Of a DNA stretch of 64,000 nt, positions 1-64,000 are shown in pieces. A program made the position numbers and the translations under genes. The notes under the pieces were generated by a model. It ran no database searches. It was not told where the DNA came from and saw only the letters and a program-made list of their open reading frames with translations. The stretch covers positions 1 to 64,000 of the forward strand of contig CALMZO010000151.1 in the NCBI GenBank assembly GCA_937870825.1. Reading direction: 5' to 3'. The stretch comes from an uncultured Chloroflexota bacterium (GTDB lineage: Bacteria; Chloroflexota; Anaerolineae; UBA4142; SHND01). Each line of letters begins with the position of its first letter. Position 1 is the stretch's first letter.

Positions 1-1166
1 CCCATCGCCTGATAAATCAGCCCCGAATAAAAATCCACGTTCGGATACAATTTGCGTTTGACAAAGTATTCGTCTTGCAGCGCGATGCGTTCGAGTTCGA
101 GCGCGATTTCGAGCAGCGGATTCACACCCGTTACTTTGAAAACTTGCTCCGCCGTTTGCTTGATGATTTTCGCGCGCGGGTCATAATTTTTGTACACGCG
201 ATGACCAAAGCCCATCAAGCGCCCTTCGCCTTTTTTCACGCGTTCGATGAAATCGGGAACATTTTTCACGTTGCCAATGTGAGACAACATGCGCAGCACT
301 TCTTCATTCGCGCCGCCATGCAGTGGTCCGTAGAGTGCGGCAGCCGCGCCCGCCATCGCCGAATACGGGTCAACGTGCGAGGAACCGATTGCGCGCATCG
401 CGTTCGTGCCGCAATTTTGTTCGTGGTCGGCGTGCAAAATAAATAACACATCCAGCGCGCGTTCTTTGACGGGGTCGGGTTCGTACTTGACCTGCGTCAT
501 CATGTCCAACATTCTCAAAAAATTTCCCGTGTATGACAAATCATTGTCGGGATACACATAGGGCAAGCCGCGATTGTGACGATACGAAAAAGCAGCAATC
601 GTCGGCACTTTGGCAATCAAACGAATAATTTGTTTGAGCCGATTGTCGGCATTGTGAATGTCATGCGCTTCGGGATAGTACGTCGAGAGCGCGGCGACGG
701 TGCTGATGAACATGCCCATCGGATGCGCGTCGTAGCGAAACGCTTGCATCAACACTTTGATATTTTCGTGTACGAACGTGCGATGCAAAATTTTGTATTC
801 CCAATCGTCGTACTGCGCGCGCGTTGGCAGTTCACCATTCAAGATGAGATAGGCAGTTTCGAGATAATTGCTTTTTTCGGCAAGTTGTTCAATAGGAATG
901 CCGCGATAGCGCAAGATGCCTTTGTCGCCGTCAATGTATGTAATGCTGCTGCGCGTGGACGCGGTATTCATGAACGCGGGGTCATACGTCATCATGCCGA
1001 AATCGTCCGCGTGCGCTTTGATTTGCCTCAAGTCCATCGCGCGAATCGTGTCGTCCGCAATCGGCAGCTCGTACGTTTTCCCCGTCCGATTGTCGGTAAT
1101 GGTCAAAGTATCGCGCGGCGCGTCGCCATTGGACGCGTTCGTTTTGACAATAGTTTCAGAAACCAT
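1..1166 (-). CDS. gltA: Citrate synthase (3' end truncated by window start)
   Basis: Reverse-strand translation from ATG at 1166: MVSETIVKTNASNGDARRDTLTITDNRTGKTYELPIADDTIRAMDL...GDKGILRYRGIPIEQLAEKS...; includes the GPLHGGANEEVLRML and GFGHRVYKNYDPRA citrate synthase signatures; SD-like AAGGAGTGAGGAGT upstream. Not in the ORF track because it is open at the edge. Confidence 0.96.
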   Translation of the reverse strand, partial: MVSETIVKTNASNGDAPRDTLTITDNRTGKTYELPIADDTIRAMDLRQIKAHADDFGMMTYDPAFMNTASTRSSITYIDGDKGILRYRGIPIEQLAEKSNYLETAYLILNGELPTRAQYDDWEYKILHRTFVHENIKVLMQAFRYDAHPMGMFISTVAALSTYYPEAHDIHNADNRLKQIIRLIAKVPTIAAFSYRHNRGLPYVYPDNDLSYTGNFLRMLDMMTQVKYEPDPVKERALDVLFILHADHEQNCGTNAMRAIGSSHVDPYSAMAGAAAALYGPLHGGANEEVLRMLSHIGNVKNVPDFIERVKKGEGRLMGFGHRVYKNYDPRAKIIKQTAEQVFKVTGVNPLLEIALELERIALQDEYFVKRKLYPNVDFYSGLIYQAM

Positions 1167-1244
1167 ACTCCTCACTCCTTTGTGATTCATTCTCCCTGAA
1201 TGATGCTATAATTTTTTCACACCGAATCGGGCAACTACAACAGC

Positions 1245-1270
1245 GGGCAACCACAAAGGACTGCCCCTAC
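1245..1270. repeat. Short REP-like palindromic repeat (GGGCAACCACAAAGGACTGCCCCTAC)
   Basis: GGGCAA..ACTGCCCC imperfect inverted repeat; resembles the GGGCGACCACAAGGGTCGCCCCTAC-type dispersed repeats I associate with Chloroflexota/cyanobacterial intergenic regions (from memory, not searched). Confidence 0.4.
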
Positions 1271-1279
1271 ACATATTCA

Positions 1280-1933
1280 ATGTTTGAATCGCCGTTCATC
1301 ACTCTCGCGTTGATTGTTATTCTGTCGCTACTGTGTTGGTATTTGGTCGGAATGCAGTTCAATATTCGTCGCGGGCGTCGCGCGTTGAAATGGTTGGAGC
1401 AAGGGCTGCCCATTGTCGGCGAAAAAGCCGCGCTCAATTGGTCAGGTATTTCGCACGTCCAGATTCAAGTCCCCAAAGCCAAAGAACCGTTCCGCGCCAT
1501 TGATGTAACGATTGACCTCGTGCCGCGCGAACTGCCATTCTGGTTTGTTTGGAAACGCAACGCGCGCGCGCGCGATACCATCATCGTCCGCGCGCAACTG
1601 CGCGCCGCGCCGCGTTTCGATTTGGTCTCACACAGTCCGCATGTTCGCGCCGATGAACAACTCAAGCGTTCGGGCAGCGGACAATGGACCGCCGTGCAAG
1701 GCGGACTCGCCAACGCGATGAACGCGGACATTCGCGGAAGCATTTCGCCGTACGCGGTCAATCGCCTCATCGTGCAAACAACGCTCGACGGAATGACGTT
1801 GACGCGCCTCATCGTGCATCGCTCCGCGCCAAACTTGGAAGTCCACTATCTGCTTCCGCCATTTGAACAAGTTTCCCCGCAGCGCGTGTTCACCAGCATT
1901 CATCAATTGGGCGAAGAAGTCGCGCAGGTCTAA
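1280..1933 (+). CDS. Hypothetical protein with N-terminal TM segment
   Basis: 217-aa ORF; hydrophobic N-terminus MFESPFITLALIVILSLLCWYLVG; longest ORF of the region. Confidence 0.7.
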   Translation: MFESPFITLALIVILSLLCWYLVGMQFNIRRGRRALKWLEQGLPIVGEKAALNWSGISHVQIQVPKAKEPFRAIDVTIDLVPRELPFWFVWKRNARARDTIIVRAQLRAAPRFDLVSHSPHVRADEQLKRSGSGQWTAVQGGLANAMNADIRGSISPYAVNRLIVQTTLDGMTLTRLIVHRSAPNLEVHYLLPPFEQVSPQRVFTSIHQLGEEVAQV

Positions 1934-2856
1934 CTCTTGTATGCCTTGCGCGTTTTCATCGCCAAATGTTCGCCTGCTGTAATCGCTTCGTACTTGCTCG
2001 GATGTTCCGCGTCTACACAACTCGGCAAGGGCGCGACAAGTGCGTCATTGTTCGGATTGTGAAAAAACACCATAGATTGACGACGGCTGCCGAGCGCGTG
2101 GTCACGCGGCGGATTCACGACGCGATGAATCGTTGACACCCAGCGGTCATTCGTCCAGCGCATCATCAAATCTCCGATGTTGATAACGAACGAGTCAGGG
2201 ACAACATGCACGTCGAGCCACTCACCGCTCCGCGCCAACACCTGCAAGCCGCCCGGCGCATTTTCCGCGCGCAAAATGGTGAGCGTGCCATAATCGCTGT
2301 GCGCGCCCGCGCGCAGTTGTCCTTCCAAAGGCGCGTGCGTTTGGTCGGGATAATTGATGAGGCGCAGAAACGAATTGTCGCGGTCAATCTTGTCCGCGAA
2401 AAAATGTTCGTCCAACCGCAACGCGAGCGCGAACGCGCGCAACAGATTTCCTGCGAGTTGTTCCATCGCGTCAAAATATCCGTACCACAACGCCCGTCCT
2501 TCCGGCGGATGTTTTGGAATCACATTGCGCGCGTCGTCTTTGCCGATATTCAGTGATTCTTTCAAGTCTGCCGGCGCATCGTTTCCCAATGTCGCGCTTA
2601 ACGTTTCGCCTTGCAGCGGACTGTAGCCCGCGCTAAATTCATTCAACGGCGTCGCGCGTTTTTCAGCATCCGGCAAATCAAAAAAATCGCGCGTCACAGT
2701 GTATGTGTCGCCGATGAGTTGTTTGGAGACGCCATGCCCGACGACGACAAAGAATCCGATTTCCTCACACGCGCGCGCGATTTCACGCGCGACGGTTTGC
2801 TTGCCATCAGGCGCTTCGCGCAAGAATGGTTCGAGGTTGATAATAGGAATAGTCAT
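1930..2856 (-). CDS. 2-oxoglutarate/Fe(II)-dependent (isopenicillin N synthase-like) dioxygenase
   Basis: MTIPIINLEPFLREAPDGKQTVAREIARACEEIGFFVVVGHGVS...; HSDYGTLTIL and DSFVINIGDLMMRWTNDRWVSTIHRVVNP motifs. Start chosen at ATG 2856 rather than the ORF-track 2919. Confidence 0.9.
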   Translation of the reverse strand: MTIPIINLEPFLREAPDGKQTVAREIARACEEIGFFVVVGHGVSKQLIGDTYTVTRDFFDLPDAEKRATPLNEFSAGYSPLQGETLSATLGNDAPADLKESLNIGKDDARNVIPKHPPEGRALWYGYFDAMEQLAGNLLRAFALALRLDEHFFADKIDRDNSFLRLINYPDQTHAPLEGQLRAGAHSDYGTLTILRAENAPGGLQVLARSGEWLDVHVVPDSFVINIGDLMMRWTNDRWVSTIHRVVNPPRDHALGSRRQSMVFFHNPNNDALVAPLPSCVDAEHPSKYEAITAGEHLAMKTRKAYKS

Positions 2857-2868
2857 CTGTTTTGGTTT

Positions 2869-2982
2869 GTCATGGCGAGGAGCGTGGCGTTCGTATGTCG
2901 AACGCATGCGACAAAGCAATCTTTACGCGTAACGTAAAGAGCTTGCTTCGTGCGCCCAAGAACGTCGCGCTCGCAATAACAA
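2869..2982. repeat. Long imperfect inverted-repeat element (REP/MITE-like)
   Basis: GTCATGGCGAGGAGCG...CGACAAAGCAATCTTTACG / CGTAAAGAGCTTGCTTCGTGCGC...CGCTCGCAATAACA: arms mirror the widespread GTCATTGCGAGGAGCGAAGCGACGAAGCAATCT type repeat; nested hairpins GCGTTCG..CGAACGC and CTTTACG..CGTAAAG. Confidence 0.65.
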
Positions 2983-2988
2983 CGCTCC

Positions 2989-3477
2989 TCAATGTGTTGC
3001 CAACGACAGCATTACTTCTTTGTCACCGTTCGCATCCGTCGCCATCGCAATCAGCAACGTTTGGTCCACGCGCAACCAAATCGCGCCCTGCAAATTTTGA
3101 CTTGATTGATTCGCCTTGTCCGTGAACACACGCATCGCCGCGTCTTCGCGCCAGCCGCCCGTGAGCAACTTGTCCGCGTAAAACGCTTTCACCGCTGCGA
3201 ACGTCGTCTCTTTAGGCAAGCGAAAATTCCGCTGCGTTTTTACAACTTCGATGCCAAGCCCAATGAACGGCGGCGTTTCTTTTTGCGCGGGACCAAAAAT
3301 CGGGTCAATGATTTTGCTCTCGCTCGTTTTTAATTCCACCGCGCCCGGGTACGTCGGCAATTCGCTTATCACAATCGGCTGTCCGCCAATCACGCGCCCG
3401 CCCGAGGGCACACCAGAACACGCAGCCATCAACAAAACTATAGTGATGCTCAATAGCATTGCGAGAATTCGACGCAT
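2989..3477 (-). CDS. Hypothetical lipoprotein
   Basis: MRRILAMLLSITIVLLMAACSGVPSGG: signal peptide with lipobox-like MAAC. Confidence 0.75.
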   Translation of the reverse strand: MRRILAMLLSITIVLLMAACSGVPSGGRVIGGQPIVISELPTYPGAVELKTSESKIIDPIFGPAQKETPPFIGLGIEVVKTQRNFRLPKETTFAAVKAFYADKLLTGGWREDAAMRVFTDKANQSSQNLQGAIWLRVDQTLLIAMATDANGDKEVMLSLATH

Positions 3478-3530
3478 TTTTGTTCAAGCAAACTACAACG
3501 CTTCCGTCGTCCGTCTGCCGTCCTCCGTCC

Positions 3531-4619
3531 CTAACGTATTTTGCCGCGTGCTTGAATTTCAAATTCTCCGATTGTCTCGTCATTCCTCGTCGCCAGAAAC
3601 GAGTCATGCAAATTCATCACAACGCACGCGTGCGCGGGAATGATTTCCACTTTGTCGCCGATGTTCGGCAAAGGACCATCGCCGTTGATGCGAACGTTCG
3701 CGTGTTCTTCGCTCAGACGCCAAATTTCCAAATGCGGAAATCCTTTTACTGTTCCATACAGACCGTTCGGCGCGGTGTCGGACGAAAGTGTTTTGCTGCC
3801 GCAATCCAAAATCAAACGGTCGGGATGTTTGACGACGACGGTGGCGAGAACCGTCTGCGCGCAGTCCGCCCAATCGCACGCGAATTTCAACACCTGCGTC
3901 GTGTCATAGAAAACGTACGTGCCGGGACGAATTTCGGTGACGCCGTTCACTTGTGCGGCAAAACGCGCGGTGGGTGTCGAACCGACGCTCACTTCGCGCA
4001 CCTGGATGCCGTCTGCGCGAATCATGTCCGCCGTTTCCACCATCCATTCGCCTTCTTGGTGCGCGAGTTGTTTGATTTCTTCTAACGTTTTCGCCTTGTA
4101 CGTATGTCCCGCGTGCGTCATGACGCCGAGAAAATCAATTCCCGGCAACTCGACAATTTCGCGCACCAAGTCGCGCGCGCCTTCGTGATGTGCCGCGCCG
4201 ACGCGTCCCAATCCAACATCCACTTCCACATACACGCCGACTTTTTTACCGCGCGCCTGTGCAGCATCGGAAATGTCTTGCGCGACTTTTCTCGAATCCA
4301 GCGACACGCGCACGTTCGCGCGTTCAGCAAGATGAAGCAGCCGTTCCATTTTCGGCGCGCCTTGCAAAGGAAACGCAATCAGAATATCATCCGCGCCGCC
4401 CGCATTCATCACTTCGGCTTCGCCCAACTTGGCAACAGTGATGCCTTTCGCGCCTGCTTTCTGTTGCAAATGCGAAATGCGCGGCGTCTTGTGCGTTTTG
4501 GTGTGCGGTCTCAATTTCACGCCCGCGTTGTCCGCGCACTTTTGCATCGTCGTTATGTTGCGCTGCATCACGTCCCAATCAATGAGCAGCTGCGGCGTGT
4601 CGAGTTCGAGTTTGTGCAT
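3531..4619 (-). CDS. D-threonine aldolase / alanine-racemase-fold PLP enzyme (DSD1-like family)
   Basis: MHKLELDTPQLLIDWDVMQRNITTMQKCADNAGVKLRPHTKTHKTPRISHLQQKAGAKGITVAKLGEAEVM: PLP lysine in HTKTHK; C-terminal metal-site-like EIIPAHACVVMNLHD. Start at ATG 4619. Confidence 0.9.
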   Translation of the reverse strand: MHKLELDTPQLLIDWDVMQRNITTMQKCADNAGVKLRPHTKTHKTPRISHLQQKAGAKGITVAKLGEAEVMNAGGADDILIAFPLQGAPKMERLLHLAERANVRVSLDSRKVAQDISDAAQARGKKVGVYVEVDVGLGRVGAAHHEGARDLVREIVELPGIDFLGVMTHAGHTYKAKTLEEIKQLAHQEGEWMVETADMIRADGIQVREVSVGSTPTARFAAQVNGVTEIRPGTYVFYDTTQVLKFACDWADCAQTVLATVVVKHPDRLILDCGSKTLSSDTAPNGLYGTVKGFPHLEIWRLSEEHANVRINGDGPLPNIGDKVEIIPAHACVVMNLHDSFLATRNDETIGEFEIQARGKIR

Positions 4620-4703
4620 GAGGTTTCTTTCGTGTGAGGATGTGAGAGATTGTACTACAGCGGATAGAGATGTCAACGCAATAAAAAATCCAAAGGAGAA
4701 GAA

Positions 4704-5204
4704 ATGGCCCAAGACGAACGCGGCGCTCAAGAACAGCGCGTCCAACAAATCGCCATTTATGGCAGCGCGTACGACATGGTCAAGAACGCGCTCGAACGTT
4801 ATCCGCGCGAAATGTGGCAGTATCGCCCGTCACCGCAAGATTTTACGATTCACGAAATTCTCGTACACATCGCGGACAGTGAAGCGAATTCATTCGTACG
4901 CGCGCGACGATTCATCGCCGAGCCGGGTTCGGGTGTGTACGGTTATGACGAATCGGGTTGGGCAAAGAAATTAAATTATCACGCGCAAGCGGTAGACGAC
5001 GCGGTGGAATTGTTTCGCTGGCTGCGCGGCAACACGCACAAATTGATTCGCGATTTACCGGAGGAGGTTTGGCGCAGCACTGTTGTTCATTCCGAAAACG
5101 GCGTGATGACCATGGACGAATGGTTAGATGTGTACACGCGCCATGTGCCAGAACACATCGCACAAATGGGACGCGTCTATCAAGCGTGGCGCGCGGGCAA
5201 ATAA
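4704..5204 (+). CDS. DinB family protein
   Basis: 166 aa; FTIHEILVHIADSEANSFVRARRFI...MTMDEWLDVYTRHVPEHIAQM: DinB four-helix metal-site pattern; SD AAAGGAGAAG. Confidence 0.85.
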   Translation: MAQDERGAQEQRVQQIAIYGSAYDMVKNALERYPREMWQYRPSPQDFTIHEILVHIADSEANSFVRARRFIAEPGSGVYGYDESGWAKKLNYHAQAVDDAVELFRWLRGNTHKLIRDLPEEVWRSTVVHSENGVMTMDEWLDVYTRHVPEHIAQMGRVYQAWRAGK

Positions 5205-5206
5205 AA

Positions 5207-5260
5207 AAAACCTTCGAGGGTTTCTCGATTGTCCGAATCGCCAAAACCCTCGAAGGTTTT
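5207..5260. terminator. Bidirectional Rho-independent terminator
   Basis: AAAACCTTCGAGGGTTT (5207-5223) and AAACCCTCGAAGGTTTT (5244-5260): perfect 17-bp inverted repeat between convergent genes, with A/T tails. Confidence 0.9.
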
Positions 5261-5263
5261 CAG

Positions 5264-6067
5264 TTACGATTTCGCGCGCCGCCGAAACTGGACTGCGCCG
5301 AACAACAGCACAATTCCAATCCCCACCAGCGCGGCAAACCACCAACCATTCATCGGGCCCCCGACGGTCGGTAAAACGGTCGCGGGTGCTTGCGGGGCAA
5401 ACAGCGCGCTCCACACAATCAATTGATTCGTCGTCGCGCACGTGCGATTGTTCGCCGCATCTGCCGTCGCTTTCAACACGCTCCAATTTCCATCGGCTGC
5501 CGCGACGCCAATCAACAGCGCGTCCGGATTATTTTTCACGGCGGCGAGTTGTTCCGCGCCATAGCTGATGCAGTATTGCACGGGCGCGGAGATTGCATTG
5601 ATGGGCAGCGCGTTCGTGCCAATCCATGTGTAGCGATAACAGCGATTCAAAAAGATGTGATTCGCCGGTGAGGTGGGACACGGCGGCTGCGGAAACGAAC
5701 CTTCAATTGTCAATGCCGAACCGGCGCTCGCCGCGCCCGCGCCGACAACCACAATCAGGTCCGTTGCGCTGCACTGCGCGCCCGCGTCACCAATCGCGCA
5801 GACCACTCCCGAACCGGGCGCCGCCGGTGTCGGCTGCGCGCCGCCGTCATTTGCACCACCATTGTTGGAATTGTCGTTATTGCCACCGCCGTCGCCGCCG
5901 CCGGGCGTTGTTGTGGCAACCGTTGTCGGTCCGCCCGGTGGGGTCGGGACCGTACCTTGCGCGCCGGGGGCTGCCCAGGTTGTGCCCGCGAAGGCGGACA
6001 GGACCACCATCAGAAAAATAAATCCAAAAACGAGGGCGATGACGACTTGACGATTTGTCGAACGCAT
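5264..6067 (-). CDS. Secreted/membrane-anchored hypothetical protein
   Basis: N-terminal signal (VVIALVFGFIFLMVVLSAFAGTTWAAPG), Gly/Asn/Pro-Thr-rich linker, C-terminal TM GWWFAALVGIGIVLLFGAVQFRRRAKS. Confidence 0.75.
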   Translation of the reverse strand: MRSTNRQVVIALVFGFIFLMVVLSAFAGTTWAAPGAQGTVPTPPGGPTTVATTTPGGGDGGGNNDNSNNGGANDGGAQPTPAAPGSGVVCAIGDAGAQCSATDLIVVVGAGAASAGSALTIEGSFPQPPCPTSPANHIFLNRCYRYTWIGTNALPINAISAPVQYCISYGAEQLAAVKNNPDALLIGVAAADGNWSVLKATADAANNRTCATTNQLIVWSALFAPQAPATVLPTVGGPMNGWWFAALVGIGIVLLFGAVQFRRRAKS

Positions 6068-6168
6068 ACTTCCTCCTTGAGGTTCAGTTCGGATAGAGTT
6101 TCACTGGCGCGCACTTCAACTGCTGCACAGCGCGCGCAAACGCGATTATAGCATAGTGCGATTTTTCT

Positions 6169-6196
6169 TTGACATTTGAATTGACCGCGCTATACT
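6169..6196 (+). promoter_or_regulatory. Sigma70-type promoter (TTGACA-N16-TATACT)
   Basis: TTGACA 6169-6174, 16-nt spacer, TATACT 6191-6196, upstream of the first gene of the polysaccharide locus. Confidence 0.75.
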
Positions 6197-6269
6197 TGGT
6201 TGGGCTGACGCAGTTCAGCGTCTTCCGTCTGTACGACAACAGCATTTTTGTACGTCCCCGCGTTTCGTT

Positions 6270-7526
6270 GTGAATCCAAAAATTCTTTCCGTCGTCATCC
6301 CCGCCTTGAACGAACAAGACAGCATCGTTCAAATCATCGAACGCGTGCGCGCCGTTCAGCCCACGCTGCAAACGTTGAACATCGTTTTGGAAATTCTCGT
6401 CGTGGACGACGGGTCTTTGGACAAGACCGCCGCGCTCGCCGCACAATGCGCGGATACGCGCGTGATTCGTCATCTCGTCAATCGCGGGTACGGGGCAGCG
6501 TTAAAAACGGGATTTCGTCACGCGAGCGGTGAATATCTTGCGTTTATCGACGCGGATGGAACGTATCCGCCCGAAGCCTTGCCGGAAATGTGCCGCGCGT
6601 TGGAACAGCGGAATGCAGACCTCGTCGTCGGTTCGCGCATGAGCGGCGCGCAGAGCGAAATGCCGTGGATGCGGCGCATTGGCAATTTTGCCTTTGCGCG
6701 GATGCTGAGCGTTTTGAGCGGGGTACAGGTACAGGACAGCGCGAGCGGAATGCGCGTCCTCAAACGCCAAGTGCTGCGCCGGATTTATCCTCTGCCCAAT
6801 GGTTTGAATTTTACGCCTGCCATGACAACGCGCGCGCTGCATGAGGAACTCGTCATTGTCGAAATTCCGATTGCGTATGCAGAACGCATCGGACGCTCGA
6901 AATTGTCGGTTGTGCGCGACGGCGTCCGTTTTACGAATACGATTGTGTGGACGACCATGACGTATCGCCCCGTCCGCGTATGGGGCGGCATCGGGCTTGC
7001 CCTCGGCGCGCTTGCCGCGCTGATTGCTTTGATTCTGTTTGCCGATTGGATTTTTGTGAATCGCTTTTTGCAATCGTACGCGCCGTACGCGGCATTCGCC
7101 ATGCTCGTCCTCGGCGTGTTGGGCACAAGTGTTTTTTCGCTCGGCGTCATGTTTAGTTATTTGATTGCCATCTTTACGCACAAGCCGGTGCGGCGCGGCA
7201 TGTTTGGGCGCGTCATTTTTGACCCGCCGCTCGACTATTATTTTGGACGCATCGGCGCTATCGCCGCACTGAGCGGCATCGTCATCAGCGGAATTGCATT
7301 GGCGCTGGTGGCACAGGAATGGACGTTTGAAGATATGTGGTTCTGGCTCGTGTTCGGTTCCCTGCTCATTGTCGTCGGCGCACAGTTGGGCATGTCCTAT
7401 TTGGTGATTCGCGTTTTGGACGAATTGGCACAACGCGAAGCCCGCACCCGGCGCGAATTGGAATTGGTGGACGCCGAGACGAACGAAGTCGCCATCACAA
7501 CGCGTGAGGTACCAATCAACGCGTGA
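6270..7526 (+). CDS. Glycosyltransferase family 2 (polyprenyl-phosphate sugar synthase-like) with C-terminal TM region
   Basis: ILSVVIPALNEQDSIVQIIERV...LVVDDGSLDKT...YLAFIDADGTYPPEALPEM; GTG start. Confidence 0.9.
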   Translation: MNPKILSVVIPALNEQDSIVQIIERVRAVQPTLQTLNIVLEILVVDDGSLDKTAALAAQCADTRVIRHLVNRGYGAALKTGFRHASGEYLAFIDADGTYPPEALPEMCRALEQRNADLVVGSRMSGAQSEMPWMRRIGNFAFARMLSVLSGVQVQDSASGMRVLKRQVLRRIYPLPNGLNFTPAMTTRALHEELVIVEIPIAYAERIGRSKLSVVRDGVRFTNTIVWTTMTYRPVRVWGGIGLALGALAALIALILFADWIFVNRFLQSYAPYAAFAMLVLGVLGTSVFSLGVMFSYLIAIFTHKPVRRGMFGRVIFDPPLDYYFGRIGAIAALSGIVISGIALALVAQEWTFEDMWFWLVFGSLLIVVGAQLGMSYLVIRVLDELAQREARTRRELELVDAETNEVAITTREVPINA

Positions 7527-9355
7527 TGACCGATTCCCCTGCAACGACAACCCGCGCGCTTTTCTCCCCCGCGTTTTTTTTCGACCTGACCGCGCTCGCG
7601 CTCGCCGCCGTTGGCAATGCAATGCTCGCCGCGCGGCTCAATCTCGCGCCCGTGGCGTTGGCGTGTATCGCAGTGGCGCTCGTGCTGCGCGTCGTGCAGC
7701 AGCGCGAGCGCATGATGTCTATTCCATTTTTTTTGCCGTGGCTCTTGTTTCTCGTGAGTGCGTGGATTGGGGTGAGCGTTTCCTTTGAACCCGTTTCTTC
7801 CGGTCTCAAGTTCAATCTCATTCTTGGCGGCATTGCCCTCTATTACGTTATTGCGGCGACGGAAACCGCAGTCGCAAAAAAAATGGTCGCATGGGGCTTG
7901 GTGTTGCTCGGCGCGGCGGTTGCAATTTTTTTTGTGACGCAGACTGACTTTGCCGCCGAGCCGCTCAAAGTGGAATTGTTCAATCAAATCGGGCTGCGTT
8001 TGAACCGCCTCGCGCCGCAATTCGGATTTTATACGCCGCATGCGAATTTGATGGCGGGCATTTTGCTTTTGAGTTTGCCGTACGCGCTCGGACTCGCATA
8101 TGACGCACTGCGTCACAAACGCAAGTTAGAAATGTTGCTCGCCGCGCTGTGTGCGTTGCTGCTCGCGTTCGGCTTGGTGATGACAACCTCGCGCGGGGCG
8201 CTGCTCGCGTTGGCGTTGCTCACAGCCCTGGCGGCGTTTTGGTATGCCGCCGCGAAATTGGCGAAACGGATCGGCTATTCGAGTACGCTCGGTGTTGCCG
8301 CCGCACTCAACCTGGTGCTGTTGATGCTGTTGTTGTTCGCGGTCATTGCCGGAAAAAACATTGGGGGACTGTTAAACTCGGCGTTGGGTTCGGTGAATGG
8401 CATTCCGCGTCCGTTGTTGTTTCAACAGGTTTTTCAACTGACGCAAGATTATTCCTTTACGGGCGCGGGACTGGATACGTTTTCGCCGCATTTCTCAACA
8501 TACGAATTGTTGATCAATGTGCCACTTATTGCACACGGACACAATTTGTATTTGCAAGTGTGGTACGAACAGGGCATTCTCGGCTTCATCGCGTTCATCT
8601 GGCTCATCGCCGCGTATTCTCTGTGGACGCTGCGGCGGCGCGGGCGCATGAATTGGCTCGGGCTCGTGAGCGTTGCCGCGACGACATTGATGCTCATGCA
8701 CGGGTTCGTGGATGTTTTGTTTTATTTCAGCCGCGTCATTTCTTTAATGTTTATTCCGTTGGGACTGACCGTGTGCGCGCTGCAACCGTTTGAACCGACA
8801 GCCGAAAAAATTTCGCGCCGCATGGCTCTCGGCGGTGCGGCAGCGGCGGCGATGGTTCTCGTCCTCGCGGGGTTGTTGTATCTCGCGCGCCGTGATGCGA
8901 TTCATGCACAGTGGACGGCAAACCTGGGTGCGCTCAAGCAAGCGCAAATCGAATTGCCAAAAATCGCTGTGCCGCACCCAACACCGGGTCAAGTGCGGCG
9001 CGAACTCGATACGAGCGACGCGGAAAAGCTGTACCAAGCTGCGCTCGCGCAAGACGCGACGAATCGACTCGCACACGCGCGGCTGGGTATTCTCGCGTTG
9101 GACCGTTTCGATTTTCCGCTGGCGGTACAGCATCTCGAAGCCGCGTATCGCGCCGACAAAAACAACCGCGCGGTCATCAAAGCATTGGGCTATGCGTACG
9201 TGTGGACGAACAAACTCGACGCGGCAGAAACGCTCCTGCAACAAATTCCCGAAGCGGAAATTGAATTGGGCTATACCGTATTTGAATGGCAGAAGCGCGG
9301 ACGCGATGACCTTGCAGGCAACGCACAAAAGATGGCGCAGAGGTTGAGGCAATAG
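7523..9355 (+). CDS. O-antigen ligase/polymerase-like membrane protein with C-terminal TPR-like region
   Basis: 610 aa polytopic; FTGAGLDTFSPHFSTYELLINVPLIAHGHNLYLQVWYEQGILGFIAFIW (Wzy/WaaL-type loop motif); C-terminus AEKLYQAALAQDATNRLAHARLGILAL. Confidence 0.85.
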   Translation: MMTDSPATTTRALFSPAFFFDLTALALAAVGNAMLAARLNLAPVALACIAVALVLRVVQQRERMMSIPFFLPWLLFLVSAWIGVSVSFEPVSSGLKFNLILGGIALYYVIAATETAVAKKMVAWGLVLLGAAVAIFFVTQTDFAAEPLKVELFNQIGLRLNRLAPQFGFYTPHANLMAGILLLSLPYALGLAYDALRHKRKLEMLLAALCALLLAFGLVMTTSRGALLALALLTALAAFWYAAAKLAKRIGYSSTLGVAAALNLVLLMLLLFAVIAGKNIGGLLNSALGSVNGIPRPLLFQQVFQLTQDYSFTGAGLDTFSPHFSTYELLINVPLIAHGHNLYLQVWYEQGILGFIAFIWLIAAYSLWTLRRRGRMNWLGLVSVAATTLMLMHGFVDVLFYFSRVISLMFIPLGLTVCALQPFEPTAEKISRRMALGGAAAAAMVLVLAGLLYLARRDAIHAQWTANLGALKQAQIELPKIAVPHPTPGQVRRELDTSDAEKLYQAALAQDATNRLAHARLGILALDRFDFPLAVQHLEAAYRADKNNRAVIKALGYAYVWTNKLDAAETLLQQIPEAEIELGYTVFEWQKRGRDDLAGNAQKMAQRLRQ

Positions 9356-9356
9356 C

Positions 9357-12272
9357 GTGACCGTATTTGTCCGTTTGCAGTATCCGCTGCGTTCTGTGTT
9401 GCTTGCTGTGTTCGTTTTGTCGCTTGCGTGGAATTTTGTGCCACGCGCATTCGCGCAGAACATGCCGCGCGTTTCCAACGCGCGCATTTTGACTCCCGTC
9501 GTCGCGCAGTTTGAAAAATTTGAAATAGAGTTTGATGTGGAAACGTCGGCGACGCATTTGAATTTGCCGTACGATGACACACCGCCGGCGGGCTTGAACG
9601 CGGGCATCGGCGTGTCGGCGGATGCACTTTTTTCGCAGGACAATTGGCAGACGACGATTACACAGCCCGCCTTTTTTTATCAACCGTTCGCGCGCAAGGT
9701 GGTTCAAGCACGTGACCACTGGACGCCGAGCGGCGCGCCGCGCTGGCTTGCGCGTTTTGCGCCGCGCGCAACAGGTGAATGGCAGGTGAAATTGCGCGTG
9801 CGTGACCGCGACGGGGAAACCCTTTTCCCCGAACAAGGCGCGCTGTCGTTTCGCGTCGCGACGGCGAACGGACGGTATGACGGCATCCGCACAAATCCGT
9901 ACTCGCGTCATGGATTCTTGCGCGTGAGCAAAACGGACGCGCGCTATTTTGAATTCGAAGACGGCACACCCTTCCTGGGCGTCGGCTACAACGCCGGCTC
10001 GGAATCGGTTGCCGTGGTGGCGCAACGTTATCGGCAGTGGCAGTTGAACGGTCTGCAGTTTGCGCGCGTCTGGCTCTCTGGTTCCGGCATCAACGCCTCG
10101 CAATGGACGCCGTGGGCATTTCCTTCACAGCCATATAATTTCGGATTGCCGACGACGCTGTTGGATGCAAGGGAGCATCCTGACGGAACAGAGTTTTCGT
10201 TTCGCCTTGATAGCAAGTATCCGTGTCTCTTTGTCGATTTCTGGCAAGGCGGAATTCCCGTACAACCCAATACTGCGTACACTCTTTCCGCGCGTGTGAA
10301 ATTGCAACAGGTTGCGGGAAAAGCCAACGCGGCGGACGCGGGCTTGGTAATGTTGCGCGAGGGATGGATTGGTCCGAGCTGCAATAATCTCAAAACGAAA
10401 CCCCTCCTGCCGCCCCGGGTTGGCACAACGGATTGGTTCACCGCCGAGACAACATTCACTACGGGCGCAAACCAGAACTTTGCGGATTATTTTTATTTCG
10501 CATTGCAGAATGTCGAAAGCGGCGCGGCATACCTTGACGATGTGAAATTGGTCGCACGAGATGACCCCGCGCAAGTTAATCTGCTGCGACACGGGCGCGC
10601 GGACAGCCACCTGAATTATGATGCGATGAACGCGGCGCGCTGGGATTTGTTGGTTGAGCAAGCCGCGCAACACGGCGTGTTTTTAAAGATTGTGAGTGAC
10701 GAAAAGAACGAGTGGATTCGCAATGTGATTCAAAAAGATGGCACGTTGGGTAAATTCGACAACAATAATTTTTACGCGGCGAACGAGACCAAAGTGCGGT
10801 GGCTCCACGAAGCATGGTGGCGCTACATCATCGCGCGTTGGGGTTACAGCACGGCGATTCATTCGTTCGAACTTGTGAATGAAGGTGACCCGTACAATGG
10901 GAATCATTACAACGCGGCGAATGCGATGGCGCGCTATTTTGACGAGCATGACCCGGCGCAGCACATGGTCACGACTTCGACCTGGCACTCGTTCCCGAAC
11001 ACGGAATTTTGGTCGAATCCGCGTTTTCAAGCGGTGGACTATGCGGACTTGCACGCGTATATCACAACGGGCTGGGGTGCGGACGCGGCTCTTGTGCCGC
11101 CCGCGAATTTGGAGACGCGGCCGCAATACCGGTTTGAGGGTAAAAATTCGTTTCATATAACTGCCGGAAAAAACGTTCGCGTCGTGATACATCCACGCGG
11201 TCTGACTCTGCAAGAGCCCGGCGAGTGGACCATCCGCTATTGGATGAAGCAAGAAAATTTTCAAGCCAAGTGCAATTTCGGAACCGGGAGCGCGGTGCGC
11301 ATCTCTTGGCAATTGGACAATGGAAAGCAAGGCATTGTGCCGCACAATGCAGAGGGCAAAGATTTTGTCTGTTCGTCTCCGAGCGGCACATTCGATTGGC
11401 GCGAGTTTTCGAGTCGGTATGACCGCGAAGGTCGCGAACTGCCGATGGAACGGCGCCTCGTTATTACGGACACGTTGCCTCACCCGCTGACGCTTGCAGT
11501 GACGAGCGGCGGCGGCATTTCAGGCGACGCGTGGATTGCGAATGTGGAATTGATTTCGCCGTCGGGCGTACGGACGCCCGTGCTGGGAGAATTTGACAAT
11601 ACCCCCTTTGACAAGGATACTGCATGGTTGTCTGCGGCTTATAGCCAACTGTGGGGCGCTTCCAGTCCCGTCGGCGCGCGCAAACCTCTGGTGCGCGGCG
11701 AAACGGGGGTCAATAGTCAAGCGTTTCAAAATGGTCTGCCCGCGCTGAATCAAGACCGCGCGGGCATTTGGTTGCACAATTTTGTCTGGGGTCAAATCAA
11801 TTCGGGCGGCATGTACGACTTGTGGTGGTGGGGCAGAAATCACATCGAGGACTATGAAAAAAGCGGACGAACGGGAAATTTGTACGGCGTCTTTTTGCCG
11901 TATGCGAATTTCATGGCGGACGTGCCGCTGAACAATGGCGCATACCGCGACGCACAGGCGAACACGTCGAGTCCGCAGCTGCGCGCGTGGGGACAGCGCG
12001 ATGACTCGAACGGACGCGTGCATCTTTGGATTCAAAACCGCGCGCACGATTGGCAAAGCGTTATCGAAGGAAAAACGATTGCGCCGATTGATGGTACAGT
12101 CCGTTTGGAAAACATGCCGCGCGGCACGTATCGAATCGAATGGTGGGACACGTATCGCGCGCGTGATGCGATTGTCAAACAAGAGCTATTGCAAGTTGAC
12201 GACGTTCTGGAATTGAAGCTGCCTGCGCCATTGAAAACGGACATGGCGGTCAAGGTTGAACGCGTACAATGA
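9357..12272 (+). CDS. Large secreted clan GH-A-like (DUF5060/cellulase-like) protein with inserted beta-sandwich modules
   Basis: 971 aa; signal peptide; FEKFEIEFDVETSATH and FEFEDGTPFLGVGYN; FELVNEGDPYN (candidate acid/base Glu) and LVRGETGVN (candidate nucleophile Glu); two jelly-roll-like inserts. Confidence 0.7.
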   Translation: MTVFVRLQYPLRSVLLAVFVLSLAWNFVPRAFAQNMPRVSNARILTPVVAQFEKFEIEFDVETSATHLNLPYDDTPPAGLNAGIGVSADALFSQDNWQTTITQPAFFYQPFARKVVQARDHWTPSGAPRWLARFAPRATGEWQVKLRVRDRDGETLFPEQGALSFRVATANGRYDGIRTNPYSRHGFLRVSKTDARYFEFEDGTPFLGVGYNAGSESVAVVAQRYRQWQLNGLQFARVWLSGSGINASQWTPWAFPSQPYNFGLPTTLLDAREHPDGTEFSFRLDSKYPCLFVDFWQGGIPVQPNTAYTLSARVKLQQVAGKANAADAGLVMLREGWIGPSCNNLKTKPLLPPRVGTTDWFTAETTFTTGANQNFADYFYFALQNVESGAAYLDDVKLVARDDPAQVNLLRHGRADSHLNYDAMNAARWDLLVEQAAQHGVFLKIVSDEKNEWIRNVIQKDGTLGKFDNNNFYAANETKVRWLHEAWWRYIIARWGYSTAIHSFELVNEGDPYNGNHYNAANAMARYFDEHDPAQHMVTTSTWHSFPNTEFWSNPRFQAVDYADLHAYITTGWGADAALVPPANLETRPQYRFEGKNSFHITAGKNVRVVIHPRGLTLQEPGEWTIRYWMKQENFQAKCNFGTGSAVRISWQLDNGKQGIVPHNAEGKDFVCSSPSGTFDWREFSSRYDREGRELPMERRLVITDTLPHPLTLAVTSGGGISGDAWIANVELISPSGVRTPVLGEFDNTPFDKDTAWLSAAYSQLWGASSPVGARKPLVRGETGVNSQAFQNGLPALNQDRAGIWLHNFVWGQINSGGMYDLWWWGRNHIEDYEKSGRTGNLYGVFLPYANFMADVPLNNGAYRDAQANTSSPQLRAWGQRDDSNGRVHLWIQNRAHDWQSVIEGKTIAPIDGTVRLENMPRGTYRIEWWDTYRARDAIVKQELLQVDDVLELKLPAPLKTDMAVKVERVQ

Positions 12273-12303
12273 TTGGTCCGCGTAAGCGGCGCGGGACTCG
12301 AAT

Positions 12304-13194
12304 TTGAGCGCGCCCATGCCAGCACGCGAAAATCGTTTTATGAAAACAATGCGGTCTCCGGCACTGTATACCAACGCAACCGTTCATCCGATCAAGTCGG
12401 AAGCGGGATGGGGCTTTCCCGACTTGCGCGAATTGTGGGCTGCGCGCGAGTTGATTTATTTTTTCGTCTTGCGCGACCTCAAAGCGCGCTACAAGCAGAC
12501 CATCTTTGGCTGGACATGGGCGCTCTTGCAGCCATTCCTGACGATGGTCGTCTTTACGGTGGTGTTTAGCATCATTGCGCGCGTGCCCACCGGTTCCGTC
12601 CCCTACCCCATCTTTAATTTGTCCGGGCTGCTGCTCTGGACTTTTTTTGTGAACGCGTTTCGCGGCGCGGCAACGAGTCTGACCACGAACGGGCATCTCA
12701 TGCGCAAGGTTTATTTCCCGCGTCTGGTGTTTCCCCTTGGCGACATTTTTGCAACCCTCGTCGATTTTGTTATTTCGCTTCCGCTGCTCTTTGCGATGCT
12801 GTTGTTCTTTCAGATTGTGCCGACGTGGCATCTTGTTTGGATTCCGGTGTTTGTGTTGATTGCGATGTTCACTGCATTCGGTTTCGGGCTGTGGGTGGCG
12901 GCAATTCATGTCCGCTATCGTGACATTGGACACTTTTTGCCGTTTCTGACCCAGGTATGGATGTACGGCACGCCCGTCGTCTATCCGTACGACCTCGTGC
13001 CGGAATGGATGCGCCCGTTCTACAATCTGAATCCGATGGTCGGCGTGATTGACGGAATGCGTTGGGCATTGCTGGGCAGTGGACGGGCGCCGGATATTAC
13101 ACTGTTGTATGGCGTTGTCGTTATCGTAGTGGTGATGGTGTCGGGACTGGTTTTCTTTAGACACATGGAAGCCGAATTTGCAGATGTAGTATGA
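12304..13194 (+). CDS. wzm: ABC-2 type polysaccharide export permease
   Basis: LIYFFVLRDLKARYKQTIFGWTWALLQPFLTMVVFTVVFSIIARV...: classic Wzm/TagG N-terminus. Confidence 0.92.
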   Translation: MSAPMPARENRFMKTMRSPALYTNATVHPIKSEAGWGFPDLRELWAARELIYFFVLRDLKARYKQTIFGWTWALLQPFLTMVVFTVVFSIIARVPTGSVPYPIFNLSGLLLWTFFVNAFRGAATSLTTNGHLMRKVYFPRLVFPLGDIFATLVDFVISLPLLFAMLLFFQIVPTWHLVWIPVFVLIAMFTAFGFGLWVAAIHVRYRDIGHFLPFLTQVWMYGTPVVYPYDLVPEWMRPFYNLNPMVGVIDGMRWALLGSGRAPDITLLYGVVVIVVVMVSGLVFFRHMEAEFADVV

Positions 13195-14612
13195 GTGACG
13201 TCGTAATCCAACTTCAAGACATCGGAAAAAAATATCGCATTGGCGTGCGCGAGGGGAACGCGGCGGACACGCGCCCGCGCCCCTGGCACAGATTTTTCCC
13301 CTCACGCCGCGCGCATCCAAATGGAAACACGCCCGCGTTCGATTCCCCGAATCGCGCGAATGGCAACGGACATCTTGCGCCGACGGAACCGGAACGTGAA
13401 ATTTGGGCGTTGCGGAATGTCTCGTTCGAGATTTCGCAAGGGCAAGTGGTCGGCGTGATTGGGCGAAATGGGTCGGGGAAAAGTACGCTGCTAAAAGTTC
13501 TCTCACACATTACAAAACCGACGGAAGGCAGCGGCATGATTCGCGGGCGCGTGGGGAGTCTGCTCGAAGTGGGCAGCGGCTTTCATCAAGAGCTCACGGG
13601 ACGCGAGAACGTGTACATGAACGCGGCAATTTTGGGAATGCGCCGCGATGAAATCAAGCGCAAGTTTGACGAGATTGTGGATTTCGCCGAAGTCGAACGG
13701 TTCATTGATACGCCGGTCAAACATTATTCGAGCGGCATGCACATTCGGTTGGGCTTTGCCGTCGCCGCGCACATTGAACCGGAAATTTTGTTGGTGGACG
13801 AGGTGTTGTCTGTCGGGGACGCGGCGTTTCAGAAAAAATGTTTACGCAAAATCAAAGAGATTTCTCAAGACGGGCGCACGGTTCTTATCGTCAGCCACAA
13901 TCTTGTTACGGTCAGTCGGCTCGCCGCGCGGGCATTATGGCTGCATCGGGGCACGCTGCGCGCCGATGCCGCGTGCGATGATGTGGTTCAAGAGTACTTG
14001 AACACCGTCGGCGCGGAATCCATGAACTCGCTCCGCCGTGGCGAGGACGATGAACAAGCCAAAGCTGCCGGACTCATCATCGAGACCCATCCCGATTTTG
14101 GTTTTGCCGTCGAGCGTGTGGTTTTGAAAAATGGCGCGGGGCAGGAGACATTGCAGTTCGAGCCCGGCGACGCGCTGACCGTCGAATTGCATTACGACGC
14201 AAAAATTCGCATCGAGCGTCCGTACGTTTGGTTTTCCCTCGACAGCAAAATGGGTCCGGCATTCAGCGCGAACATGCTGCTCGACGGATATCAGCCGAAC
14301 GAATTGTTCGGGCAAGGCGTCTTGCGCTGTACCTTTAAAACCTTGCCCTTGCTGCCGCAACCCTACACCCTGCGGATGGCAATGCGCGCGAACGATGTGC
14401 GCACGGGTATTGTGTATCCGCAAGAAATCGCGTTCTTGCGCGTGCGCGGCGACATGCACGCGTACGGCTTTCGCGGCGAGGGACTGCAAGACCGCCTCTC
14501 CAATTCGGTGCCGGTTGTCGTGCCGTATGTTTGGACGTTGCCGGACGGCACAATGCATCATGTTGACCTCGACGCGAGTCGCGCCCGGTCCGACCTGCAA
14601 TCCTTCGCTTGA
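13191..14612 (+). CDS. wzt: Polysaccharide ABC transporter ATPase with C-terminal Wzt carbohydrate-binding-like domain
   Basis: GVIGRNGSGKSTLLKVLSHI (Walker A), YSSGMHIRLGFAVAAH (signature), LLVDEVLSVGD (Walker B); about 200-aa C-terminal extension. Confidence 0.94.
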   Translation: MSDVVIQLQDIGKKYRIGVREGNAADTRPRPWHRFFPSRRAHPNGNTPAFDSPNRANGNGHLAPTEPEREIWALRNVSFEISQGQVVGVIGRNGSGKSTLLKVLSHITKPTEGSGMIRGRVGSLLEVGSGFHQELTGRENVYMNAAILGMRRDEIKRKFDEIVDFAEVERFIDTPVKHYSSGMHIRLGFAVAAHIEPEILLVDEVLSVGDAAFQKKCLRKIKEISQDGRTVLIVSHNLVTVSRLAARALWLHRGTLRADAACDDVVQEYLNTVGAESMNSLRRGEDDEQAKAAGLIIETHPDFGFAVERVVLKNGAGQETLQFEPGDALTVELHYDAKIRIERPYVWFSLDSKMGPAFSANMLLDGYQPNELFGQGVLRCTFKTLPLLPQPYTLRMAMRANDVRTGIVYPQEIAFLRVRGDMHAYGFRGEGLQDRLSNSVPVVVPYVWTLPDGTMHHVDLDASRARSDLQSFA

Positions 14613-14625
14613 GCAATCGGTGGTT

Positions 14626-15282
14626 ATGAAAACCAGCATTATTATTACATCTCACAATTACGGGCAATACATCGAGCGTTGTCTGCGCAGCTGTTTGAAT
14701 CAAAGATGGACAGACAATACGAACGAAATTATCGTCGTTGACGATGCCAGCACGGACGACACGTTGAGACGCATCGAAAAATTCAAACGCTTTCCGAACG
14801 TTCACATTATTACCAACCGCGACAATGTCGGCGTCGCACGCGCGGCAAATATCGGCATCGAAGCAAGTGTCGGACAATATGTCGTGCGCGTGGACGCAGA
14901 CGATTACATTTCGGAAAATTTTATTTTCTTTATGCGTACGTATATCGAAGCCAACCGCGATGCGTTCGGTGTCGCGTGCGATTATTTGTTGGTGGACGAA
15001 CAAGAAAAGCGCTTGCGCCGCGCGTATGCCGACCAGGAACCCATTTCGTGCGCGATTATGTATCCGCGCGATTTGCTGGTGAATGCGGGCGCATACAATC
15101 CGGACTTTCGTCATTTTGAAGAAGCCGAATTACGCAAGCGCATCGGGGACAATTACAAGCTCTATTATTTGCATATGCCGCTCTATCGCTATCGAATGCA
15201 CGGCGCGAACAAGACCAAATCGCAAGACTATCAAGAATTCAAATCGAAATATCGCGAAACGCTGGAAATCAAACCGAACTAG
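14626..15282 (+). CDS. Glycosyltransferase family 2
   Basis: MKTSIIITSHNYGQYIERCLRSCLNQRWTDNTNEIIVVDDASTDDTLRRI...VRVDADDYI. Internal ATG 14626 preferred over ORF-track start 14395. Confidence 0.92.
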   Translation: MKTSIIITSHNYGQYIERCLRSCLNQRWTDNTNEIIVVDDASTDDTLRRIEKFKRFPNVHIITNRDNVGVARAANIGIEASVGQYVVRVDADDYISENFIFFMRTYIEANRDAFGVACDYLLVDEQEKRLRRAYADQEPISCAIMYPRDLLVNAGAYNPDFRHFEEAELRKRIGDNYKLYYLHMPLYRYRMHGANKTKSQDYQEFKSKYRETLEIKPN

Positions 15283-15290
15283 ACTTTTGC

Positions 15291-15908
15291 ATGTCCATTC
15301 CGGCATCCTCATCCCCCCCCCCTCGCGCGGCTGTCATTATTCCCGCACGCGGCGGCTCGAAACGCTTGCCGCGTAAAAATATCCAACTGCTGCTGGGTCG
15401 CCCGATGATTGATTATTCCATCGCGGCGGGCTTGGGCAGCCGTTTTGTTGGCGCGGGCAATGTGTACGTCTCCACCGACGACGCGGAAATTGCCGACATT
15501 GCGCGTGCGTCCGGCGCGCAAGTGATTGCGCGTCCGCCGGAACTAGCGCGCGATGATGTGTGGACCGAGCCGGTGATTCAACACGCCGTTCAGGTTTTAG
15601 AACAGGACGGCAGTCCAATTGACATTGTGATTTGGATGAACGCGTGCGCGCCGGAAGTGCAGGCGTCGGACATTGACCACGCGGTTGAGCGACTACTAAA
15701 AGAAAATTTGCGCGAAGTATTTGCTGTGGACGAACAACTACGTTCCACAAGCATTGTCCGCGCGGTGCGCCGCGAAGCATTGTTTCAGGGACGCTTGTCC
15801 GTGAAATGTGCGGTGATGATATTGCCGTATGTGGACATTCACTACCAAGAGGATTTGAAAAAAGCGGAAGCGCGACTTGTAAAGCGTGAAAAGGACTTGG
15901 GTCGCTAG
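15291..15908 (+). CDS. neuA-like: Acylneuraminate cytidylyltransferase-like (CMP-nonulosonate synthetase) family protein
   Basis: AVIIPARGGSKRLPRKNIQLLLGRPMIDYSIAAG...VYVSTDDAEIADIARASGAQVIARPPELARDD; contains a C10 tract in codons 8-11. Confidence 0.9.
   Translation: MSIPASSSPPPRAAVIIPARGGSKRLPRKNIQLLLGRPMIDYSIAAGLGSRFVGAGNVYVSTDDAEIADIARASGAQVIARPPELARDDVWTEPVIQHAVQVLEQDGSPIDIVIWMNACAPEVQASDIDHAVERLLKENLREVFAVDEQLRSTSIVRAVRREALFQGRLSVKCAVMILPYVDIHYQEDLKKAEARLVKREKDLGR
15313..15322 (+). repeat. C10 homopolymer tract within neuA-like ORF
   Basis: ATG TCC ATT CCG GCA TCC TCA TCC CCC CCC CCT CGC: 10 consecutive C. Confidence 0.97.
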
Positions 15909-15931
15909 AATTTGTCTCGGAGGTCTCGGGT

Positions 15932-18064
15932 ATGAAAAGCCATGGGCTTTGCTTTGCTGCCGAAGCGCTGAATCTGTGGAGACTCGCGGCGGCACTGGTG
16001 CTGGGAGCAGCGGTCATTGTCTTGGTGACCGTCCCGATGAATTCTCTTTCCGTTCTCAAAGCCATGCTGCTGGCGCTCGCCGTCACTGTGGCTTGGGGAT
16101 TGCCGATTGTTTCGATTCTTTGCCCGACTTGCACGCGGGTTGAACGCACCGCGCTGGCTCTTGCTGTCGGTTACGTGACATCAATCCTGATGCGGTTCGT
16201 GTTGGCTTGGCTTGGTTGGCTTGACGCGTTTTTGTTTGCCGGCGCAATTTTTTTTGGCATCTGGTTCGTGATGCAGATTTCCGCCCGGCGGGTTCCGTTC
16301 GCACAGAGATTTTTCCGTGCAGAAAGAAATCTCAATCGTACATTAACACAGCCAACCATTTATGTGCTTGGCTTGATATTTGTCCTGAGCGTTTGGGTGG
16401 CAAGCCCATTGATGATGCCGTTGCAACAGGACAGCGCCGAACGCTTTTTGGATTTCGCGCATCGCGATACCCATTATCATCTCATCCGCGCGGTGATTCT
16501 TTCCCAGCGAGTGCCCCAATATACAAATCCCGATTTGGCTGGCATGCTGCCAATTCTCTATCCCGATTTTCAACACGCGTGGATGGGCATGTTGATGCGC
16601 GATACGCAAATCGACGCGCGGACGATTTACTACCAAGTCGCGCCAATTTTTTTGATGTTTGCCACAATTTTGACCTTGTTCGTAATTGGCAAAACGCTGT
16701 CGAATCAGAATCTGGGCGGTTATATCGGCGCGGCGATGGTATATTTAATCTTTGTGCCAAATCCTTGGGACTCGAACTTTTTGCTCCGCCGGGTCTTGAT
16801 ATATGAACGAACGAGCTATGAAATGCGTTTTTACGATTTGCAATACAATCTAGCCAATACCGCAGGCATGTTGCTTTTTAGCGCGGTGTTTCTGATTTTG
16901 CTGATGACGCACAAGCAGCGCGATATGCGAAATGTCGTAGGACTGTTGACGTTGGGGAGCATTCTCGTAGTGGGATTGGTACGGGTGCGAAGCAATTATT
17001 TCGTGCCGATTGCGCCTTTGTATGTGGGCTATTTGGTCTGGATGTGGTTCAGGTTCAAGCAGTGGAGACTTGGCACTCCGTTGCTCGTATTCGGAATTCT
17101 CTTTGCATTGATAACATCGGAAAGTTTATCCGGTGCGTACGATATCACGAGCGCGCAACTTGCGTTGGATTACGGGCGTTACGGGATGTCCCTGGCGAGT
17201 TCATTCCTGCGTTGGATCAGTAATGCAGTTTCAATGTTTCCCCCTTTTACACAGCCGATTCTCTATCAGGGTTTATGGATTCTCGGCTATTGGTTCGGTC
17301 TCTTTTATTTTCTTTTGGCTCTGCTGGGTTGTATTTTCTGGTTCAAAGGACGTGAGAAATTTACATTTGCCACGGCGTTCCCCTTGCTTGTCTTGCTGGG
17401 TACGTTTATCGCGGTCAGTTTCATCATCATAAACTCTACGACCATCGAAAGTGGCAATTGGGGCGCCCAAGCGCTCTCACTGTCGCCACGAGTGGCATTG
17501 CTTTTGAGCATCATGCCGCTGTACAAGCTCATCAGCAGTAACGCGATTCGCATTGGCTTTTTTGCAAAGTACAAGTCCATTCTGGCAATTGGCCTTTTGC
17601 TCGGCTTTGCCGTCATTTCCTATCGCGCCGCAAATGCCGCACTCTATCGAAGGGCAGAGCGAGCATACCCTATTACACAACAAGAATTGAACATCTACAA
17701 ATGGTTGCAAACGAATACCGCTGCCCACGCGGTGATTGCCGCACATCCGCAACACCGCGTGAATGCCTTTGACGAGACAATTCGCGGCACAAATTTCCTT
17801 TCGGGAATGACGGAACGTCCCGCATACGTGCAACGCGTCTTGGATGCGGCAGGTCCGCGTTTTAGCGAGGGTACGCACCGCGAAGCATTGTTGGAGCAAC
17901 TCTTTGCCGCGCGGACACCCCAACAAGCCCGGACAATTCTTGAACAAATGAATTTTGACTATTTGCTCGTTTACCCGGATAAACCGCCGCAAACCGATTT
18001 GCGCTGCTGTCTCGAACTAATCATTGACGGCAAAACAAAACTCTATTTCAAACCACAACGCTAA
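15932..18064 (+). CDS. Polytopic membrane protein (possible GT-C-like)
   Basis: 710 aa, >10 hydrophobic segments; C-terminal soluble part NIYKWLQTNTAAHAVIAAHPQHRVNAF resembles GT39/GT-C tails. Confidence 0.7.
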   Translation: MKSHGLCFAAEALNLWRLAAALVLGAAVIVLVTVPMNSLSVLKAMLLALAVTVAWGLPIVSILCPTCTRVERTALALAVGYVTSILMRFVLAWLGWLDAFLFAGAIFFGIWFVMQISARRVPFAQRFFRAERNLNRTLTQPTIYVLGLIFVLSVWVASPLMMPLQQDSAERFLDFAHRDTHYHLIRAVILSQRVPQYTNPDLAGMLPILYPDFQHAWMGMLMRDTQIDARTIYYQVAPIFLMFATILTLFVIGKTLSNQNLGGYIGAAMVYLIFVPNPWDSNFLLRRVLIYERTSYEMRFYDLQYNLANTAGMLLFSAVFLILLMTHKQRDMRNVVGLLTLGSILVVGLVRVRSNYFVPIAPLYVGYLVWMWFRFKQWRLGTPLLVFGILFALITSESLSGAYDITSAQLALDYGRYGMSLASSFLRWISNAVSMFPPFTQPILYQGLWILGYWFGLFYFLLALLGCIFWFKGREKFTFATAFPLLVLLGTFIAVSFIIINSTTIESGNWGAQALSLSPRVALLLSIMPLYKLISSNAIRIGFFAKYKSILAIGLLLGFAVISYRAANAALYRRAERAYPITQQELNIYKWLQTNTAAHAVIAAHPQHRVNAFDETIRGTNFLSGMTERPAYVQRVLDAAGPRFSEGTHREALLEQLFAARTPQQARTILEQMNFDYLLVYPDKPPQTDLRCCLELIIDGKTKLYFKPQR

Positions 18065-18068
18065 CACC

Positions 18069-18755
18069 GTGTATTCGCAACTCGTTTTTCGCGCGCCGAA
18101 CGTTCTCGACGATTCGCAATGGAGTCACAAGGCATGGATGAGTGTGACCGATGCCGATTTGGTCGAACGCGTGTTGTTGAGACAAGCAGAACGCGCGCAA
18201 GGAACGCTGCACGCACTCGAATGGGGTTCGGGCAAGAGTACCAGCTATTTCACAACTTTACTGCGCGAACGCGGTTTCCAATTTAACTGGGTCACGTTGG
18301 AATATGACCGCGCTTTTTTTGAGGCGACGTTTCTCGAACATCTAAAAAGCGTGGACAATGTGCGCGTCGAATATCTTGACGAAACCCGGCGCGCGACCGT
18401 TTTACAAAAAGGGCAAACGTTTGAAATTGAAGCGGCTGTTTTTGACAAAGGCAAACTCTCGCCGTTTGACCCGAACCACGCGGCGGACCGTCTCGTCAAC
18501 ATGGACGCGTATGTAAATTTTCCCGCAACGCTCGACAAAAAATTCGATTTCATACTCGTTGACGGACGACACCGTCGTCGTTGTTTGCTCGAAGCGTCCC
18601 GGCTGTTGAAAGCGCGCGGCGTCGCGTTTTTACACGACGCGTATCGCGAATACTATCACTGCGCGTTCGACGCGTTTCGTTCGCGCCGCGCCGTCGGGGA
18701 CATTTTGTTCATCGGCGCACAGTACGATACGAATTTTGAGGAGCTTGTTGGTTGA
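18069..18755 (+). CDS. Class I SAM-dependent methyltransferase-like protein
   Basis: HALEWGSGKSTSYFTTLLRERGFQFNWVTLEYDRAFFE...DKKFDFILVDGRHRRRCLLEASRLLKARGVAFLHD; likely GTG start at 18069. Confidence 0.65.
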   Translation: MYSQLVFRAPNVLDDSQWSHKAWMSVTDADLVERVLLRQAERAQGTLHALEWGSGKSTSYFTTLLRERGFQFNWVTLEYDRAFFEATFLEHLKSVDNVRVEYLDETRRATVLQKGQTFEIEAAVFDKGKLSPFDPNHAADRLVNMDAYVNFPATLDKKFDFILVDGRHRRRCLLEASRLLKARGVAFLHDAYREYYHCAFDAFRSRRAVGDILFIGAQYDTNFEELVG

Positions 18756-18760
18756 GGGGA

Positions 18761-19513
18761 ATGACCTGCATGTTTGAAATAATCGCGGAACTGCATCCGC
18801 AGCACAGCGGCGACAAGGGCATCCTGCGCGAAATGATTCGACAGGCGAAAATGAACGGCGCGCACGTCGCCAAGTTTCAACTCTATGACGCGCCCGCGCT
18901 TCTCGGCTCGGACGCGTGGAATTATTTACAATTGACACAGGACGATGTGGCACAAATCAAACAGTGGTGCGAAGAAGACGAACTCGAATTTATGGCATCG
19001 GTGTTTGATGTGACGCGTTTGCGATGGCTCGAAGAAATCGGCGTGCGGCGTCACAAAATCGCGAGCCGCACCGTCACGGGCGACGTCGCGCTGGTCGAAG
19101 CGATTTTGGCAACCGGCAAGGAGACGATTGTCTCACTCGGCACTTGGACGCGTCCCGAAAAACCGTTTGGTGAATCGGCGCAAATCCAATATCTGTACTG
19201 CAAATCCAAATATCCCGCGTTCCTGTCCGATATGGGCGATTTGCCAAACGATTTTCCGTCGAACGGACTTGCGGGCTACAGTGACCACACGCTCGGACTT
19301 GACGTGTGTTTGTTGACGATTGCGCGCGGCGCACGCATCATCGAAAAACATTTCACGCTCGACAAGACGCGCGGCAAGCAAACCGAAAAAGCGCATATTT
19401 GCAGCATGACGCCCGACGAACTGTTGCAGCTCTCGCAAATTGGCGGCGCGTTGTATCGCGCGCAGCGGACGATTCGAGCTACGAGCCACGCCTCGCAAGG
19501 AGAACGGGCATGA
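18761..19513 (+). CDS. neuB-like: NeuB family (N-acetylneuraminate/nonulosonate synthase-like) without SAF domain
   Basis: FEIIAELHPQHSGDKGILREMIRQAKMNGAHVAKFQLYDA...GYSDHTLGLDVCLLTIARGARIIEKHFTLDK...SMTPDELLQLSQ; ends at about 250 aa with no C-terminal SAF domain. Confidence 0.9.
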   Translation: MTCMFEIIAELHPQHSGDKGILREMIRQAKMNGAHVAKFQLYDAPALLGSDAWNYLQLTQDDVAQIKQWCEEDELEFMASVFDVTRLRWLEEIGVRRHKIASRTVTGDVALVEAILATGKETIVSLGTWTRPEKPFGESAQIQYLYCKSKYPAFLSDMGDLPNDFPSNGLAGYSDHTLGLDVCLLTIARGARIIEKHFTLDKTRGKQTEKAHICSMTPDELLQLSQIGGALYRAQRTIRATSHASQGERA

Positions 19514-20778
19514 GTGCCACACTGCGCGGGTGGTGGCGCTCATGGTACGGCAAGGAACAATTCGCGTTTCCCCTGCCCGACGGCTGGGAACTTGTTGAAG
19601 CGCGCATGCGCGGCGCGCCGACATTGAGCGATGAGGAAATCCGCGCGCGTCTGTTGCAGCCGATTGCTTCGCCGCCCTTGCGTGAACTCGCGCGCGGGCG
19701 GCGCGATGCCGTGATTGCGATTGACGACTTGAACCGTCCAACAGAAGCGTTTCGCATTTTGCCGTTCGTGCTGCAAGAATTGAATGCGGGTGGGATTGCA
19801 GACGAACAAATTCAAATCATTGTTTCGCTCGGCACGCATCGTCCGTTGACGCGAATTGATTTGGAGAAAAAAGTCGGCGCGGATATTTTGAACCGCGTGC
19901 GCGTGTACAATCACAATCCGTACTTGAATTTGGTGGATGTTGGCACGACGAGTTTCGGGACGCGCGTTTTGATTAACGGACAATTTGCCGCGTCCGATTT
20001 GAAAATAAGTTTGGGCATGTTTGCGCCGCACTCGTACGCGGGATTCAGCGGCGGTGGCAAAATTATTTTGCCGGGACTGTCGAGTTGGGAAACCGTGTTG
20101 GGCAACCACAAACCTGCGAGCAAAATTTTGTCGGGCCAAGTGGGCCAAGTCGAGGGCAATACGCGTCGGTCGGAAATTGACGAAGCAGCCAAGCTGGCGG
20201 GTCTCGAATTTTCCATCAACGTGGTTTCGAACGAAGCGGGCGAGACGGCGGGACTGTTTGGCGGTGACGTAACCGAAGCATTCCGCGTCGGCGCAAAATT
20301 CGCGGGCGAGGTGTATGCCACCACAATTCCAACGGACGCCGACGTTGGCATCTTTAATGCGTTCCCCAAAGATACCGAATTGCTGCAAGCGTTAAATTCG
20401 TTGTCCGCGTGGAATCCGGGCGCAGGGGAACGCGATGTGGTGCGCGCGGGCGGAACGATTGTGGTCATGACATACGCGGCGGAAGGGCACGGCTGGCTCG
20501 GTCTCATCAATCCCGGCGCGCCACTGCACCACCGCCGCGACAAAAATCCCGTCTACAAGAAAATGTTGGAAAATCGCGAACTCTATTTTCTCTCGCCAAA
20601 TTTGAGCGACGCGATGCTCCAAGACCACTATCCACCGCAAGTGCGCGTGTACCCGCATTGGAACGCGTTGTGCGACAAATTGCTCACGCGACATCCCCAC
20701 GGCGCGCGCGTCGCATTTTTCCCGTGCGGTCCGTTGCAAATCGGATACAATGATTTAAAGTTAGCGCAAAGGGAATAA
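19510..20778 (+). CDS. larA-like: LarA-family nickel-pincer racemase/epimerase homolog (DUF2088)
   Basis: IAIDDLNRPTEAFRI, IVSLGTHRPLTR, FAPHSYAGFSGGGKIILPGLSSWETVLGNH: LarA motifs; ATGA overlap with the NeuB-like gene. Confidence 0.88.
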   Translation: MSATLRGWWRSWYGKEQFAFPLPDGWELVEARMRGAPTLSDEEIRARLLQPIASPPLRELARGRRDAVIAIDDLNRPTEAFRILPFVLQELNAGGIADEQIQIIVSLGTHRPLTRIDLEKKVGADILNRVRVYNHNPYLNLVDVGTTSFGTRVLINGQFAASDLKISLGMFAPHSYAGFSGGGKIILPGLSSWETVLGNHKPASKILSGQVGQVEGNTRRSEIDEAAKLAGLEFSINVVSNEAGETAGLFGGDVTEAFRVGAKFAGEVYATTIPTDADVGIFNAFPKDTELLQALNSLSAWNPGAGERDVVRAGGTIVVMTYAAEGHGWLGLINPGAPLHHRRDKNPVYKKMLENRELYFLSPNLSDAMLQDHYPPQVRVYPHWNALCDKLLTRHPHGARVAFFPCGPLQIGYNDLKLAQRE

Positions 20779-20827
20779 CGTCTATAGTCGTTCGCAAAAC
20801 GAGTAAAGGCGTTTCTACAATCCTGTT

Positions 20828-21055
20828 ATGAACATTCTTCGCACCATCTGGAAATACTGGCGACGCGTCGGTCAATTTATCGGCGATTGGGTCGGACGCA
20901 TTGTCCTCACCATTTTTTATTTCACAATTTTTGTGCCGTTCGCGCTCATCGTCCGTTTTTTCCAAGACCCGCTCGCCGTGAAACATGCGCCGCAGGAATG
21001 GGTAACGCGCGCCACGCGTGATTTGACTTTGCAAGACGCAGGGAGACAAACGTAA
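20828..21055 (+). CDS. Small single-pass membrane protein upstream of carbamoyltransferase
   Basis: 75 aa; IGDWVGRIVLTIFYFTIFVPFALIVRFF hydrophobic span; stop overlaps next start by 1 nt. Confidence 0.7.
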   Translation: MNILRTIWKYWRRVGQFIGDWVGRIVLTIFYFTIFVPFALIVRFFQDPLAVKHAPQEWVTRATRDLTLQDAGRQT

Positions 21056-22854
21056 TGTATATTCTGGGAATTTCCTGTTACTATCACGACGCGGCCGCCG
21101 CGCTGCTGCAAGACGGCATGTTGGTCGCGGCGGCGGAAGAAGAACGCTTTTCACGCAAGAAACACGATTTTGGTTTTCCCAAACACGCGATTGACTTTTG
21201 TCTCAAGCAGGCGGGCATCACCGCGCAAGATTTGGATTACGTGGTCTTTTACGAAAAACCGTTGTTGAAGTTTGAACGCATTTTGCAGACCACACTGCAA
21301 ATGTTTCCGAAATCGTACGGTGTGTTTCGCGAAAGCATGGTGAGTTGGTTCACCGACAAACTGTGGATTCGGGGCGAGATTCTCACCAAGCTCGATATCC
21401 CCGATAACAAATTGTTGTTTGTCGAACATCACCTCAGCCACGCGGCAAGCGCGTTTTTTTGTTCGCCCTTTCAAGAGTCGGCAATTCTCACGATTGACGG
21501 CGTGGGCGAATGGACGACGACGACCGTAGGACGTGCAACGGCGGACTGGGACGGCACGGGAAAAAATTCGATTGATTTGTTTCACGAGTTGAAATTCCCG
21601 CACTCGCTCGGACTGTTGTATTCCGCATTCACCGCGTATCTCGGCTTTGAGGTCAACGAAGGCGAATACAAAGTGATGGGCATGGCGCCATATGGTTCGC
21701 CAACGCGTCTCGACGATGTGTACAAATTGATTCAGGTGAACAAGGACGGCAGTTTCCATCTCAACATGGAGTATCTGGCGTACCACTATTCACGCACTCA
21801 ATCGTACAATGAAAAATTTGTCGGTCTGTTTGGGGAACCGCGCAAACGCGAATCCGATTTTTATACGCTCACCACCCATCCGACAAAAAATCATCCGCAG
21901 TGGGACGATGCGGTTGCGAAAAAGAATCAAGAATACGCCGATATTGCCGCGAGCATTCAAACGGTCACCGAAGAAGTGATGTTGCGGATGGCGAATTATG
22001 CGTATGAACGCACGGGACTCAAACAACTTTCCATCGCGGGCGGCGTCGCGCTAAATTCTGTCGCAAACGGGCGCATCTTGCGGGAAACAAAATTTGAAGA
22101 TGTGTTTATTCAACCGGCAGCGGGCGATTCCGGCGGCGCACTGGGCGCGGCGCTGTATGTGTACCATGTCTTGTTGGGCAAGCCGCGTAAATTTGTGATG
22201 GAGCACGCGTATTGGGGACAAAGTTACGGCATAGACGAAACCATCGCGGCGATTCACGAAAAAGGGTACCAGTACGAACATGTGGAGGATACGGAAAAAC
22301 TTGCGACGCGGATGGTGGAGGATATTCTCGCGGGCAAAGTGATTAGTTTGTTTCAAGGCGGCTTTGAATGGGGACCGCGCGCGTTGGGCAACCGTTCCAT
22401 TCTCGCCGACCCGCGCAAGGCGGAAATGAAAGAAATCGTGAACGCGCGCATCAAGTTCCGCGAGCCGTTTCGTCCCTTTGCGCCCGTGATTCTTGAAGAG
22501 TGCGCGCCGGATTATTATGCGGACATGCGAAATCCCGAAAAGCATTATCCGCTGCGATACATGTTAATGGTGTATGCCACGCGCGACGGGCAAGGCGAAA
22601 AAATTCAAGCGGTCACGCATCAAGGCGGTACGGGACGCTTGCAAACCGTGCGGCGCGAATGGAATCCGCTGTATCACCGCGCGATTGAATTGTTCGGGCA
22701 AGCGACGGGTGTTCCCGTTTTGCTCAACACGAGTTTCAATTTGCGCGGGGAACCGATTGTCACAACGCCCGCGAACGCGCTCAACACCTTCACGAAAAGC
22801 GATATTGACACTCTCTACATGAATGGTCTGGTGGTACGAAAGGAGCCCAAATGA
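21055..22854 (+). CDS. Carbamoyltransferase (NodU/CmcH family)
   Basis: MYILGISCYYHDAAAALLQDGMLVAAAEEERFSRKKHDFGFPKHAIDFCL...GGVALNSVANGRILRET...FNLRGEPIVTTPANAL. Confidence 0.95.
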   Translation: MYILGISCYYHDAAAALLQDGMLVAAAEEERFSRKKHDFGFPKHAIDFCLKQAGITAQDLDYVVFYEKPLLKFERILQTTLQMFPKSYGVFRESMVSWFTDKLWIRGEILTKLDIPDNKLLFVEHHLSHAASAFFCSPFQESAILTIDGVGEWTTTTVGRATADWDGTGKNSIDLFHELKFPHSLGLLYSAFTAYLGFEVNEGEYKVMGMAPYGSPTRLDDVYKLIQVNKDGSFHLNMEYLAYHYSRTQSYNEKFVGLFGEPRKRESDFYTLTTHPTKNHPQWDDAVAKKNQEYADIAASIQTVTEEVMLRMANYAYERTGLKQLSIAGGVALNSVANGRILRETKFEDVFIQPAAGDSGGALGAALYVYHVLLGKPRKFVMEHAYWGQSYGIDETIAAIHEKGYQYEHVEDTEKLATRMVEDILAGKVISLFQGGFEWGPRALGNRSILADPRKAEMKEIVNARIKFREPFRPFAPVILEECAPDYYADMRNPEKHYPLRYMLMVYATRDGQGEKIQAVTHQGGTGRLQTVRREWNPLYHRAIELFGQATGVPVLLNTSFNLRGEPIVTTPANALNTFTKSDIDTLYMNGLVVRKEPK

Positions 22855-23033
22855 AAGCATTCTTGCGCAGTATGTCCGCCAATTTTGGCGTCGTGGGCGA
22901 ACTGCTTGGATTCCTGTGGGCGCGCAAAATGTGGTGGCTGATTCCAATGGTCCTCCTGCTCATGATGTTCGCGCTCTTTACGATTTTCACCACTGCATCG
23001 GGCATCGCGCCATTCATCTACACGTTGTTCTAA
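22851..23033 (+). CDS. DUF5989-like mini membrane protein
   Basis: 60 aa MKAFLRSMSANFGVVGELLGFLWARKMWWLIPMVLLLMMFALFTIFTTASGIAPFIYTLF; ATGA-coupled to carbamoyltransferase. Confidence 0.8.
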   Translation: MKAFLRSMSANFGVVGELLGFLWARKMWWLIPMVLLLMMFALFTIFTTASGIAPFIYTLF

Positions 23034-23038
23034 AAATT

Positions 23039-23112
23039 CAAGAGTCCCACAGAGCTTTTGCCGCGCAGCGAGTTTCCCACTGCACCCTCGCGCGAAAGCC
23101 CTGTGGGTCTTG
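23039..23112 (+). other. Long imperfect hairpin filling the intergenic gap upstream of the SGNH hydrolase
   Basis: CAAGA(GT)CCCACAG (23039-23052) pairs with CTGTGGGTCTTG (23101-23112); inner GCTTT...AAAGC and C/G-rich pairing; ends 4 nt before ATG 23117. Confidence 0.65.
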
Positions 23113-23116
23113 ACGT

Positions 23117-24208
23117 ATGAAACAGATTCGCCGCGGGCGCGGGCTGCTCGTCGGACTCGCGCTCACTTTATTTTCCATTTGCGGAACCTTGCTCATCATC
23201 GAAGCGGGATTTCGCATCTACCAACGTTTCGCGTTCGGTACGCCGCTGCGCGCGTCTTTGTCTCAAGAGTCGCTCGGAAAACTTTCGCCCTTCATCCTCG
23301 ATGCCGAATTAGGTTGGAAGTCTACACCGAATTACAAATGGAAGGGCATGTATCCGAATCTTGACGGAACGAAATATCCCGCGGAATTGCATTTTGACGC
23401 ACGCGGTTTTCGCGCGTTTGGCGATGTAAATTCCACGCATCCCAAAATTTTCGTTCTGGGCGATTCGGTAACGCAAGCAGTCCAAGTTGCGGACAACAAA
23501 ACGTATCATGCCGTCATGGCAAACGAATTGAACGCGGAGAATTTTGCGTACGGCGTCGCGGGCTATGGTTCACTGCAAGAGTACATGATTCTCGACCGCT
23601 TTTATGACGAAATCAAACCGGATTTGATTGTGTGGCAATTCTGCTCAAATGATTTGGTGAACAACGACCCCATCAACGAGACCAACAGCACGAAAAGCAA
23701 CAACGGTATGACGCGTCCTTATCTGGTCAATGGCCAAGTCCAGTACATTTTGCCAAAACGCATGGCGTTCATGCGTGAAGGTGCGCTCAAATATTCGCGG
23801 GCATTGTATTGGGTGTTGAGTCGAATTGACCAAGCTCAAGCGAATAGCGATGCGCCGGACGTACAAGCGCGCATGATTGCGAATGGGGCGAGTGACCCCG
23901 ATTTGCAACGCGTGACGCGCGTAACCAATGAAATTATGCAAAAAGTTCGCGCACGCATTGGAAACACGCCCGTGGTCACATTCACTTGTGCGCATCATGA
24001 ATTGTTTGACGAGACCTTTCGTGTGGTCTCGGAAGAGAATGGAATGGACTTTGTCGCTGAAGCAGCGATCGCCCTCGAACGCGCGGAACAACAAGGCACA
24101 ATGGTGCGCGTCATTGACGGCGGACACTATAACGAAGCAGGCAACCGGATTCTGGGAGAAACACTCGCCAAATTCATTCTTGAGAAAAATCTTTTGGTGA
24201 AGCCATGA
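23117..24208 (+). CDS. SGNH/GDSL hydrolase family protein
   Basis: Signal/TM N-terminus; IFVLGDSVTQAVQV (GDS block I), DGGHYNEAGNRILGE (block V). Confidence 0.85.
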   Translation: MKQIRRGRGLLVGLALTLFSICGTLLIIEAGFRIYQRFAFGTPLRASLSQESLGKLSPFILDAELGWKSTPNYKWKGMYPNLDGTKYPAELHFDARGFRAFGDVNSTHPKIFVLGDSVTQAVQVADNKTYHAVMANELNAENFAYGVAGYGSLQEYMILDRFYDEIKPDLIVWQFCSNDLVNNDPINETNSTKSNNGMTRPYLVNGQVQYILPKRMAFMREGALKYSRALYWVLSRIDQAQANSDAPDVQARMIANGASDPDLQRVTRVTNEIMQKVRARIGNTPVVTFTCAHHELFDETFRVVSEENGMDFVAEAAIALERAEQQGTMVRVIDGGHYNEAGNRILGETLAKFILEKNLLVKP

Positions 24209-25968
24209 CGCGAGCGAACGGCAATCATCGCACGCGCCGCTCAAACGCGCTGTCCAAACCCTTACGGCAAATCTGGCGCAAGCTGCGTCCTTCGCTTCCG
24301 CCGTCCCCAACCGACGCCCCCTTTCCGGAATCGGAACTCGGACCCCTCGTGCGCCAAGATTGGGACAAGTGGAACGCCGCGCGTACACGCGCGAAAAAAG
24401 GACCGCGCGTTTTGATTGCGACCGGCATCGGTGGTCATCCCCCGTCAACCGTGATGGAAGCATTTCTCGCGGCAGCGTTGACGCTGCGCGGCGCGAACGT
24501 GGAATTTTTCTTGTGTGACAAACAACTGCCCGCGTGTTTGATGTGCAATTTCATGAGTTTTGAAAGCCCCGAGCAACTGGCAATACAGGGACCTCAAGCA
24601 AAGATTTGCAACTGGTGTTACCCGCGCGGACGCGCGATGTATGCGCCTTTCGATTTGCCGATTCGTACATTTGGCGAATTTTTGACCGATGCAATGCGCG
24701 CACGCGCGCAAGACATTGCGGCACAGGTACCCTTGGCGGAAATTCAAAAGTACAAGTTCGAGGGTTTAGAAATCGGCGCGCACGCGTTCGCAAGCGCGGT
24801 GCGTTTTTTTGTCAAAAGTGATTTTTGGGCTGAACTCACTGCCGAACCGATTTTGCGTCGGTATTTGGAAGCCGCGCTGTTGTCCGCGTTCGCGACGCGC
24901 GCGCTGCTGCGCGCGACGAAATACGAGGTCGCCGTTTTTCATCACGGCATCTATGTCTCGCAAGGCATCTTTGGCGAAGTGGCGCGGCAGGAACAGGTAC
25001 GCGTGGTGAACTGGGGTCCCGCGTATCGCAAGCACAGTTTTCTGTTCAGTCACCATCGTTCGCACCATTTTACACTGCTCCAAGAACCGTCGAGCGTATG
25101 GGAAAATCTGAAATGGACGCCTGAAATGGATAAGGACTTGATGGAGTATGTTTCGAGTCGCTGGACGGGGCAGAACGATTGGTTGGGCGTCTCCCCGATT
25201 CATCAGCCCACGGATACCGCGCTGGGACAAGAAATCGGCATTGATTTTTCCAAGCCGACAATCGGGCTTTTGACCAATGTCTTGTGGGACGCGCAACTTT
25301 TTTATGAAGGCAACGCGTATCGTGATATGCGCGATTGGGTTTTTGATACGATTGAATTTTTTTCGAAACGTCCCGATTTGCAATTGTTGATACGCGTGCA
25401 TCCCGCCGAAGTGCGCGGCACGCTTGTTTCACGCGAACAAATCATTCCGGCAATTTACACACGCTTTCCGCAATTGCCAAAGAATATCGTTATTGTCCCG
25501 CCCGAAAGCAGTGTGGACACGTACCGCGCAATGATGCAGTGCGACAGTGTGATTATTTACGGCACGAAAACGGGCATGGAACTCGCGACGCTCGGCATTC
25601 CCATTCTCGTTGCGGGGGAAGCATGGGTGCGGGACAAAGGGATTACGCTTGACGCGCACACGCGCGACGAATATCTGGAATTGTTGGAACGCCTGCCGTT
25701 GCGCGAGCGCCTGGGCGAAAAAACCGTCGAACGCGCGCGGAAATATGCATATCATTTCTTTTTCCGCAAAATGATTCCCGTGTATCGCGTCCAGCCCGCG
25801 CCGGGGGAATGGAAATCGTACCGGTTCGACCTGGACCGCCTTGAGGATTTGCGCGCGGCGGATGAAATTGGGCTGGATGTGATTTGTGATGGCATTTTGA
25901 ATGGGCGCGAGTTTATCTATCCCGCCGAAAATTTGCGCGCACGCGCGCCTGTCGGGATTGGGATATAG
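24205..25968 (+). CDS. Capsule-polysaccharide/glycosyltransferase-like protein with Cys4 motif
   Basis: PRVLIATGIGGHPPSTVMEAFLAAALTLRGANVEFFLCDKQLPACLMCN...ICNWCYPRG; C-terminal GT-B-like VYRAMMQCDSVIIYGTKTGMELATLGIPILVAGEAW. Confidence 0.7.
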   Translation: MTRANGNHRTRRSNALSKPLRQIWRKLRPSLPPSPTDAPFPESELGPLVRQDWDKWNAARTRAKKGPRVLIATGIGGHPPSTVMEAFLAAALTLRGANVEFFLCDKQLPACLMCNFMSFESPEQLAIQGPQAKICNWCYPRGRAMYAPFDLPIRTFGEFLTDAMRARAQDIAAQVPLAEIQKYKFEGLEIGAHAFASAVRFFVKSDFWAELTAEPILRRYLEAALLSAFATRALLRATKYEVAVFHHGIYVSQGIFGEVARQEQVRVVNWGPAYRKHSFLFSHHRSHHFTLLQEPSSVWENLKWTPEMDKDLMEYVSSRWTGQNDWLGVSPIHQPTDTALGQEIGIDFSKPTIGLLTNVLWDAQLFYEGNAYRDMRDWVFDTIEFFSKRPDLQLLIRVHPAEVRGTLVSREQIIPAIYTRFPQLPKNIVIVPPESSVDTYRAMMQCDSVIIYGTKTGMELATLGIPILVAGEAWVRDKGITLDAHTRDEYLELLERLPLRERLGEKTVERARKYAYHFFFRKMIPVYRVQPAPGEWKSYRFDLDRLEDLRAADEIGLDVICDGILNGREFIYPAENLRARAPVGIGI

Positions 25969-25971
25969 GCG

Positions 25972-27012
25972 ATGGGAAAAAGCAAAATCGCGCGGGTGCG
26001 CGCCCGCGCTGCGCAAAACGGCTTGCCCGGTTTGGGATGGTGGGCAATGCGTTGGTTGTATTGGCGGAGCGGGCTGTACCGCACGAAATGGCATTTGCGT
26101 CCGCCCCTGCGCGACTCGTTGTATCTTAATCCTTTGGAAGAAACGGCAAAGGGGCGCGAGCGTTCGCTGCGCATTTTGCAAGAACAACGCGAGCGGTACA
26201 AAGTGATTCGGGTCAACACGCTCCGGTTCAAAGTCGATTTGAAAGATTATGCCTTTGGACGCAAGCTGTTCCTGAATCGCATCTGGGAAGACTATGAAAG
26301 CGGATTGTTTTTTCAGTTGTTACAGCCCGGAATGAACGTTCTCGATATTGGCGCACACATTGGCTACTATGCCTTGTTCGCCGCGCAGCGGGTCGGTTCA
26401 AGCGGGCGCGTGTTTGCTTTTGAACCTGCACCGGATAATTTTGCGCTGCTTGCCGAGAACGTGCGGCTGAATCGTTTGCAAAATATTTTAACGGCGGAAA
26501 ATCTTGCCGTGTCGGACAGAACGCAACAACTTGCATTGCAGCTTTCTGAAGCCAGTTCCGGGGACCACCGTATCTTTGCGACGAGCGCGGAGGATGATGC
26601 CCTGTTCAACAAGAACCGCCCGCGTGCGACCCATCCGGTTCAAGCCATTGCGGTGGACGAGTATCTTGGCTCAAAACGGGTCTCACGCGTGGACGCGGTC
26701 AAGATGGACGTGCAAGGCGCGGAGATGAATGTGCTGCGCGGGATGGAACAAACTCTGCGCGCAAACCCGGACCTCTTTTTGTTTTTTGAATATTGGTATT
26801 TCGGCTTGAAGGCAAATGGTACAGCGCCGCAAGCACCACTTGAATTTTTGCAAAACGATTTCGGCTACCAATTGTTTTTGCTTGACCCCGAAGCCCGCTG
26901 CGTCAAGCCCATCGAGAGGAATGCATTTGTAGAATGGGCTGCCGCGCAAGACCCCCGTTTGCAGATGGACCTGATTGCCACGCGTGCCGCGCTGCCGAAG
27001 GAGTGGCTGTGA
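25972..27012 (+). CDS. FkbM family methyltransferase
   Basis: PGMNVLDIGAHIGYYALFAAQRVGSSGRVFAFEPAPDNFALLAENVRLN...VDAVKMDVQGAEMNVLRGM. Confidence 0.92.
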   Translation: MGKSKIARVRARAAQNGLPGLGWWAMRWLYWRSGLYRTKWHLRPPLRDSLYLNPLEETAKGRERSLRILQEQRERYKVIRVNTLRFKVDLKDYAFGRKLFLNRIWEDYESGLFFQLLQPGMNVLDIGAHIGYYALFAAQRVGSSGRVFAFEPAPDNFALLAENVRLNRLQNILTAENLAVSDRTQQLALQLSEASSGDHRIFATSAEDDALFNKNRPRATHPVQAIAVDEYLGSKRVSRVDAVKMDVQGAEMNVLRGMEQTLRANPDLFLFFEYWYFGLKANGTAPQAPLEFLQNDFGYQLFLLDPEARCVKPIERNAFVEWAAAQDPRLQMDLIATRAALPKEWL

Positions 27013-27680
27013 ACCTCATCCTGCGCGCGCGTCGCCGCCTCGCCCGTTTGCTGATGCCGCCGGGTCTGCCCGCCGCTTCGCCCCCGCCAGTGTCATTTCA
27101 GGAACGATTTGCCCAAAACATCTCCGCCGGCGAACGGACCATTTTTTTGCCGAACTGCGCGTATGAGGAATATCCCGAGCGCGGCGCGCGCGTGCGCGTC
27201 AGAATTGGCAGTGATTGTATGATTGGCGCGCGTTTTATTTTTGAATCCGAACAGGGGACAATCGAGATTGGAGACCGCACATTTATCAACGGCGGCACCT
27301 CCCTCGTGGCGCGTACCAACATTCGGCTTGGCAGCGACGTCATGATTTCATGGCAGGTGGAGATTCGAGACCACGATGCCCACTCGTTGGATTGGCGGGC
27401 GCGCCGTGAGGACATTCTGCGCCAGAACGAAAATTATCGCAGCGGAATTGATTTTCGGTCGAATCACAACTGGACGGGCGTTGGGGTTATGCCCATTGTC
27501 ATCGGGGACAAAGTGTGGGTCGGCTTTGGCAGTGTCATTCTCAAAGGCGTCACAATCGGAGAGGGCGCGATTGTGGGCGCGCACGCGGTCGTGACCCAGA
27601 ATGTCGAACCGTGGACGATTGTCGCGGGAAACCCGGCGCGTGTGGTGAAACAAGTGCCAACGGAATTTATTTCGTCATAG
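27009..27680 (+). CDS. Left-handed beta-helix (hexapeptide) acyltransferase
   Basis: IGDRTFINGGTSLVARTNIRLGSDVMISWQVEIRDHD...VMPIVIGDKVWVGFGSVILKGVTIGEGAIVGAHAVVTQNVEPWTIVAGNPARVVK; GTG start 27009. Confidence 0.92.
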   Translation: MNLILRARRRLARLLMPPGLPAASPPPVSFQERFAQNISAGERTIFLPNCAYEEYPERGARVRVRIGSDCMIGARFIFESEQGTIEIGDRTFINGGTSLVARTNIRLGSDVMISWQVEIRDHDAHSLDWRARREDILRQNENYRSGIDFRSNHNWTGVGVMPIVIGDKVWVGFGSVILKGVTIGEGAIVGAHAVVTQNVEPWTIVAGNPARVVKQVPTEFISS

Positions 27681-36837: not shown

Positions 36838-37706
36838 ACGCGCCGAAAATTTCCATCATCACGGCGTGCTACAATCACGCATCGTTTTTGCGCGAGACAA
36901 TTCAATCGGTGTTGGGACAAAACTATCCCAACCTCGAATACATCATCATGGACGGCGGCTCAAGTGACGGCAGCGTGGAAATCATTCGCGAATACGAAAG
37001 GCATCTCGCCTATTGGCAAAGTGAACGCGATGGTGGAATGTACAATGCAATTAACGCGGGAATGCGCCGCGCATCGGGTGAGATTTTGGCGTGGCTCAAC
37101 GCGGATGACTATTATTTACCGGGGACGCTGCATTTCGCCGCCGCGCAATTTCCTTCGACGGAAACCGGACTGCTTTTCGGCAACGCGTTTCATTTTGTGC
37201 AGGACCGCGCCGCTTCGTGGGGGAGCGATGTCGTCGGCGAACATGCGCGCAAAGATTTATTCAAGTACGATTACATCATTCAACCTGCGTCGTTCTGGAC
37301 ACGCGGCGTTTGGGAAAAAGTGGGCGAACTCGACGAATCGTATAAAATTGTAGCCGACTGGGAATGGTTCGCGCGCGCGAAACGCGCGGGCATTTCAATG
37401 CGCCCCGTCCCGCGTTACCTTGCGGGATATCGCATCGTGCCGACGAGCAAAACGCAAGCAGGCGGCGCGGCGCGAAATTTGGAATGCGCGCGTATTTTAC
37501 GCGAGAATGTGAATGACGAATACGCGAACATTTTTCTGCGCGTGGCAGAACAGCGCGACCTGATTTTGCCGCTCCGAAAATATCTGCGATGGTCTCATCT
37601 CACACGCTTGGAAAATTTTGTTTTCCGATTGACGTTTCCAAACATTTTTGCGCGTGTTCCCGTCACGGATGTGTGGGACATGATTGAAACGATTGGATAC
37701 TCGTGA
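36834..37706 (+). CDS. Glycosyltransferase family 2
   Basis: PKISIITACYNHASFLRETIQSVLGQNYPNLEYIIMDGGSSDGSVEIIREYERHLAYWQSERDGGMYNAINAGMRRASGEILAWLNADDYYLPGTL; GTG start. Confidence 0.94.
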   Translation: MNAPKISIITACYNHASFLRETIQSVLGQNYPNLEYIIMDGGSSDGSVEIIREYERHLAYWQSERDGGMYNAINAGMRRASGEILAWLNADDYYLPGTLHFAAAQFPSTETGLLFGNAFHFVQDRAASWGSDVVGEHARKDLFKYDYIIQPASFWTRGVWEKVGELDESYKIVADWEWFARAKRAGISMRPVPRYLAGYRIVPTSKTQAGGAARNLECARILRENVNDEYANIFLRVAEQRDLILPLRKYLRWSHLTRLENFVFRLTFPNIFARVPVTDVWDMIETIGYS

Positions 37707-38848
37707 TGCCGGACGCATTGCCTCTCGTCACGATTGTTACGCCGTCCTTTAATCAGGCGGCGTTCTTGCGCGAAACGATTGAATCGGTGCTGGCGCAAGA
37801 TTACCCGCGCGTCGAATATCTTGTGATGGACGGCGGTTCGACGGACGGCAGCGTCGAAATCATTCGCGCGTACGCGTCGCGTTTGACGTACTGGCAAAGC
37901 GAACGCGATGCAGGTCAGGCGGATGCGATTAACAAAGGATGGCAGCGCGGACGCGGCGAAATTGTTTCCTATCTTAATTCCGACGACACGTTGCATCCCG
38001 CCGCGGTGCGGTTGAGTGTGGAAGCATTGTCGAAAAATCCGGACGCCGGTTTTTCCTACGGCGCGTGCGCGTGGATGGATGAACACAGCAAGCGCACGGG
38101 TGTGATTGAGGCAAAGAATTTTACGCTTGCAGATTTATTGTTGCAGAATCGTTTCGCGCAGCCGGGTGTGTTTGTGCGCCGCGCCGCGCTGGAACGCGTC
38201 GGGATGCTGGATGTTTCGATGCATTATTTGATGGACTATGATTTGTGGCTGCGGCTCGCACTCTATTATCCCGCCGCGCGCGTTCCCGAAATCATCGCGA
38301 ATTTTCGTTTGCATGACGACAGCAAAACGGCATCCCGCTACAAATTTTTTCTCGACGACAATTTGCGGTTGCTCGATAAAGCATTTGCCGACCCCGCCTT
38401 CCCGTTGGAATTGAAACCGATGCGAACACGCGCCGAGAATTACGCGTTCGTTTTGACCGCGCTGCATTGTTACAGTTTGGGCCGGCGCGAGGACGGGCGC
38501 GAACTCATGACGCGTTTTTTTGAAACACAGTCCGAGCCGCTCGCATATCCGCAAGACCTTGTCGCGCTGTTTGCGAATCATCTCGTTCACATCGCGCCGC
38601 TGCGCCAAACGCGAAACGATTCGAGTCAGGAATGGCTCGATGCGATTCTGAATGATTTGCCCGCGCCGGCGCAGTCGATGCGCGCGCTGCGTTCCCAAAT
38701 TCTCGCGCAGGCGAATCTCAGCTGGGGCTTTGCCGCGCACAAGCAAGGCAATCGTTCGAACGCGCGCAAATTCATGCTGCGCGCGCTGCAATATCATCCC
38801 GCGCACGCGCGCAATCGCGGCGTGTGGTCCGTGCTTGTAAAAGCGTAA
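37706..38848 (+). CDS. Glycosyltransferase family 2
   Basis: LPLVTIVTPSFNQAAFLRETIESVLAQDYPRVEYLVMDGGSTDGSVEIIRAYASRLTYWQSERDAGQADAINKGWQRGRGEIVSYLNSDDTLHPAAV. Confidence 0.94.
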   Translation: MPDALPLVTIVTPSFNQAAFLRETIESVLAQDYPRVEYLVMDGGSTDGSVEIIRAYASRLTYWQSERDAGQADAINKGWQRGRGEIVSYLNSDDTLHPAAVRLSVEALSKNPDAGFSYGACAWMDEHSKRTGVIEAKNFTLADLLLQNRFAQPGVFVRRAALERVGMLDVSMHYLMDYDLWLRLALYYPAARVPEIIANFRLHDDSKTASRYKFFLDDNLRLLDKAFADPAFPLELKPMRTRAENYAFVLTALHCYSLGRREDGRELMTRFFETQSEPLAYPQDLVALFANHLVHIAPLRQTRNDSSQEWLDAILNDLPAPAQSMRALRSQILAQANLSWGFAAHKQGNRSNARKFMLRALQYHPAHARNRGVWSVLVKA

Positions 38849-38857
38849 AAAAAATTT

Positions 38858-39814
38858 ATGCTGCAGCTTTCTGTAATCATCCCCACTTTCAATCGGCGCG
38901 AAATGTTGTTTCGCTGTCTGGACCATCTGGAAAAGCAGACGATGCCGCGCGACACGTATGAAATTCTTGTGATTGACGACCACTCGCCTGACGACACGCC
39001 GCAAAAAATGGCAGAGCGCGTACAGGCATTGGGCGGAGACCTGCTCCGCTTTTTTCGTCAAGAAAAAAATGGCGGACCGTCTGCCGCGCGCAATCGGGGG
39101 ATTCGCGAAGCGCGCGGCGAATGGCTTTTGTTTCTTGATGATGACATACTGGTCGCGCCGAACACCCTCGAACTGCATTTGAACGCGCACCGCGAACAGC
39201 CCGGCGAGAACGTGGCAGTGTTGGGCATCACGCGTGTGGCGCCCGGCACGCCAATTACGCCGCTCATGCGCTATATGCTCGAATCGGGCAAATCGCCGTT
39301 GATTGATAGCAGCAGGATTCAAGACCCGAACAATGTGCCATTCGGATTTTTTCAAACGAATACATCGGTGGCGCGGAATTTTTTGTTGGCGCACGGATTT
39401 TTTGATGAAGAGCTGCGGTTTGCGTACGGCGAAGATACGGAACTCGCGTACCGCCTGCAAAAACACGGCTTGCGAATCGTGTTTCGCAAAAATATCGTGG
39501 TGGACCATTACGGCATCCTTTCGTACCATTACGCGCGCCGCCGCGCACACATTGCCGGCAAAGTTGCGGTGTTGACGCATCGCAAACATCCCGAATGGCT
39601 TGACATCGGCTTTTTGAATTACGGCGCGAAATCGCGGCTCGCCATTCAAGGCAAACGCTTTCTCGCGGAACAGGTCCTCGACCCGCTCTTGCTGACCGCC
39701 GATGCGAGGCAGTGGGATTTGCCCGTATTGGGACGCGCGTGCGGTTTTTGTTTGAGCATGCACCAATTGAGCAGTATGTTGGACACTGCGAAAGCGGAAC
39801 ATCTGTTGGCGTAG
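38858..39814 (+). CDS. Glycosyltransferase family 2
   Basis: MLQLSVIIPTFNRREMLFRCLDHLEKQTMPRDTYEILVIDDHSPDDTPQKM...GEWLLFLDDDILVAPNTLELH. Confidence 0.94.
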   Translation: MLQLSVIIPTFNRREMLFRCLDHLEKQTMPRDTYEILVIDDHSPDDTPQKMAERVQALGGDLLRFFRQEKNGGPSAARNRGIREARGEWLLFLDDDILVAPNTLELHLNAHREQPGENVAVLGITRVAPGTPITPLMRYMLESGKSPLIDSSRIQDPNNVPFGFFQTNTSVARNFLLAHGFFDEELRFAYGEDTELAYRLQKHGLRIVFRKNIVVDHYGILSYHYARRRAHIAGKVAVLTHRKHPEWLDIGFLNYGAKSRLAIQGKRFLAEQVLDPLLLTADARQWDLPVLGRACGFCLSMHQLSSMLDTAKAEHLLA

Positions 39815-39820
39815 GCGCGC

Positions 39821-41191
39821 ATGTCGTTACAACGCGTCTTGCTTGCGGTACATCACTATCCTCCGCGTCGCGTTGGCGGCGCGGAACTTTTGACGCAGCG
39901 GTTGGCGCGCTGGTTGACGCGGCATGGTGTACAAGTCCGCGTGGTCTGTGTGGAAAATGTGGAACGCGGCAGTGCAACAAAAATTCACGCGCGGGACGAA
40001 ATGGATGGCGCGGTACAAGTGCAACGCCTTGACGTTACGTTTGCGCCCGAACAACGCTTGCCGTTGTGGTTCGATGAACCCGCGCTGCGTGAGCAATTCG
40101 CGTTGTTGTGCGCGGATTGGCGTCCCGACATCGTTCATCTCGTCAGCGGCTATTTGATGGGGACAGCTCCTCTCGACGCGGCGCGGTCTCACAACATTGC
40201 ATCCGTCGTCACCCTCACCGATTTTTGGTTTCTGTGTCCTACGATTCAACTCTTGCGCGGCGACGGTTCCTTGTGCGCTGGACCCGAAGCGCTCGAATGC
40301 GCGCGCTGTTTGTACGATGAGCGCCGCGTTTTTCGAACGATTGACCGGCGCGCGCCGAACGTGATGCGCGCGTTTTGGAAAACGGCGAACGCGCAAACAT
40401 GGCTCGGCGCGTCGTTGGGCTTGCCGCCGATATTGCATTCACTGCACGCGCGCCGCGACACCTTGATTCACGCGTTGAATCAAGCGGACGCCATTATTTC
40501 GCTTACGCGTTTCCTCGCCGATTTGCATATTGCGAACGGCGTCACGCGCGAAAAATTTTTTATCAAGCCGGATTGCATCGAGCCAACCGATTTTGACGCG
40601 GTAGAGTTTCGTCCGCCGCGCACGGATGAAATTCATTTTGGCTATCTCGGACAGATTACGCCCATCAAAGGTGTGGATGTTTTGTTGCGCGCATTTCTTG
40701 AGGTTGAGAAAAAGACAAACAAGCCGATTCGTTTGCACGTGTATGGCAACACGAATGCCGAGCCGTCCTATGCGCGCGCATTGCAGCACATTGCCGGAGA
40801 CGCGTCGAACATTACCTTTCACGGCGCGTATGAGCATCGCCGCGCGCTCGCGTTAATGAACGAGATGAGTGTGATTGTTGTGCCGTCACTCTGGTACGAA
40901 AATTCGCCGCGCGTGATTTTTGAGGCGTTCGCGGCAAAACGTCCGGTGATTGGCACGCGCGTTGGCGGGATTGCGGAAGTGGTCCGGGACAAGGAAAACG
41001 GATTGTTGTTTGAGCGCGACAGTGTGCAGGATTTGGCGCGCGTGATGCTGCGCATCGTTCAGGAACCCGCGTTGTTACAAGACCTCGCGCAAAATATTCC
41101 CGCGCCGCGTACGTTGGACGAAGACATGCGCGATGTGCTACGCGTGTACGAAACTGTCATGCCGCGCGCCGCCGTAGAAACCCCTCGATGA
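39821..41191 (+). CDS. Glycosyltransferase family 4
   Basis: LAVHHYPPRRVGGAELLTQRLARWLTRHGVQVRVVCV...IHFGYLGQITPIKGVDVLLRAFLEVE...VVPSLWYENSPRVIFEAFAAKRPVIGTRVGGIAEVVRDKENGLLFE. Confidence 0.94.
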   Translation: MSLQRVLLAVHHYPPRRVGGAELLTQRLARWLTRHGVQVRVVCVENVERGSATKIHARDEMDGAVQVQRLDVTFAPEQRLPLWFDEPALREQFALLCADWRPDIVHLVSGYLMGTAPLDAARSHNIASVVTLTDFWFLCPTIQLLRGDGSLCAGPEALECARCLYDERRVFRTIDRRAPNVMRAFWKTANAQTWLGASLGLPPILHSLHARRDTLIHALNQADAIISLTRFLADLHIANGVTREKFFIKPDCIEPTDFDAVEFRPPRTDEIHFGYLGQITPIKGVDVLLRAFLEVEKKTNKPIRLHVYGNTNAEPSYARALQHIAGDASNITFHGAYEHRRALALMNEMSVIVVPSLWYENSPRVIFEAFAAKRPVIGTRVGGIAEVVRDKENGLLFERDSVQDLARVMLRIVQEPALLQDLAQNIPAPRTLDEDMRDVLRVYETVMPRAAVETPR

Positions 41192-42090
41192 ATCCCTCAA
41201 TCTATATTTTGGTCCTTACATTCAATCACTGGCAGGATACGCGTGCGTGTCTTGAATCGGTGTATGCGAGCGATGCTGCTAATGCGCGCGTCGTCATCAT
41301 TGACAACGGTTCCGCTGACGAAACACTCGATGCGCTGCCGCGCGAATTTCCGCGCGCGCTTCTCATCCAAAATCCGGCGAATCTCGGCTATGCGGAAGGC
41401 AACAATGTTGGACTGCGTTTTGCATTGGAGCAGGGCGCCGAGTTTGCTGTCGTGCTGAACAACGATGTCACCGTCGCGCGGGATTGGCTCGCGCCGTTGG
41501 TGAACGCGGCAAGGCAAGAACCGCGCGGCGCGCTGTTTGGTCCGCTGGTATTTCATGCGAACGAACCGAACGTGATTCAATCGGCGGGAGGAATTTTGCC
41601 GCGCGATTGGCACGCGTATCATCGCGGCGCGAATGAAACGGACGCGGGACAGTTCGCTCAAATCGAGGCGGTGGATTGGTTGACGGGCTGTGCTGTGATG
41701 GCGCGTTGTGAGGCGTTGCGCGAATTTGGTTTGCTCGATGCGGCGTTTTACATGTACGGCGAAGATGTGGATTGGTGTGTGCGCGCGGCGCGCGCGGGGT
41801 ACGGCGTTTTTTGTGTCCCGCCCTCGCGTGTGTGGCACAAGGGCGTTCAGCGAGAGTATTCGCCTTCGCCGTACATCACGTATTACAGCGCGCGCAATGA
41901 ATTGCAGTTAATTCGAAAACATCGCGGCGGAGCCACCATACTACTGCGCGCATTCCTTCGCCATACGGGCACGGTGACAAGTTGGAGCGTACGGCCGCGT
42001 TGGCGGCATCAGCGGGCGCAGCGCGATGCGTTGGCGCGCGCGCTGCGCGATTTTTTGCGCGGCGTGTCCGGTCAAATTTCCTTTGTGTAA
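41188..42090 (+). CDS. Glycosyltransferase family 2 (rhamnosyltransferase-like)
   Basis: IYILVLTFNHWQDTRACLESVYASDAANARVVIIDNGSADETLDAL...LNNDVTVARDWLAPLV...MYGEDVDWCVRAARAGY. Confidence 0.93.
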   Translation: MNPSIYILVLTFNHWQDTRACLESVYASDAANARVVIIDNGSADETLDALPREFPRALLIQNPANLGYAEGNNVGLRFALEQGAEFAVVLNNDVTVARDWLAPLVNAARQEPRGALFGPLVFHANEPNVIQSAGGILPRDWHAYHRGANETDAGQFAQIEAVDWLTGCAVMARCEALREFGLLDAAFYMYGEDVDWCVRAARAGYGVFCVPPSRVWHKGVQREYSPSPYITYYSARNELQLIRKHRGGATILLRAFLRHTGTVTSWSVRPRWRHQRAQRDALARALRDFLRGVSGQISFV

Positions 42091-42096
42091 ATTTCT

Positions 42097-43287
42097 GTGA
42101 ACGTTCTTTACCTCGCCAGTTGGTTCCCCTACCCGCCCGACAACGGCTCACGTCAACGGACGTTTTATCTGCTGCGTGAACTCGCGCGCAAGCATCGCGT
42201 CACATTGTTTGCGCTGTACGATTCTGACCAAAATCCTGCGGACGCCGAGTTTTTGAAACCGATGTGCGCGCGTGTGATGACCCGGCCACGGCGCGTTTTT
42301 CGACCCACGCGTCTGCGCGCCATCCCGGCATTTTTTTCCGCGCGCCCGCGTTCGATTGTGGACACGTATGATGCGGAATTGGCGACGCGGCTTGCGCGCG
42401 AAACTCAAAACGAAACGTTCGATGTCATTCTGGCGGGGCAGCTCAGTCTGGCGGTGTATGCGGCAGCATTGAACCATCGCGCGAAAATTTTTGATGAGGT
42501 CGAAGTCGGGTTGTATGTGGACAAGTATGTGCAAAGTTTTGGGCTGACGCGGTGGCGGAACGCGTTAACATGGCAAAAGCTGGCGCGGTATTTGAAGCAA
42601 TTGACCGCGCGCTTTGATGAATTGACAGTTGTTTCGGCAATGGAGCGCGACCATTTGAACACGTTGGGAATTGAAGCGAAACGCCTTTCGATTGTGCCGA
42701 ATGGTGTGGAGTGCGCGTACGAGACTACGGAACCTGTCGCGCCGAAACCCTTCACTTTGGTTTACAACGGGGCACTGACCTATTCTGCAAATCTTGACGC
42801 GATGCGTTATTTTGTGCGCGACATTTTGCCGCAAATTCGCGCAGTAGAACCGCGCGCGCGCCTTGAAATCACCGGGCGCGCGCCCCAAGTTGCCCAAAAT
42901 GAATTATCCGACGATAATGCCGTGTCGTTCACGGGCTATGTCGCCGATGTACGCCCTGTGGTGCGCGCCGCGGCCGTTTGTGTTGTGCCGTTGCGGCAGG
43001 GCGGCGGCACGCGCTTGAAAATTCTGGAGGCGATGGCGCTCGGCACGCCGGTGGTTTCGACGGCAAAGGGCATTGAAGGTTTGAACGTCCGCGACGGCGA
43101 ACATTTGCTCGTCGCGAATACGCCGGACGAGTTTGCGCGCGCTACCTTTTTGCTTTTGCAGGATGATGAATTGCGAATGCGCTTGAGCGCGAATGCGCGT
43201 GTCCGGGTCTGTGCCGAGTACGATTGGCGCGTGATTGGCGAAATGATGGAACGCGTTTTACGGCGCGCGGTGGAGGATTCAAAATGA
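42097..43287 (+). CDS. Glycosyltransferase family 4
   Basis: MNVLYLASWFPYPPDNGSRQRTFYLLRELARKHRVTLFALYD...VVPLRQGGGTRLKILEAMALGTPVVSTAKGIEGLNVRDGEHLLVANTPDEFA; GTG start. Confidence 0.93.
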   Translation: MNVLYLASWFPYPPDNGSRQRTFYLLRELARKHRVTLFALYDSDQNPADAEFLKPMCARVMTRPRRVFRPTRLRAIPAFFSARPRSIVDTYDAELATRLARETQNETFDVILAGQLSLAVYAAALNHRAKIFDEVEVGLYVDKYVQSFGLTRWRNALTWQKLARYLKQLTARFDELTVVSAMERDHLNTLGIEAKRLSIVPNGVECAYETTEPVAPKPFTLVYNGALTYSANLDAMRYFVRDILPQIRAVEPRARLEITGRAPQVAQNELSDDNAVSFTGYVADVRPVVRAAAVCVVPLRQGGGTRLKILEAMALGTPVVSTAKGIEGLNVRDGEHLLVANTPDEFARATFLLLQDDELRMRLSANARVRVCAEYDWRVIGEMMERVLRRAVEDSK

Positions 43288-44741
43288 TTGGTGAAACATT
43301 GCGACGGGTTGGCATAGACACTACCCCACTTTATCAATTCCAGTGGACGAAATGGATTTTGATTCTCGTCGCGCTCGGCGTCGCCGCGTATATCGGCTGG
43401 AACGCGCCGCGCACTTTTGTGCTGGGGCGAAACGGGTTCGAGTGGTTTCTCGTGCTGCTGCTGTTTGTAATTGCGATGGTCTTGGTTTTTGCGCGTCTTG
43501 AACTCGGAATCTTGGCCATTGTCATCACTTCGTTTTTTGTTCGCTTTACTCTGCCTACCGGCTCCAATACGCAAGTTCCCGCGAGCTTGCTGGTTTCCGG
43601 TTTTGTGGTGGGCGCCTGGCTGTTGTCAATGTTCTTGAAGCGGCAGGTGCGGCTCATGCCTGCCGGCTATGTGATGCCAGCGCTGATTTTCATGCTTATC
43701 AGCTTGTTGTCTGTGCCTTATAGTTGGTTATTGCTGCGCCCGGACCTGTTTGGACACGGCGGCGTAGGACGTTCAGGGTTGGGATTTTCTTTTGTTCAGA
43801 TCGGCGGTGTAACGCTGATGATTTTGCTGCCGTTGGTGATGTTGATGGCGGCAAATGTGCTCAAGAGTGAAAAATGGTTTCACGTCCTTTTTGGAATTGT
43901 GATCGCGGTTGCGATTCCCGAACTCTTGATGCGGTTGGGCATTGCCAGCTTCAATTTTGCGGGGCTCGCCCTGCGGACGGGTGCGTCGTATGCTTTGTGG
44001 GTGGTCGCGATGTGTGTGGGACAGGCGTTTTTTAATTCATCGCTCAAAATTTGGCAGCGCGTGCCGCTGCTTGCGCTCAGCGCGATTTGGATTTATTACG
44101 GCGCCGAGTTGGGCGGAACGTGGTTTTCGGGGTGGATGCCCGCCGCCGTCGCGCTCATGTTTCTGGCATTCTTTCGCTCGCGCAAATTGTTTTTTCTATT
44201 GCTTTTTGTCGGACTGGCGATTTTCTCGCTGCGCATCGAGTACTATATTGCTCATATTTGGGACGACGCGATCCGGATGGACTCGAACCGCTTCGAGATT
44301 TGGCAAGTCATTATTTTTGACCTGACGCTGACTAAAACAAATTTTCTCTTTGGCGCGGGTCCCGCCGGGTATCTTCCGTTTTATGAACGGTACTATCCCG
44401 GCAATGCGTGGGTCTCGCACAACAATTATGTAGATATTTTTGCCGAAGTCGGACTCGTAGGGTTTAGCGTCTTTCTCTGGATGCTGTTTTCGATTTTCAA
44501 GACGGGCTTTGGACAGCGCAATGAAATGCCAACACCATTTTTGAAAGCGTTCAATTACAGCGTCCTTGCCGGTTTTGTCGGCACGCTCTTTGCAATGGGG
44601 CTCGGTGATTGGCATATTCCCTTTGTGTACAACATCGGTATTCCGGGTTTTGATTTTGCGGTCTATGGCTGGTTGCTGACCGGCGCGATGCTGGCGCTGC
44701 AATCTCTCAAACGCACTCCAACGGATGCACCACAATCTTGA
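43284..44741 (+). CDS. O-antigen ligase/polymerase-like (Wzy/WaaL) membrane protein
   Basis: Polytopic; LTKTNFLFGAGPAGYLPFYERYYPGNAWVSHNNYVDIFAEVGLVGFSVFLWMLFSIF. Start ATG 43284. Confidence 0.85.
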   Translation: MIGETLRRVGIDTTPLYQFQWTKWILILVALGVAAYIGWNAPRTFVLGRNGFEWFLVLLLFVIAMVLVFARLELGILAIVITSFFVRFTLPTGSNTQVPASLLVSGFVVGAWLLSMFLKRQVRLMPAGYVMPALIFMLISLLSVPYSWLLLRPDLFGHGGVGRSGLGFSFVQIGGVTLMILLPLVMLMAANVLKSEKWFHVLFGIVIAVAIPELLMRLGIASFNFAGLALRTGASYALWVVAMCVGQAFFNSSLKIWQRVPLLALSAIWIYYGAELGGTWFSGWMPAAVALMFLAFFRSRKLFFLLLFVGLAIFSLRIEYYIAHIWDDAIRMDSNRFEIWQVIIFDLTLTKTNFLFGAGPAGYLPFYERYYPGNAWVSHNNYVDIFAEVGLVGFSVFLWMLFSIFKTGFGQRNEMPTPFLKAFNYSVLAGFVGTLFAMGLGDWHIPFVYNIGIPGFDFAVYGWLLTGAMLALQSLKRTPTDAPQS

Positions 44742-45666
44742 CGTTTTCCCCCGCGTGTCCATCGTGATTGTAAATTGGAATACGCGCGCGCTGCTCGGCG
44801 CGTGCCTCGATTCCGTCCGCGCAACACTGGGCAAGGTGTCCTATGAAATTATTGTTGTGGACAATGCTTCGACGGATGGTTCGCTCGAATGGCTGCGTGC
44901 AACACAACCCGATGTGGAATTGATTCCGAATCGCGAAAACGTGGGGTTCGCGCGCGCGAACAATCAAGCGCTCGAACGCTGTCGCGGCGAGTTCGCCCTG
45001 CTGCTCAACAGTGACGCGCAGCTGTTGGACAAAACGGTTGGACGATTGCTCGAGGTGATGGAACACGATGCGCGCGTGGCTGCCGCCGCGCCCAAGCTGC
45101 TCAACGCCGATGGTTCGTTTCAGGCCGGACCGAATGATGATTTGACCTTGAGCGGTGAAACATTGCTTGCGCTCGGCTTGGCGCGTTATTTTCGACAGGG
45201 ACACTTTCCCGGCTATGGCGAGTCTGCCGCAAGCGGCGCCTACGCGTGGGTGGGTGGAACATGCTTGCTGCTGCGGCGCGCAGCATGGGAACACATCGGC
45301 TTGCTCGACACAAACTATTTCATGTACACCGAAGAAGCAGACTGGTGCTGGCGCGCGCGTCAAGCGGGCTGGACCATTTGGTATGAACCCGGCGCACGCG
45401 CGCTGCATCTCGGCGGTGGCAGCAGCCGCAACGCGCCCGCCCAGATGCGCGCCGCATTGTACAAAAGCAAGCTGGTTTTTTTTAACAAGCATCGCCCGCG
45501 CTGGCAAGCCCAAACCTTACGCGCCGTGTTCATGCTCACATCCTTTGTCAAAATCGTCGCGTACAATCTCGCCGCGCGTTTGCATCGAATGCGCGCGCCG
45601 CTGCTGCGTGAACGCGCGTCGAGTTTTCGATTGGTGTTGGACGCCGTGCGAACGATTGGTGCATGA
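44725..45666 (+). CDS. Glycosyltransferase family 2 (rhamnosyltransferase-like)
   Basis: VSIVIVNWNTRALLGACLDSVRATLGKVSYEIIVVDNASTDGSLEWL...LLLNSDAQLLDKTVGRLLEVM...MYTEEADWCWRARQAGW. Confidence 0.94.
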   Translation: MHHNLDVFPRVSIVIVNWNTRALLGACLDSVRATLGKVSYEIIVVDNASTDGSLEWLRATQPDVELIPNRENVGFARANNQALERCRGEFALLLNSDAQLLDKTVGRLLEVMEHDARVAAAAPKLLNADGSFQAGPNDDLTLSGETLLALGLARYFRQGHFPGYGESAASGAYAWVGGTCLLLRRAAWEHIGLLDTNYFMYTEEADWCWRARQAGWTIWYEPGARALHLGGGSSRNAPAQMRAALYKSKLVFFNKHRPRWQAQTLRAVFMLTSFVKIVAYNLAARLHRMRAPLLRERASSFRLVLDAVRTIGA

Positions 45667-46607
45667 ACAACGCGGTGGATGTTTCTGTATTGATTGTGAA
45701 TTGGAATGCGCGCGAGTTTTTGCGCCCATGTCTCGCTTCCTTGCAAATGCAAGGCGCGCCGCATAACGTTATCCTCGTGGACAATGCCTCGACAGATGGC
45801 AGCGTCGAAAGCGTACGCGCGAATTTTCCGAACGTGAATCTGATTGCCAGTGAAAAAAATTTGGGTTTTGCCGCGGGCAACAATCGCGCCGCGCAACATG
45901 CGCGCGGACGTTACTTGCTGCTGTTGAATCCCGACACCACTGTTCCGCCGGGCGCCCTTGCAAAGTTGGTTGCGTACGCCGACGCGCATCCGGAAATCGG
46001 CGCGCTGGGACCGCAGCTGCAGAATCCGGATGGCACGCCGCAGCGTTCGTGTTGGCGCGGTTTTCCCGGCTTGAGCATGGCGTTAACCGACGCGTTGTAT
46101 TTATGGAAACTGCCGTGGCTGCCGTTCGCGCAGCGGTCGGAATATCGCGCGGAAGAATTGCAGGCGCCGCGCCATGTGGACCATTTGCTCGGCGCGTGCA
46201 TGTTGATTCGCCGCGCAGCGTGGGAACAGGTGGGCGCGCTCGACGAAAATTATTTTTTGTTTCTTGAAGAGACCGATTGGTGTTTGCGCGCGCAGCGCGC
46301 GGGCTGGCAGATTGTTTATTTTCCCGACACACACATTGTTCATTTCGGGCAGCAGAGTATGCGGCAAGCGCCGAGCAAAAATATCCCGCAGTTTTATGCC
46401 AGCTATCTGCGTTTTTACCGCGCACAACACGGTGATAAAACGCTGCGCGCGTTTTTGTTGAAAGGCATCATTGCAGTGGCGTGTCTCATTCGAATCGGCA
46501 TGTGGCGCGAGCGCGCGCGACGCGCGCGCGACGCGGCCGCGCGCGAAGTGGCGCGCGCGATGACCGTCGGGTATCGGCAGACCTTGAGTCAGTTGGGAAC
46601 GCTGTGA
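45663..46607 (+). CDS. Glycosyltransferase family 2 (rhamnosyltransferase-like)
   Basis: VSVLIVNWNAREFLRPCLASLQMQGAPHNVILVDNASTDGSVESV...LLLNPDTTVPPGALAKLV...FLEETDWCLRAQRAGW. Confidence 0.94.
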   Translation: MNNAVDVSVLIVNWNAREFLRPCLASLQMQGAPHNVILVDNASTDGSVESVRANFPNVNLIASEKNLGFAAGNNRAAQHARGRYLLLLNPDTTVPPGALAKLVAYADAHPEIGALGPQLQNPDGTPQRSCWRGFPGLSMALTDALYLWKLPWLPFAQRSEYRAEELQAPRHVDHLLGACMLIRRAAWEQVGALDENYFLFLEETDWCLRAQRAGWQIVYFPDTHIVHFGQQSMRQAPSKNIPQFYASYLRFYRAQHGDKTLRAFLLKGIIAVACLIRIGMWRERARRARDAAAREVARAMTVGYRQTLSQLGTL

Positions 46608-48112
46608 ACGTACAAATGGATTTAAAACAAAACGCGCGCCGTAGCGAGTGGCTGCTCTTTTTTTTGCTGGTGGTCTGCTTGGCATATTTTTTGCCGCGCT
46701 GGGCGGACTGGAATGTTAATTCGCGCATGGATTTGATTTTTGCGGTTGTTGACCAAAATACGTTGGCGATTGATGCGTATTATCAAAACACGGGCGATTA
46801 TGCGTTTTATCAAGGACATTACTATAGTGACAAAGCGCCCGGCGCTTCGCTACTGGGCATTCCGTTTTACGCGGCGTTCAAAGCATTGGGCGGACGCGTC
46901 CTTGTGGAACGGCTCGCGGCGGGGCTTGCCAATTCCGCATTCGCGGTCACGTTGAATGCAGACGGGCGCGGGATGATTGGCGAGAGTTTGTATTTTTTTG
47001 CGGCGACGACGTTTGTCACGTTTTTTACGAGCGTAATTCCATCCGCGATGGCGGGCGTTTTGGTATATCGGCTCGCGCGCGAGTGGACGGGTGCGAGTCG
47101 GATTGCCATCGTTGTTGCATTGACGTACGGGCTTGCGACCCCCGCGTTCGCGTACGCAAACAATTTGTATGGGCATCAGTTGAGCGCGTTCTTGTTATTG
47201 AGCGCGTTTTATTTGGCATCTCGCGCGGCGCGTGGGATTCGCCCGATGTTGTATGCCGCGCTGACCGGACTCGCGCTCGGTGTTGGTCTCATTACCGAAT
47301 ATCCGACGGCGTTGATTGTTGCGGGGATTGGTTTGTACGCATTGCACAAATGGCGCAACATCAAGATGGTTGCGTTCGCGTGCCTCGCGGGCTTGCCGCC
47401 GCTGCTCTTGATGTTTGCGTACAATTACGCGATTTTTCAAACGCCCCTGCCCGTCGGCTATTTGTATTCGCCGCTCTACAGCGAATTGCATCACACGGGT
47501 CTCGTGAGTGTAACGTATCCGAAACCTGACGTAATTTTTCAACTGCTGTTTGGCGCGCAGCGCGGGCTTTTTTTGCTGTCGCCAATTCTGCTCGTTGCAC
47601 TTGTGGGATTTTATTGGTTTGCGCGAGAACGCGCGCTGCGCGCGGAATTTTTTTTAACGCTGTGGGCAGTCACAAGTTTCTTGTTGTTTAACGGCTCATC
47701 GGCGATGTGGCAGGGCGGCTTTGCCGTCGGTCCGCGTTATCTTGTACCGATGCTGCCATTTCTTGTGCTGCCCCTCGCCTTTGTTTGGCAACACGCGCGC
47801 GCGACTTGGGTGCGCGCGGGCATCGCATCTGTGCTGGCGCTTTCTGTATGGTTGGTGTGGATAACAACCATCAGCGGACAGTTGTTTCCGCAGTATCAAA
47901 GTTTTCCACTCGTTCAATATTCGCTGCCCCGTTTTCTACAGGGTGACATTGCGCGCAATGTGGGAATGGTTTTCAACTTGAAGGGGTTCGCAAGTTTGTT
48001 GCCCTTGGCCATTTTAATCGGCGGGGGACTTGGATTCTTCAGATGGCAATCGCGTGCGGAAACCTCTGACGCGCAGCTGGCGCAACGCGAGACACGGACT
48101 GCGTTACGTTGA
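46604..48112 (+). CDS. GT-C-like (GT39-type) polytopic membrane protein
   Basis: NVNSRMDLIFAVVDQNTLAIDAYYQNTGDYAFYQGHYYSDKAPGASLLGIPFYAAFKAL: typical GT-C periplasmic loop; GTG start 46604. Confidence 0.8.
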   Translation: MNVQMDLKQNARRSEWLLFFLLVVCLAYFLPRWADWNVNSRMDLIFAVVDQNTLAIDAYYQNTGDYAFYQGHYYSDKAPGASLLGIPFYAAFKALGGRVLVERLAAGLANSAFAVTLNADGRGMIGESLYFFAATTFVTFFTSVIPSAMAGVLVYRLAREWTGASRIAIVVALTYGLATPAFAYANNLYGHQLSAFLLLSAFYLASRAARGIRPMLYAALTGLALGVGLITEYPTALIVAGIGLYALHKWRNIKMVAFACLAGLPPLLLMFAYNYAIFQTPLPVGYLYSPLYSELHHTGLVSVTYPKPDVIFQLLFGAQRGLFLLSPILLVALVGFYWFARERALRAEFFLTLWAVTSFLLFNGSSAMWQGGFAVGPRYLVPMLPFLVLPLAFVWQHARATWVRAGIASVLALSVWLVWITTISGQLFPQYQSFPLVQYSLPRFLQGDIARNVGMVFNLKGFASLLPLAILIGGGLGFFRWQSRAETSDAQLAQRETRTALR

Positions 48113-48140
48113 CTTTATCCTTTGAACTGCAGGAGTGGGA

Positions 48141-49634
48141 ATGATTTCGCCGATGGTCGCGCGCGCGGCGCGCGTAGGGTTGCTTTTTGTTTTGGTCACG
48201 AGCGGATGGCTGGTGATGATGTTTGCGCGCACGAGTTACGCGCAATCGGATACACTGCAATGGAGTCGCGCAATTCCCGTTTCCGGCGCGCTGGCTGGTT
48301 CGCGTTATCCTTCCATCGTCGCTGAAGACAACGGCAACGTCTTTTTGTTTTGGGGTTTCATCGAGCCGGGGACGCGCAGCACGATTTTCGTGAGCAAGTT
48401 TGACGGCGCGGCGTGGACCCGTCCCGTGGACATTTTGTTTGGCGGACCGCGCGTATTGGCGACTCTGGATGGGCGAGGCACGATACGCTTGATGTTTCAG
48501 TCCGGAGAAAACATCTCACTGCGCGATTCGAACATCCATGATGCAACATCCGTGCGCGGTTGGACCGGGGGAACGAACATTGATCGGGGGGGCGCGAACG
48601 TATTGGGCGACTATGCATTGGATGCTCAATCGAACATTTATTCGGTCTGGTTTCAAGGTATTCCGGATTGTAAAGAATGTTACAGCATCGCGTATGAAAA
48701 GGCAGGACAAGGGATTGACACCTCCCTGTCGTATCGCGTGCTTTCCGATTCGGAAACGCCGCCGCAGCGCCGTTTGCAATTGTTGCGGACGCTTTCGGAA
48801 ACCATGTACGCAATGTGGGATGCTCCCGCGAACGACCCGAACAAGGTTGGAATCGAATTGACGCTCTCTGAAAATGGAGGCGAAACGTGGTTGGCAGAAC
48901 CTCGCGCGCTGGCTTTTACCCAAGAGGATATTCGTCAGCCCTTGCTCATAGCCGACAAGAACGGCGCGCTCCTGCTGGTTTATAACTTTGGTGACAAGGA
49001 CGAGGTGTTTTACAGTACTTCGACCGACCGGGGCACAACCTGGACAGAACCGACGCCAATTCCCGGATTGTTTTCGAGCAGAGAGAATGGAGAGGACAAC
49101 TATTTTGCCGCCGCGACAGATAGCGCGGGTAACACGCATCTGATTGCGCCCGGACGCGCAGCCAAAACGCAAGTGGAATCCGGACTCTATCACGTGCAAT
49201 GGGATGGGACCGCATGGAGCCGTGCGCAAGAAATGTATCGCGGCAACACCACTGTGGATTATCCGGCAATTGCCATCGGCAACGGCAACCGCTTGCATGT
49301 TTCGTTTGCAACAAGTGACCGCAACCCGGTCGGGGGCAGCGCGGACAGAACGTTTCAAGTGTGGTACACCACCGCGCAAACGCAAGCGCCCGCACAAACG
49401 CGCGTGCCGCTTCCGACATTTACGCCTGTCCCGACCTCAACACCGCAGCCGGAACCGACAAGCACGGCATCGCCCACATCCACTCCGACACCGCTGCCAC
49501 TTGACCCGCAAGTTACGGCACCGGTCACCGGCGCAGTGAATACGCAAGAACCAATCGTCATCGCGATTGGCGTCGTCATTTTGGTTTTGGTTATCGTCAT
49601 TGGCGTCAACACACTGCTTCGCCGTCGGTCATGA
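48141..49634 (+). CDS. Surface-anchored BNR/sialidase-like beta-propeller protein
   Basis: YPSIVAEDNGNVFLFWGFIEPGTRSTIFVSKFDGAAWTRP, EVFYSTSTDRGTTWTEPTPI (Asp-box-like); C-terminal Pro/Thr-rich stalk and TM EPIVIAIGVVILVLVIVIGVNTLLRRRS. Confidence 0.75.
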   Translation: MISPMVARAARVGLLFVLVTSGWLVMMFARTSYAQSDTLQWSRAIPVSGALAGSRYPSIVAEDNGNVFLFWGFIEPGTRSTIFVSKFDGAAWTRPVDILFGGPRVLATLDGRGTIRLMFQSGENISLRDSNIHDATSVRGWTGGTNIDRGGANVLGDYALDAQSNIYSVWFQGIPDCKECYSIAYEKAGQGIDTSLSYRVLSDSETPPQRRLQLLRTLSETMYAMWDAPANDPNKVGIELTLSENGGETWLAEPRALAFTQEDIRQPLLIADKNGALLLVYNFGDKDEVFYSTSTDRGTTWTEPTPIPGLFSSRENGEDNYFAAATDSAGNTHLIAPGRAAKTQVESGLYHVQWDGTAWSRAQEMYRGNTTVDYPAIAIGNGNRLHVSFATSDRNPVGGSADRTFQVWYTTAQTQAPAQTRVPLPTFTPVPTSTPQPEPTSTASPTSTPTPLPLDPQVTAPVTGAVNTQEPIVIAIGVVILVLVIVIGVNTLLRRRS

Positions 49635-50818
49635 ACATTCTGTTCTTGTCTAATGTTCTGCCCTATCCTCTTGACGCGGGTCCAAAAGTACGCAGCTATT
49701 ATGTCCTGCGTTATCTTGCGCAAAACCATCGCGTAACCCTTGTGACGTTTACGCGCAACGCCGATTCGGCGGACGCGATTCGACATCTCGAATCGTTTTG
49801 CCACGCGGTGCATGGCGTACCCATTCGCCGTTCGCGTTTGCAAGATGCGATTCATCTCGCGCGCAGTTTTGTAACGGCGCGTCCGTTTTTGATATTGCGC
49901 GATGATTTGCGCGCGATGGATGAAAAAATTCGCGCTGTGGCGCAAACGAACGCGTTTGATACTGTCCACGCCGACCAACTCTCGACCGCGCATTATGCGC
50001 TGCGCGTGAAAAATGTGCGCCGCGTGCTCGACCAACACAACGCGGTCTGGACAATTACCCGGCGGCTCGCGGGGCAACAAACGTCCCGCGTGCAACGCAA
50101 TCTGCTCGAGCGCGAGGCGCGCTTGGTGCGCGAGTACGAAGCCGTCACCTGCGCCCAGTTCGACCACGTTGTCACGGTGACGGACGAAGACAAATGCGCG
50201 CTGACCTTTCCCGAACATCCACCGCGCTCACCGATTCCCACGATTCCGATTTGCATTGACCCGCAGGAAACAACCCCCATCGCATTCAATCCCACCGCGC
50301 GCGATGTGATTTGCATCGGCGGCATGTTTTATCCGCCGAACGTGGATGGCGTGATGTGGTTCGCGCGCCAGGTGTTGCCGCGCGTGTGGGAACAATCGCC
50401 CGCGACAAAATTTTTCATTGTCGGCGCGCGTCCCGCAGCTGTGCTGCGCGCGCTCGCACAAAACGAACCGCGCCTCGTCGTCACCGACTATGTAAGGGAT
50501 ACGAGCGTTTATTTGCAGCAAGCCGCCGCTTTCGTCGTGCCCTTGCGCGCGGGCGGCGGAATGCGCGTGAAAATTTTGGACGCCTGGGCGCGCGGCGTGC
50601 CGATGGTTTCTACGACGATCGGCGCCGAAGGCATTGAATATCAAGGCAATGAAAATATCCTCATTGCCGATTCGCCGGATAATTTTGCAAAGGCGGTTCT
50701 GCATTTGATTCAAGACCGCGCGTTTGCGGAAACGCTCGCGCGAAATGGGCGTGGGTGGGTTCATGCGAAATACGCGTGGCGTCAAGTGTACCGCGCGTGG
50801 GATACTGTCTATCCTTGA
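49631..50818 (+). CDS. Glycosyltransferase family 4
   Basis: MNILFLSNVLPYPLDAGPKVRSYYVLRYLAQNHRVTLVTF...VVPLRAGGGMRVKILDAWARGVPMVSTTIGAEGIEYQGNENILIADSPDNFAKAV. Confidence 0.93.
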   Translation: MNILFLSNVLPYPLDAGPKVRSYYVLRYLAQNHRVTLVTFTRNADSADAIRHLESFCHAVHGVPIRRSRLQDAIHLARSFVTARPFLILRDDLRAMDEKIRAVAQTNAFDTVHADQLSTAHYALRVKNVRRVLDQHNAVWTITRRLAGQQTSRVQRNLLEREARLVREYEAVTCAQFDHVVTVTDEDKCALTFPEHPPRSPIPTIPICIDPQETTPIAFNPTARDVICIGGMFYPPNVDGVMWFARQVLPRVWEQSPATKFFIVGARPAAVLRALAQNEPRLVVTDYVRDTSVYLQQAAAFVVPLRAGGGMRVKILDAWARGVPMVSTTIGAEGIEYQGNENILIADSPDNFAKAVLHLIQDRAFAETLARNGRGWVHAKYAWRQVYRAWDTVYP

Positions 50819-50819
50819 G

Positions 50820-50847
50820 TTGACGAAACCTTCCATTAAGATATACT
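50820..50847 (+). promoter_or_regulatory. Sigma70-type promoter TTGACG-N16-TATACT
   Basis: TTGACG 50820-50825; TATACT 50842-50847. Confidence 0.75.
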
Positions 50848-50857
50848 CGTTTTGTGC

Positions 50858-50875
50858 ACAGTACTCGAGTACTGT
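50858..50875. promoter_or_regulatory. 18-bp perfect palindrome ACAGTACTCGAGTACTGT (candidate operator or 5'-leader hairpin)
   Basis: Perfect inverted repeat directly downstream of the -10 box and 3 nt before the start codon at 50879. Confidence 0.7.
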
Positions 50876-50878
50876 ATC

Positions 50879-52126
50879 ATGCGCGACGGAGAAACGCGGT
50901 TGCGATTGCTTTATCTAGTGCCATATGCGCCAACACCGATTCGCACGCGTCCCTACCATCTTTTACGCGAATTCATCCGCGCGGGACATACCGTCACCCT
51001 GGCAAGCCTCTATGCAGAGGAAAATGAATACGGAGCGTTAGCGCAGTGGCGCGCCGCAGGCGTCGAAACGCTTGCGGCGCACTTGTCTCGCCCGCGCGCG
51101 ATGACGAATGTGCTGCGCGGTGCATTTACCACCGCACCGTTGCAAGCGGCGTATTGCTGGCAGCCCGCCTTGATGCAAACTGTTTTGCAGGCATTGGAGC
51201 AAAGCACGTTTGACGCGATTCAGGTTGAACATTTACGTGGCGCGTGGTATGGCTTGCACATTCAAGAATTTTTTAAAAAACAACATTGGCAAATCCCTGT
51301 AATTTGGGACAGCGTGGATTGCATCACCCACTTGTTTGAACAAGCAAGCCGCGCGAGCACAAAACGTGCGAGTCGCTTGATGTCGCGCGTCGAGCTTGGA
51401 CGCACACGTGCGTACGAAAAAAAATTGGCGCGCGCGTTCGCGCGAACGACGGTGGTTTCCACGCGCGAACGCGACGCGTTTTGCGAAATTTTGGAAGGGG
51501 ACTGCGAACGTGTGACCGTGGTGCCGAATGGTGTGGATGTCGAATTTTTCACTCCCCCCTCGTCTCCGCGCGATGCGGCGACGATTTTGTTTTCTGGTAA
51601 AATGAGTTATCACGCGAACGTAACGGCGGCATTTTATTTGCTCGATGAAATCATGCCGCAGGTGTGGGAGCTTATGCCGCACGCGCGTGTTGAAATCGTT
51701 GGACAAAATCCGCCGTCTGTTTTACAGCGGCGCGCGAATGAACGCGTTTCGGTTCTCGGTTACGTTCCCGATATGCGCCCGTACTTGCACCGCGCAACAG
51801 TCGCGTGCGCGCCGATTCGCTATGGCGCAGGCACACAAAACAAAGTGTTGGAAGCGATGGCGTGCGGCACAGCTGTGGTTGCCACCCCACAAGCGATTGC
51901 GGCGTTGGACGCCCAGTCCGAACGCGATGTGTTGGTTGGCACGGACCCGGCAAACCTCGCCGCGCAACTGGTGCGCGTCCTCACCGACGGACTGCTCCGG
52001 TCGCGCTTGGAGCAGCGCGGCAGACAGTACGTGGAACAAAATCATTTATGGCAGCGGAGCGCCAACTTGCTGACAAACGTTTACGAGCAGGCACGTCGAG
52101 ACGCCACGCGGGCAGGGAGAGTTTGA
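50879..52126 (+). CDS. Glycosyltransferase family 4
   Basis: LRLLYLVPYAPTPIRTRPYHLLREFIRAGHTVTLASLYAEE...VACAPIRYGAGTQNKVLEAMACGTAVVATPQAIAALDAQSERDVLVGTDP. Confidence 0.93.
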   Translation: MRDGETRLRLLYLVPYAPTPIRTRPYHLLREFIRAGHTVTLASLYAEENEYGALAQWRAAGVETLAAHLSRPRAMTNVLRGAFTTAPLQAAYCWQPALMQTVLQALEQSTFDAIQVEHLRGAWYGLHIQEFFKKQHWQIPVIWDSVDCITHLFEQASRASTKRASRLMSRVELGRTRAYEKKLARAFARTTVVSTRERDAFCEILEGDCERVTVVPNGVDVEFFTPPSSPRDAATILFSGKMSYHANVTAAFYLLDEIMPQVWELMPHARVEIVGQNPPSVLQRRANERVSVLGYVPDMRPYLHRATVACAPIRYGAGTQNKVLEAMACGTAVVATPQAIAALDAQSERDVLVGTDPANLAAQLVRVLTDGLLRSRLEQRGRQYVEQNHLWQRSANLLTNVYEQARRDATRAGRV

Positions 52127-52131
52127 GCGGA

Positions 52132-53604
52132 ATGTCCACCATCAATGTTGAACGAATTGCTACGAGTACACAATCTGCGACGCGCCGTTCCCAACAACGC
52201 ATTTATCTTGCCGCTTTGATTGTTGGAGACGCATTGACGATTGCGCTGGCGTTCACGCTCTCGTACGCTGTGCGTTTTGAATTGCCCATTTCGTTTTTTG
52301 AAGACAGCAGTCTGCCCGAACGCCTCCCCAATTTTTGGATCTTGTTCTTGATTCCACCGTTCTTGCTCGTCCTCTCGCTCTTTCAGCTCTATGACACGCA
52401 ATACCTGCTTGGGGGAATGCACGAATACTCGCGTGTGCTGAACGCAACCTCCGTCATCGTCACGTTCGTAATTGTTCTCTCGTTTCTCTTTCCCTTGCTG
52501 CGCGTCTCGCGCGGTTTCCTTGCCGTCAGTTGGATTATTGTTACCGCGCTGCTTTTGTTGGAACGTTTTGCCCTGCGGCATCTCGTCTATCGCTTGCGCC
52601 GTCATGGTTTCCTCACACGGCGCACACTGATTGTCGGCGCGGACGAAGACGCGCGCCATATCGCAGAGCAATTGTTGGCAACGCCGACGTGCGGCGCGGA
52701 ATTGCTCGGCTTTGTCGCGAACGACCACCCGGTCGGCACACCCCTCACGCGCAATCTCACCGTGGTCGGTACGCTTGAACGTTTGCCCGCACTGGTTGAA
52801 CGGTTGGGCGTAGAAGAGCTGATCCTTTCAACCGAAGGACTGCATCGCTCGGAAACAATACGCGTGTTTCAAAACTATGCGTATAACGAAGATATCGCAG
52901 TCCGTTTTTTGCCGGGGCTATTTGAAATTTTTGCGACGGGCGTGCAGGTTAAAGAAATCGGTTCCGTGCCGCTTGTTAGTATGAATCGCGTGCGGTTGAA
53001 CCCGTGGGAGTCGGCGTTCAAAACACTTGTGGATTATAGCGCGGCAGTTGTTTTGTTAATTTTGCTGTCGCCCATTTTTATCGCGCTCGCGCTGATGATT
53101 AAATCGGATTCGCCGGGTCCGGTCTTTCATCGGCGGCGCGTGGTGGGACGCGGCGGGCAGCCCTTTGACGCGTTCAAGTTCCGCACGATGCGAATTGACG
53201 GGGATGCGATTCTGGCGCAGTATCCCGAATTGCAAGCCGAGCTCAAACAAAATCACAAATTGAAACATGACCCGCGCGTGACGCGCGTCGGGCAAATTCT
53301 GCGTCACACTTCGCTCGACGAATTACCGCAGCTGTTCAACATTTTGTTGGGACAAATGAGCCTGGTCGGTCCGCGTATGATTACGCTTGAAGAAATGGAC
53401 AAGTATGGCAAGTGGCGCTGGAATTTGCTGACGGTCAAACCGGGCATTACGGGGTTATGGCAAATCAGTGGACGCAGTGATGTGACGTACGAGGAGCGCG
53501 TTCGCCTTGACATGTACTATATTCGCAACTATACATTGTGGCTCGACTTGCAGATTCTCTGGCGCACCGCGCCGGCCGTTCTGAGACGGCAAGGCGCATA
53601 TTGA
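52132..53604 (+). CDS. wbaP-like: Exopolysaccharide polyprenyl glycosylphosphotransferase (WbaP-type initiating transferase)
   Basis: Five TM-type N-terminus; FKTLVDYSAAVVLLILLSPIFIALALMIKSDSPGPVFHRRRVVGRGGQPFDAFKFRTMRID...LRHTSLDELPQLFNILLGQMSLVGPRMI...VKPGITGLWQISGRSDVTYEERVRLDMYYIRNYTLWLDLQILWRT. Confidence 0.95.
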   Translation: MSTINVERIATSTQSATRRSQQRIYLAALIVGDALTIALAFTLSYAVRFELPISFFEDSSLPERLPNFWILFLIPPFLLVLSLFQLYDTQYLLGGMHEYSRVLNATSVIVTFVIVLSFLFPLLRVSRGFLAVSWIIVTALLLLERFALRHLVYRLRRHGFLTRRTLIVGADEDARHIAEQLLATPTCGAELLGFVANDHPVGTPLTRNLTVVGTLERLPALVERLGVEELILSTEGLHRSETIRVFQNYAYNEDIAVRFLPGLFEIFATGVQVKEIGSVPLVSMNRVRLNPWESAFKTLVDYSAAVVLLILLSPIFIALALMIKSDSPGPVFHRRRVVGRGGQPFDAFKFRTMRIDGDAILAQYPELQAELKQNHKLKHDPRVTRVGQILRHTSLDELPQLFNILLGQMSLVGPRMITLEEMDKYGKWRWNLLTVKPGITGLWQISGRSDVTYEERVRLDMYYIRNYTLWLDLQILWRTAPAVLRRQGAY

Positions 53605-53624
53605 ACACGCCGCGCATCGCACTT

Positions 53625-53652
53625 TTGCGCCTTAATCGTTTTCGCGTATAAT
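53625..53652 (+). promoter_or_regulatory. Sigma70-like promoter TTGCGC-N16-TATAAT
   Basis: TTGCGC 53625-53630; consensus TATAAT 53647-53652, upstream of wzc-like gene. Confidence 0.65.
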
Positions 53653-53704
53653 TTGGCGCGTTGCCTGCACATAACGCAGCAGGCACATCGTGCAAGGAGC
53701 TTGG

Positions 53705-55306
53705 ATGGAATTACGACAGTACTTGAAGGTCTTCAAGAAATGGCTCTGGCTGATTGCGCTCGTGGCAGTTGTGGCAGGCGGCGCAAGTTATTATGCAACA
53801 AGCCAGTTGCCGCGCTTGTATCAATCCACTGCCAAAGTCATGGTCGGTGAAAGTTACCAAAAGCCGAATGCCACCGCCGGAGACATTGCCACCGGCTCGA
53901 TCCTCGCCGAAACTTACATTCAACTCGTCGAAACCACCGCCGTGCTGCGCGGTGTCAAAGAACAGCTTGGACTCTCCGCCAGTGTTGGCGAGCTGCGTAA
54001 TGCCGTCAGCGCCAGCGCTATCCAGCGCACGCAATTCCTCGAAGTGCGCGCGACCGATACGGAGCCCAAGCGCGCCGCATTGATTGCAAATGCTGTCGCA
54101 GAACAGTTGAAACTGTTGGGTCCCGCGTCTTCCAACGAGACCATTCAAAAGCAGCGCGAGTTTGTCACGGAACAAATTCAGGACCTCGAAGCCAAAATTG
54201 AAAAATCGGAAACCGAAATCGCGCAGCTCGAAGAAGCACTCAAGGCGACAACCAGCGTGCGCGAAGCCGCGGAGAAGCGCGCCGATGTTGACCGCCTGCG
54301 CGGACAAATCGCCACGTATCAACAAAACTACACCCAATTCATCAATTTCCTTGCGCCTTCTTCACCGAACACCCTTTCGATTCTTGAACCCGCCGAACCG
54401 CCGAATCAACCGTTTTCGCCGAACCTGCCGCTCAATGTCGGTCTCGCGGTTGCCATCGGCATTATTCTCGCCACGGCGGTGGTCTTTTTGATAGAGTATC
54501 TCGATGATACCGTCAAGACCAAAGATGATGTCATGCGCGTTCTGAACGCCTCCACGCTTGGGGAAATTGGACTCTTGAAAAACCGCAGTGACAAATTGAT
54601 TGCCGCCATCGAGCCGCGTTCGGCAAACGCGGAAGCGTACCGCATGTTGCGGACAAATATCAGTTTCTCTTCCGTTGACCAGGCCATTCGAATGATTCTT
54701 GTGACGAGCGCGAGTCCCAGCGAAGGCAAAAGCATTACAGCTGCCAATCTCGCGGTGACGATGGCACAAGCAGGCTATCGAACTGTGGTGCTTGACTGTG
54801 ACCTGCGCAAACCGACACAACACAAAGTGTTTGGGATTTCCAACGACGTCGGACTGACGAATGCGTTGCTGTCGCACGCGAATCTGACGAGTTTCATGCG
54901 CCCAACACGCGTAGAAAATTTGCGCGTGCTGACGACAGGTCCGTTGCCGCCGAACCCGGCAGAATTGCTCGGCTCGCGCAGCATGAGCGACTTGCTGACG
55001 ATGATGCAAAATGATACGGACGTGATTGTGATTGACAGTCCGCCGGTCCTTGCTGTCGCCGATGCAGCGATTCTTTCGCGCACGGCAGACGGGGTGCTGC
55101 TTGTGGTGGACAGTGGCAAGACGAAACGTGAATCCGCTCTGCGTGCCAAAGAAGCTCTCGAAAAAGCGGGCGCGCGTTTGTTGGGCATTGTTCTGAATCG
55201 TCTGCCCAGTGGTTCGAGCTATTATTCCTACAATAGCAAATATTACTCGAACGCGAGTGACACTGCCTCCGCTCGCTCGACAGCCGTTTCGTCGAGCTCC
55301 AGCTAG
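53705..55306 (+). CDS. wzc-like: Polysaccharide co-polymerase / BY-kinase (Wzz + tyrosine autokinase)
   Basis: MELRQYLKVFKKWLWLIALVAVVAGGASYYAT...; SASPSEGKSITAANLAVTMAQAGYRTVVLDCDLRKP (Walker A/A'); DVIVIDSPPVLAVADA; Tyr-rich tail SSYYSYNSKYYSN. Confidence 0.95.
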   Translation: MELRQYLKVFKKWLWLIALVAVVAGGASYYATSQLPRLYQSTAKVMVGESYQKPNATAGDIATGSILAETYIQLVETTAVLRGVKEQLGLSASVGELRNAVSASAIQRTQFLEVRATDTEPKRAALIANAVAEQLKLLGPASSNETIQKQREFVTEQIQDLEAKIEKSETEIAQLEEALKATTSVREAAEKRADVDRLRGQIATYQQNYTQFINFLAPSSPNTLSILEPAEPPNQPFSPNLPLNVGLAVAIGIILATAVVFLIEYLDDTVKTKDDVMRVLNASTLGEIGLLKNRSDKLIAAIEPRSANAEAYRMLRTNISFSSVDQAIRMILVTSASPSEGKSITAANLAVTMAQAGYRTVVLDCDLRKPTQHKVFGISNDVGLTNALLSHANLTSFMRPTRVENLRVLTTGPLPPNPAELLGSRSMSDLLTMMQNDTDVIVIDSPPVLAVADAAILSRTADGVLLVVDSGKTKRESALRAKEALEKAGARLLGIVLNRLPSGSSYYSYNSKYYSNASDTASARSTAVSSSSS

Positions 55307-55341
55307 ACTTGGCCCTCACGCGCGAGTATTGGCACGTACTT

Positions 55342-55375
55342 TTTTGCCGATGCGCATTTGCATCGGCAAAATTTT
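55342..55375. terminator. Rho-independent terminator
   Basis: TTTTGCCGATGC (55342-55353) GCATTT GCATCGGCAAAA (55360-55371) TTTT: perfect 12-bp stem after the wzc-like gene. Confidence 0.88.
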
Positions 55376-55426
55376 GTCTCTATCCGTGTATTGAGCGATG
55401 CGAATTTTTTAAGGATAAAAGATTGA

Positions 55427-64000: not shown

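Follow-up and report, generated by a model that had tools for sequence, protein, structure and literature searches.

LarA enzymes are nickel-pincer racemases of 2-hydroxy acids. In their active site, K298 is a ligand of the substrate carboxylate and Y294 contacts the 2-hydroxyl group (PMC11851776); a survey of the LarA family (PMC7583248) counts K298 among the catalytic residues and, for some groups that have no H174 or K298, suggests another hydride-mediated reaction. Carbohydrate substrates have been suggested for LarASp and LarABw (PMC12611868). Our literature search, which covered few subscription journals, found no paper tying LarA to nonulosonate or exopolysaccharide synthesis. Here we describe a LarA-like protein whose gene overlaps that of a NeuB-type protein, in a window (the whole stretch of DNA that was analysed, 64,000 nucleotides) rich in genes for surface glycans.

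Genomic setting of the neuB-larA pair

The source assembly comprises 7.23 Mb in 446 contigs and is 95% complete. Around the pair lie genes for an ABC-2 transporter with a Wzt-like ATPase, an O-antigen-ligase-like protein, many glycosyltransferases, a PseF-like cytidylyltransferase, a carbamoyltransferase, a GDSL protein and a PF05159 capsule-type protein. Judged by gene content, this is a large surface-glycan locus with a predicted CMP-ulosonate branch, and the scan of window genes recognised no enzyme that makes an obvious nonulosonate precursor. The features discussed below, in window coordinates, are:

15291..15908, + strand: PseF-like cytidylyltransferase, candidate CMP-ulosonate synthetase (PF02348, E 4.3e-23; PseF model 114 bits against a cut-off of 205.7)
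18761..19513, + strand: NeuB-type (nonulosonate synthase-like) gene, 250 aa, TIM-barrel domain only (PF03102, E 3.5e-37; pN/pS 0.14)
19497..19502, + strand: AAGGAG, putative ribosome-binding site of larA, within neuB and seven bases upstream of the ATG (read directly from the sequence)
19510..19513, + strand: ATGA start/stop overlap of neuB and larA (from the sequence; identical overlap at L035:876-879 in congener G004)
19510..20778, + strand: LarA-family (Lar_N) gene, 422 aa, with Asn296 at the K298 position (PF09861, E 4.3e-52; pN/pS 0.17)
20395..20397, + strand: codon of Asn296, at the site of the catalytic, carboxylate-binding K298 of LarA (from alignments)
24205..25968, + strand: PF05159 capsule-type protein (27.6 bits, cut-off 20; homolog directly 3' of larA in congener G004, L035:2156-3955)

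The open reading frames, coordinates and ATGA overlap given for the two genes in the initial annotation proved exact, and the coupling that it had read from them is repeated in G004, where neuB, larA and the PF05159 gene follow one another with overlapping starts and stops (ATGA between neuB and larA) and the LarA protein is 82% identical to that of the window. Comparison of the window with this congener gave pN/pS values of 0.17 for larA and 0.14 for neuB, and the low ratio for larA, despite near-saturated synonymous sites (pS 0.74), indicates a functional gene. A chance reading frame or pseudogene is ruled out by the 82% identical congener protein, the pN/pS of 0.17 and the pLDDT of 93.6 of the predicted model. 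Between larA and the PF05159 gene, the window carries a stretch that is absent at the congener's locus (20828-24208), consisting of a 75-aa membrane-type ORF (20828-21055; no match in Pfam or NCBIfam), a carbamoyltransferase gene and a GDSL gene; these genes form a cassette that was either acquired in the window lineage or lost from the congener.

The NeuB-type protein retains the metal-ligand histidines of NeuB (SDH, EKH), and its closest solved structure is 6ncs. No SAF domain (PF08666) was found in its 250 residues by the Pfam scan, and it falls under both the NeuB and the PseI equivalog cut-offs (118.8 bits against a cut-off of 399.65).

Fold and active site of the LarA-like protein

The predicted model (pLDDT 93.6, pTM 0.92) matches the solved LarA structures 9eid and 5huq over the full length at a TM of about 0.83 (Foldseek), and together with the Lar_N match (PF09861, E 4.3e-52) this confirms the earlier assignment to the LarA superfamily (Lar_N/DUF2088), with a confidently predicted LarA fold. 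In the residue numbering of L. plantarum LarA, and with active-site geometry judged from alignments, the protein retains D72, R75, H108, H174, K184 and H200, among which R75 (R76 in the window protein), K184 and H200 are NPN-binding residues. The equivalent of K298 is Asn296 (QALN in place of QAVK) and that of Y294 is Leu292, leaving the catalytic set of D72, H108, H174 and K298 incomplete, with the aspartate and both histidines present and the lysine replaced by asparagine. The initial annotation had held that the motifs for both cofactor binding and catalysis are kept; the motifs it listed are indeed there and the cofactor-binding residues are retained, but the catalytic part of the claim fails at K298 and Y294, and with K298 lost its straightforward reading as a 2-hydroxy-acid racemase is not supported. 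None of the LarAH equivalog cut-offs was passed (best 243.8 bits against 500), and these cut-offs, together with the loss of K298, rule out a canonical lactate or malate racemase.

The window protein belongs to a clade that has no characterised members. Across a sample of 61 clade sequences, in which the window's own gene is counted twice, D72, R75, H108, K184 and H200 are invariant (61/61), while K298 is absent in 54 and H174 in 24; no LarAH equivalog cut-off was passed by any of the eight clade proteins scanned. In one large subclade, to which Latescibacterota and Gemmatimonadota contribute many members, H174 is replaced by Arg and K298 by Leu or Met:

L100-L111, L113-L116 and L123, and class genomes G235, G150, G244 and G262: members of the Arg-at-H174 LarA subclade

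Those members whose neighbours were read are placed between xylose-isomerase-like and SDR genes, and a two-base racemase mechanism seems impossible in this subclade.

Recurrence of LarA beside NeuB

The LarA proteins of the window, of G004 and of HyVt-442, a distant Chloroflexi MAG whose LarA is 49% identical to the window protein, form one supported clade (100/98 and 99/97), and all three genes lie within NeuB/cytidylyltransferase clusters (3/3). The genes that come after LarA on the HyVt-442 contig encode a SAF + cytidylyltransferase protein, a GT2 + cytidylyltransferase protein and a complete NeuB that includes SAF. This NeuB is only 28% identical to that of the window, and LarA, not one particular NeuB, is therefore the constant. 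The two HyVt-442 fusions, of SAF with a cytidylyltransferase (L090:4447-6252) and of GT2 with a PseF-like cytidylyltransferase (L090:6249-7652), are unusual in themselves.

A genome-context survey for a conserved association with nonulosonate genes, as envisaged in the initial annotation, thus bears out the expectation for the subclade of the window, G004 and HyVt-442, but no other clade locus examined had NeuB nearby. A scan of GTDB species genomes yielded 39 LarA loci, and NeuB had no match at 37 of these or in 20 neighbourhoods from the class (L065-L084), some of them on short contigs, which rules out a broad LarA-NeuB association. No further close LarA was found among 150 relatives of HyVt-442. 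Close NeuB relatives are rare in the class, with matches at E 1e-20 in 4 of 397 genomes, two of them within the genus. We regard the LarA-NeuB association as genuine but narrow, seen in three genomes and two independent settings. That the protein is instead a LarA homolog of ordinary hydroxy-acid or sugar-acid catabolism, brought into a glycan island by chance, is quite unlikely: most of the wider clade does occur in catabolic contexts without NeuB, and unrelated genes accumulate in glycan loci, but the neuB overlap has been maintained in two species despite near-saturated synonymous sites, and the NeuB-linked proteins form one clade whose distant member adjoins different NeuB and cytidylyltransferase genes.

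Other genomic contexts of the clade

Further clade members neighbour altronate-dehydratase-type, IlvD/EDD, SDR or xylose-isomerase-like genes. Such neighbourhoods are consistent with sugar-acid or carbohydrate substrates; gene neighbourhood is not always informative for LarA, as the survey of the family warns (PMC7583248).

The glycan loci at L112 (7719-12393) and L098 (115-4410) are of a different type, in which a clade LarA is accompanied by an AMP-binding ligase and a UDP-GlcNAc 2-epimerase. In L112, larA directly adjoins a small ORF that was judged by eye to encode an acyl carrier protein; upstream are GT4 and GNAT genes. These contexts suggest a hydroxy-acid substituent in those loci, that is, a hydroxy-acyl group for sugar acylation. 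The corresponding explanation for the window, that the LarA-like protein racemises a small 2-hydroxy acid (glycerate, lactate or 2-hydroxybutyrate) which is then attached to a sugar as an acyl group, we consider unlikely. It draws on the ligase and epimerase genes that follow the clade member in L112, where the putative acyl-carrier gene abuts larA, and in L098, on the activity of known LarAHs towards glycerate and 2-hydroxybutyrate (PMC11770544), and on the retention of both catalytic histidines. However, the surroundings of larA in the window, the congener locus and the HyVt-442 contig yielded no recognised acyl carrier protein or acyl ligase, and K298 and Y294, which are used for small 2-hydroxy acids (PMC11851776), are absent.

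Cofactor genes

No larB, larC or larE gene was found within the window, as the initial annotation had observed, or in its own genome. Extended to seven genomes of the genus (the window's own and six congeners, all draft assemblies in which a divergent pathway would be missed), the search again found no LarB, LarC or LarE, while elsewhere in the class the same searches detect each of them; LarB and LarE matches below cut-off were taken as paralogs, because they were partial and fell far short of the curated thresholds. The search for LarC also found nothing in HyVt-442 and in two archaeal sister genomes, one of only 0.9 Mb. Most clade members come from genomes with LarC, and in the class sample LarC is present in 77 of the 93 genomes that have a LarA match at E 1e-45, compared to 114 of 304 others.

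Two congeners, G006 (L131:3558-4850) and G004 (L129:3860-5167), encode a LarA with the canonical lactate-racemase motifs PHFFAGFSGG and LYQTVKGM, that of G006 scoring 482 bits against the LarA cut-off of 460, and G029, which is listed as 100% complete, has a LarA above the cut-off and no LarC match. The window's own genome encodes a second LarA-like protein on contig C357 (L038:4180-5436), which has the E-V loop of gluconate epimerases and adjoins glycosyltransferase-like genes; its top model is a putative hexonate epimerase, at 193 bits under the cut-off of 500.

The initial annotation had reckoned that a genome without NPN biosynthesis genes would refute its reading, and at face value that is what the genus presents. 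The force of this absence is weakened by the congeners in which a canonical lactate racemase occurs without them, so that missing LarB, LarC and LarE are not by themselves proof of an NPN-free window protein. Loss of the catalytic K298 and the failure to find LarB, LarC and LarE in the seven genus genomes, or LarC in HyVt-442 and the two archaeal sister genomes, would agree with a protein that has abandoned nickel-pincer chemistry and serves NeuB as a binding partner or scaffold, or relies on another cofactor. We nevertheless consider this improbable, since K184, H200 and R75, which serve the cofactor only, are invariant across a clade drawn mostly from genomes with LarC, and since the congeners' canonical lactate racemases likewise occur without LarB, LarC and LarE.

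Proposed role and mechanism

Our preferred reading, for which we see about an even chance, is that of a LarA-family isomerase that helps to make an ulosonic acid activated with CMP, or a substituent on that acid, for a surface glycan. In its favour we count the full-length fold, the R75, K184 and H200 residues kept in 61/61 clade members, the ATGA coupling with strong purifying selection in two species, the single clade found in NeuB clusters, the lineage with UDP-GlcNAc 2-epimerase at L112 and L098, and the sugar-acid and carbohydrate neighbours; against it stand the loss of K298 and Y294, the failure to find LarB, LarC and LarE, a NeuB link confined to three genomes, and the lack of a recognised enzyme for an obvious precursor in the window genes scanned.

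From the family, fold, residues, operon and recurrence described above, we infer a pathway role, cofactor use, reaction and substrate along the following lines. The NeuB-like protein would couple PEP to an aldehyde sugar, the protein encoded at 15291 would activate the product in a CTP-dependent step, and the PF05159-type enzyme could transfer the activated ulosonate. Translated together with NeuB, the LarA-like protein would use hydride shuttling of the LarA type on the nickel-pincer nucleotide to invert (or oxidise or reduce) a carbon that bears a hydroxyl group, with H110 and H174 as putative acid/base residues and K184 and H200 as probable holders of the cofactor. Loss of K298 and Y294 implies that the substrate would be bound unlike lactate-type 2-hydroxy acids, and could be, for example, a larger sugar acid or polyhydroxyl compound. 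Because LarB, LarC and LarE were not found, the cofactor would come from an unrecognised source. More tentatively, and somewhat doubtfully, this K298-less lineage may carry out a new hydride-transfer reaction, other than 2-hydroxy-acid racemisation, on the ulosonic acid or its precursor sugar, with a cofactor that is obtained by an unknown route or is a different one.

Taken as a whole, the interpretation in the initial annotation is partly supported. If our reading is true, a K298-less clade that recurs in surface-glycan clusters extends pincer chemistry to sugar biosynthesis, and this organism offers a setting for asking how LarA proteins function, or obtain their cofactor, without recognisable LarB, LarC and LarE.

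Comparison with known systems

Like the NeuB/PseI nonulosonate synthases, the window's NeuB-type gene encodes the NeuB TIM-barrel domain with the SDH and EKH metal-ligand histidines, but it has no SAF domain and scores under the NeuB and PseI equivalog cut-offs. With lactate racemase LarA (5huq of L. plantarum; 9eia/9eid of I. pallida), the LarA-like protein shares the whole fold and the D72, R75, H108, H174, K184, H200 and Q295 positions. It differs from that enzyme in having Asn for K298, Leu for Y294 and S/Y for F175/F176, in its 27-29% identity and score of 207 bits against the LarA equivalog cut-off of 460, and in that LarB, LarC and LarE were not found in its own genome. Malate racemase Mar2 (LarAH6, 6d6z) is the top-scoring NCBIfam model, with a match across the first ~320 positions; unlike Mar2, the window protein reaches 244 bits against a cut-off of 500, has lost K298 and has a C-terminal part that is unaligned. 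As do the single-histidine LarASp and LarABw (9q2u, 9q3k, 9q3j; PMC12611868), it departs from the catalytic set and has carbohydrates among the substrates suggested, but these have Asn at H174 whereas the window protein keeps H174 and loses K298, and the match between them is weak. Like the function-unknown LarAH groups without H174 or K298 that the survey describes (PMC7583248), it has lost K298 and kept the NPN-binding residues.
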